Shown here piece after piece: positions 1-44,117 of a stretch of DNA of 44,117 nucleotides (position 1 is its first letter; each line of letters opens with the position of its first letter). Source of the stretch: Limnochordia bacterium (GTDB lineage Bacteria; Bacillota; Limnochordia; Darwinibacteriales; DTU012); the NCBI GenBank assembly GCA_007116145.1, contig SKJB01000137.1:1-44117 (forward strand). The letters are read 5' to 3'. The notes beneath the pieces are model-generated. The model saw only the letters and a program-made list of their open reading frames with translations, searched no databases and had not been told where the DNA came from. The translations under genes and the position numbers were made by a program.

Positions 1-1
1 G

Positions 2-1621
2 TATAACCCTCACCGTCCGAGTTTAGATTCTTTGTCAGAATCCGATAAGGAAATGGAGTTAAAAAGACGAAAGGAAGACCTTGATTACGAGGTGTTAGAA
101 GAGATCCCTTATTGGAGTAATGGCGAAGGTTTTATTAGTGGATCTCGGAATCGCCTATATACTTTTAATACGCAGACAAAAACGTATAAGCCCCTTTTGG
201 ATGCAGATCTAGCTGTGGAAGGGTTCTGGCTAAGTCCAGACAAGAAGAAGGCCGTGCTAATTGCGTCAACGTTTCAACATAAACAAGGTGTAACTAATTT
301 TCTATACATACTGGATTTAAAGGATAATTTGTTGCATAAATTGGCGACAGCGGCATCCTTTTCGTACACTGATGCCTTGTTTATTAATGATCATCAGCTC
401 GTTTGTCTGGCAAGTGAGATGGATCGCTTTGGCCTCAATGAAAACCCGCGTTTTTACACCGTCGATGTCCAAACCGGAAATCATCAGCTGCTTACACCTG
501 ATTTCGACTATAGTACCTGGAATTCAGTTGGTTCAGATTGTCGCTATGGTGGTGGTGAGCAAATTCGCGTCGAAAACGAGCTGATCTATTTTGTTACCAC
601 CGAAGGGCATTGTTCGCATCTTAACAGGTTGGATCTAAACGGTAATATTAAAAGAATGACAGAAGCGAAGGGTTCTGTGGATGCTTTTGCTGTTCAAGAT
701 GCAGAGCTATTATTTATTGGTTTGCGCCAAATGGGACTACAAGAGTTATATAAACTTGAGTCGTCAAAGGAGATACAAGTTACACATTTTAATGATTGGG
801 TGAAGACTGAGAGAGAGATCATTGCGCTTGAGCCATTGCAGTATGAGGCAACGTCTGGGGTTGTGATCGATGGTTGGGTGATGAAACCTGTGGGTTGGCA
901 GCAGGACCAGTACTATCCGGCTATTTTAACTATCCATGGCGGACCTAAAACGGTGTATGGAGACGTTTTCTATCATGAAATGCAATGTTGGGCTCATGAT
1001 GGGTATTTTGTGTTCTTCTGTAACCCAAGAGGTAGTGATGGTAAGGGCAATGAGTTTGCGGATATTCGCGGCAAGTATGGCACGATCGATTACGACGACA
1101 TTATGGGGTTTACCGACTTAGTTTTTCGGAACTATTCTAGTATAAATACCAAACAGGTTGGGGTCACTGGAGGTTCGTATGGTGGTTTTATGACCAACTG
1201 GATTATTGGGCATACGCATCAGTTTAAGGCTGCAGTGTCTCAACGTAGCATCTCTAATTGGGCTTCTATGGCTTGCTCATCAGACATAGGCTACTATTTT
1301 GTTGAAGATCAGATGAAAAATATGCCGTGGGTAGATTACAGTAAGCTGTGGCACGATTCACCGTTAAAGTACGCAGATCAAGTACGTACACCTACATTGT
1401 TTATTCATTCTGAGGAAGATTACCGGTGTTGGTTAGTCGAAGGATTACAGATGTTTACTGCTCTGAAGTACCATGGTGTTGAAGCAAGACTGTGTATGTT
1501 TCGGGGCGAGAATCATGAACTGAGTCGCAGTGGTAAACCAAAGCCTCGTATGCGCAGGTTGCAGGAGATTATGCAATGGTTTGAGACCTACCTTAGCGAT
1601 AAAATAGACACTAGGCAATAA
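2..1621 (+). CDS. S9 family prolyl oligopeptidase-type peptidase (5' truncated by window edge)
   Basis: This is a serine peptidase of family S9 (acylaminoacyl-peptidase/dipeptidyl peptidase type), which cleaves short peptides. The frame is open to the left edge: upstream codons continue without a stop past the TTG at 32. S9C enzymes are usually about 650 residues, so roughly the first 100 residues lie outside the window. The N-terminal two thirds is the beta-propeller part. The C-terminal alpha/beta hydrolase domain carries GGSYGGF with nucleophile Ser382, Asp463 in HSEEDYRC and His495 in GENHE (numbered from the TTG at 32). All three triad residues are present, so the enzyme should be active. 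No signal peptide is visible, but the true N-terminus is missing. An imperfect hairpin covers the stop codon. Confidence 0.93.
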   Translation, partial: YNPHRPSLDSLSESDKEMELKRRKEDLDYEVLEEIPYWSNGEGFISGSRNRLYTFNTQTKTYKPLLDADLAVEGFWLSPDKKKAVLIASTFQHKQGVTNFLYILDLKDNLLHKLATAASFSYTDALFINDHQLVCLASEMDRFGLNENPRFYTVDVQTGNHQLLTPDFDYSTWNSVGSDCRYGGGEQIRVENELIYFVTTEGHCSHLNRLDLNGNIKRMTEAKGSVDAFAVQDAELLFIGLRQMGLQELYKLESSKEIQVTHFNDWVKTEREIIALEPLQYEATSGVVIDGWVMKPVGWQQDQYYPAILTIHGGPKTVYGDVFYHEMQCWAHDGYFVFFCNPRGSDGKGNEFADIRGKYGTIDYDDIMGFTDLVFRNYSSINTKQVGVTGGSYGGFMTNWIIGHTHQFKAAVSQRSISNWASMACSSDIGYYFVEDQMKNMPWVDYSKLWHDSPLKYADQVRTPTLFIHSEEDYRCWLVEGLQMFTALKYHGVEARLCMFRGENHELSRSGKPKPRMRRLQEIMQWFETYLSDKIDTRQ

Positions 1622-1634
1622 CCTAGCGTCTATT
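1603..1634. terminator. Hairpin between convergent genes
   Basis: The arms AATAGAC-a-CTAGG and CCTAG-c-GTCTATT enclose a six-base loop and overlap the stop codon of the peptidase gene. The U-tract is weak on both strands. The gene that follows is convergent, so a bidirectional terminator is plausible. Confidence 0.5.
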
Positions 1635-1648
1635 AGAGTATGCTTTGC

Positions 1649-1858
1649 TTAACCTTTCGGATTAAATAACTTTCCAGTATAAAAAACGTGTCCCCAAATG
1701 GATGCCCAGCGGAAAGCCTGATCTCTAAGCGATGGACGATATGCGGTGTAATCAATAGTGATGGGGTTTGGAAAAAGGCGTGCTAAATTGTAGTAAGTTT
1801 CTAAGCTTCCAGTATAGCGATGGTAGTTGGAGGTTTGATTGGGACTCCAATTCGTCAT
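1649..1858 (-). CDS. Small hypothetical protein, 69 aa
   Basis: I do not recognise this protein. The start at 1858 (MTNWSPNQ) is chosen because a GGAGG site lies 8 bases upstream; a longer frame to 1906 has no such site. The product is rich in Tyr, Trp, Asn and Pro, has no clear membrane helix, and contains a stretch ending in FPNP followed by a Trp/Arg-rich segment. It lies about 70 bases downstream of the nitrilase-family gene on the same strand, so the two may be co-transcribed. The good ribosome binding site and amino acid make-up argue that it is real. Confidence 0.55.
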   Translation of the reverse strand: MTNWSPNQTSNYHRYTGSLETYYNLARLFPNPITIDYTAYRPSLRDQAFRWASIWGHVFYTGKLFNPKG

Positions 1859-1930
1859 AACGAGTGCCTCCTTTCTTATACTTGACCTACACTGTATGGT
1901 ATGCATGCAACCATGGATCGGTTGTAGTTC

Positions 1931-2746
1931 TCAAGGACTGATTTCTGCAATTGATAGATCAGTTCTACCATGTCTAAGCAAAGGAAAATCTCTGCGTATT
2001 TGAGTGATTCGCTCTTTACTGATTGTCCCAGTAATTATTTCTTCTTCACCTGTTGCTTGGGCGATAATCTTTCCCCAAGGATCAACGATCATTGAATGTC
2101 CATATGCCACGTAGTTATCTCTTGGATTATGAGCAGATGAAGCGCCTACCAGATAGATTTGATTGTCAACAGCTCGTATCCGCAATAAGGCCTGCCAATG
2201 GGCGGGACCTGTTTTCATGTTAAATACAGCGGGTAAAAGCAAAATTTCAGCACCCATCTGCGTCAAGGCGCGGGTGAGTTCAGGAAAACGAATATCATAA
2301 CAGATAGCTAAGCCAATTCGCCAGTTATTAGCATCAAAGCAAACCAGTTGATCTCCTGGTGTCAAGGTCTTGGATTCTTGGATTTTTAGCCCATCAGACA
2401 GATGAACATCGAAGAGATGAGTTTTGCGATAGCGCGTTACTAATTCTCCTTTAGGATTAAAAACAAAACACGTATTAAAAATTTTGTCGCTTGATTTTTC
2501 AGGGATGGATCCACCCACTAAAAATATCTTGTAGCGTAAGGCCATTTCGGCTAAAAATGTCACTGTTTGACTATTCCCATATTCTTCCGCATAGTCGGGA
2601 AACAGACTAATATCGTAGGGACAATTAAACATCTCGGGTAAGATAACCATCTCTGGATCGGGGATGGTCTTTATCAATTCTTCGACTTTTGCCAGATTTT
2701 CTTTCTTGCTAGGTTGTACTTGCATTTGAAGTATGGATATTTTCAT
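1931..2746 (-). CDS. Carbon-nitrogen hydrolase, nitrilase superfamily (omega-amidase-like)
   Basis: A 271-residue cytosolic amidase of the nitrilase superfamily, which hydrolyses a non-peptide C-N bond such as the side-chain amide of an alpha-keto acid. The catalytic triad is visible: Glu38 in ILPEMFNCPYD, Lys108 in YRKTHLFD and Cys149 in LAICYDIRFPE. The sequence around these residues resembles NIT2/omega-amidase and YafV-type enzymes, which repair or recycle deaminated glutamine and asparagine. Length is normal for the family. The start ATG has a GGAGGT site upstream. Substrate assignment is by family resemblance only. Confidence 0.9.
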   Translation of the reverse strand: MKISILQMQVQPSKKENLAKVEELIKTIPDPEMVILPEMFNCPYDISLFPDYAEEYGNSQTVTFLAEMALRYKIFLVGGSIPEKSSDKIFNTCFVFNPKGELVTRYRKTHLFDVHLSDGLKIQESKTLTPGDQLVCFDANNWRIGLAICYDIRFPELTRALTQMGAEILLLPAVFNMKTGPAHWQALLRIRAVDNQIYLVGASSAHNPRDNYVAYGHSMIVDPWGKIIAQATGEEEIITGTISKERITQIRRDFPLLRHGRTDLSIAEISP

Positions 2747-2913
2747 TGATACTGTACCTCCGAACTGTTGTTTTCTTCGATAACCAAGTTCTATTTACGA
2801 ACGGAAAAACCCTTTACTCAAAGGAAACATCAAGTTAGCTTAGAGAATATGGTGTTAGTTGGTAATATTAAGTCCTAATCAAACTTGCCCTGATTATTGG
2901 GCTTTATCTGAGG

Positions 2914-2919
2914 TATAAT
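2914..2919 (+). promoter_or_regulatory. Possible -10 element for the GNAT fusion gene
   Basis: A perfect TATAAT lies about 45 bases before the start codon in the intergenic space shared with the divergent amidase gene. No good -35 box sits at 16-18 bases; TTGCCC at 2885 is too far away. Confidence 0.35.
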
Positions 2920-2964
2920 GGATACGAACTAGTTATAGCGTTGATTACGGAGGGGGTTGCAGTT

Positions 2965-5900
2965 ATGCATCAAGAGATACGAATTATCGAATATGAGCCA
3001 GGATATGCCAAAGCTCTATCAGATATGTGGAGTCGGAGTGCTGACGGATGGAACGGGGCTAATGTAATGCAAAGCACTGAGTCTGTTCTGCGGGAGCATG
3101 AGAATTGTACTCATTTAAATACATATCTAGCGTTAGTAGGCGAGGATGTCGTTGGCTACTGTAGTCTAGAGCGCTTCTTGCGAGATGAAGGAGCTTTATA
3201 TATCCGTTTACTTAATGTGCGCCCAGATTATCATGGCAAGCGAGTGGGTAAAGCGCTAGTTTTACAATGTGTCCAACGTACTATTGAGCTTAATTACCCG
3301 AGACTTGACCTTTATACCTGGCCTGGTAATACCAAAGCAGTACCACTTTATAAGAAGTGTGGTTTCTTTTGGGAAAAGCGCGATGATAGTACGCATCTCA
3401 TGAACTTCATTCCTACGGTACTCGCAACAGAAGCCGCCAAAGACTTCTTTGCAGACGATGATTGGTATTTGAGCTCCACACGTTGCATCGAAGTTAAACC
3501 TGATGGACGGCGAGAAAATGACTTTGATTTTCTAGAATACACATGGCATAAGGAAGGTCATAATTTACGCATCGAGTTTGAACGAACAGGGCGTGGTATT
3601 TGCTGTTTAGAAACCGATGATTATTTACTGCGTGTATCCGCTCCTGAACACGGCCTAGTTTTTGGTGCTTTCTACCAAGTTAAGTATGAAATAGTAAATA
3701 AATCTAAGCGTCCATTAGACATTGAGTTGAAGGGAGTAAATAATAAGAATATCAGCTTCGCGCTCGACGAAAGGTTTTCGGTAACGGATCAAATATGGAT
3801 TGAAGGCGAATTTTATGTTGGTCCTATTGAGGAGAAGCAGGATTCGTGGAAAACGCATCCCTTAATCGAGACAGATGCTTTGATTAACGGGAAAGAGGTC
3901 TCTTTAAAGCTTGGAATTGAACCGAAGTATCCAGGTCTATTAAGCCTAACAATTCCTGGTGGGTTAAGTTATCTAGGCGCCCATTCGTTCTGTTATATAA
4001 ACATTGAAAGCAACCTCAAGGACGATGCCATATTTAAATTTGAACTTCCATCATCGCCTGATGTGGAATGGGATCAACGAGAAATTCATGTCAAAGTAGC
4101 TGGTAAAGCTAAAGTATCACTACAGGTTGGCTATACACTAAGCAATTACACAACGTTCTATCAACCAGTTCCTATGGAAGCCACACTTGATACGGGAGCC
4201 AAAATTGAGTGTAGTACAAAAGTAGGTATCTGTTTTAGAGGTTATGGGACAGGATTAGAACCCCAAGGTGACCACTCGCGCTCAATTATTAATGGGGCAT
4301 ATGAGGTGCGGCTAAATCTCAAGCAGAATAATCTAAGACTTGAACGTATTGGAGCCCCCTTCTATATCTGTTGGTATTTTCCGAAACTCGGCAAACCATT
4401 TTCTGACGAATTCTCCAAAAAGGAGCCGGATAAAGTAGAGACAGGTCGGGAAGGCGAATTCATGGTACTTAAGGCATATTATAGCTCTTGTGCCTATCCT
4501 GGTCTGCACTTAGTTTCCGTATCGCAATTACGAGCTGATGGATTGTTTAGGCATATGTATGAAGTTGAGAATAGATCAGATCAGATAACCAAAGATGCTG
4601 TCAGTTTAAGCAATACCTTCTACTTCGATATGGACAACGGTGTTATTCCTTATCGCGGAAAGTATATCAAGCTGGATGAATCGGTGGATGAGAATGTAAC
4701 GAGCTGGAATAGTGAAGACATCCACGAGAATTGGCTTTTTAACAGTAACAAACACGGTTTTACGGTAGGGCTTACCTGGGATGAGTCGGATAGAATTAAG
4801 TTCGCTGGCTATGATATGTGTTTTGAATACAGTTTTGGTTCGTTATTACCAGACGAACGAAGGCAAACAAAACCTATTTCTGTATGCCTTAACCTATTTA
4901 GTGATTGGCAAGCCTTTCGTGGGTATGTGCAAAAAGCAGATGTAGATCACCGCTTAACACAAACAGATAATGTGTTAGACATAATTAATGGCGGAAATCC
5001 TTTTGTTAACCAAGAATATTGTCTTAAGACCATAAATTATAAGGTGTGCGGGGGAGAATCGCAGCTTAGGATTAATTCAGCAAGGCAAGCCTTTGAACCA
5101 CAAGATATTACTATAGGGGCGGATATTAAGCTGCCTGCACCGACTAAGGCTTACGATGACACCTTAGCACTCGTGGTTGATGATGGAAGTCTAGAGTATC
5201 AGCGCAAGCGCACGTTGTTTTGTCTAGGAAGTACACCCGTAGAAATTGGAAGCTTTGTAGAAAAGGATCAATTGGTTCATTATGCAGATAATGGTGTGGT
5301 GAGACTAAAGGTAGCGGCAGAATTTGCCCCAACCTTATATTCCTTGCAGACAAAAGATGGAGAGTGGCTCGATTCGTCCTTTCCGATACCAGGTATGAAG
5401 GCCTGGTGGAATCCGTGGGCAGGTGGATTTGAGACAGAGTTAAATGGTATACCCATGGAAGTAGCCCTTAAAGAGCAGCGTCACGCAGAAGCGTGTCAAC
5501 TCACAGATAACTTTGGAAATGTTTGGCAAGGGATTGTTACAACGCTAACGATTGCAGAGAATGAAAAGCGTAAAGGGGCTACACTGCGTTATTATTATTT
5601 ACTGCTACCTGGTAGTTCTGTGGTTTGTCATGTGGTGGAAGTACACCAAAAAACGGGCTACTACATGGATCGTGTCCCCATTAACCATGTGTTTTTTCTT
5701 GCAGGTAGTCAAGACTTGGCCAAGACGTGGATCGTTTTAAACGGAAATAACTGTGGAATGATGAAACTAAAAGCCGGTCAAGAGGATCGCCATATTTCGA
5801 CAAAAGATGGTATTATGTGTGGTTCCGATGATAGAGAGCAAAAAGTATTGATTTATGGGGGACTAGATAGTTCGAGTACGTATGCATCTGTCAGCAAGCA

Positions 5901-6042
5901 TTTTGTACGTGTTAATGTAGGGAAGAGCATCTCCGTAGCTGATGGTCACCGTATCTTTACAGCTCCAGTTTTTCTCGTAATCAGTGATGGGTATATGATG
6001 GCTAAGCAACTAGAGAACTTAAGTCAAATACAATTTAAGTAG
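2965..6042 (+). CDS. Large GNAT acetyltransferase fusion protein, 1025 aa
   Basis: Residues 1-150 form a GNAT N-acetyltransferase domain. The acetyl-CoA motif is VRPDYHGKRVGKALVL at about 85-100, followed by an LYKKCGF segment typical of the domain end. The remaining roughly 870 residues are beta-rich with many Trp, Tyr and Gly. They show no enzymatic motif I can name, although a Trp/Gly-rich stretch (MKAWWNPWAGGFETEL, near residue 815) recalls carbohydrate-active or galactose-mutarotase-like beta-sandwich folds. The ATG at 2965 is chosen because GGAGGGGG lies 8 bases upstream; a TTG at 2941 is in frame but has no site. No signal peptide. The amidohydrolase gene starts 10 bases after the stop, so the two form an operon and may act on related small molecules. 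Confidence 0.8.
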   Translation: MHQEIRIIEYEPGYAKALSDMWSRSADGWNGANVMQSTESVLREHENCTHLNTYLALVGEDVVGYCSLERFLRDEGALYIRLLNVRPDYHGKRVGKALVLQCVQRTIELNYPRLDLYTWPGNTKAVPLYKKCGFFWEKRDDSTHLMNFIPTVLATEAAKDFFADDDWYLSSTRCIEVKPDGRRENDFDFLEYTWHKEGHNLRIEFERTGRGICCLETDDYLLRVSAPEHGLVFGAFYQVKYEIVNKSKRPLDIELKGVNNKNISFALDERFSVTDQIWIEGEFYVGPIEEKQDSWKTHPLIETDALINGKEVSLKLGIEPKYPGLLSLTIPGGLSYLGAHSFCYINIESNLKDDAIFKFELPSSPDVEWDQREIHVKVAGKAKVSLQVGYTLSNYTTFYQPVPMEATLDTGAKIECSTKVGICFRGYGTGLEPQGDHSRSIINGAYEVRLNLKQNNLRLERIGAPFYICWYFPKLGKPFSDEFSKKEPDKVETGREGEFMVLKAYYSSCAYPGLHLVSVSQLRADGLFRHMYEVENRSDQITKDAVSLSNTFYFDMDNGVIPYRGKYIKLDESVDENVTSWNSEDIHENWLFNSNKHGFTVGLTWDESDRIKFAGYDMCFEYSFGSLLPDERRQTKPISVCLNLFSDWQAFRGYVQKADVDHRLTQTDNVLDIINGGNPFVNQEYCLKTINYKVCGGESQLRINSARQAFEPQDITIGADIKLPAPTKAYDDTLALVVDDGSLEYQRKRTLFCLGSTPVEIGSFVEKDQLVHYADNGVVRLKVAAEFAPTLYSLQTKDGEWLDSSFPIPGMKAWWNPWAGGFETELNGIPMEVALKEQRHAEACQLTDNFGNVWQGIVTTLTIAENEKRKGATLRYYYLLLPGSSVVCHVVEVHQKTGYYMDRVPINHVFFLAGSQDLAKTWIVLNGNNCGMMKLKAGQEDRHISTKDGIMCGSDDREQKVLIYGGLDSSSTYASVSKHFVRVNVGKSISVADGHRIFTAPVFLVISDGYMMAKQLENLSQIQFK

Positions 6043-6052
6043 GAGGTGTGGT

Positions 6053-6931
6053 ATGTGTTTACAAGTGATTGATACGCATGTACATTTTTCTAACATCCAA
6101 TCTTTCAGTAAAACAGCGAAGGAAATCTCTTATTTAGACTACTCGAAAGCTGGATTTGAAGAGGAGTTTTCACATGCCGATGTGGTCTATGCAGTGGCGA
6201 TGGGGTTGCAGGAGACATGTCCTGGGAGTTTCCCAGATCATAGTGCTGCGAATCCAATGATGATTGACCTCAATCACGATAGGCCACAGCGCTTAGCGTG
6301 TTGTCCAGGAATAAATCCGATGCAATTGAGAGTGGATCGTCGCAAGGAGTTAGAGCAAATAGCAGCAGTGCTATCGGAGCCCTGGGTCGTGGGGATAAAG
6401 ATCTATGCTGGTTATTATCCATTCTATGTTCATGACCCAATCTACAGTCCAGTGTATGACTTAGCCGAGAAGTTTCAGCTCCCAGTTGTAATTCATGGCG
6501 GAGCCACCTATGCACGGAATGCTCTTTTGAAGTACTCCCATCCGCTCGAAGTCGATGAGCTCGCTGTGCAACGGCCTAATATAAAACTTGTAATCGCCCA
6601 CTTAGGAGATCCATGGGTAATGGATACTGCAGCTGTCTGTGCTAAGGATCTAAATGTCTATAGTGATTTATCTGGTCTATTTGTCACTGATAGTTTCGGC
6701 CTTGAGCAGGTGGAACAGAACGATCTTCTGGTTAACCAATTTAAGAAAGCGATGGTCTATACGGACAACTATAGCAAATTTCTCTTTGGCTCAGATTGGC
6801 CTTTAGCGCCTGTGGCTCCCTATATTCGGTTTGTTCAGAGTCTTGTTCCAGCACAATACCATCAGCAAGTGTTTTATGAAAATGCGTTGGATGTTTTTGG
6901 GCGGTTAGACACATTAATCGTGAAGAGATAA
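6053..6931 (+). CDS. Amidohydrolase family (amidohydrolase 2) metal-dependent hydrolase
   Basis: A 292-residue TIM-barrel hydrolase. The metal-site pattern is complete: His9-x-His11 (DTHVHF) at the first strand, a lysine in GIKIYAGYYPF, His in VIHGGATY, His in VIAHLGDPW and Asp in FGSDWPLAP. This is the layout of the amidohydrolase-2 group, which includes ACMSD-like decarboxylases and lactone hydrolases. AGGAGGT precedes the ATG. It is the second gene of an operon with the GNAT fusion. The substrate cannot be told from sequence. Confidence 0.88.
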   Translation: MCLQVIDTHVHFSNIQSFSKTAKEISYLDYSKAGFEEEFSHADVVYAVAMGLQETCPGSFPDHSAANPMMIDLNHDRPQRLACCPGINPMQLRVDRRKELEQIAAVLSEPWVVGIKIYAGYYPFYVHDPIYSPVYDLAEKFQLPVVIHGGATYARNALLKYSHPLEVDELAVQRPNIKLVIAHLGDPWVMDTAAVCAKDLNVYSDLSGLFVTDSFGLEQVEQNDLLVNQFKKAMVYTDNYSKFLFGSDWPLAPVAPYIRFVQSLVPAQYHQQVFYENALDVFGRLDTLIVKR

Positions 6932-6932
6932 T

Positions 6933-6972
6933 GAGATCCTAGCAAGGCAATTACTTCCTTTGCTAGGATCTC
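6933..6972. terminator. Long hairpin between convergent genes
   Basis: GAGATCCTAGC and GCTAGGATCTC form a perfect 11-bp stem extended by A-T and G-C pairs around a short loop. It lies between the amidohydrolase gene and the convergent lipoprotein gene. There is no strong T-tract, so it is either a bidirectional terminator of low efficiency or an mRNA-end stabiliser. Confidence 0.6.
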
Positions 6973-7016
6973 TAAATATGGAGTTAGTGGCTATTAGTTA
7001 ATGAATCTTTAAAACA

Positions 7017-7802
7017 TTAGTCAATATTGCCTCGGAAGAACCGGTGGTTACCGATATCAATAATTGGTGTCTGTTTCCAGACCCAATTATTCCTGTTCGC
7101 TACTTTTGCTGGTGCAAAGAAACCAGTAGCACCATTGGAGGGATCCCATCCTACTAAGGCATCTAGCACGGCATTTTTCGCGTTGGGTGCAGCTGATAGA
7201 TTGATAGAACCATCAGCAACTGGGGAGTATTGAACCACTCCATTAACTCGTTGAACAATAACTCCCCGCAGTGTGTTAGGATAATTGTGATGGAGAACTC
7301 GATTCAGTACAGAAGCGGCGACGGCGACCTGACCGCGATAGATTTCTCCGCGGGCTTCCGCATGGACAAGTCTTGCAAACAAGTCTAGGTCTGCATGGTT
7401 GAAGATGACTGTCATGGGGACTTGCACGACATTATTGCCAGGTTTAATTGTTACACTAATTTCTTTGTTATGATAAAATGCTTTTGAAACTCGCACTTTA
7501 TAGTTTCCTGTCGGTAGATTGCTGGCTTGGAATAAACCATTGCGAATAGCTATCGTCTTTCCATTGACCGTTGCAGTACCAGACCAAAAACTTAATCCGC
7601 TGACACCATCAAAGACTGTACCTGTGAGGGTACCAAACTGGGGAACTGTCTCACCTCCATTACTGCCTTCGCTATCTGTTTCGTCGTTTGGCGGACCACC
7701 ATCCCCTGGAATCACAGGGGTGGTTGTTCCTATTTGGCAACCAGTTAACGCGAGCAGTAAAATAAGTAGTAATAAGTGAAAATAAGTTCGCTTTTTTCGC
7801 AT
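7017..7802 (-). CDS. Lipoprotein with SleB/CwlJ-type cell wall hydrolase domain
   Basis: A 261-residue exported lipoprotein. A basic, Leu-rich signal peptide ends in the lipobox LALTGC (lipidated Cys22). Next comes a Pro/Gly/Asp/Ser linker (23-57), then a small carboxypeptidase-regulatory-like beta domain (about 58-132). The C-terminal Hydrolase_2 (SleB/CwlJ) domain spans about 138-260 with the catalytic glutamate Glu149 in LVHAEARGE. Family members are lytic transglycosylases that cut spore cortex muramic-lactam peptidoglycan; non-spore homologues also exist. Lipid anchoring with a linker domain differs from the usual SleB layout. A GAAGGGAAA site precedes the ATG. Confidence 0.87.
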   Translation of the reverse strand: MRKKRTYFHLLLLILLLALTGCQIGTTTPVIPGDGGPPNDETDSEGSNGGETVPQFGTLTGTVFDGVSGLSFWSGTATVNGKTIAIRNGLFQASNLPTGNYKVRVSKAFYHNKEISVTIKPGNNVVQVPMTVIFNHADLDLFARLVHAEARGEIYRGQVAVAASVLNRVLHHNYPNTLRGVIVQRVNGVVQYSPVADGSINLSAAPNAKNAVLDALVGWDPSNGATGFFAPAKVANRNNWVWKQTPIIDIGNHRFFRGNID

Positions 7803-8044
7803 TCATTATCATTTCCCTTCTTGTTAGGCATTTACCAGAGATGTAAGAATTTCTCTGTATTACCTTAATTTCTGTATGACAGCAGATATCCCTGTAGGGA
7901 GTTGCTGGTAATCGAGAACATGCCTTGATTGTCGAATTCTATATTTTTCTCACGAACAACCTAGATGAAAAAGGATATTTTGCAAAACTATCCAATTCAT
8001 TCGTAATGGAAGTGCAGTCTTAAGTTCTAGGAGGAAAAACGTAA

Positions 8045-8698
8045 GTGCGTACAGGTTTAATTGATTTAGTTGTTAATAAGGCAAAAGAAGCAGGTGTTGT
8101 CGAAGATGATCAAACAGAGGTCTTACATTATGGTCTCATTGCTGGCACCCACCTCTTTAGTGGTATCTTGCTTGTCATGGCTGTAGGTTTGCTCCTTGGC
8201 ACATGGCGTTCGATGCTACTTGTCTGTTGTATTGCTGTTCTATTCCGTCATGTATCAGGAGGGGCGCATCTCAATTCTCCATATAAGTGTTTGTTGTATA
8301 GTGTTTCCGCCTTTACCATGGCTATCTGGCTGGGTGAACGCCTAGCCGAAAAGATAGTCACACTATCGCAAGGGAGCCAAATGTTTTTAGCTCTCAGTGG
8401 GGTTTTTCTGCAATTAGGGTTTGGCCTCTTAGTGGTCGACCTCTATGTTCCTGTCGACCATGTTAATCGTCCCATTACCAACGTAAATGAGCGGAATCGA
8501 TTTCGTCAACTGTCATTTTTGGGAGTTATTGCTGTTAGCATCCTTTTTCTTTGCCTTGTTTTGTTTAAGAGTAGTTGGTGTATATCCTTAGCTATTTTCA
8601 TTGTTTTCTTTCTACATCTCATCTCACTAACTCCTGTCGGTCTAGCTTGGTTTCGGTTTATTTCAGGTTTATCATTTAAGGAAGGAGCGGATGATTAA
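8045..8698 (+). CDS. agrB: AgrB-family autoinducer-processing membrane peptidase
   Basis: A 217-residue polytopic membrane protein of the accessory gene regulator B family. AgrB removes the C-terminal part of the AgrD precursor and links the peptide into a thiolactone. The conserved RHVSGGAH...KC block is present, with the catalytic pair His75 and Cys82 at the same seven-residue spacing as in staphylococcal AgrB. Several hydrophobic segments follow. Start is GTG with AGGAGG upstream. The stop codon overlaps the ATG of agrD (TAATG), so the two are translationally coupled. Confidence 0.94.
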   Translation: MRTGLIDLVVNKAKEAGVVEDDQTEVLHYGLIAGTHLFSGILLVMAVGLLLGTWRSMLLVCCIAVLFRHVSGGAHLNSPYKCLLYSVSAFTMAIWLGERLAEKIVTLSQGSQMFLALSGVFLQLGFGLLVVDLYVPVDHVNRPITNVNERNRFRQLSFLGVIAVSILFLCLVLFKSSWCISLAIFIVFFLHLISLTPVGLAWFRFISGLSFKEGADD

Positions 8699-8823
8699 TG
8701 AAAACAGCATTACTAAAAGTTGTCTGTGCCATTGGTATGGTGCTAGCGGTGTCAACGGCTGCTGGTGCCTGTCTGTCTTGGGCGTATCAACCAGAGGTTC
8801 CTAGTAAGCTATTAAAGAGCTGA
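8698..8823 (+). CDS. agrD: AgrD-like cyclic lactone autoinducer peptide precursor, 41 aa
   Basis: A 41-residue precursor below common ORF-length cut-offs. It has an amphipathic/hydrophobic leader (residues 1-24), a core beginning GACLSWAY and a charged tail YQPEVPSKLLKS. The tail aligns with the DEPKVPKSL tail of staphylococcal AgrD and the QPEVP tails of clostridial cyclic lactone peptides. The thiolactone should form on Cys25. By alignment of the tail the ring is probably C-L-S-W-A (five residues), with Tyr30 the first leaving residue, although a six-residue ring ending in Tyr is possible. The ATG overlaps the agrB stop, and an intrinsic terminator follows 38 bases later. Confidence 0.92.
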   Translation: MKTALLKVVCAIGMVLAVSTAAGACLSWAYQPEVPSKLLKS

Positions 8824-8861
8824 TTGCGGTATGCGTTAGGGAGTGAGTTGTGATTGAGTCC

Positions 8862-8891
8862 GTGAACCTGGATTTCGGGTTCACTTTTTTT
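8862..8891 (+). terminator. Intrinsic terminator after agrD
   Basis: GTGAACC and GGGTTCAC form the stem and are followed by seven T residues. It separates agrBD from the downstream sensor genes, so expression of the sensor either needs read-through or its own promoter. Confidence 0.88.
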
Positions 8892-8922
8892 GTTTTTAAC
8901 CTCTGAACAAAGGGTTCTGGCA

Positions 8923-8954
8923 ACATTTGTCAAAGTAGGTAGATGTGACAATGT
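8923..8954 (+). promoter_or_regulatory. Imperfect inverted repeat upstream of the sensor genes
   Basis: ACATTTGTCA and TGACAATGT are near-complementary arms 13 bases apart, between the agrD terminator and the membrane protein gene. It could be a regulator site. There is no other support. Confidence 0.25.
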
Positions 8955-9016
8955 CAAGCTATCAACAGTACGTTAGTTCTTCTACTTACCCCAAAAAACG
9001 ATCGGAGGATAATTAT

Positions 9017-9499
9017 ATGCTAACAACACTTTTGTTCTATATTCCAGCCACATTAGTGTGTAACTACGTTGTCTTGAGAGTTCTAGGTGTTGATTACAAT
9101 ACCAGGAAATTGTGGGTTTTTGCGTTCCTCCAAGGGGTGATGCTATACATTTTGCGAAATGTCGTTGGGGCTATGGGTTGGCACATTGTAATTCAAACAG
9201 TAAGTCACACGGTGCTATTTTACTATTTGCTGAAGATACCTATTCTAATGGCTATGCTTGTTAAGGCTATTGGATTTATGTTGGTTATGTTCGGGGAAGT
9301 TACGATTGGACCGATAGTTTTGAGATACTATCACCTAACCCTAACAGAAGCGCTGGCTATTCCATGGGTGCAAGCCACTACGGGCTGGTTAGTATATCTT
9401 CCAACCGTACTAATTGCTTTAGGCTTTGTTGTGATGGATTACATCAAAGGCAGGCGTAAAGAGGGTGATTTACAGATTGAAGAAACAAATTCTATTTGA
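9017..9499 (+). CDS. Polytopic membrane protein, probable AgrC-type sensor (peptide-receptor) half
   Basis: A 160-residue protein with about five hydrophobic segments (near residues 2-24, 32-52, 57-75, 76-103 and 118-143) and a basic/acidic C-terminal tail. The ATG at 9017 is chosen because CGGAGGA lies 7 bases upstream; a start at 8945 is in frame but lacks a site. It has no kinase motif. Its 3' end overlaps the GHKL kinase gene by 35 bases. In AgrC the N-terminal membrane domain binds the peptide, and here that domain seems to be a separate polypeptide. The sensor role is inferred from position and topology only. Confidence 0.72.
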   Translation: MLTTLLFYIPATLVCNYVVLRVLGVDYNTRKLWVFAFLQGVMLYILRNVVGAMGWHIVIQTVSHTVLFYYLLKIPILMAMLVKAIGFMLVMFGEVTIGPIVLRYYHLTLTEALAIPWVQATTGWLVYLPTVLIALGFVVMDYIKGRRKEGDLQIEETNSI

Positions 9500-10349
9500 T
9501 AGTGTATTTATTGTTGTTGGTTTTACCCTTCTTGTTATATTAATGGGCTTAGGTAGTTATCAATTTTTAGAATCAGATGAAGTTAACGAGTATCTTTTAG
9601 TCATTATACTATATTTTGGTCCTTTCTTTTTATCTCTTGTCGGATTTTTTTTGTACAATCGTATCCAGCAAACCATGCATGATCAACAAATAATTCAAAC
9701 TCGTGAGAAGGAGTTGAATATCCAGAGGCATGCCGTCGATACCCTGCGCGAACAACGTCATGATATGCTCAATGAATTAGCTCTGATTTCTAGCTACATA
9801 CAATTAGGGCGACTAGAAGCTGCTCTACGGTGTGTAGAACTAGCGTCGGCTAATTTGTCCGATAAGTACAACTACTGTATTTTACCCTATGATGCTTGGT
9901 TAACTGTAATTGCTAATAAGCAGCAAGAAGCACTAACGAAAGGAATTGATTTTCGTGTTTCCCTTGATGGTGATGTTCCTACAGATGCTGCGGAGCAACG
10001 CCTGCTTCCGCGCTTAGTGGGTAATCTATTAGATAATGCATTTGAAGCAGCTAGTAAACAGTCGAGTCCAGTGGTGTCCTTTGTCTGGAAAGTTGAAGAT
10101 GATTATCGGCTTCTGTATGTAAAGAATACAGGGCCAGAACTGCCGCAGGGTGTCCTCGAAAAAATTTTGGCGTCGAGATATACCTCTAAAGAGGGTGGAA
10201 ATCATGGTTGGGGACTTCGAATATGTCAAAAAATTGCCTGTGAACTAGGAACAACGCTAGAATGTACAAGTGATCAAGACACAACCTGTTTTTCGCTGAC
10301 ACTAGCTAAGCCCCAGATAGAATCAGGTGAGGAGCGTGATATTCTTTGA
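9465..10349 (+). CDS. GHKL sensor histidine kinase, AgrC/Spo0B-like
   Basis: A 294-residue kinase with two membrane helices (about 9-29 and 42-65), a coiled linker, a Spo0B/AgrC-like phosphoacceptor helix EQRHDMLNELALIS with His99, and a GHKL ATPase domain: N-box NLLDNAFEA (187-195), KNTGPELP (220-227) and HGWGLRICQKIA (247-258). Two membrane helices are few for an AgrC, which fits the preceding gene supplying the sensor. The GTG at 9465 has AAAGAGGG abutting it; a TTG at 9477 has the same site at 11 bases, so the start is uncertain by four codons. No response regulator gene follows. The partner must be elsewhere. Confidence 0.9.
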   Translation: MIYRLKKQILFDSVFIVVGFTLLVILMGLGSYQFLESDEVNEYLLVIILYFGPFFLSLVGFFLYNRIQQTMHDQQIIQTREKELNIQRHAVDTLREQRHDMLNELALISSYIQLGRLEAALRCVELASANLSDKYNYCILPYDAWLTVIANKQQEALTKGIDFRVSLDGDVPTDAAEQRLLPRLVGNLLDNAFEAASKQSSPVVSFVWKVEDDYRLLYVKNTGPELPQGVLEKILASRYTSKEGGNHGWGLRICQKIACELGTTLECTSDQDTTCFSLTLAKPQIESGEERDIL

Positions 10350-10421
10350 AGGAACATATTCGTTCCTATAGAAGTTGTGTTTGGGGAGAGGTTGAAATTG
10401 TCAAAACAAAGGTTCGCTGAT

Positions 10422-10464
10422 AATGCAAGAAAAACTCCAACTGTCTTGGAGTTTTTCTTGCATT
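10422..10464 (+). terminator. Perfect 19-bp hairpin terminator after the kinase gene
   Basis: AATGCAAGAAAAACTCCAA and its exact complement flank the loop CTGTC. The 3' arm contains TTTTTC, so U-rich pairing doubles as the tract. The last bases overlap the -35 box of the next gene. Confidence 0.75.
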
Positions 10465-10486
10465 TTATGCAGTATCTGGTTATAAT
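10458..10486 (+). promoter_or_regulatory. Sigma-A type promoter of padR-fetAB
   Basis: TTGCAT (10458-10463) and a perfect TATAAT (10481-10486) are separated by 17 bases. The -35 box lies inside the 3' arm of the preceding terminator. Confidence 0.75.
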
Positions 10487-10491
10487 TACAA

Positions 10492-10519
10492 TATCATATA
10501 TCGATATCGGGATATGATA
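10492..10519. promoter_or_regulatory. Palindromic operator, probably for PadR
   Basis: TATCATAT and ATATGATA are perfect inverted arms separated by 12 bases that include ATCGATAT. The element sits just after the -10 box, over the expected transcription start, and ends 11 bases before the padR ATG. This is where an autorepressor would bind. Confidence 0.6.
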
Positions 10520-10530
10520 AGGGGGGTATC

Positions 10531-10839
10531 ATGGAAGATAAGATTCTACGGAAGCTATTTTTAGGATTTATGCATATCCATATCCTGCATCATGCGCGAC
10601 AGAAGCCTTTCTATGGTTTGTGGATGATTGAGGAACTACAAGAACATGGTTATCTAATAAGCGCTGGTACGCTCTATCCGATGTTGCGGGATATGGAACA
10701 AGGTGGACTTTTAGACGTGGATTCTGTAATTGTTGGAGGTAAAGTTCGAAAGTATTATGCCATTACGGCGAAAGGTGAAAAGGTTCTCCTCCAAGCTAGC
10801 GAGAAGTGTAGAGAACTCTTTAAAGAGATTAGTAGATGA
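10531..10839 (+). CDS. PadR-family transcriptional regulator
   Basis: A 102-residue winged-helix repressor of the PadR family. The diagnostic core is present: PFYGLWMIEELQEHG, then SAGTLYPMLRDMEQGGLL (recognition helix) and the wing ending RKYYAITAKGE. The length fits the short PadR-s2 type, with only a brief C-terminal dimerisation helix. A strong GGGGGG site precedes the ATG. It is the first gene of an operon with the FetAB-like exporter and lies directly behind a palindrome, so it likely represses its own operon until a ligand (possibly a metal or toxic compound) releases it. Confidence 0.93.
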   Translation: MEDKILRKLFLGFMHIHILHHARQKPFYGLWMIEELQEHGYLISAGTLYPMLRDMEQGGLLDVDSVIVGGKVRKYYAITAKGEKVLLQASEKCRELFKEISR

Positions 10840-10855
10840 AGGGTAGGTTAGTGGG

Positions 10856-11512
10856 ATGTTTCGCTTAGAAAAGGTGCGCTATAAACATATTCTTAATATT
10901 GAGAAGCTAGAAATTCCAGAGAGAAAAGTTGTTTGTGTTTTCGGTGAAAGTGGGGCAGGAAAGACAACGCTACTGCGTCTTTTGAATCACTTAATTTCAA
11001 GTGACAGTGGACAGATCTTTATGTATAACGAAGATATAACCCAATTAGATCCGATTCAATTACGGCGAAGGGTGGTTATGCTTCCTCAAACTCCTATTGT
11101 ATTTGCAAGCAGTATCAAAGCAAATCTATTAGCAGCCATTGAATTCTCACAGAAGACTGTCCCGACAGACGAGGTAATGCAGGATGTTCTCTCCTTTGTG
11201 AAGCTTGCTAAGGATTTGACGACGCAAGCACAGAAACTATCAGGCGGCGAGAAGCAAAGAATGGCACTGGCTCGGGTTCTGTTGCTTGAACCTGATGTCT
11301 TATTACTTGATGAGCCCTCAGCTGCGTTGGATGAGGAGACCGAAAATATTGTGATTAGTAAAATCGTGGAGTATGTCAAACAGAAAAATCGGAGTCTAGT
11401 TATGGTGACGCACTCCAAAAAGGTTGTCTCCGACTATGCTGATTATACAATTGAGCTAGAACAAGGAAGAGTTAAGAGAGCAGGGGTGACGGCATGTCTA
11501 CTGGAAGCGTAA
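10856..11512 (+). CDS. fetA: ABC transporter ATP-binding protein, FetA-like
   Basis: A 218-residue ABC ATPase. Walker A is GESGAGKTT (30-38), the signature is LSGGEKQR (128-135), Walker B is VLLLDEPSAALDE (148-160) and the switch histidine is in MVTHSKK. Compact size and pairing with the next gene identify the FetA (YbbL) type, which powers iron export and oxidative-stress relief in E. coli. The gene starts 16 bases after padR and overlaps fetB by 19 bases, so it is translationally coupled. Confidence 0.87.
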   Translation: MFRLEKVRYKHILNIEKLEIPERKVVCVFGESGAGKTTLLRLLNHLISSDSGQIFMYNEDITQLDPIQLRRRVVMLPQTPIVFASSIKANLLAAIEFSQKTVPTDEVMQDVLSFVKLAKDLTTQAQKLSGGEKQRMALARVLLLEPDVLLLDEPSAALDEETENIVISKIVEYVKQKNRSLVMVTHSKKVVSDYADYTIELEQGRVKRAGVTACLLEA

Positions 11513-12294
11513 TTGATATTGGTTTTTGGCAATTAGCATCGGCCTATGTGTTTATTGGGTTGCTCTTATTTATTGTGCGGGCGCGCGGGATTAACCGTGA
11601 GAAAGAAATCATTATTGCTTCAGTACGCATGACAATTCAACTTGTATTAGTTGGTTATCTTCTCGCGTATGTGTTCGAAAACAATCACCCACTGTGGACG
11701 ATTATCATGCTTGCGATAATGGTAACGTTTGCGATTTTTAATATCTATAAGCGTGTCCGTGTCCCGCTAACTTTGCGCGTGAAACGGATTATTGCCTTTG
11801 CGATGGCTAGTGGGACATTATTTAGTTTAGTATATTTCTTGCTCGTTGTGCTCCGGGTGTACCCTTGGTACGATTCTCGCTATTTTATTCCCATTGCAGG
11901 GATGATTATTGGAAATTCTATGACTGGTATCGCTTTAGGTGTAAACCATTTAGTAGAGGGAATACACAAGCAATGGGCTACAATTGAAGGCTCTTTAATG
12001 CTAGGTGCAACACCACAGATGGCAGTAAAGGATATTGTTAATGATGCGTTTGACTCAGCTCTTCTTCCGACAATTAATTCGATGGTAGGAATGGGGATTG
12101 TCTTTTTACCTGGCATGATGACAGGGCAGATTCTCTCTGGGGTTTCACCAGTAACGGCCATTCAGTATCAAATTGCGATTATGCTAGGGATTGTTGGCAG
12201 TGTGGCGTTGACAGTGATTCTTTTTGTCCATTATGGCTATCAGGCATACTTTAACAGTCGTGCGCAGTTAGTCGAAGTGACCGAATCGGCATAA
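11494..12294 (+). CDS. fetB: ABC transporter permease, FetB-like (UPF0014)
   Basis: A 266-residue membrane protein with about seven helices. It carries the hallmark UPF0014/FetB stretch (GATPQMAVKDIVNDAF, then NSMVGMGIVFLPGMMTGQIL). FetB with FetA is implicated in iron export in E. coli; other members have been linked to antimicrobial or metal resistance. It overlaps fetA and closes the padR operon. No clear terminator follows. Confidence 0.9.
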   Translation: MSTGSVIDIGFWQLASAYVFIGLLLFIVRARGINREKEIIIASVRMTIQLVLVGYLLAYVFENNHPLWTIIMLAIMVTFAIFNIYKRVRVPLTLRVKRIIAFAMASGTLFSLVYFLLVVLRVYPWYDSRYFIPIAGMIIGNSMTGIALGVNHLVEGIHKQWATIEGSLMLGATPQMAVKDIVNDAFDSALLPTINSMVGMGIVFLPGMMTGQILSGVSPVTAIQYQIAIMLGIVGSVALTVILFVHYGYQAYFNSRAQLVEVTESA

Positions 12295-12456
12295 CTGGAA
12301 TTTTTATGAAAACTTCATTGATGGAAGAGGTATTTCACTTTTTTAACCGAAACTAATTAGAAGATGGATATTACCATTAGCCACGACCCATGATTTTCGG
12401 CCATATGGGATACACTAGCAAAAATCACGTTTGCTTATGGACTAATCGTAGCAGTG

Positions 12457-12465
12457 TGATATAAT
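12457..12465 (+). promoter_or_regulatory. Extended -10 promoter of the nitronate monooxygenase gene
   Basis: TGATATAAT is a perfect extended -10 element about 68 bases before the ATG. A recognisable -35 is weak (TTATGG at 12436, 18 bases away), as is usual for extended -10 promoters. Confidence 0.65.
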
Positions 12466-12533
12466 TAGTGGTGTATTTTATAGTTTTTTATAGTAATATT
12501 GCATTAGATTCTAATGGTGAGCGGAGGAGAAAG

Positions 12534-13487
12534 ATGCGCTTAAAGGAGTTAAAAATTGGTAATTTAACCGTTCCTATTCCCATAATTCAAGGAGCAATGG
12601 CTGTACGTATTTCTACAGCACCTTTAGCTGCAGCAGTAGCTAACGAGGGTGGCATTGGATTAATTGCAGGAACTGGAATGTCGTTGGAAGAATTGCGGAA
12701 TGAGATTCGTAGAGCCAGGAAACTAACAAGCGGAATTATCGGAGTGAATGTACTCTTTGCGGTTTCCGAATTTGCTGGCTTAGTAAAAACGGCCTTAGCC
12801 GAGGGTGTGGATTTAATTGTGTCAGGAGCTGGTTTTTCACGTGATATGTTTAGTTGGGGAAAAGAGTACAACACCCCAATTGTTCCTATTGTATCATCAG
12901 CAAAATTAGGACAAATGGCTGAGAGGCTAGGCGCTTCTGCAGTGGTGGTCGAAGGCAAAGAAGCTGGTGGTCATCTTGGGACAGATCGGCCGATGAAAGA
13001 CATTTTACAGGAAGTCAAAAAGGCTGTGGGAATTCCAGTTATTGGAGCAGGCGGAATAGTCGATGGTTATGATATCATTGAGGTGATGGAATTAGGGGCT
13101 GATGGTGTGCAGATGGGTACTCGCTTTGCTGCTAGCGAGGAATCGAATGCATCAAAAGAGTTCAAGGATTTATATGTGCGAGCGACAGATGATGATGTAG
13201 TTCTTATTAACTCGCCGGTTGGATTATTAGGGAGGGGAATTCGCAACCCATTTTATGAGTTAATAGAGGGGGACAAACGTGTTAAAATAGACGCCTGTGT
13301 AAATTGTCTTAAGCGTTGTTCCCATAAGTTTTGCATTATGGACGCACTCAATCATGCTACACAAACTGGAGACTATAATAAAGCACTGATTTTCTCTGGT
13401 GAAAAGGTGGGTAAGATTACGGAAATCCTGCCAGTAAAGAAAATATTTGAGAACCTATTAGAAACTGTTCACGCTCATAACAACTGA
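12534..13487 (+). CDS. Nitronate monooxygenase / FabK-like flavoenzyme
   Basis: A 317-residue FMN TIM-barrel protein of the NMO/FabK family, which oxidises nitronates or reduces enoyl-ACP. Visible are PIIQGAMAVRIS at the N-terminus, GKEAGGHLGT with the catalytic-type His147, and VIGAGGIVDG for phosphate binding. The ATG at 12534 has GGAGGAG upstream; the longer frame from 12468 starts inside the promoter. Near the C-terminus four cysteines (C255, C258, C262, C267) are arranged C-x2-C-x3-C-x4-C, which is not needed for the classic enzyme and could bind zinc or a cluster. The gene stands alone and is not in a fatty-acid cluster, so NMO is preferred over FabK. Confidence 0.85.
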   Translation: MRLKELKIGNLTVPIPIIQGAMAVRISTAPLAAAVANEGGIGLIAGTGMSLEELRNEIRRARKLTSGIIGVNVLFAVSEFAGLVKTALAEGVDLIVSGAGFSRDMFSWGKEYNTPIVPIVSSAKLGQMAERLGASAVVVEGKEAGGHLGTDRPMKDILQEVKKAVGIPVIGAGGIVDGYDIIEVMELGADGVQMGTRFAASEESNASKEFKDLYVRATDDDVVLINSPVGLLGRGIRNPFYELIEGDKRVKIDACVNCLKRCSHKFCIMDALNHATQTGDYNKALIFSGEKVGKITEILPVKKIFENLLETVHAHNN

Positions 13488-13490
13488 GTG

Positions 13491-13535
13491 AAAAGTGTAA
13501 CCCGTCTAGGTTGTGAATAGACGAGTTACACTTTT
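13491..13535 (+). terminator. Terminator hairpin after the NMO gene
   Basis: AAAAGTGTAAC and GTTACACTTTT form the outer stem, and GTCTA/TAGAC extends it inside. The A-start/T-end makes it bidirectional. The GGDEF gene is convergent at 13584. Confidence 0.78.
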
Positions 13536-13583
13536 ATAGTGAGCAATATTTAGCTATAGGTAATGGTTCCATAGAGGAATTAT

Positions 13584-14558
13584 TTATTTCTTAGAGACAA
13601 CGACTCGATTTCTCCCCGTCTTTTTTGCCTCATAAAGGGCTTGATCTGCTTTTTTTATTAACTCATTCCAGGATGTGGAACCACATTCTCGCGGAAAAAT
13701 CGCAGCAGCCCCCACGCTCACAGTAATCACATTATGTACACTAGATTCTGTGTGCGGAATTTTTAAATCTTCAATATTCCGGCGCACGCATTCACCGACA
13801 AATTTCGTGCTCTTAATATTTGTTTTCGGGATGATCAGGGCAAACTCTTCGCCCCCATACCGAGCAACAAAATCTGCAGGTCTGTGTAAAGACTGGTTTA
13901 GATCATTTGCCACATTTTTGAGAGTATCATCTCCTGCTTGGTGCCCGTATGTGTCGTTATATTGTTTAAAACAATCAATGTCTACCATGAGCAAGCCCAA
14001 GCAAGTAGATTCTCGGTAACTTCGTTGCCATTCCTTTTTTAAGATCTCATCAAAGGCTCGGCGATTCGGGATGCCTGTTAGACCATCGAGCGTCACAAGG
14101 CGGGACAATTCTCGATTGGCTAGTTCTAATTCGTGTTTCAGTTCAAGGAGTTCGCGTTCGTGAGCTTTGACTTTGTCCATTTCTTGTTTTAATGTTATAG
14201 CTGAATTAACACGGGCTAATAATTCTATTTTTCGTATAGGCTTTAAGATATAGTCAACGGCACCCGCTTGATATGACTCTTCTAAGCGTGATTCACTAGT
14301 GTCGGCAGTCATGATCATTACAGGTATATCTGGTATACTAGGATCCTTTTTGATCACTTGGCAAGTCTCAGGACCGCTCATACCTGGCATCATAACATCC
14401 ATAAGGATTAGATCGATTGTTTTCGCATTAGTACGGAGGAAAGCTAGAGCCTCTTCTCCACTAGAAGCTGTAAATATATCTTGATATCCAGCTAATTGCA
14501 AGAAGTGTTTGACAAATGCCAAAATAGATCGAGAATCATCGACAACAAGAATACTCAT
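13584..14558 (-). CDS. REC-GGDEF response regulator, diguanylate cyclase
   Basis: A 324-residue PleD-like protein that makes cyclic di-GMP. The receiver domain (1-120) has the acidic pair Asp7/Asp8, phosphoacceptor Asp54 in LILMDVMMPGMSG and Lys106 in YILKPIRK. A helical linker (about 124-155) leads to the GGDEF domain. The active-site motif is GGEEF (235-239), which is functional in other cyclases. RPAD (226-229), five residues upstream, is an intact inhibitory I-site, so product feedback is expected. Start ATG has GGAGGTGG upstream. It is a single-gene unit with no kinase beside it. Confidence 0.95.
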   Translation of the reverse strand: MSILVVDDSRSILAFVKHFLQLAGYQDIFTASSGEEALAFLRTNAKTIDLILMDVMMPGMSGPETCQVIKKDPSIPDIPVMIMTADTSESRLEESYQAGAVDYILKPIRKIELLARVNSAITLKQEMDKVKAHERELLELKHELELANRELSRLVTLDGLTGIPNRRAFDEILKKEWQRSYRESTCLGLLMVDIDCFKQYNDTYGHQAGDDTLKNVANDLNQSLHRPADFVARYGGEEFALIIPKTNIKSTKFVGECVRRNIEDLKIPHTESSVHNVITVSVGAAAIFPRECGSTSWNELIKKADQALYEAKKTGRNRVVVSKK

Positions 14559-14704
14559 AGTACGCCACCTCCAATCGCTTCTTTTTTTATTCGAGTTGTC
14601 AAAGACAGATCCCTTTTTTCTTAAACTTTTAGTTAAATATCTTTCTCAAAACAGGATAACATGGTTTCGTCGTAGAATGCAGTGAGGTGATCGTGTGACT
14701 ATCA

Positions 14705-14734
14705 TTGCAAAATTAAATGTAAACCACATATAAT
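14705..14734 (+). promoter_or_regulatory. Sigma-A type promoter of the Nuo-like operon
   Basis: TTGCAA (14705-14710) and TATAAT (14729-14734) lie 18 bases apart, 36 bases before the first start codon. Confidence 0.7.
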
Positions 14735-14770
14735 GTAGAACAGAGTACAAAGAGAGGTTGGTCTATTCGT

Positions 14771-15277
14771 ATGCAGAGTCTAAGTGCGGAAGAAATAGTT
14801 ATCATTAAAGAGATAGTGGCAAAACATGTGGGTTCACCGGGTTCAGCAATTCCAATACTCCAAGAAATTCAAAAAGAGTTAGGATATGTTTCGACTGCTT
14901 TTTTACGGCAAGTAGCGGAATTGACCGAAACTCCCGCTAGTGATTTGTATAGTATTGTAACGTTTTATTCTCAGTTTCGCTTGGAACCCTTAGGCAAAAA
15001 TTATATTCAAGTTTGTCATGGTACCGCATGTCATTTAGCTGGTGCAGAGCGAATTACTGACTCGTTAGAACATGAAACCAAAACAAAGTGTGGGTGCACA
15101 AGCGAGAACGGGGAATTTACACTGGAAAAAGTGGCCTGTGTCGGCTGCTGTAGTCTAGCACCAGTTGTCAATGTTAATGGAGAGACGCACGGTCGACTAA
15201 CTCCTGAAAAGACAGCCAAGGTGATTGAGAATCTCCGTAACAAAGGAAATGAGGGGAATGGAGATGTACTACGTTAA
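14771..15277 (+). CDS. NuoE/HydC-like thioredoxin-fold [2Fe-2S] subunit
   Basis: A 168-residue cytosolic [2Fe-2S] protein, homologous to NuoE of complex I and HydC of bifurcating hydrogenases. The four cluster ligands fit the C-x4-C...C-x3-C pattern: Cys82 and Cys87 in VCHGTACH, Cys123 and Cys127 in CVGCC. The helical N-terminal part (1-70) contains the PILQEIQKELGYV stretch typical of the family. The gene is the first of three overlapping or near-overlapping genes. A GAGAGG site is 13 bases from the ATG, which is rather far. It should pass electrons to the NuoF-like partner. Confidence 0.93.
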   Translation: MQSLSAEEIVIIKEIVAKHVGSPGSAIPILQEIQKELGYVSTAFLRQVAELTETPASDLYSIVTFYSQFRLEPLGKNYIQVCHGTACHLAGAERITDSLEHETKTKCGCTSENGEFTLEKVACVGCCSLAPVVNVNGETHGRLTPEKTAKVIENLRNKGNEGNGDVLR

Positions 15278-17066
15278 AGTAGGTTTAGCCAGCTGTGGTA
15301 TTGCAGCCGGTTCTGCTGCTGTCTATGAGCGATTTCAACAGGAATTGACCCCAGATGTAACACTACAGCCGACTGGGTGTTTAGGCATGTGCTATTGCGA
15401 ACCACTTGTGGAAGTAATCAATTCCACAGGAGAACGCTATCTATATGGCAATGTAACGGATAAGGATGTACTTCGGATACTTTCTACTCATATTAGAGAT
15501 GGTAATCCTGTTACCGAATTGCTAGTAGATGCACCGTCAACGAGTGATGATGACCGAGTCTATTTTGCTAAACAGTCGCGTTTTGCCTTGCAAAACTGTG
15601 GTGTTATTAACCCAGAGGACATAGAGAGTTACTTTCTTGTCCGTGGTTACGAAGGACTAAAAAAAGCCTTGTTAAATATGAGCTCAGAGCAGGTCATTCG
15701 TGAAGTGGAGCAGGCTGGTTTACGAGGCCGCGGCGGCGCTGGATTTCCTACTCATTTAAAATGGACTCTGACTCGTAAGGCTGCTGGAGAACAAAAATAT
15801 ATTGTTTGTAATGCAGATGAAGGAGATCCAGGTGCATTTATGGACCGAAGCATTCTTGAGAGTGATCCCCATTCTGTATTAGAAGGTATGTTACTAGCTG
15901 GATATGCTATTGGGGCGAGCAAAGGTTATATTTATATACGCGCTGAGTACCCATTAGCAATAAAACGCTTGCGTACAGCGATTAACCAAGCCCGACAACA
16001 TGAGTTATTAGGAGCTGCTGTTTTGGGTTCGAATTTTGCTTTTGATATCGAAATTCGTGAGGGTGCAGGGGCTTTTGTTTGTGGAGAAGAAACAGCACTA
16101 TTAATGTCGATTGAAGGCAAACGAGGAATGCCCCGTTTTCGCCCGCCGTACCCAGCAGAAAAGGGCCTGTTTGGTTGCCCTACATCCATTAATAATGTTG
16201 AAACTTTGGCGAATGTCCCTCGTATTATCGATCTAGGGTGTGAAGCTTTTAATCGATATGGTACAGAAAAGAGTAAAGGGACAAAAGTCTTTGCTTTAGC
16301 AGGTAAAATTAAACGGGGCGGGTTAGTGGAGATACCTATGGGCACTACAGTGAACGAATTGGTGTTCTCTATTGGTGGAGGAATCTCCACCGGGAAAGCC
16401 TTCAAAGCGATTCAAACAGGTGGTCCGTCAGGTGGTTGTATACCTGCTCAATTAGGCGATACTCCAGTTGATTATGAAAGTCTTAATAAGATTGGTGCCA
16501 TTATGGGATCTGGTGGTTTGTTAGTGATGGATGAAGATACTTGCATGGTGAATCTAGCCCAGTACTTCCTGACCTTTGCGCGAGAGGAGTCGTGTGGTAA
16601 GTGTTCCTTTTGCCGTAGTGGCACTGAACAGATGCTACGAATATTGAATCGGATTACGAGTGGAATGGGTCAACTCTCAGACTTGGATTTACTAGCCGAT
16701 CTTGGTGAAAAGATTAAGATAGGATCGATGTGCGGATTAGGTCAAACAGTGCCAAACCCAGTGCTGACAACCCTTAAGTATTTCCGCCATGAGTATGTGG
16801 CTCATATCCAAGATAAAGTTTGCCCTGCTAAGCAGTGTAAAGCCCTAATTGACTATCAAGTGCTAGCCGCAGACTGTCGGAGCTGTGGAATATGTAAGAA
16901 GAGTTGTCCTGTAGGTGCCATTATAGGTGAGAAAAAGCAGGTTTATACAATTGACAGTTCGAAGTGTATTCGCTGTGGGCTTTGTGTTAATAGTTGTAAA
17001 TTCCACGCCATAGAGGTTTTTTCATTACCAAAAGAGGTTGCAGTATGTATGGAGGTGCAGAGTTGA
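15264..17066 (+). CDS. NuoF/HydB-like NADH-binding flavoprotein subunit with extra ferredoxin domain
   Basis: A 600-residue FMN/iron-sulfur subunit that oxidises or reduces NAD(H). Domains in order: thioredoxin-like [2Fe-2S] domain (about 1-80; cysteines 11, 39, 43, 45), NuoF core with GLRGRGGAGFP (152-162), NADEGDPGAFMDR (183-195) and GAGAFVCGEETALL (267-280), a [4Fe-4S] site C444-x2-C-x2-C450 plus C490, and a C-terminal two-[4Fe-4S] ferredoxin (C538-C548 and C568-C578). This is the HydB/StnB layout rather than complex I NuoF. Start at 15264 is chosen for the GAGGGGA site 6 bases upstream; it overlaps the previous gene by 14 bases. Confidence 0.92.
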   Translation: MYYVKVGLASCGIAAGSAAVYERFQQELTPDVTLQPTGCLGMCYCEPLVEVINSTGERYLYGNVTDKDVLRILSTHIRDGNPVTELLVDAPSTSDDDRVYFAKQSRFALQNCGVINPEDIESYFLVRGYEGLKKALLNMSSEQVIREVEQAGLRGRGGAGFPTHLKWTLTRKAAGEQKYIVCNADEGDPGAFMDRSILESDPHSVLEGMLLAGYAIGASKGYIYIRAEYPLAIKRLRTAINQARQHELLGAAVLGSNFAFDIEIREGAGAFVCGEETALLMSIEGKRGMPRFRPPYPAEKGLFGCPTSINNVETLANVPRIIDLGCEAFNRYGTEKSKGTKVFALAGKIKRGGLVEIPMGTTVNELVFSIGGGISTGKAFKAIQTGGPSGGCIPAQLGDTPVDYESLNKIGAIMGSGGLLVMDEDTCMVNLAQYFLTFAREESCGKCSFCRSGTEQMLRILNRITSGMGQLSDLDLLADLGEKIKIGSMCGLGQTVPNPVLTTLKYFRHEYVAHIQDKVCPAKQCKALIDYQVLAADCRSCGICKKSCPVGAIIGEKKQVYTIDSSKCIRCGLCVNSCKFHAIEVFSLPKEVAVCMEVQS

Positions 17067-20000
17067 GTATAGTAAATATTACAATTAATGGGAAGAAGCT
17101 ACAAGCTCAGGCTGGTAAGAATCTACTAGAGGAAGCTCTTGCATTAGGAATAGATATCCCTCATCTTTGCTATGACCCAAGAATAGCCCCATTTGGATCG
17201 TGCCGCTTGTGTTTTGTGGAAGTAGTAGGCCGACCGAATCCCATCCCTTCTTGTTCACTGCAAGTAACGGAGGGAATGGAGATAATAACTGAGAGCGAAA
17301 GTGTTCGTCAGTTACGCAAAATGGCTTTAGAGCTAATAATGGCCGAGCATTGTGGTGACTGCCTAGCTCCGTGTCGTAAAGCTTGTCCCGCGGACGTAGA
17401 TATCCAGGGCTTTGTAGCCCATTTAAATAACCAACAATATGATCTGGCGGCCGATCTGATACGGGAGAAAATGCCGCTACCATCAATCTGTGGTCGAGTT
17501 TGTCCGCGGTTTTGTGAGAAAGAGTGCCGACGCAATGTAGTTGATGAACCTGTCGATATCTGCGGTTTAAAACGGTTCGCTGGAGATTTGTGGCTGGGTA
17601 AATCTAACCAAGCTCCTGATCCTAAGCCTGATTCTGGACATCGGGTCGCTGTAGTCGGTGGGGGTCCTGCGGGATTGACAGCAGCCTATTTTCTAGCAAT
17701 GCAAGGGCATCAAGTAAGTCTCTACGACGCTGGTCCTCACTTAGGTGGAATGCTACGTTACGGTATTCCTGAATATCGTTTGCCTAAAAGCTTGCTCGAT
17801 CAGGAAATTGCAGTGATAACGAACCTCTGTAAGGAAATTCACCTTGGCAAAGTCTTGGGTCGAGATTTTTCCTTGACAGACTTAAAAGAATCCTATGATG
17901 CAGTATTTTTAGGTGTGGGTTGCCAAGAAGCACAGCAACTTGGGTTAGAGAACGAAGCATTAACTGGTGTTTATACTGGAATCGAATTTTTACGCGATGT
18001 TGTGGAGGGCAATGCTCCGATCATCGGTAACCGCGTTGCTGTGGTGGGTGGTGGAAATACTGCCATGGATGCAGCGAGAACAGCTATACGCCAAGGCGCC
18101 CAAGAAGTAATGGTGATCTATCGCCGTTCGCAAGCGGAAATGCCAGCAGAACCGATTGAAATTCAAGAAGCCATGGAAGAAGGAGTGCAATTCCATTTCT
18201 TGACCAATCCTCAAGCGTTTATTGGTGACGGCAAAATTGCAGAAGTTCAGTGTGTGTGTATGGAATTAGGTGCTCCCGATGCCTCTGGTAGAAGGAGGCC
18301 TGTCGAAGTTGCGGGTAGCGAGTTTTTGCTCCCTGTGGATACAGTTATACTCGCAATTGGGCAGAAGGTTGAGCAAGAATTAGTAGAATCCCTGGAGTTA
18401 CCCACAACGAATTGGGGAACGGTTTTGGAGTCCTCGGTTTGTGGTTTGCCAGCCCATGATGGCGTTTTTGTGGCAGGTGACTGCATCAGTGGAGCAGCTA
18501 CTGTTGTTGAAGCTGTGGGTGCGGCTCGCATGGTAGCGATGGAGATGAACGGGTACCTGCAGGGTCAGCCTTTCAAAGAAAAGCAGAGCTTTGCGATTAG
18601 CAAGGGCGGATTAGATGCAATTGATCCGAAAGAATTTACTGATGTTCCCCATGCCCCGCGGGTGCATGGGAGTCACCTTTTGATCGAAGAACGGAAGCTA
18701 AGTTTTTCTGAATACTCCCTCGGGATTTCTGCCGACGAAAGTGGACAGGAAGCTATTCGGTGCTTAGAATGTGGTTGTGCAGATGTTAATCAGTGTACCC
18801 TGCGAGAACTTGCCACCGAGTATCAAGTTGATGGTAAATGTTTTGGTTATAGCCAGAAGCGTCACGAAGTTAATGATGACCACCCTCATATTGTCCATGA
18901 TGCGGATAAATGTATATTATGTGGTAAATGCGTGCAGTTATGTAAGGAAGTGGCTGGAGTTAGCGCTCTAGGTTTTGTCCATCGAGGATATGATACAGTG
19001 GTTGCACCCGCTCTTGGCTTACCATTAGCTGATGTGTGTACATCATGTGGTGATTGTGTCTCGGCTTGTCCCACAGGGGCTCTTACCCAGAAGGTGCCTT
19101 GGGTGAGACGTGGACCATGGGCCAACGAGCGTATTGTCGAGACTACGTGTTTACAGTGTGATTTAGGATGCGCCTTGCATCTCCATCTTGTGGGAGATAG
19201 GATTATCAAAGCAAGTTCTCCCCTTGCCCATCCCGTAAGCCAAGGGAGTTTGTGCAAAAAGGGTATGTTTGATTATGATTTTGTCTATGATGCTAAGCGC
19301 ATAAAAACGCCCCAGGAAAAAGTTAGTGGTGAGTACCAGGAAGTATCCTGGGATAAGGCTTTTACCACGATAGTGGACAGGTTACAACAAGTACAAGCAG
19401 AGTATGGGTCTGACAGTATAGCTGTATTCGTGTCTCCACGCTTGACAAATGAAGAACAGTTTTTAGCGAAAAAACTAGGGCAACAGGCCTTGTTAACGAA
19501 ACAGATTGTTAGCACTCGCACTGCTCACTACCGAAGTGGGTCACTAACGTATATGGATATTGAGACAAGTGATTTTGTGTTGGTTCTTAGTAAACAGATA
19601 ATGGCAGACTATCCCGTTGTCGCGAAGCGGATTCGCAAAAGTCAGGCGTCTAAAGACGACGTGATCATTATCAGTAATTTAGCCACTACAACTGCTTCTG
19701 AAACGGAGACCATTATCAGCCGCTATATGTTAGCGCGCAAACCTGTGATTGTTGTTGATAGCGAAACCTTGACCGAAGCGCAACAGGTCTGGATAGATAG
19801 AGTGTTAGCAGCAAAAGGTTCTACAGATCAACAGCGGGTAATGTATCTGTCAATGGGTGGAAACACTCGTGGTCAACGATTAATGGGAATTGAACCCACT
19901 TTTAGTAACCGATTAAGTACTAGTATTAAAGCGGCAATTATCATTGGTGATGATTTAGAGCATTTACCCCATGGGTGCACAAGTGATACCTTTACTATTG

Positions 20001-20275
20001 GAATTACTGCCAATGGGCAAACGGATTTAGCGTTTGATGTAGTATTACCTGCTGCTACGTTTATTGAAAGTGAGGGTACGGTCATTAACGCGGAAGGTCG
20101 CATTCAGCATCTGAAAGCAGCCAACCATTCCCCGAGTGGTTTTGAGAATTGGGAGATAATCAATGAACTCTACCAGAGGCTTGGTGTAGCAAGCAACATT
20201 TGTACTGTAACCGATATTTTTGCTGAAATGGTCACTGTCACTGATTGGGATACAAGTGCTGACAAGATTGGTTAA
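17063..20275 (+). CDS. NuoG / GltD(NfnB) / ferredoxin / molybdopterin-like multidomain oxidoreductase
   Basis: A fusion of about 1070 residues (numbering from the ATG at 17045). Order: NuoG-type [2Fe-2S] domain (C42, C53, C56, C70); GltD/NfnB-type iron-sulfur region (C103-C114, C149-C161); FAD and NAD(P)H Rossmann domains (GGGPAG 205-210, GGGNTA 335-340, GVFVAGDC 473-480); two-[4Fe-4S] ferredoxin (C623-C633, C665-C675); and a molybdopterin-type [4Fe-4S] motif (C702, C705, C709, C737) with a short, about 340-residue MopB-like tail. No active-site Cys/Sec motif of formate dehydrogenase is seen. The first two thirds resemble StnA of the Sporomusa-type Nfn complex, an NADH/NADPH/ferredoxin transhydrogenase. 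The TTG at 17063 has GGAGGT upstream and overlaps the previous stop; the ATG at 17045 is an alternative. Confidence 0.88.
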   Translation: MSIVNITINGKKLQAQAGKNLLEEALALGIDIPHLCYDPRIAPFGSCRLCFVEVVGRPNPIPSCSLQVTEGMEIITESESVRQLRKMALELIMAEHCGDCLAPCRKACPADVDIQGFVAHLNNQQYDLAADLIREKMPLPSICGRVCPRFCEKECRRNVVDEPVDICGLKRFAGDLWLGKSNQAPDPKPDSGHRVAVVGGGPAGLTAAYFLAMQGHQVSLYDAGPHLGGMLRYGIPEYRLPKSLLDQEIAVITNLCKEIHLGKVLGRDFSLTDLKESYDAVFLGVGCQEAQQLGLENEALTGVYTGIEFLRDVVEGNAPIIGNRVAVVGGGNTAMDAARTAIRQGAQEVMVIYRRSQAEMPAEPIEIQEAMEEGVQFHFLTNPQAFIGDGKIAEVQCVCMELGAPDASGRRRPVEVAGSEFLLPVDTVILAIGQKVEQELVESLELPTTNWGTVLESSVCGLPAHDGVFVAGDCISGAATVVEAVGAARMVAMEMNGYLQGQPFKEKQSFAISKGGLDAIDPKEFTDVPHAPRVHGSHLLIEERKLSFSEYSLGISADESGQEAIRCLECGCADVNQCTLRELATEYQVDGKCFGYSQKRHEVNDDHPHIVHDADKCILCGKCVQLCKEVAGVSALGFVHRGYDTVVAPALGLPLADVCTSCGDCVSACPTGALTQKVPWVRRGPWANERIVETTCLQCDLGCALHLHLVGDRIIKASSPLAHPVSQGSLCKKGMFDYDFVYDAKRIKTPQEKVSGEYQEVSWDKAFTTIVDRLQQVQAEYGSDSIAVFVSPRLTNEEQFLAKKLGQQALLTKQIVSTRTAHYRSGSLTYMDIETSDFVLVLSKQIMADYPVVAKRIRKSQASKDDVIIISNLATTTASETETIISRYMLARKPVIVVDSETLTEAQQVWIDRVLAAKGSTDQQRVMYLSMGGNTRGQRLMGIEPTFSNRLSTSIKAAIIIGDDLEHLPHGCTSDTFTIGITANGQTDLAFDVVLPAATFIESEGTVINAEGRIQHLKAANHSPSGFENWEIINELYQRLGVASNICTVTDIFAEMVTVTDWDTSADKIG

Positions 20276-20319
20276 AGAATAATAAAGGCACCTAAATTAA
20301 TAGGTGCCTTTATTATTCT
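20276..20319. terminator. Bidirectional 19-bp terminator hairpin
   Basis: AGAATAATAAAGGCACCTA and its exact complement flank a six-base loop, directly after the oxidoreductase stop codon. It ends at the stop of the convergent glycosidase gene. The A/T-rich outer arms supply a U-tract in either direction. Confidence 0.85.
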
Positions 20320-22030
20320 ATTCGAGATTATACGCGATGGGCCATTCACCTTCGGGTGTAATCTCTCCGAAGAGCACCCCGGCGGTTACTTCGATATTAT
20401 CTGGAGTGGTAGCAAAGGTGATAATGACATTTTTTGCTTCATCAGGAACTGATAGTTTATACGGTGTATTACTGATTACGATAATCTTCTTGTCGTTGTA
20501 TTCCTTGCACAGCTCATTAATGAAATCACCGTTAACGATGCGACCACGGATGTAGAAGTTTGTGATAATAATTGTATCGTAGTCTTTTATGCGTCTTCTG
20601 ATCGTTTCTTTATCGTCCTCGTCGAATCGATAGGATGTCTCTTGATAATCTAGACTACGTGTATACTTTATACAGTGTTTAAATAAAACACCCGGGTGCC
20701 ACTGTGCATTATTTGGTGTGTCGTTTAATTGCTCGATCAACAAGGCTTTCTCGTCCTTTTGTATAGGTAGCGAGTTTTGCTGCTCGCGGGCTACGAGTAC
20801 TGACTTCTTAGCGACTAACTTCGATAAGAAAACGATTTTTTCATCACGAATAACCGCTTCTGGATCTTCATCAACAATCGATCCCTGGGTGAATAAATCA
20901 TACTTATATTTAGTGTTTAGCACCCGATATACTTTTCTATTTAAGTCTGCTTCACTGATTCGTCCGCTTTCTACAAACTCACGTATAGTTGTAAAGGTAT
21001 CGTCGACTAATTGGTTTTCTGCTTTCATCAGAACTAAGTCTGCACCTACTTCTAATGCCATGGCACATGCGCGCGGAACTCCGTACCTTGTGGCTATTGC
21101 GCCCATTGTCATACTATCTGTGGTAATAACACCATCGTATCCCATTTCGTCGCGGAGTAAACCGGTAAGAACCTTTTTACTTACGGTGGCAATGTGATCA
21201 GGATCTATGGCGGGAAAAATACTATGTGCGATCATAATCGATGGTAAGAGATCCAGCTCAATTAATACTTTATATGGCAACAATTCGCGTTCTAGCAGAG
21301 TTTTCTTATTCACGTCAATGATCGGTAATTCAAAGTGTGCATCCACAGGAGAGTCGCCTCGACCTGGAAAATGCTTGCCACACGCAATTAGTCCCCCTTC
21401 TTTATAGCCTTTACAGGCTTCAATAGCATACTCAATGACTTCGTCTACTCGATCAGAGTAAGCACGGGTATAGATTTCTGGATTTCTTGGATCAGAATTA
21501 ATGTCTAGAACGGGTGAATGGATCCAACTAAATCCAACAGAGCGCCCTTGCCTGGCCACTGCTTTTGCTACCTGGTAAGCAAGTTTACTATCGCCAGTCG
21601 CGCGTATTCCCATTGGTTTAGGGAATAGATTAACTCCGCCGAAGTTATAATTAGCGCTCGTTCCCCCTTCCTGATCATACGAATAGTGTAGAGGCAATCC
21701 GAGAGGACGTTGCATAGCAATCTGTTGTAGTTCTCGAAGAGTTTGCTGATACTCACGAGCTGTTGTATAAGGAGGCTTAACCCCTTTCTTGAATCCGGTC
21801 TCTGAAGCGACGCTCACAATGGTTTTCCCACTTTTTGGATCTACATAGTTACCAAAAGTACGTGCATGAGGTGTAAGTCGTAGTCCACCGCAATGATATT
21901 TTTCGATAAAGTCATAGATGTGCGGTCTAACCAAAGTTCCGCAAAATCCTAGGGTTAACAATGATCCGATTTTTTGTTCTAAACTCATTTTGTTTATTAG
22001 GCTGATAATATACTGATTCTGTTGTTCCAC
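20318..22030 (-). CDS. Glycoside hydrolase family 3, NagZ-like beta-N-acetylhexosaminidase
   Basis: A 570-residue GH3 enzyme. The NagZ signature KHFPGRGDSPVDAHFELP supplies the catalytic Asp/His dyad loop, and VITTDSMTMGAI contains the nucleophile aspartate. NagZ releases GlcNAc from muropeptides during cell-wall recycling. The extra roughly 200 residues after the barrel form the alpha/beta C-terminal domain seen in Gram-positive NagZ. No signal peptide, so it is probably cytosolic. The GTG at 22030 with AAGGG upstream is preferred. An ATG at 22072 is in frame but lies inside a palindrome, has no ribosome site and would add 14 atypical residues. Confidence 0.88.
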   Translation of the reverse strand: MEQQNQYIISLINKMSLEQKIGSLLTLGFCGTLVRPHIYDFIEKYHCGGLRLTPHARTFGNYVDPKSGKTIVSVASETGFKKGVKPPYTTAREYQQTLRELQQIAMQRPLGLPLHYSYDQEGGTSANYNFGGVNLFPKPMGIRATGDSKLAYQVAKAVARQGRSVGFSWIHSPVLDINSDPRNPEIYTRAYSDRVDEVIEYAIEACKGYKEGGLIACGKHFPGRGDSPVDAHFELPIIDVNKKTLLERELLPYKVLIELDLLPSIMIAHSIFPAIDPDHIATVSKKVLTGLLRDEMGYDGVITTDSMTMGAIATRYGVPRACAMALEVGADLVLMKAENQLVDDTFTTIREFVESGRISEADLNRKVYRVLNTKYKYDLFTQGSIVDEDPEAVIRDEKIVFLSKLVAKKSVLVAREQQNSLPIQKDEKALLIEQLNDTPNNAQWHPGVLFKHCIKYTRSLDYQETSYRFDEDDKETIRRRIKDYDTIIITNFYIRGRIVNGDFINELCKEYNDKKIIVISNTPYKLSVPDEAKNVIITFATTPDNIEVTAGVLFGEITPEGEWPIAYNLE

Positions 22031-22054
22031 GTATTCACACCCTTGTTTAAATTT

Positions 22055-22075
22055 TATATGATGTTTCATCATATA
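22055..22075. promoter_or_regulatory. Perfect palindrome in the nagZ-like / araC divergent region
   Basis: TATATGATG-TTT-CATCATATA has perfect 9-bp arms. It lies between a possible leftward -10 (TATACT at 22091-22086) and the proposed GTG start of the glycosidase. It may be an operator, possibly for the divergent AraC-type regulator, or a leader hairpin. Confidence 0.45.
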
Positions 22076-22100
22076 CGTTAAGTTTAGTATACATTACTCG

Positions 22101-22129
22101 TTGTTACTATAACTAAATTATGATAAAAT
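22101..22129 (+). promoter_or_regulatory. Possible promoter of the AraC-family gene
   Basis: TTGTTA (22101-22106) and TAAAAT (22124-22129) are separated by 17 bases, about 70 bases before the TTG start. Confidence 0.4.
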
Positions 22130-22196
22130 GTTCTTAAATTACGGTTTATCACCGTTGCAAGGAGTTTTGTCGGTGCATTAGAAGGAGTGGAGACAT

Positions 22197-23066
22197 TTGA
22201 GGGTTGATAATTACTTGAGTCTAAGCCATCCTATCCATCTACATTTTCATAATCAGAGTAATGCTAGCTATCATAATTTGCATTCACACGAAGGAATAGA
22301 GTTCCTATATATTCATAAAGGTACTGGTCAGGTCGTTATTGAGCAACATTTATATGAAGTGAGTCCTGGGACTCTGTTTGTTTTTCGGCCGTTTGAATTG
22401 CACCATGTTGCGATGGAAGGCAGTGATACCCATCCCTATGTGCGCTCTGTTTTTAATTTTCGACCTACTGTGATTGAGCAGTATATTGGCACTTTCCCAG
22501 CATTGCAGTCGTTTTTCCTAAACATTTGGAATGGAAAATCAGAAGACCGGGTTCTGACTGACTTACCTAAGTGTGAAGTAAACGCATTTTTTGAGATTCA
22601 TAAGCAGCGGTTTACTGCAACTGAATCAAAAGAAGAGATACATGAATACGCTCTTTTTATTATAGCTTTTCTGCATTACATTCGGTTCTATTGGGAACAA
22701 CAAAATGTAACCCAGACGAAAGGAGTTCGGGGAGATTACTCACCTGTGGAGCAAATTGTGCAATGGATTTATGACAACTATAAGGAAGATTTTTCACTTA
22801 AGATGCTAGCCTCACTGGTTCATTTGTCACCAAACCACGTTTCCTCTCTCTTTCACAAAACGACTGGTAGCACCATTTCTGAATACCTCATTGCTCGGCG
22901 ACTGCAACAAGCGTGCCAGTTGCTAATAACGAGTACTCGCTCTATACAACAGGTGGGAGAGGAAGTAGGTTTGTCAAATTGCTCCTATTTTTGCAAGGTC
23001 TTTAGGAAAAATATCGGGATGAGTCCAAGACAATTTAGAAAATCCAATGGATATGCTGATGATTGA
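22197..23066 (+). CDS. AraC-family transcriptional regulator with cupin sensor domain
   Basis: A 289-residue regulator. The N-terminal cupin-type sensor (about 15-150) contains NLHSHEGIEFLYIHKGTGQ and a FVFRPFELHHV loop. The C-terminal double HTH (about 185-285) has SLKMLASLVHLSPNHVSSLF and the classic VGLSNCSYFCKVFRKNIGMS signature of sugar-responsive AraC proteins. Start is TTG with GAAGGAGTGG upstream. It is divergent from the NagZ-like gene across a perfect palindrome, so control of that gene is a reasonable inference, with a cell-wall sugar as a possible ligand. Confidence 0.92.
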   Translation: MRVDNYLSLSHPIHLHFHNQSNASYHNLHSHEGIEFLYIHKGTGQVVIEQHLYEVSPGTLFVFRPFELHHVAMEGSDTHPYVRSVFNFRPTVIEQYIGTFPALQSFFLNIWNGKSEDRVLTDLPKCEVNAFFEIHKQRFTATESKEEIHEYALFIIAFLHYIRFYWEQQNVTQTKGVRGDYSPVEQIVQWIYDNYKEDFSLKMLASLVHLSPNHVSSLFHKTTGSTISEYLIARRLQQACQLLITSTRSIQQVGEEVGLSNCSYFCKVFRKNIGMSPRQFRKSNGYADD

Positions 23067-23160
23067 ACATTATTCGTTCTTTAATCATACTGAGCAGGAA
23101 ATTCTAGTTAATAAGTGGAAAGTGGTAATGTTCATCGAATAACAGGAGGTATGGAATAAA

Positions 23161-24186
23161 ATGCCACAAACCAGTCAAGTGGTCAGAGTATCAGAAGATT
23201 ATAAGGGAAAGCTTACCCTTTTAGAAACAGAGATAGCCATTAAAAAGTTAAAAGACTTCTTTGAGCGAACCTTAGCAGCTGCATTAAATCTAACAAGAGT
23301 TTCCGCCCCGCTTTTTGTCCGGCCCGACTCGGGGTTAAACGATAACCTTAATGGGATAGAGAGGGCTGTTGGTTTTGATGTTCCTGCGATTGGTGGAGAT
23401 GGTCACTGCGAAATTGTACATTCTCTCGCTAAGTGGAAACGGTTAGCGCTCAAACGCTATGGATTCTCTGTGGGCGAAGGTCTCTATACTGATATGAATG
23501 CCATTCGTCGTGATGAAGACCTAGATAATTTACACTCAATTTATGTCGATCAATGGGATTGGGAGAAGAGTATTGCTCAAAGTGAAAGAACTAGTGAGAA
23601 TCTCCAAGCCATTGTCAGGAAGATTTATCAAGCGTTTAAGAATACGGCAGACTATATCACGAAAGAGTATCCGTGTTTAACGAACAACCTGCCTGATGAG
23701 ATCACCTTTGTTACGACCCAAGAACTTGAAGATAGCTACCCGACGCTGACGGCAAAAGAACGAGAAGATGCTATTACTAGCAAGCATAAGGCAGTATTTC
23801 TCATGCAAATCGGAGGCGCACTACGTTCGGGGGACATCCATGATGGACGAGCTCCAGATTATGATGATTGGAGTTTAAATGGCGATATCTTATTTTGGTA
23901 TCCAGTATTACAAAAAGCTGTTGAGGTATCTTCTATGGGAATTCGTGTCGATGAACGAGTATTAATGTCCCAGTTGATAACGGCTGGATGTGAAGAACGA
24001 GTTGCTTTTCCGTTTCACCAGGCTTTATTAAGTGGTAACCTTCCATATACTGTGGGCGGTGGAATCGGTCAGTCACGATTGTGCATGTTCTTTCTCGAGA
24101 AGGCTCACATTGGTGAAGTGCAATCTTCGGTTTGGTCAGATCATATGATGCAAGAGTGCGAAGGGTTAGACATCAAATTATTATAA
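23161..24186 (+). CDS. asnA: Aspartate-ammonia ligase (asparagine synthetase A)
   Basis: A 341-residue AsnA enzyme that makes asparagine from aspartate, ammonia and ATP. It is a relative of class II aminoacyl-tRNA synthetases. Recognisable family segments are VSAPLFV near residue 48, [39 protein letters not shown] and YVDQWDWEK, and the C-terminal [14 protein letters not shown]. Length is close to E. coli AsnA (330). AGGAGGT precedes the ATG. asnS begins 20 bases after the stop, so the pair forms an operon that both makes asparagine and loads it on tRNA. I looked for a T-box leader in the 94 bases upstream and saw none. Confidence 0.95.
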
Positions 24187-24205
24187 CTTGGAATGGGGGA
24201 TTTTT

Positions 24206-25597
24206 ATGAGTCAGGTATTGGTAAAAACATTATTTCGGGATCCTAGTTTACATTTACAGAAACAAATTTCAGTTTCGGGTTGGATTCGAACGATCCGCGA
24301 TTCGAAAACCTTTGGCTTTATGGAACTCAACGATGGTTCCTTTTTTAAGAATTTACAGGTGGTATTTGATGATACCCTAGAGAATTTTAGTGCTATTTCA
24401 AAGTTAGGCATTAGCTCATCAGTGATTGTCCAAGGGGATTTAGTGGAGAGCCCTGGTGCGAAGCAACCGTTTGAGTTAAAGGCTACGAGTATCGAAATTG
24501 CGGGACACGCAGATCCGGATTACCCTTTACAAAAGAAGCGCCATACGTTTGAGTTTTTACGCACAATTGCCCACTTAAGACCAAGAACGAATACTTTTGC
24601 TGCTGTATTTAGGATTCGTTCCCTTGCAGCCTATGCCATTCACCAGTTCTTTCAAGACAAAGGGTATGTATACGTGCATACTCCAATTATCACGGGTAGC
24701 GATTGCGAGGGTGCGGGTGAGATGTTCCGCGTCTCAACATTGGATTTGGAACAACCACCAAAGGATAAGGATGGCAAGATTGATTTCGCTAATGATTTCT
24801 TTGGTCGGGAAACAAGTTTGACTGTGAGTGGCCAACTAGCTGTTGAGACATATGCCATGGCATATCGGAATGTTTATACCTTTGGTCCTACTTTCCGGGC
24901 AGAAAACTCCAATACAGCTCGGCATGCAGCAGAATTTTGGATGATTGAACCAGAAATGTCCTTTGCGGAATTGGTTGACAATATGGACGTGGCTGAAGAG
25001 ATGCTGAAGTATCTCATTAGCTACTGTATGGAGCATGCTCCAGAGGAGATGGAGTTCTTCAATAGTTTCATTGATAAGACGCTATTTAAGCGCTTAAATA
25101 ATGTGCTTAATTCCGATTTCAAACGGATAACGTATACGGAAGCTGTGGAATTACTGGAAAAGGCAGAGAAGAAATTTGAGTATCCTGTGGAGTGGGGAAA
25201 GGATCTCCAAACCGAACACGAACGATATTTGACTGAAGAGGTTTTTTTAAAGCCAGTTTTTGTCACTGACTATCCAAAGGAGATTAAGTCTTTTTATATG
25301 CGACTAAATGATGATAATAAAACAGTCGCAGCCATGGATCTATTGGTTCCTGGAGTCGGAGAGATCATTGGTGGTAGTCAACGGGAGGAACGATTAGACT
25401 ACTTAGAAAAGCGGATGGAGGAAATGGGGTTGGAGAAAGAAGATTATTGGTGGTACCTCGACACACGTAAGTATGGTGGTGCTAAGCATGCGGGATATGG
25501 CTTAGGATTTGAGCGAGCTATTATGTATCTGACAGGTATGACGAATATTCGTGATGTAATTTCGTTCCCTAGAACAGTGCGTTCGGCTGAGTTTTAG
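24206..25597 (+). CDS. asnS: Asparagine-tRNA ligase
   Basis: A 463-residue class IIb synthetase that charges tRNA-Asn. An N-terminal OB-fold anticodon-binding domain (about 15-100; [20 protein letters not shown]) is followed by the class II core. Motif 2 is in the [20 protein letters not shown] region (TFRAENS), and motif 3 is the [14 protein letters not shown] segment near the C-terminus. The ATG at 24206 follows GGGGGA; a start at 24188 lacks a ribosome site. Length matches bacterial AsnRS (about 460). Co-transcribed with asnA. Confidence 0.96.
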
Positions 25598-25619
25598 AGG
25601 GTTGAAAGCTAGCTACTCT

Positions 25620-26486
25620 ATGAAAAAGTATAAGCGGATCTATATTGAAATTACAAATGTGTGTAATCTCGCATGTTCGTTTTGTCCAGGAACCCATCGT
25701 TCCAGTGAAATGATGAGTGTGTCCTTGTTTAAGCATATTCTAAAAGAGATTGAAGGACACACGGAGTATCTCTATTTTCATGTTATGGGAGAGCCCCTTA
25801 TACACCCTGAGATAGGTTTTTTTCTTGATATGTGCTCAGATTACAAGTATAAAGTGCAAATTACGACAAACGGCAGTCTGCTAGCAGCGGCCTCAGAGTC
25901 CTTGATGCATAAGCCCGCGCTTAGGCAGGTTAGTGTCTCTCTTCATAGCCTTGAAAGCTCTGTCACTCGAGGGGTGATAGACGCGTATTTAAAAGACGTC
26001 TTCAACTTTATCCAACAGATTGCAGGTACGCATGTGTTAGTCGGTCTAAGATTGTGGAATCTCTCGGTTTCAGACAGCGATAGGAATAACGCATATATCT
26101 TAGAATGTTTAGAGCGTGAATTTCATTTCTCTGGCAAACTAGCAGATAGGTTGGCTGTCTCAAGCGGAATTAAGCTAGCGAAAAATATATACTTAAATGT
26201 CGCAGAAACTTTTGAGTGGCCTAGCTTAAAGCGGGATGTTATTTTGGGTAAAGCGTTTTGTTATGGTTTAAATAATCAACTTGCCATCCTTGCGGATGGA
26301 AGTGTTGTACCCTGTTGTCTAGATGGAGAAGGTGTTATTCGGTTAGGTAACATAAAAGAACAGGCTCTTTGTGAAATCATCGCGAGTCCGCGTGCTGTTG
26401 CGCTGCACCAAGGATTTCAAAAAAGAGAAGCTGTTGAAGAGTTGTGTCAAAAATGTAGTTACCGAACGAAGTTTCTTCTCTGTTAG
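25620..26486 (+). CDS. Radical SAM / SPASM domain protein
   Basis: A 288-residue radical SAM enzyme. The SAM [4Fe-4S] motif is C15-x3-C19-x2-C22 in ITNVCNLACSFCPGTHR. The C-terminal region has a SPASM/Twitch-type cysteine set (LADGSVVPCC, GNIKE, ELCQKCSYRTKFLLC). Such enzymes modify peptides or small molecules, but no precursor peptide gene is seen nearby, so the substrate is unknown. The ATG at 25620 gives the typical KKYKRIYIEIT start; a TTG at 25602 is an alternative, 5 bases after the asnS stop. It may be co-transcribed with asnA-asnS. Confidence 0.87.
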   Translation: MKKYKRIYIEITNVCNLACSFCPGTHRSSEMMSVSLFKHILKEIEGHTEYLYFHVMGEPLIHPEIGFFLDMCSDYKYKVQITTNGSLLAAASESLMHKPALRQVSVSLHSLESSVTRGVIDAYLKDVFNFIQQIAGTHVLVGLRLWNLSVSDSDRNNAYILECLEREFHFSGKLADRLAVSSGIKLAKNIYLNVAETFEWPSLKRDVILGKAFCYGLNNQLAILADGSVVPCCLDGEGVIRLGNIKEQALCEIIASPRAVALHQGFQKREAVEELCQKCSYRTKFLLC

Positions 26487-26541
26487 AAATATATAGGGAT
26501 CGTAGGAAAGAGCGAGTTAAGGGTGTTTGGTTGACAATCTG

Positions 26542-27207
26542 TCATTGTCTGAAACGAGTAGGTAACTCCAAGGGGACTTCATGCCAATGGAAACCAAATG
26601 GTCCTGTCATCACAGCAGTTTTAAGATATCTATTTTGATCACCTATATACAGTGTAAGCTGGTACTTATCCCAAAGGCTGCCGTAATAGTCGTTTAGTGG
26701 ACCTTTGTCAAATTCCTTACTTCTTGCCGCAGCCGAGGCTATGTAGCGGGTAAAATCTGTTGCATGTTGATTAATCTCTGAGTGGCTTAAAAGTCCGCTA
26801 ATGTACATTTCCACGAGCTGATTATCTTGATCAATCTCGATCTGGATTGCTGTAACGGAAGGGTGTAGAGTTAGGTAGGATGCAATCGAATCTTCGATCA
26901 CATTTTGAGGTATGCTGGGTATCCGGTCAATGTATGTCTCTAAAAGATGCACGCTAATAGCTATGATCAGTGTACTTGTAAATAAAAGAGAAAGAACGGT
27001 AAACATCCTTAAATTTGTTCGCATCCCTCTAATTGATACTGTTTCGTTTCTCGATGACCAAACGTAATTAATAAAGATAATCAGTATCCCAAGCGGTGTG
27101 ACCATCGATATTACCGTGGTAATAGCACTATCAGGTTCAATGATCCGTGTATAGAGATAGGCGATCCCAATAAGACAAACAACAAAAAAATTTCTACTAA
27201 ATTTCAT
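26542..27207 (-). CDS. Hypothetical membrane protein, 221 aa
   Basis: I do not recognise this protein. It has three hydrophobic segments (about 5-22, 30-48, 67-90) followed by a soluble C-terminal domain of about 130 residues (91-221) that is probably extracellular. The soluble part contains a Trp/Tyr-rich segment (DYYGSLWDKYQLTLYIGD) and an HWHEVPLELP tail. AGGAGGT precedes the ATG. It is divergent from galU and stands alone. Confidence 0.7.
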   Translation of the reverse strand: MKFSRNFFVVCLIGIAYLYTRIIEPDSAITTVISMVTPLGILIIFINYVWSSRNETVSIRGMRTNLRMFTVLSLLFTSTLIIAISVHLLETYIDRIPSIPQNVIEDSIASYLTLHPSVTAIQIEIDQDNQLVEMYISGLLSHSEINQHATDFTRYIASAAARSKEFDKGPLNDYYGSLWDKYQLTLYIGDQNRYLKTAVMTGPFGFHWHEVPLELPTRFRQ

Positions 27208-27315
27208 GACATGTTTACCTCCTATGGTAACTTGTTTCCGCCTAGTACGGTTAGTCTTTTAGATTAATTATACACTATATGGACTGTTTTGTCATTTTCT
27301 GGTGTAAAGTTTAGC

Positions 27316-27371
27316 AGTAACCCACTATGTACAGTGGGCACCATCAGCGCAAGGAATGGTGGGAAGTTACT
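27316..27371 (+). promoter_or_regulatory. Candidate structured RNA leader of galU
   Basis: Three sets of complementary arms are nested: AGTAAC/GTTACT as a closing stem, CCCACT/AGTGGG with a six-base loop, and CACCAT/ATGGTG with an 11-base loop, giving a three-way junction. CCCAC can also pair with GTGGG at 27360-27364, so two folds compete. Downstream, CTCCTTT at 27390-27396 is complementary to the galU site AAAGGAG at 27432-27438. I recognise no known riboswitch class. Confidence 0.4.
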
Positions 27372-27446
27372 AATCATAGTAGGAATTCCCTCCTTTATTG
27401 GCGAACTGGTTACACATACCAACTAAATGAAAAAGGAGTTTTTCCT

Positions 27447-28319
27447 ATGCAAGTACGTAAAGCGGTTATTCCAGCCGCTGGTTTGGGAACAAGGTTTTTA
27501 CCAGCTACTAAAGCGCAACCAAAGGAAATGCTACCAATTGTAGATAAGCCCACAATGCAATACATAATCGAAGAAGCAGTACAGTCTGGAATTGAGGAAA
27601 TATTAATCATTACTGGAAGAAATAAGAGTTCTATTGAGAATCATTTTGACAAATCGATTGAACTCGAGCTCGAACTAGAAAAAAAGAGGAATCTAGAATT
27701 ACTTGAGCTTGTACGGGATATTTCTGATATGATTAATATTCACTATATTCGGCAGAAGGAGCCAAAGGGGCTTGGGCATGCAATTTATTGTGCTAAAAGT
27801 TTTGTCGAGCACGAACCTTTTGCTGTACTGCTCGGTGATGACATCGTAGATGCAAAAACCCCATGTCTAAAGCAACTAATCGAAGCTTACGGCGAATTGC
27901 AGACCACGATTTTAGGTGTGCAGGAAGTAGCACACCAGGATGTGCACAAATACGGGATTGTCCGTGGACGCCAGTTAAGTCCCGAAGTTTATCAGGTCGA
28001 TGACTTGATTGAAAAACCCCCCGTAGACCAAGCACCTTCTAATGTTGCCATATTAGGTCGCTATATTATTACACCACAAATCTTTACGATACTAGAACAT
28101 ACTCTGCCGGGTAAGGGTGGAGAAATTCAATTGACGGACGCGCTCAAGGAACTAGCCACGCTCGAAGGCATGCATGCGTATATATTTGCTGGAAAACGTT
28201 ATGATGTTGGTGACAAACTTGGTTTCATACAAGCAACCATCGAATTTGCTTTAAAACGAGAGGATTTACGAGCACCTTTGATGGACTATCTGCAAAAGTT
28301 AATGCTAGGGATATCTTGA
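27447..28319 (+). CDS. galU: UTP-glucose-1-phosphate uridylyltransferase
   Basis: A 290-residue nucleotidyltransferase that makes UDP-glucose from UTP and glucose 1-phosphate. The N-terminal nucleotide loop is AAGLGTRFLPATKAQPKEML, followed by PTMQYIIEEAVQSG and, further on, LGHAIYCAK and LLGDDIVDA with the metal-binding aspartate. VGDKLGFIQA is near the end. Length matches bacterial GalU. The ATG at 27447 has AAAGGAG 8 bases upstream; the longer frame from 27327 runs through the leader and is rejected. A terminator follows at 28430. galE is 7 kb away. Confidence 0.95.
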   Translation: MQVRKAVIPAAGLGTRFLPATKAQPKEMLPIVDKPTMQYIIEEAVQSGIEEILIITGRNKSSIENHFDKSIELELELEKKRNLELLELVRDISDMINIHYIRQKEPKGLGHAIYCAKSFVEHEPFAVLLGDDIVDAKTPCLKQLIEAYGELQTTILGVQEVAHQDVHKYGIVRGRQLSPEVYQVDDLIEKPPVDQAPSNVAILGRYIITPQIFTILEHTLPGKGGEIQLTDALKELATLEGMHAYIFAGKRYDVGDKLGFIQATIEFALKREDLRAPLMDYLQKLMLGIS

Positions 28320-28338
28320 GGAAGAGGGGGTAGGTCTT

Positions 28339-28413
28339 GTGGATGGCGTTTTCCTGCAGGCCAAGTTTGTGCCTTCTGTGGAGCGCAGCCTCGGTGTGGT
28401 GACAGCAGACTAG
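28339..28413 (+). CDS. Possible 24-aa small ORF after galU
   Basis: A GTG at 28339 has AGAGGGGG 8 bases upstream and opens a 24-codon frame (MDGVFLQAKF...VVTAD) that ends before the galU terminator. The ribosome site is strong but the peptide is too short to judge and matches nothing I know. Confidence 0.22.
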   Translation: MDGVFLQAKFVPSVERSLGVVTAD

Positions 28414-28429
28414 AAAACAGACGATTGAC

Positions 28430-28462
28430 AAGGTCTTTAGACAATGAAGGCCTTCGTTTTTT
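28430..28462 (+). terminator. Intrinsic terminator of galU
   Basis: AAGGTCTT and AAGGCCTT pair through eight positions (one G-U) around a nine-base loop and are followed by CG and six T residues. Confidence 0.7.
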
Positions 28463-28639
28463 ACTCCCATATTGATCTACATCGCACCCAACCATATCCT
28501 TCTCCGTACTTTTTCCCGTACTGCTACCCCTTAGCCTTTGTGTAATCAAAGCAGGATATCAATGCAAAATTAGAGAAAGTACACCAGTGTTATGCTGATG
28601 AACTAGCTTAATTAGCAAGTGGTGGGAGGGCAATAGAGC

Positions 28640-29476
28640 GTGAAGCCTAATCAATTGGTAGCACCCGTCCTCAAGTGGGTAGGCGGCAAACGTCAATTAG
28701 TGCATACGATAGCTAAATGTATCCCCGAAAGGATCTCAACGTATTACGAGCCGTTTCTAGGCGGGGGTGCAGTTTTATTTCATGTACAGCCGAAAAAGGC
28801 GGTTGTGAACGACTTGAATGAAGACTTGGTTAATGTTTATCAAGCGATAAAGGATGATGTTGAAGGGCTAATCGACGATTTAAGATTACATAGGAATGAA
28901 AGAGAGTATTACTACAAAATAAGAGCCGTGGATAGAAATAAGAAAGCTTTTGGTGAGCTAACGGATTTGCAAAAAGCCTCGCGGATTATCTACCTGAACA
29001 AGACCTGTTATAACGGTTTATTTAGGGTAAATAGTCAAGGAGAGTTTAATTCTCCGTTTGGCAAGTATAAAAATCCGAATATCGTTAATGAGGGAACACT
29101 CCGAGCAGTGAGTAAGTATTTAAATGCTGCAGAGATTACCTTGAGAAATCAGGACTTTGCCGACGCGATAAAAGGGGCCAAAAAAGGTAGTTTTGTTTAT
29201 TTTGACCCGCCCTATGATCCTATTTCATCAAGTGCAAACTTTACTGGATATAATCGGGGTGGATTTGGTCGAGATGAGCAAACAAGGTTGAAAGTATTGT
29301 GCGATGGGTTAAACAAGAAAGGGATTCACTTCTTGCTCTCTAATTCAGCTACAGATTTTATTTTAGATCTGTATAAGGACTATACGATTGAGTTTGTTAG
29401 AGCGAAACGAGCGATCAACTCAAAGGGAGATAAGCGTGGTGAGGTGAACGAGGTGCTAGTGACCAATTATGGCTAA
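28640..29476 (+). CDS. Dam-family DNA adenine methyltransferase (orphan)
   Basis: A 278-residue N6-adenine methyltransferase of the D12/Dam (alpha) class. KWVGGKRQL (12-20) and EPFLGGGAV (37-45) form the SAM site, NDLNEDLVNVYQAI is the adenine-pocket region, GLFRVNSQGEFNSPFGKY is the Dam/DpnM hallmark, and DPPY (189-192) is the catalytic motif. The class usually methylates GATC. Start is GTG with GGTGGGAGGG upstream. No restriction endonuclease gene is adjacent, so it is probably a solitary methylase used in regulation, repair or protection from foreign restriction. It is preceded by gene-poor sequence, as is common for acquired genes. Confidence 0.92.
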   Translation: MKPNQLVAPVLKWVGGKRQLVHTIAKCIPERISTYYEPFLGGGAVLFHVQPKKAVVNDLNEDLVNVYQAIKDDVEGLIDDLRLHRNEREYYYKIRAVDRNKKAFGELTDLQKASRIIYLNKTCYNGLFRVNSQGEFNSPFGKYKNPNIVNEGTLRAVSKYLNAAEITLRNQDFADAIKGAKKGSFVYFDPPYDPISSSANFTGYNRGGFGRDEQTRLKVLCDGLNKKGIHFLLSNSATDFILDLYKDYTIEFVRAKRAINSKGDKRGEVNEVLVTNYG

Positions 29477-29547
29477 ATCTAAGAATGAGTCTCTACAGAA
29501 GATTTGTTAATCAGAAGGATATTAAATCTTAGCAGGAGGGTAAATAT

Positions 29548-29931
29548 ATGAAACACCAAGTAGATGGTTTTATTCAGACTCTGAAATTTAATAGCGATGG
29601 ACTGATTCCCGCTGTAATTCAGGATGTGGACAACAAAGAAGTATTAATGGTAGCGTATATGAATGCTGAGTCGCTTAAGCAGACGATTGTAACCAAGAAA
29701 GCGACCTATTTTAGCCGTAGCCGCAATAAATTATGGCTAAAGGGAGAGACATCGGGACATTTTCAGCATGTACGTACTATTCGATTTGATTGTGATCGTG
29801 ATACCTTGCTGATTGAGGTTGAGCAGGTAGGTGTCGCTTGTCACGAGGGATACAGATCTTGTTTCTTTCGTGAAGCTGTTATTGAAGGTGAAACGGTTGC
29901 AGAGGTTTTGTGCGCTAAGAAACCAAACTAA
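29548..29931 (+). CDS. hisI: Phosphoribosyl-AMP cyclohydrolase
   Basis: A 127-residue zinc/magnesium enzyme that opens the adenine ring of PR-AMP in step three of histidine synthesis. Family motifs are complete: [31 protein letters not shown], the metal site FDCDRDTLL and [12 protein letters not shown]. No HisE pyrophosphohydrolase domain is fused, as length stops at the cyclohydrolase. GGAGGG precedes the ATG. hisG follows after 15 bases. Confidence 0.96.
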
Positions 29932-29946
29932 GAGGGAGGACCTATA

Positions 29947-30834
29947 TTGTTAAGACTAGTGTTACCATCGGGTAGCCTGCAGAAAGGCACCACGGAAATG
30001 TTTGAACATGCAGATCTGGGTATAAGTACTCCGGATTCTCGTTGCTATGAAGCAACGATTGATGATCCAAGGGTGGAAATGGTACGTTGGATGCGGCCGC
30101 AAGAAATACCGTTATATGTGAGTGAAGGCCTGTTTGATGTAGGTATAGCCGGTTATGATTGGATTGTTGAGCAAGGATGCAAAGAGAGTGTGGAACTTGT
30201 CACCAAACTTAACTATAGTAAACAAACAAATCGTCCCGTGCGCATTGTGGTGGCGATTTCAGAATCGGAAGACATCAATAGTGTAGAAGAGATTCGGCCT
30301 GGGAGTAAAGTGACGACGGAGTATGTAGGGTTATCTAAAGAGTATTTTAAGCAGTTAGGCATTCCGGTTAAGGTGGAGTTCTCTTATGGGGCTACCGAAG
30401 CTAAAATTCCAGAGATTGCCCAGGTAGCTGTAGAGCTAACAGAGAGTGGATCGAGTTTGCGGGCTAATCGTCTAAAAATTATCGGGACAATAATGGAATC
30501 GAGTACGATGTTTATTGCGAATAAGGTTAGTTGGAATGATCCGGTTAAGCGTAAGCATATTGAGGATTTAGTGACACTTTTACTCGGTACCCTAGATGCA
30601 AGGGGAAAAGTTCTCATTAAGATGAATGTGTGCGAGTCTTGCCTTGATGCTATTATGACTGTATTGCCTTCTATGAAAACACCGACAGTGTCGCAGTTGT
30701 TTGGAGGAAGAACCGGTTACTTGGCAGTGGAGTCTGTTGTGGAAAAATCGACGATCAATGTGTTAATTCCAAAGCTCAAAGCAATAGGAGCAGAGGATAT
30801 TATCGAATTGCCAATTTGCAAGGTGATTCGTTAG
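29947..30834 (+). CDS. hisG: ATP phosphoribosyltransferase, long form
   Basis: A 295-residue HisG that catalyses the first step of histidine synthesis. The catalytic domain (1-210) begins LRLVLPSGSLQKGT and includes GLFDVGIAGYDWI. The C-terminal regulatory HisG_C domain (about 215-295) is present, so this is the long form that binds histidine for feedback inhibition and does not need HisZ. Start is TTG with GAGGGAGG upstream. Only hisI and hisG are together here; the other his genes must be elsewhere. Confidence 0.94.
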   Translation: MLRLVLPSGSLQKGTTEMFEHADLGISTPDSRCYEATIDDPRVEMVRWMRPQEIPLYVSEGLFDVGIAGYDWIVEQGCKESVELVTKLNYSKQTNRPVRIVVAISESEDINSVEEIRPGSKVTTEYVGLSKEYFKQLGIPVKVEFSYGATEAKIPEIAQVAVELTESGSSLRANRLKIIGTIMESSTMFIANKVSWNDPVKRKHIEDLVTLLLGTLDARGKVLIKMNVCESCLDAIMTVLPSMKTPTVSQLFGGRTGYLAVESVVEKSTINVLIPKLKAIGAEDIIELPICKVIR

Positions 30835-30874
30835 GAGTAGAGTAAGTAATCCTATTTACAGGAGTGTAGATTAG

Positions 30875-31666
30875 ATGCGACAGGATTTGGTTCAAATACG
30901 ATGGTATGAGGGAGTGTTTGCGCGTAATTCTCGTCGCGCTTTTTACGACAAACCGATAGACCCAGTTAAAGCGGGTAAATTAGCAGAAACTGCACGTATT
31001 CTCAGCGAAGATAGTGTCCGCATTGAATTGGTGCTGAGTGGAACAAGTACAATCTTTAAAGGTATAGTCGGTGGATATGGAAAAATTGAGTATGCACCGG
31101 CTTATGTAGCCTTTATTGGAGATACGACTGATCCCCATGTCCAACAAAAAATTGGGTACTACGGAGAGTGTTTTATACTCGAAGCCACCATGTTAGGTCT
31201 AGGAACCTGCTGGGTGAGTGCGATGTTTAATCCTGCTCAGGTATGTGAACAGTTTCAACTACGCCCAACAGAGGAGGTTTTCGCGGTCTCGCCGATCGGG
31301 TTACCGCCGCCAGGCTATCGCCGCACCGATCGGCTACTTAGGGCGCTGTCAGGTAGCAAGAGAAGACGAGGTTTAGATAGTTTAGTACAGGGGGTTAAAG
31401 TCTATGAACTACCAGATTGGATTGTGGGTGGTTTAACGGCAGTCCAGGTAGCTCCCTCTGCTGTTAACTCTCAACCTTGGGTATTCGAGGTGTTACCCGG
31501 GTGTGTAAAGCTGAAAAACCGACCCAAACTTATCCATAAATTTGTAAACCCAGGAATTGATTGGGGCATCGCAATGCTGCATTTTGAGTTAGGAGCACTA
31601 GAACGAAGGAAACCAGGCACATGGAAACTGCTTTCGGATCCTTATGTTGCAAGTTATCATACATAG
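30875..31666 (+). CDS. Nitroreductase family protein, TM1586 type
   Basis: A 263-residue protein with two nitroreductase half-domains. FARNSRRAFYDKPIDPVK at the N-terminus is the typical FMN phosphate-contact stretch. GYYGECFILEATMLGLGTCWVSAMFN forms the helix and loop over the flavin, and VAPSAVNSQPWVFEV in the second half is a repeated flavin-contact motif. The fusion of two halves in one chain is the TM1586-like (putative TM nitroreductase) layout. AGGAG precedes the ATG. It follows hisG by 40 bases and could share its transcript. Confidence 0.85.
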   Translation: MRQDLVQIRWYEGVFARNSRRAFYDKPIDPVKAGKLAETARILSEDSVRIELVLSGTSTIFKGIVGGYGKIEYAPAYVAFIGDTTDPHVQQKIGYYGECFILEATMLGLGTCWVSAMFNPAQVCEQFQLRPTEEVFAVSPIGLPPPGYRRTDRLLRALSGSKRRRGLDSLVQGVKVYELPDWIVGGLTAVQVAPSAVNSQPWVFEVLPGCVKLKNRPKLIHKFVNPGIDWGIAMLHFELGALERRKPGTWKLLSDPYVASYHT

Positions 31667-31738
31667 AGTATGGAGAACTATATGTGGTAGAATATACCCA
31701 ACGGTCAGTAAATGCTCACTACAGGAAGGTAAGAGAAA

Positions 31739-33343
31739 ATGATAAGTACAAATGGTGTATCCCTCCGCTATGGAGGACAAGTTTTATTTGAGAATGTTAC
31801 GATTCAATTCACACCTGGGAATTGTTATGGGCTAATAGGCGCAAATGGCGCTGGTAAATCTACATTCCTCAAGATTCTAGCTGGCGAGATTGAGGCAAAT
31901 AAGGGAGACATAGTCATTACTCCTGGTGAGAGGTTGGCCGTGCTGAAACAAAATCACTATGAGTTCGATGATTGCGAGGTTCTAAAAACTGTTATTATGG
32001 GGCATAAACGCCTGTGTGATATCATGGATGAGAAGGAATTACTCTATGCCAAGCCTGAATGCTCCGAGGAGGACGGAATTCGTTTGTCTGAATTAGAGGG
32101 TGAATTTCTTGAACTCAATGGGTGGGAAGCAGAAGCAGATGCAGCTATTTTATTAAGTGGACTTGGAATTGGTGAGGAATTTCACTATAAGATTATGAAG
32201 GATTTAGACGGAAACGATAAAGTGCGAGTCCTCTTAGCACAAGCTCTATTTGGCAACCCTGATATCTTATTACTGGATGAACCGACAAACCATTTAGATA
32301 CTGCCTCGATTACATGGTTAGAAAACTTTTTGATTAACTTCGAGAATACTGTTATTGTTGTTTCCCACGACCGTCACTTTCTCAATAAAGTGTGTACACA
32401 TACGGCAGATTGCGATTTTGGTAAGATTCAGCTCTATGTAGGAAACTATGACTTTTGGTATCAGTCTAGTCAATTTGCTCTCCAACAAGCTAGAGATGTA
32501 AACAAAAAAATGGAGACGAAGGTTAAAGAATTGCAAGAATTTATTCGCCGCTTTAGTGCTAATGCATCGAAGTCGAAGCAGGCAACGTCGCGTAAACGTT
32601 TGTTGGAGAAGATCACATTTGAGGATATAAAACCCTCAACCCGTAAGTATCCCTTTGTGGATTTTAAACCCGATCGTGAAGCTGGAAATGATTTGTTGTC
32701 TGTAAGAGATTTACAAGTGACTGTTGATGGTGAGCAAGTTTTAGACAGTATTAGCTTCACTGTCGATAAAGGTGATAAGATTGCCTTTGTTGGTCCAAAT
32801 GGTCTAGCAAAAACAGTGCTGTACCAAGTGCTAATGGGGGAAGTGGTTCCATCAGGTGGTGAATTTAAGTGGGGTGTTACCACATCCCAAGCATATTTCC
32901 CGAGTGACAATTCCCAGTACTTTGATGGAGTTGATGTAAATCTTGTGGATTGGTTGCGACGCTATTCGCAAGATCAAACGGAGACCTACTTGCGGGGTTG
33001 GCTGGGTCGGATGCTGTTCTCTGGCGAAGAAGCGATGAAAAAGGCATCAGTTCTCTCGGGAGGCGAGAGAGTTCGGTGCATGTTGTCGCGTATGATGTTA
33101 TCGGGAGCGAATGTTTTAGTGTTCGATGAACCTACGAATCACCTTGATTTGGAGTCTATTACTGCGCTAAATAATGGGTTGGTCAACTACAGGGGGACTA
33201 TTCTATTTTCGTCCCATGATCGCCAGTTTGTGCAGACAATTGCGAATCGGATTATAGAAATTACGCCTAAAGGCTTAATTGATCGCCGAATGAGTTACAA
33301 TGAGTTCCTGGAAATCAACTCGAAAGGTCAGCGAAGCAAGTAA
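31739..33343 (+). CDS. ABC-F family ATPase (YkpA/YbiT-like)
   Basis: A 534-residue soluble protein with two ABC domains and no membrane domain. ABC-F proteins bind ribosomes and ease stalled or blocked translation. The first domain has Walker A GANGAGKST and LLLDEPTNHLD. The linker (about 245-300) is charged and helical. The second has LSGGERVRC and LVFDEPTNHLDLES. The second Walker A is GPNGLAKTV, with Ala where Gly is usual, and the first signature is LDGNDKVRVLLAQAL. From memory both variants occur in YkpA/YbiT relatives, so they are probably family traits rather than damage. Confidence 0.92.
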   Translation: MISTNGVSLRYGGQVLFENVTIQFTPGNCYGLIGANGAGKSTFLKILAGEIEANKGDIVITPGERLAVLKQNHYEFDDCEVLKTVIMGHKRLCDIMDEKELLYAKPECSEEDGIRLSELEGEFLELNGWEAEADAAILLSGLGIGEEFHYKIMKDLDGNDKVRVLLAQALFGNPDILLLDEPTNHLDTASITWLENFLINFENTVIVVSHDRHFLNKVCTHTADCDFGKIQLYVGNYDFWYQSSQFALQQARDVNKKMETKVKELQEFIRRFSANASKSKQATSRKRLLEKITFEDIKPSTRKYPFVDFKPDREAGNDLLSVRDLQVTVDGEQVLDSISFTVDKGDKIAFVGPNGLAKTVLYQVLMGEVVPSGGEFKWGVTTSQAYFPSDNSQYFDGVDVNLVDWLRRYSQDQTETYLRGWLGRMLFSGEEAMKKASVLSGGERVRCMLSRMMLSGANVLVFDEPTNHLDLESITALNNGLVNYRGTILFSSHDRQFVQTIANRIIEITPKGLIDRRMSYNEFLEINSKGQRSK

Positions 33344-33378
33344 TTGTGCGAATTACATCAAGCAAAGGATGCGATAAA

Positions 33379-34101
33379 ATGAACAAACCGCGAATTATAT
33401 GTGATGTAGATGGATGCTTAGTACCAGGAAGAGGTGATGCTTGGGACTTTCGTGGACTAGAGCAATTAGCCATAGATATTCAACAAAACAAGTTTGGGTT
33501 TGCGCTATGCTCAGGTCGTCCCGCTACATTTATAGAAGCACTAGCTCGGCAATTAATGATTAATCAGTATTGTATTTGCGAAAATGGGGCTCTACTGTTC
33601 CATCCCTTAACAAAAAAGGGGATTATTCATCCAGCTGTGCCCAAGGAGTTTGTCAAAGAACGACCACAGATCCAAAAGGTTTTGGAGGATTTAATTGCTG
33701 AAACAAATGTGGTGATTGAGTTAGGTAAAGACATTATGTTTAGTGTAAACGCGGCTGATAAATCCATGTTAGATGAGCTTTGTGGTAAGATACAAGCGAA
33801 ATTAAAAAATGCTCCAGTGGTTGTGGTGAATTCGAGCCGCTCTATTGAGGTTATTCCTCCAGGAGTAAATAAGGCAGCGGGCATGCACTTCTGGGCCGAA
33901 ATGGAGCAGGTTGAGCTTGCAGATATTCTCAGCATTGGGGATGCAGATAATGATTTAGAGATTTTAGAAGCGGCGAAAACTGCTGCTGCACCTGCTAACT
34001 GCACGGAAGCTGTCCGCGCCACTGTGGATTATGTTTCCGATCAAGTGATGGTGCAAGGGATCCTAGATATCTGTGGTAAAGCAGGAGAATTGGTCCGTTA
34101 A
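33379..34101 (+). CDS. HAD-superfamily phosphatase (Cof/SPP-like)
   Basis: A 240-residue HAD hydrolase. Motif I is ICDVDGCLVPG (Asp9, Asp11), motif II is the LCSGRP stretch, motif III is the lysine in GVNKAAGM and motif IV is SIGDADNDLEIL. A C2-type cap lies between motifs II and III, as in sugar or phosphoglycolate phosphatases. The ATG at 33379 follows AAAGGA; the longer frame starting at 33346 is just after the ABC-F stop and lacks a site. Probably co-transcribed with the ABC-F gene. Confidence 0.9.
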   Translation: MNKPRIICDVDGCLVPGRGDAWDFRGLEQLAIDIQQNKFGFALCSGRPATFIEALARQLMINQYCICENGALLFHPLTKKGIIHPAVPKEFVKERPQIQKVLEDLIAETNVVIELGKDIMFSVNAADKSMLDELCGKIQAKLKNAPVVVVNSSRSIEVIPPGVNKAAGMHFWAEMEQVELADILSIGDADNDLEILEAAKTAAAPANCTEAVRATVDYVSDQVMVQGILDICGKAGELVR

Positions 34102-34117
34102 GGGTTGGTAGATGACG

Positions 34118-34152
34118 GCGAAGGAGAGAGTAGGTTTCTACTCTCTCCTCGC
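34118..34152. terminator. Bidirectional hairpin between HAD and kelch genes
   Basis: GGAGAGAGTAG and CTACTCTCTCC form a perfect 11-bp stem around GTTT. There is no long T-tract. The genes on both sides converge here. Confidence 0.65.
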
Positions 34153-34177
34153 TAGCTTTGATCCGCGGACTTGTTGC

Positions 34178-35095
34178 TTAACTCGCACTAAACACTTCTA
34201 AGGATGTAAGTTCTGGCGCTCCGCCTCTGCCTCCGCTGCCTGCTACGATATAAATCTTATCCTTGTATTCTATAGCCTGTGAACCATGACGTCCACGTTC
34301 TAAGAGGCCAATGATTTCCCACTTGTTACAAGAGAGATCCAGACATTGTGTTTCGTTATGTGCAACCTTCTGGCCACTCTCTCCTCCAAAATATAATATT
34401 TTATTTCCAACATGTCCGATTCCACCTGCAGCGGTCCCAACAGGAAGTAGATCGTCTAGTGTTGACCATTTTTTGCTGGCAAAATCATAATAGTCAACTT
34501 CTCGAATGGTTGCAGCAAAAAAATCAGGAGAAGGAGGAGTGGTATCTCGCCCTCCGATAGCATACAATTTATCATTCATAACAATTGCAGGAAAGTGGTC
34601 GCGTGGGTGGGGCATATCAGGCAGTACTTCCCATTTTCCAGTACTAAGATCATAGGAGTCAAACCATCCTACCAGACCACTATAATGTCCATCAATGATT
34701 CCTCCCACCATATAGATCTTCCCGTTATAAAGTACTGTACCACAGGAACCTCTACGACGGGCAGCTGGTATCTCGACTCCTTTTTTCCAGGTGTCTGTTT
34801 TTGGATGATACTCATAAATGTTTTCTAGTGGAGTTTCTCTAGGATACTTTCCTGTCATAGCTCCCACGATATATATCGTGTCATTAATCGCTATGGCCTG
34901 AAAATGATGCATCTCTATAGGTGGAAGAGATAACTGTCTCCACGCATTAGTCTCAGGATCAAATTCTTCGACCGGTTGTATCCGTCTTCCTCCAAGCAGG
35001 TAGAACTTGTCATCTACCTTGACGAAAGAATTTTCATGACGTTTTGTCGGTTCGTTACTACAGTCAACTGTTTTCCAAACGCCTAGATTACTCAT
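34178..35095 (-). CDS. Kelch-repeat beta-propeller protein
   Basis: A 305-residue protein made almost entirely of about six kelch repeats. Each has the glycine pair and spaced Tyr/Trp, for example FYLLGGRRIQP, IYIVGAMTGKY, IYMVGGIIDGHYS, LYAIGGRDTT, ILYFGGESG and IYIVAGSGGRGG. No signal peptide or anchor is seen, so it should be cytosolic. It may act as a binding scaffold or, as in NanM, a sugar epimerase. AAAGGGGA precedes the ATG. It stands alone. Confidence 0.9.
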   Translation of the reverse strand: MSNLGVWKTVDCSNEPTKRHENSFVKVDDKFYLLGGRRIQPVEEFDPETNAWRQLSLPPIEMHHFQAIAINDTIYIVGAMTGKYPRETPLENIYEYHPKTDTWKKGVEIPAARRRGSCGTVLYNGKIYMVGGIIDGHYSGLVGWFDSYDLSTGKWEVLPDMPHPRDHFPAIVMNDKLYAIGGRDTTPPSPDFFAATIREVDYYDFASKKWSTLDDLLPVGTAAGGIGHVGNKILYFGGESGQKVAHNETQCLDLSCNKWEIIGLLERGRHGSQAIEYKDKIYIVAGSGGRGGAPELTSLEVFSAS

Positions 35096-35408
35096 ACCTG
35101 TTCCCCTTTCAGTTCCTCAATAATATCTTCCAGAAAACCCATGACACAGTCTATATTTAAAGACTAGCACGCTGTCTCTTCTACTATTCCCCATACGGGA
35201 TGGCTTTTCCTGCCAAAACAGTCACGAACTAATTGCTTTGGCTACCGAACGATGAATGCGAAGCAAGAGGAACTTTTCGAGCGAGCTCCTAAATAATAAA
35301 GGAAATTCCTATAGAATGTAGAAAAATAAGGGATGATTAGTCGAGACGCAGCTTGTAGAGGCGTTTGCATACATGGTCTTCAGAGCAAAATTTAGGAGGA
35401 AAGTGCTA
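35096..35408. other. Intergenic region between kelch and galE genes
   Basis: It carries the kelch ribosome site at the left and the galE site AGGAGGA (35394-35401) at the right. I find no convincing promoter, gene, riboswitch or repeat. A weak AGTCT/AGACT hairpin near 35150 is likely chance. Confidence 0.4.
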
Positions 35409-36422
35409 ATGGCAATTCTAGTGACAGGTGGAGCAGGATATATTGGTAGTCATACATGTGTAGAATTACTAAACGCAGGATATGATATCATAGTATTAGA
35501 TAATCTATCCAACAGTAAACAAGAGTCTTTAGTAAGAGTACAGAGTATTACGGGCAGATCATTCCCTTTTTATCCAGTGGACTTACTCGATAGAGAGGGA
35601 GTGGAGCAGGTTTTCGCTGCGCATCAAATCGATGCAGTCATTCACTTTGCGGGGTTAAAAGCCGTAGGTGAATCGGTGCAGGTCCCATTACGGTATTACC
35701 ACAATAATATTACGGGAACGCTAGTATTATGTGATGTTATGGCAAAGCATGGTGTGAGGCGGATCGTTTTTAGTTCCTCGGCAACAGTATACGGGATGCC
35801 TGAACAGGTGCCCATATCGGAGGACTTCCCTTTAGGAGCGACAAACCCTTATGGACGAACTAAACTAATGATCGAAGAGATGCTACAGGATCTCCATATC
35901 TCTGACCCGTTATGGAGTATCGCTTTACTACGATATTTTAATCCCGTTGGGGCACATCCAAGTGGTACGATTGGCGAAGATCCAAGTGGTATACCCAACA
36001 ACTTGATGCCTTTTATAACGCAAGTTGCTGTTGGTAAACGAAACGTTCTAAACGTGTTTGGTGCTGACTATAAAACGAAGGATGGAACAGGGGTGAGAGA
36101 CTATATTCATGTGGTCGATTTAGCGATTGGTCATCTTAGATCCCTTGAAAAAATTATGGGTAGTACGGGAGTACATACTTATAATCTTGGAACTGGTCGC
36201 GGATATAGCGTGCTTGAGATGGTTAAGGCATTTGAGAAAGCCTCAGAAAAATCTATCCCTTACACGATTGCTCCGCGCAGAGCTGGAGATATTGCGAAGT
36301 GTTATGCCGATCCGCAAAAAGCGAATAATGAGCTAGGTTGGCATGCCACTCGGGAGATTCATGAGATGTGTGTAGATGCTTGGCACTGGCAGTCAAAGAA
36401 TCCTAATGGATATGGTGCCTAA
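35409..36422 (+). CDS. galE: UDP-glucose 4-epimerase
   Basis: A 337-residue short-chain dehydrogenase/reductase family epimerase that interconverts UDP-glucose and UDP-galactose with bound NAD. GGAGYIG (7-13) binds NAD, Ser124 in FSSSATVYG and Tyr148-x3-Lys152 in NPYGRTK are catalytic, and [13 protein letters not shown] and [12 protein letters not shown]-like segments mark GalE. Length equals the classic enzyme (338). The ATG at 35409 has AGGAGGA 8 bases upstream. Two unknown genes follow on the same strand within 30 bases. Confidence 0.95.
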
Positions 36423-36450
36423 TTAGGTCGTAGGGGGTTTAGTTTAGGTG

Positions 36451-36795
36451 ATGACAGAGATATACGATGAGTGGTGGGAGAGAGTGAATGTTTTAATGGA
36501 AGAATTAGAAGGAACAGCCGTTAAAATTAATCTGGAGCGTTGGTATTTTATTATCAGCTACGAATTTGATTATTACCAAGATGAACTGCGACAGCGTCAC
36601 GAAAATCTATCGAGTGGGTTACAAGAAAAATTTTATTTGATACTAGCAGAAATTGACTTCCAGTACCAGTTATTAGCCGCTAGAGCTATGCGTTCGGAAC
36701 AGGTTTTGTGGAGTTTGTTTAATTTCTTGAAAGACTTACCTGGACGTCTTGGTGTCATTTTAGCGAATTTGAGTAACCCACCAATAAGCGGGTGA
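36451..36795 (+). CDS. Small helical hypothetical protein, 114 aa
   Basis: I do not recognise it. The product is predicted mostly alpha-helical, with many Glu, Leu, Tyr and Trp residues, for example YDEWWERVNVLMEELEG and a later FYLILAEIDFQYQLLAARA segment. No signal peptide. A GTG at 36448 directly before the ATG is an alternative start. It starts 28 bases after galE and its stop overlaps the GTG in front of the next gene (GTGA), so it is translationally coupled to the PD-(D/E)XK-like protein and may be its partner or regulator. Confidence 0.65.
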   Translation: MTEIYDEWWERVNVLMEELEGTAVKINLERWYFIISYEFDYYQDELRQRHENLSSGLQEKFYLILAEIDFQYQLLAARAMRSEQVLWSLFNFLKDLPGRLGVILANLSNPPISG

Positions 36796-36800
36796 GAAAC

Positions 36801-37529
36801 ATGGAATATTGTATTAGAGGTAATGAAGGAACCTTCCAACTTCCGAAGAATGGCTCTGACTTAGCTAGTTTTATTGTAGCACACCCTACCTATATTTACC
36901 CGCTAATTAATATTGTGAATGTATTATCAGAGGTAAATTACGACCAACGGTCAGACTTTACTGCCAGTAGCTTGCGTGAGTGTGAGTTGATGGGTCAAGT
37001 AATTGTTGATACACCCGAATCGACCCACTTTGTTCAGGTTCTTGAATCGTTCCTCCAACGAGACATTGCCACCTCAGGGCAATTACGGGGTAAGCTATTA
37101 GAGTATCTTATTAATGCCATTGGACCAATGTCCGATCTTGGGGATGATCGACAGACTGTACGTGACTGTTACCTAGTTGATAGCGAAGAACGGCTAATGG
37201 GTGGTGGCTCTAACTTTGATTTTGCCTTTATCGATTATGAGAATCGGAAGTATGAGTTGTTAGAATGTAAGTTCACTCTTGCTAACTTCCTAGATTACCG
37301 CAAAGCACAGGCTATGCGCAAAATAGAGTATATGGATACTATCTCCAACATTTTGATTGGGAAGAACTACAACGTTCATGTAGCCTTTGTCAGTTTAGCT
37401 TTTAGTATTGCTTATGAACTCTATTTTCTTGATAATCATGGACTAACACAGATTGCGATCTACAATTACGAAGATATGATGACTCGCTTCGAGGTTAGGA
37501 GAAGCTCACAAAAAAACCAGAGCGTCTAA
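36801..37529 (+). CDS. PD-(D/E)XK nuclease-like hypothetical protein
   Basis: A 242-residue protein with a restriction-endonuclease-like pattern: a helix ending near Glu101 (KLLEYLINAI), Asp140 in GGSNFDFAFIDYENRK and Glu155-Cys-Lys157 in YELLECKFTL, which gives the D-x14-E-x-K core of PD-(D/E)XK enzymes, then an alpha helix and a further strand (YNVHVAFVSLAF). About 100 residues precede the core. No DNA-binding motif or methylase is adjacent. The ATG at 36801 follows GGGTGA; GTG at 36792 is an alternative. Fold and catalysis are inferred from motifs only. Confidence 0.6.
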   Translation: MEYCIRGNEGTFQLPKNGSDLASFIVAHPTYIYPLINIVNVLSEVNYDQRSDFTASSLRECELMGQVIVDTPESTHFVQVLESFLQRDIATSGQLRGKLLEYLINAIGPMSDLGDDRQTVRDCYLVDSEERLMGGGSNFDFAFIDYENRKYELLECKFTLANFLDYRKAQAMRKIEYMDTISNILIGKNYNVHVAFVSLAFSIAYELYFLDNHGLTQIAIYNYEDMMTRFEVRRSSQKNQSV

Positions 37530-37540
37530 AGATGCTCTGG
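37510..37540 (-). terminator. Intrinsic terminator for the leftward 135-aa gene
   Basis: CCAGAGC and GCTCTGG pair around ten bases, and on the minus strand seven T residues follow. It overlaps the 3' end of the rightward PD-(D/E)XK gene and may also act weakly on that strand. Confidence 0.7.
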
Positions 37541-37582
37541 CTTTACTTTGCACGGGCCTTGCCTTTTATTGTTTGTGATTAA

Positions 37583-37990
37583 CTAGTTTTGATATGTATC
37601 GGGTAAGCCAAGGATATAAAATTCACGCAACAACCAACTGAGGCAAAAATCGAGACTTGCAGTGGGAATTGTCACCGAGCGGTCCATACCTTGCTTAATA
37701 AGTAGCAATGCGTCATCGCTATTTTGTTGCCAACTTACGGTGATATAACCTTGAGCTGATTGCATCATCGCTAAGGGTGCTTCAGTTAATGGTTCAGGCG
37801 GGATCATATCTTCAAGGCCTACGAGAATACAATCTAGAAACTGAGCAACTTCCGTTTCCGTCAAAATAATTCTCTCTAATTCCTTGGTTTCAAAGGGCTT
37901 GCTAGTCAAAATAAACCAATCTCCCTGATTGTAGTTGTGATATAAACCAATCTTAAAATCCTTTTCTCCCCAAGCGCTAATCATTTCCAC
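37583..37990 (-). CDS. Hypothetical protein, about 135 aa
   Basis: I do not recognise it. It is an acidic soluble protein with alternating strands, for example FKIGLYHNYNQGDWFILTS and GYITVSWQQN, and a C-terminal helical stretch with LSWLLREFYILGLP. The GTG at 37990 has GGGAGGG 8 bases upstream; GTG at 37999 and ATG at 37984 are in frame alternatives. It is a single-gene unit with a good promoter (38039-38067) and terminator, so it is very likely expressed. Confidence 0.6.
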   Translation of the reverse strand: MEMISAWGEKDFKIGLYHNYNQGDWFILTSKPFETKELERIILTETEVAQFLDCILVGLEDMIPPEPLTEAPLAMMQSAQGYITVSWQQNSDDALLLIKQGMDRSVTIPTASLDFCLSWLLREFYILGLPDTYQN

Positions 37991-38038
37991 CTGATTCACC
38001 CTCCCAGCTATTAGGTAATAACAGTTACTATTTATCTA

Positions 38039-38067
38039 ATTATAACTAAATAACTTTCTTTTGTAAA
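38039..38067 (-). promoter_or_regulatory. Sigma-A type promoter of the 135-aa gene
   Basis: On the minus strand TTTACA (38067-38062) and a perfect TATAAT (38044-38039) are 17 bases apart, about 45 bases before the start. Confidence 0.7.
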
Positions 38068-38102
38068 GAGTTTTTCTGTGTCATCATTTTTGGGGGATTT
38101 AA

Positions 38103-38130
38103 TTGACGAATTAGGGTAGAATCTGATAAC
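38103..38130 (+). promoter_or_regulatory. Possible promoter of the 157-aa gene
   Basis: TTGACG (38103-38108) and GATAAC (38125-38130) are 16 bases apart and face the rightward gene. Confidence 0.35.
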
Positions 38131-38181
38131 CTATAACCAGTTAATAGAATCAGTCTAATATTAGTCTATGAGGTGGAAATA

Positions 38182-38655
38182 GTGAAAATCGATTTAACAA
38201 AAGCGGAATTTAAAAAGCTACTTGAAGTCTGTTTCTTGTCGGATTGGATATTATCGGCATATCGGACGGATCATGAAGATTTTCCTTTTATACTAAGTTT
38301 TAAACAGTTGGAGCAAAAGGTGTTTTCACAAACAGAGAAATTTGAGTTTGGTGATCTCGTAGAGTGGGATTCTCAGGGGAAGGAGTATACCACTACCGAG
38401 CAACACGAAGAGTTGATGGATGGAGATGAAGGAGCCATTGCTTATGTTAAGGAGTTTGAAAATGCACTTTTTTGGGATGAATTAAGCCAACGCCTTGCAA
38501 GAAGAGACATTGTGGAACAGGTCGGTGAAGACACGTACCTAAATATGGATCCTTTTGAGCGATTTCGTTTTGTGGAAGAACTAACTGGTAAGTACGCGCA
38601 TGAGTTTCTGGAAAATGGCTTGAAAAACTTGCGAATTAGTTTAGATGATAATTAA
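38182..38655 (+). CDS. Hypothetical acidic protein, 157 aa
   Basis: I do not recognise it. It is strongly acidic and likely helical, with many Glu/Asp and aromatic residues (KAEFKKLLEVCFLSDWILSA; later DPFERFRFVEELTGKYAHEF). No membrane helix or signal. The GTG at 38182 follows AGGTGG by 5 bases; GTG at 38173 is part of that site and is less likely. It is divergent from the 135-aa gene and stands alone. Confidence 0.6.
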   Translation: MKIDLTKAEFKKLLEVCFLSDWILSAYRTDHEDFPFILSFKQLEQKVFSQTEKFEFGDLVEWDSQGKEYTTTEQHEELMDGDEGAIAYVKEFENALFWDELSQRLARRDIVEQVGEDTYLNMDPFERFRFVEELTGKYAHEFLENGLKNLRISLDDN

Positions 38656-38758
38656 ATACAGCGTGCAATGCATCGGTGGAATGGGGATTGCAGGGGAACT
38701 GCTTCTGGCTTGTGCTTAACTAAGCGGGGCGTTCGTTCGTTTGAGTGGAAGACTATCA

Positions 38759-38795
38759 TAAAAAAATCAAGCTACCAAAAAATGTAGCCTGATTT
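38759..38795 (-). terminator. Intrinsic terminator of the DEAD-box gene
   Basis: On the minus strand AATCAGGCTAC pairs with GTAGCTTGATT (one G-U) around a T-rich loop and is followed by a T-run. Confidence 0.75.
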
Positions 38796-38816
38796 CCCGA
38801 AATGTAAAATTCTCAC

Positions 38817-40283
38817 CTAATTGCTATTGTTTTTGCTCGAATTCCATTTATTGCGTGGTCTCGAACCACGAAATGCTTTCTTTGATTGGTGCCAGTCCTT
38901 CGAACTCGTCGATCGATTATTGGAGTTTGATCGTGAATTATGATCTGAGCGTTGTCTGTTCGTACCTACGGGTCGTTCTTCTGTGAGACGAACTGGTGTT
39001 GTGTTTGGCTCTTTGGTTAAAAGTTTTAGCGCAGCTGAAAGCAAGGATACGGAATCATTTTGATCCAACAGTCCTTCAGCCATGCTGCGATACAAGCTCG
39101 ATGATTCTTCTTCTGCTGCTCGTAACAATCGCTCAATAGCTACTTGTTTTTGTCCTGCAAGTGCTTCATTTAAAGATGGTGCTGGCAAACGTTGAATTTT
39201 TCTCTTTGTTAGCCGTTCAATTAACTTTAAATGGGGCATTTCCCGTGGTGTTATAAAGGTTATGGCTTCTCCACTACGTCCGGCTCGACCAGTTCGACCT
39301 ATGCGATGGATATATCCTTCTGGATCTTGGGGGATGTCAAAATTATAAACGTGGGTTACACCACTGATATCAAGGCCACGAGCAGCCACATCCGTAGCCA
39401 CCAAAATCTCCACGATACCTGATCGAAATTGATTCATTACACTATCACGTTTGCCCTGGGTAAGATCGCCGTGTATCCCCTCGGCAGAGTAGCCACGCTT
39501 ATTAAGAGCTTCTGTTAACTCGTCTACCCGGCGTTTAGTGCGTCCAAAAACAATGGCACTGGTTGGTGAGTGAAGGTCTAAGAGGTTACATAGTGTATCG
39601 AATTTCTTGTTTTCAGGAACCTCTACATAGTGTTGGTCTGTATTTGCTAACGTTACTTCCTTAGGTGCCACCCGAACTAGTTCAGGGTTTATCATAAACC
39701 GCTGCGCTAGAGTCTGAATTTGTCGAGGCATTGTCGCTGAAAACAACATGGTATGTCTTTCCTTAGGCACTTCTTGGAGGATGGTTTCAATATCCTCGAG
39801 AAAACCCATGTTCAGCATTTCATCGGCTTCATCTAATACTACCATCTTAATAGAATTTAACCGAATAGTGCGACGGCGCATGTGATCCATAATGCGACCT
39901 GGTGTTCCCACAATGATCTGTGGTTTCCTTGCTAATGCTTTAATCTGTCTGCGAATATCTTGCCCACCGTAAATAGGTAGACAATTAATTCTGTGAAACG
40001 ATCCAATTTTGTTAATCTCTTCGGACACCTGGACAGCTAATTCTCTCGTTGGTGTCACAACGATTCCTTGGGTGACATAATCTGTAGGTACAAGATTTTC
40101 CATCATAGGTATAGCGAAAGCTACTGTTTTGCCTGTACCAGTCGGGGCTTGTCCGATAAGATCACGTCCAGCTAAAGCTATGGGAATAGTTTGAGCTTGA
40201 ATAGGAGTTGCCTCTTCGAAACCTAGTTTGTTAATGGCTTTTAAAATGGGTTCACTTAAATTTAGTTCTTGAAAAGTTGTCAA
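38817..40283 (-). CDS. DEAD-box ATP-dependent RNA helicase, CshA-like
   Basis: A 488-residue RNA helicase. Motifs in order: Q motif ([13 protein letters not shown]), APTGTGKT (Walker A), [22 protein letters not shown], and in the second RecA domain [11 protein letters not shown] and [12 protein letters not shown] low-complexity C-terminal tail rich in Ser, Asn, Arg and Lys (about 440-488) should bind RNA. Length and layout match CshA, which works in cold adaptation and in the RNA degradosome. Start is TTG with AAAGGGAG upstream. The 5' leader is about 140 bases and contains a hairpin. Confidence 0.93.
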
Positions 40284-40333
40284 ATTTTATTCTCCCTTTT
40301 ACAAATTTTTCGTATTTATCTAATACGTAAGAA

Positions 40334-40360
40334 GAGCATTCTTTAACTAACAGAATGCTC
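40334..40360 (-). promoter_or_regulatory. Hairpin in the 5' leader of the helicase mRNA
   Basis: GAGCATTCT and AGAATGCTC form a perfect 9-bp stem with a nine-base loop. It lies between the promoter and the helicase start. No U-tract follows on the minus strand, so it is not a simple terminator. Confidence 0.5.
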
Positions 40361-40428
40361 CCACAAAGGCTTTATACTTTCAGCGTCGCATTATGTACCA
40401 TAAAAAATACCTTCTCTAGACGCCAATA

Positions 40429-40457
40429 ATTATATCACACTTATGGAGATAAGACAA
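40429..40457 (-). promoter_or_regulatory. Promoter of the DEAD-box helicase gene
   Basis: On the minus strand TTGTCT (40457-40452) and an extended -10 TGATATAAT (ending at 40429) are 17 bases apart. The predicted start near 40422 gives a leader of about 140 bases. Confidence 0.75.
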
Positions 40458-40666
40458 GGAGCTTCTACGAAAATTCTACCCTATATCAAGGAATTGTATC
40501 CAATTTCCGAAAAAATCCAGACTTGAAGTTAGAGCCTTGATGCTGAATCTTGGTAAACTATGCGATGTGCTCAATATTATGGAATTAAAAGGAAACCCAC
40601 ATGATCAGGCGAATATACTAAAGAGAAGATACGAAATTCGAAGCTAAATGGTCTGGGGAGATAAGC

Positions 40667-40996
40667 ATGGAAAATCACAAAGTCGCTTTGTTTAATGGTC
40701 TAGTTGTAACCACGAATGGTCTATTCCAAGTTAGTGATATTACTCCGGAAGAAGCCAGTCTGTTAGTGCGAGAATGCGGCTATATTTCAGCTGTTGGTCA
40801 CAAAGCAGCCGCTAGTATACTTAGTGAGCTATTAATGGTAAGGGTGGCAATGAACAGAATTCAGTTTTACCAGCAAGTTGGCCAAAAAGCAATTGCCCTC
40901 AAGTTAAATAAACGGCCAGATGAAGGTGTGGTGTTAGACAAAGAGCAAACGCAACAAATTGGGTATTGCTTAAAATTGATTGAACGATTGGAATAA
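40667..40996 (+). CDS. DUF1874 protein, AcrIII-1/Crn2-like ring nuclease
   Basis: A 109-residue protein of the DUF1874 (STIV B116-like) family. This family includes viral AcrIII-1 and cellular Crn2, which cut cyclic tetra-adenylate (cA4) and so switch off type III CRISPR signalling. The core YISAVGHKAAASILSELL aligns with the region around catalytic His47 of SIRV1 gp29; here it is His45. NRIQFYQQVGQKAIALKL and KRPDEGVVL follow as in the family. Length is normal. GGGGAG lies upstream of the ATG and an intrinsic terminator follows. It is a single gene with no CRISPR or cas gene in the window. A host ring nuclease, a phage remnant or another nucleotide role are all possible. Confidence 0.82.
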   Translation: MENHKVALFNGLVVTTNGLFQVSDITPEEASLLVRECGYISAVGHKAAASILSELLMVRVAMNRIQFYQQVGQKAIALKLNKRPDEGVVLDKEQTQQIGYCLKLIERLE

Positions 40997-41009
40997 CTGT
41001 CGACAACGA

Positions 41010-41041
41010 AACCAGGCTTTCGTAGACGAAGCTGGTTTTTT
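41010..41041 (+). terminator. Intrinsic terminator after the DUF1874 gene
   Basis: AACCAG and CTGGTT close an interrupted stem with GCTTTCG/CGAAG inside and are followed by a T-run. Confidence 0.75.
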
Positions 41042-41145
41042 GTTTGCGATAATTGGTTTTTACGTGACAGTACAAGCAGGAAAATGTTACTAAATATCGA
41101 AAGATAGAAGTGGGATGAATAAATCATTTGAGGGGGGTTTTCGAA

Positions 41146-44117
41146 TTGAGTAGAAAGTCTGTTTTTATTGTAATGCTTATTACTATAGTAGCTATTTCGT
41201 TATCTGGATGTCTAAATTTTCGTAATCCAGTGACAGGCAAGATTGGTCCGTCGTGGAGTGTGCCATTGGCTATTCCATTAGTTGACGACACCATAACAAT
41301 TGAAAGTATTCTGCAAAACCAGAGTGAAGTGGAGCAGTCGGAAGAAGGACTGTTGTATTACCATCACTCGGTATCTGAAAGCATTTCCATCGCTGATCAG
41401 ATTGATCTGCAGGATACAAAAACAACAGTAGAAATAAGTGGACTGGATTTGTCTGTTGACGATATTGAGGTTCCGATCGAGAGTGTAGATATCGGTAACC
41501 AAAAAACAGATGTGGAAATTGATGTTAAGGCAGATTTAGATGAGGCGATTGAAGTTGGTGAAGAAATTCGCTATGCAGACCTAGAAGACAGTGTTGAATT
41601 GGCGGAAATCCTGATTGAGCAGAGCATAGAAGTCGACTTTGATGAAATCGATGCTGATCTGGATATTTCGATTTCGCATAGTGAGACGGTTGATTTTAAT
41701 CAGATTGATATGGATATTCCATCGATTGTCCATAATGCAGCTGTAGATTTTACTTTAGTCGATACAACAATTGCCCCTATCATTCATCAAGAAACAATAG
41801 TCAATGGTGCACCCGCGGGCATTACGCTTACATTGCCCATCTCGATGAAGGAGCAAATAGAGTTACCGGATAATAATGATATTCAAAGTATTACTTTGCT
41901 ATCTGGTACGATCGCGGTTGCGGTTACAGGTATTGAGGAGGGGGAACTCACCGTCTCTCAGATTAGCGTTGGTGGACAATCCATAGCTGCAACTGACGGG
42001 GTGCCCAATGCATTTAGCCTTGCAGATATAAACTTAAGTGATGGGATGGATATAGAGCTTGATGGAGAAGTCCAGACTGCAGCTGGTGTAGCAGATAACA
42101 CGGAGCTTCGTCTTACTCTCTCCTTTCATGATGTAGAGTTAAAGAGTTTTGCCGGTTCGATTACCCAAGAAGTACAAATCGATGCAGGAAAGATACTTCC
42201 AGTGGACGCAGATTACCTAGTTGAAGCCATTACCTTAGCAAGTGGTGCACTAGAGATAACCCCGGATAAGCCGAATCTAACCATTGAGTCGTTGAAGCTA
42301 GGTGTGGATGGTGATGCTTTACTTGCTTTAGGCGTGCACGAGTACAATTTAGAAGATATCCGTCTAGCGGACAATATCATGGTGATAATGGAAGCTGTGA
42401 TCACGGGAGATGGACTTGTAGTTGGGGATAGTATAGAGATTACAGCAGCTTTTGCCGACCTTGAGCTAAAGAGCTTTGATGGTTGGGTTAAACAAGAGTT
42501 ACAGTTTGCTGGTGTACACATTCTACCTACAGATGCTGATTATGAATTAGAAAAGATTAAGCTAGAACGTGGAGAAGTAATTCTCACAAGCAATATAGAA
42601 CTAAGTGAGATAGAAATAGAGCTTGGTGGACAAGGTCTGAAGGAAGTAACGAACAACAAATTTGACTTAGAGGATGTAGTGTTGTATGACGATATTCCAG
42701 TTGTTCTAGCAGTAAAAATTCCAGGAGACGGAATTGTAAACGGTCAGATCATTGAGGTGGTTGCGGCATTTGCAGAGATGAAACTCGGTGGATTCGCGGG
42801 TGCTGTTTCGCAGACGCTAGTTATTGCCGGAGATGAAATATTGCCAAACGAAGCAGGAAGTTTTGAATTAACAGAGATGATTATAGAAACTGGATTCTTA
42901 ACATTTGATCCAGGATTAGGAGCAGCTAGCAATGCGAGCTATAGTATTGACTGGATTCGGCCTAAAGGTGGTGCTGCGATCGATCCAGTCGGTGATGGGG
43001 AGTATCCATTGGCTAATCTGGTAATCAACCAAAATTCTGAATTAGAGATTCGGACGACACTCAGTACCGTCGCTGACGAGTACTTGATGCATGAGTCGGT
43101 TTTAGAGTTGAGTGGGTCCCTTAAGGAGATTAAGCTTGCAGAGTTTTCGGGATCCGTCATCCATACGTTTAACACAAGTCTAGTGGATGTTTGGCCAACA
43201 GTAGCTGACATCACTTTAGCCGACGTTGTCTTAGCTGATGGTCGATTGGAGATCGCGGTTACTGGCATTGGGCTTGAAGTGCTCGAGATAACGATCGATG
43301 GGGCGTCACTTAACCCCTATCAAGGGCAACTTAACAGTTATTCATTGCAAAATGTCGCTCTAGCTCCTGATTATGAGCTTGAGATTCGCGCTAAGTTTTA
43401 CGGAGATAACTTGGAGATGGACAAAAGTGCACAGATCGATGTGACGCTAGATCAGCTAGCGGTTGCCACTTTTTCTGGTATTGGGAGCCAAACCGTAGAA
43501 ATTGATGCACAGGAGATCTTTTCGGAAAACGATCAAGATATTGATTTACAGTCCATCACTCTAGATGGGACACTAGCTGTTCACGTAGTGCATCCCAATG
43601 ATAAAGTGAATCTTTGGATTAAAGGGATCAAAATTGACGATATTCCAGTTATCAGTGATCAATCAAGCTCGAGTCTTGACCTGACTGGTATTACACTACT
43701 CTCCAATTCTAGTATGGTGATAGAAGTTGGTATGGAAGCAAGCGCCCTTGAACCAGGTCTGGTTCAGGTTGAGGCAGAACTCTCCAATGTGGTGATTCAA
43801 ACATTTACGGGATCTGTAACACATACAGAAAAAGTTCTGGGTTCTAGCATCCTGCCAACTGGTGATGCAAACTTCTCGGTTGACTATGTGACATTTACAG
43901 ACGGTTTAATAAAAATATTGATCGATTCTATGAACACTGTGGGTAGCGTTGATCTGGAAATCCAAGCGGTAAAAGTGAAGAATCAAAAGGAATTATATTT
44001 TGACCAATCCACTTTTTCTATAGCTGGAATACAGCTAGAACGCGATACGGAGCTCGAGATAATGGTTAAGGTTGATGCAGTGGATGTATCTTTCGACACG
44101 CTTGATATTACTTTAGA
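41146..44117 (+). CDS. Giant repeat-containing lipoprotein (3' truncated by window edge)
   Basis: The frame is open from a TTG at 41146 (GAGGGGGG 8 bases upstream) to the right edge, 990 codons without a stop. The N-terminus is a lipoprotein signal: SRKSV, a hydrophobic helix, then the lipobox ISLSGC (lipidated Cys22), so it is exported and membrane-anchored. PSWSVPLAIPLVDDT follows. Residues 60-200 are very acidic (Asp/Glu/Ile-rich). From about residue 330, a roughly 110-residue unit is repeated at least six times. The acidic, beta-strand-rich repeats suggest a solenoid or stalk at the cell surface, perhaps for adhesion or calcium binding, but I do not recognise the family. Confidence 0.85.
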   Translation, partial: MSRKSVFIVMLITIVAISLSGCLNFRNPVTGKIGPSWSVPLAIPLVDDTITIESILQNQSEVEQSEEGLLYYHHSVSESISIADQIDLQDTKTTVEISGLDLSVDDIEVPIESVDIGNQKTDVEIDVKADLDEAIEVGEEIRYADLEDSVELAEILIEQSIEVDFDEIDADLDISISHSETVDFNQIDMDIPSIVHNAAVDFTLVDTTIAPIIHQETIVNGAPAGITLTLPISMKEQIELPDNNDIQSITLLSGTIAVAVTGIEEGELTVSQISVGGQSIAATDGVPNAFSLADINLSDGMDIELDGEVQTAAGVADNTELRLTLSFHDVELKSFAGSITQEVQIDAGKILPVDADYLVEAITLASGALEITPDKPNLTIESLKLGVDGDALLALGVHEYNLEDIRLADNIMVIMEAVITGDGLVVGDSIEITAAFADLELKSFDGWVKQELQFAGVHILPTDADYELEKIKLERGEVILTSNIELSEIEIELGGQGLKEVTNNKFDLEDVVLYDDIPVVLAVKIPGDGIVNGQIIEVVAAFAEMKLGGFAGAVSQTLVIAGDEILPNEAGSFELTEMIIETGFLTFDPGLGAASNASYSIDWIRPKGGAAIDPVGDGEYPLANLVINQNSELEIRTTLSTVADEYLMHESVLELSGSLKEIKLAEFSGSVIHTFNTSLVDVWPTVADITLADVVLADGRLEIAVTGIGLEVLEITIDGASLNPYQGQLNSYSLQNVALAPDYELEIRAKFYGDNLEMDKSAQIDVTLDQLAVATFSGIGSQTVEIDAQEIFSENDQDIDLQSITLDGTLAVHVVHPNDKVNLWIKGIKIDDIPVISDQSSSSLDLTGITLLSNSSMVIEVGMEASALEPGLVQVEAELSNVVIQTFTGSVTHTEKVLGSSILPTGDANFSVDYVTFTDGLIKILIDSMNTVGSVDLEIQAVKVKNQKELYFDQSTFSIAGIQLERDTELEIMVKVDAVDVSFDTLDITL
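42136..43920 (+). repeat. Tandem protein repeats of about 110 residues within the lipoprotein gene
   Basis: The core phenylalanine of each unit (F-x-G-x-[VI]-x-[QH], then about 10 residues and [IV]-L-P or similar) occurs at codons 42148, 42475, 42793, 43144, 43471 and 43804, giving spacings of 109, 106, 117, 109 and 111 residues. Examples are ELKSFAGSITQEV, ELKSFDGWVKQEL, FAGAVSQTL, FSGSVIHTF and FTGSVTHTE. Units are diverged at DNA level, so the duplications are old. Confidence 0.8.

Follow-up and report, generated by a model that had tools for sequence, protein, structure and literature searches.

Gene content of the locus

The window, by which we mean the full 44,117-nucleotide stretch of Limnochordia bacterium contig SKJB01000137.1 analysed here, encodes a DUF1874 / STIV_B116-like (PF08960) ring-nuclease homologue on the forward strand (40667..40996). 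The gene has an ATG start and specifies a protein of 109 aa, in which residues N10, S41, G44, H45, R64, R83 and E86 can be recognized. Direct reading of the sequence places a ribosome-binding site, GGGGAG (40655..40660, forward strand), 6 nt 5' of the ATG, and an intrinsic terminator-like stem-loop with a T-run 3' of the gene (approximately 41010..41043, forward strand). A terminator scan also returned one site overlapping this stem-loop (0.5 expected in shuffled sequences). The upstream neighbor is a DEAD-box RNA helicase gene (38817..40283, reverse strand; ORF list and Pfam) that is divergently oriented and shares no operon with the DUF1874 gene. Given the 383-nt gap on its 5' side and the stem-loop downstream, we conclude that the DUF1874 gene is a single-gene unit. 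Also present on the contig are hisG/hisI-like, asnS-like and galE-like ORFs, identified by reading the translations by eye. Together with the helicase, these uphold the description in the first-pass annotation of a stand-alone gene between housekeeping-type genes.

Several other features of the window were recorded. Four small proteins (115, 245, 138 and 160 aa) that lack Pfam matches are encoded at 36448-37529 and 37583-38655, in the interval from galE to the DEAD-box helicase. A solitary DNA adenine methylase (Dam-like) ORF is located at 28640-29476, just 5' of the hisI/hisG-like genes, and no restriction partner was seen nearby. A likely peptide quorum-sensing locus (8045-10349) encodes an AgrB-like protein and, after it, an AgrC-like sensor kinase. 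Beyond the stem-loop, an open frame of 996 aa with a lipoprotein-like start and no Pfam match (41128-44117) reaches the contig end.

Protein family, predicted fold and active site

The initial assignment of the protein to DUF1874 is confirmed by a Pfam profile search, in which PF08960 matches over positions 1-101 of its 101 positions (E 5.8e-29, 100.6 bits, cut-off 26). This is the only PF08960 match in the host genome. Also matching are PHROG 5063, a family of unknown function (1.1e-18), and the PADLOC profile PDLC01147, labeled 'Csx16' (2.6e-17). Sequence matches in the PDB include AFV3-109 (2j6b, 1.1e-12), a Csx1-Crn2 fusion (8y7f, 4.9e-06) and STIV B116, with further Csx1-Crn2 fusion entries (8y6z and 8y7g) among the nearest structures by sequence. 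An AlphaFold2 model built from 25 relatives (mean pLDDT 94.3) has the fold of AFV3-109 and SIRV1 gp29. The best TM scores against the PDB are 0.85 to 2j6b, 0.85 to 8y7g (Csx1-Crn2 with cA4) and 0.83 to 6scf (SIRV1 gp29 with cA4).

Residues N10, G44, H45, R64, R83 and E86 are unchanged in all 45 aligned sequences, 33 of them cellular and 12 from viruses or mobile elements. The alignment includes SIRV1 gp29 (NP_666617), AcrIII-1 of phage THSA-485A (YP_006546274), AFV3-109, rudivirus and ATV proteins, Hydrogenobaculum, Vibrio and Fusobacterium phage proteins, and plasmid YddF. The first two of these are experimentally active ring nucleases. His45 of the window protein aligns with His47 of SIRV1 gp29 and corresponds in numbering to His45 of AFV3-109 (PMC1796864), so that its earlier equation with the catalytic His47 of AcrIII-1 was correct. 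The full set of the catalytic histidine and its Arg, Arg and Glu partners is present (H45, R64, R83 and E86) with numbering identical to that of AFV3-109, where His45, Arg64, Arg83 and Glu86 are conserved around the dimer cavity and dimer contact (PMC1796864). In SIRV1 gp29, the H47A variant is inactive and retains cA4 binding (PMC7213978), and degradation of cA4 is lost in the H495A variant of Csx1-Crn2 (PMC7293037). Based on the unchanged residues, the mutant data for these homologues and the match of the model to PDB folds, the prediction of a working ring-nuclease site is well supported. The conservation of the Arg, Glu and His residues points to a functional site and says nothing on the substrate. 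By analogy with its homologues, the protein probably still cleaves short (cyclic) oligoadenylates.

Two variations on the family were noted. Many copies from family f3 (L028, L032 and L035-L044) are longer at the N terminus by about 15-20 residues (with a motif like EELQEL...DG), an extension that the window protein and the viral homologues do not have. In addition, a prophage copy in another genome (G281, L065:2147-2479, reverse strand) has the catalytic GH changed to GY (SRIGYPATA); the family may include a naturally inactive or sponge-like form.

Distribution and phylogeny

DUF1874 genes were identified in 21 of the 37 genomes of the host order, one copy each, and nowhere outside this order in the sampled class (73 genomes). 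An even sample of 398 genomes from the phylum yielded 11 carriers, the host included (10 among the other 397). The copies in Natronincola peptidivorans, Alkaliphilus peptidifermentans and Petroclostridium sp. X23 are 57-63% identical to the window protein.

Phylogenetic analysis of 63 proteins assigns the window protein to a 30-member clade composed of chromosomal copies alone (support 95/94, or 96/93 after removal of ten rows, mostly long branches). The clade comprises the host-order copies and others from Clostridia, including Natronincola, Alkaliphilus and Petroclostridium, and within it families f2 and f3 and most genera are recovered. Three copies from genomes that encode RAMP proteins (L059, L063 and L064) are placed outside the clade, grouped with viral proteins. 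L065, the fourth copy outside the clade, is absent from the tree and adjoins terminase-like and integrase-like ORFs, as judged from translations read by eye. The clade nests among phage homologues. The outgroups closest to it come from Vibrio and Fusobacterium phages and have at most 46% identity, and no homologue on IMG/VR viral contigs exceeds 41%. This distance from viral proteins, along with the restriction of the clade to chromosomal copies, fits an old phage capture followed by vertical inheritance.

Genomic context and selection

In family f3 the DUF1874 gene is part of a fixed cluster, uridine kinase (udk)-DUF1874-EamA transporter. The udk gene, whose product scores above cut-off as a true uridine kinase (TIGR00235/NF004018), is directly 5' of DUF1874 in all f3 carriers. 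On the 3' side in most f3 genomes are the EamA transporter and then an aminotransferase, a glycerate kinase and one more transporter-like gene. Most genomes have gaps of -8 to about 20 nt within the cluster, and the arrangement is consistent with a single shared transcript. For the genus groups of f3, the DUF1874 tree agrees with a tree of udk plus the aminotransferase. The median within-genus dN/dS of DUF1874 is approximately 0.13 (18 usable pairs, with dS near saturation), and the values for udk and EamA are 0.08 and 0.13.

The gene is maintained yet dispensable, as it is missing from six f3 genomes and split in another. In two of the six (G012 and G013) udk and EamA are directly adjacent, and the other four (G015, G020, G021 and G023) have a close copy of neither this udk nor DUF1874. 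The split copy lies in the udk operon of G027 (L045:9032-9569, reverse strand), where about 160 extra bases interrupt the gene, by natural loss or an assembly fault. Given that G012 and G013 keep udk and EamA together without DUF1874, the link to udk as a functional partner could be positional.

Outside f3 the neighbors vary by lineage. The DUF1874 gene is 3' of a pyridine-nucleotide-disulphide reductase/rhodanese gene in f2, with a GGDEF-EAL gene further upstream, 3' of a pseudouridine synthase gene in Alkaliphilus, 3' of a YjgF/L-PSP gene in f5, and directly 3' of rtcB-DUF362 in Natronincola. Thus, the neighbors do not point to one pathway partner. Outside CRISPR, tRNA fragments with 2',3'-cyclic phosphate ends are sensed through CARF in RtcR (PMC7790460). 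A link to RNA repair through rtcB is conceivable, but rtcB adjoins DUF1874 in a single lineage. No phage, integrase or cas gene was found to flank the clade members examined, either with Pfam or by eye.

Type III CRISPR and related systems

The host assembly (2.76 Mb) is 96.6% complete. As a marker for type III systems we used the RAMP superfamily profile PF03787, which is found in effector complexes, and a profile search of the host genome identified no such protein. Also lacking from the host, and from all 37 genomes of its order, are matches to SMODS (PF18144), a profile that may not cover every CD-NTase clade, and to the Csx1 HEPN profile. The observation that no CRISPR system lies near the gene thus extends, for these markers, to the whole genome. 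A link to CBASS finds no support in the PF18144 search (0/37), and an orphan Csx1-type effector in the host order is ruled out by the HEPN result (0/37).

RAMP proteins are encoded in 135 of the 398 genomes in the phylum sample and in three of the 37 in the host order. Within the order they occur in none of the 21 DUF1874 carriers and in three of the 16 non-carriers (Fisher p 0.07). They are also lacking in Natronincola peptidivorans, Alkaliphilus peptidifermentans and Petroclostridium sp. X23. Overall, none of the 30 clade genomes tested is RAMP-positive vs. three of four genomes with a viral-type DUF1874 copy, a contrast that is uncorrected for relatedness (p 0.0007 by genome and about 0.014 by family). 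The 30 genomes include G027, whose split copy is outside the tree, and leave out the MAG contig L024.

Proposed function and alternatives

We propose, with moderate confidence, that a DUF1874 ring nuclease of phage ancestry was adopted by a Bacillota chromosome and has since been inherited as a cellular gene, and that it acts on an oligoadenylate that no resident type III system supplies. The lack of RAMP proteins in the carriers, the clade of copies in housekeeping surroundings, the f3 synteny, the dN/dS values and the maximum of 46% identity to viral proteins argue that the gene is neither a reset switch for a host type III system nor a decaying viral leftover.

If the chemistry is that of AcrIII-1 and Crn2, the protein would be a homodimer with a cradle that binds a symmetric short (cyclic) oligoadenylate. 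Metal-independent in-line attack of a 2'-OH on the neighboring phosphate would open the ring, with His45, held by Arg83, Glu86 and Arg64, as the putative general acid. Less certain is the substrate, which may be an oligoadenylate or a similar 2'-OH-bearing oligonucleotide. Since the hosts lack a type III system as a cA4 source, the substrate would come from something other than a resident one, and the enzyme could have a constitutive clean-up or off-switch role. A bolder version, which we regard as tentative, is that these bacteria use a cyclic (or 2',3'-cyclic-phosphate) oligoadenylate of non-type-III origin, either as a signal or as a by-product, and that the ring nucleases of the clade are its dedicated off-switch. 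If true, there would be an unrecognized non-CRISPR oligoadenylate pathway in Bacillota.

The main rival to this proposal is an anti-CRISPR function held by the host, in which the enzyme destroys the cA4 of type III systems brought in by mobile elements or prophages and so shields the cell or its own useful elements from the toxicity of cyclic oligoadenylates. A cell with the enzyme cannot use type III, and this would explain the zero overlap of DUF1874 with RAMP proteins, both in the host order and in the comparison of clade with viral-type copies. However, the host order is poor in type III overall, so that the non-overlap may be simply lineage-driven, and no mobile type III system was seen entering these hosts. 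The lack of overlap fits both readings, and we consider the anti-CRISPR function unlikely.

A nucleic-acid-binding regulator that no longer needs catalysis, as once proposed for AFV3-109, is quite improbable. Binding of dsDNA was reported for AFV3-109 (PMC1796864), but a purely binding role would not call for catalytic residues that are all unchanged across a wide bacterial range, and the sole deviation seen, the change of His to Tyr, belongs to the prophage copy and not to the clade.

We find it very doubtful that the gene is a viral leftover, that is, a recent phage or integrative-element gene drifting in the chromosome. The nesting of the clade among phage homologues and the residence of relatives such as YddF in mobile elements (PMC1796864) would suit such an origin, but the clade members examined have no phage or integrase gene beside them, f3 synteny is fixed and agrees with the genera, selection is purifying, and viral homologues do not exceed 46% identity. 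A recent prophage origin is rejected on the genes flanking the clade members and this same limit on viral identity. The suggestion of a viral leftover in the first-pass annotation is thus retained as a distant origin and dropped as a description of the present state, given an intact gene that is conserved across families, sits at fixed positions and differs from viral homologues.

Family membership and active site aside, it is scarcely credible that the gene is Crn2 proper, resetting a type III system elsewhere in the genome as was also suggested, because RAMP proteins are lacking in the assembled 96.6% of the host genome and in the other 29 clade genomes tested and Csx1 HEPN was not found. 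Of the three roles first put forward, a wider nucleotide role is the one that survives as a possibility.

Comparison with known systems

A 2025 survey of ring nucleases covered regions within 6 kb of type III loci, along with phage genomes, and counted AcrIII-1/Crn2 in seven type III loci and 36 phage genomes (PMC12409355). From these, the enzyme was inferred to be viral in origin, and it is treated there as a weapon of viruses that type III hosts have taken up on occasion (PMC12409355). Our literature search, the scope of which did not take in the founding 2020 Nature paper on AcrIII-1, found no earlier account of a lineage that is inherited vertically, and has kept its site intact, in hosts without type III. 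A conserved chromosomal lineage of this kind would mean either that an anti-CRISPR enzyme serves the hosts that retain it or that CRISPR-free oligoadenylate chemistry occurs in these cells.

The window protein shares with AcrIII-1 (SIRV1 gp29 and that of phage THSA-485A) its Pfam family, fold (TM 0.83 to 6scf) and N, GH, R, R and E residues. Unlike the virus-encoded AcrIII-1 proteins, to which it is 19-29% identical, it is chromosomal, vertically kept and in a separate clade, with housekeeping neighbors and no close viral homologue. Crn2, known from the Marinitoga Csx1-Crn2 fusion and as a stand-alone protein in type III loci, shares its fold (TM 0.85 to the cA4-bound 8y7g) and active site with the window protein. 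However, Crn2 is defined by its association with type III loci, and the window gene, like the clade, is in hosts without type III. YddF of B. subtilis ICEBs1 and related elements and AFV3-109 belong to the same Pfam family. YddF occurs in integrative elements or plasmids and is read as proviral, whereas the clade is outside such elements. Homologues in Alkaliphilus, Clostridium and Bacillus were already pointed out in 2007, when they were interpreted as possibly proviral (PMC1796864).

The resemblance to Csx16 is that PDLC01147 matches the window protein. The label denotes a CRISPR accessory gene, whereas Pfam assigns PF08960, and it looks as if the PADLOC profile also covers DUF1874. Defense annotation would thus list a CRISPR accessory gene for a genome free of type III, and tools that tag DUF1874 in this way would misread the clade. 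In summary, the family and its chemistry were known already; what is new is a vertically kept, type-III-free lineage with an intact site.
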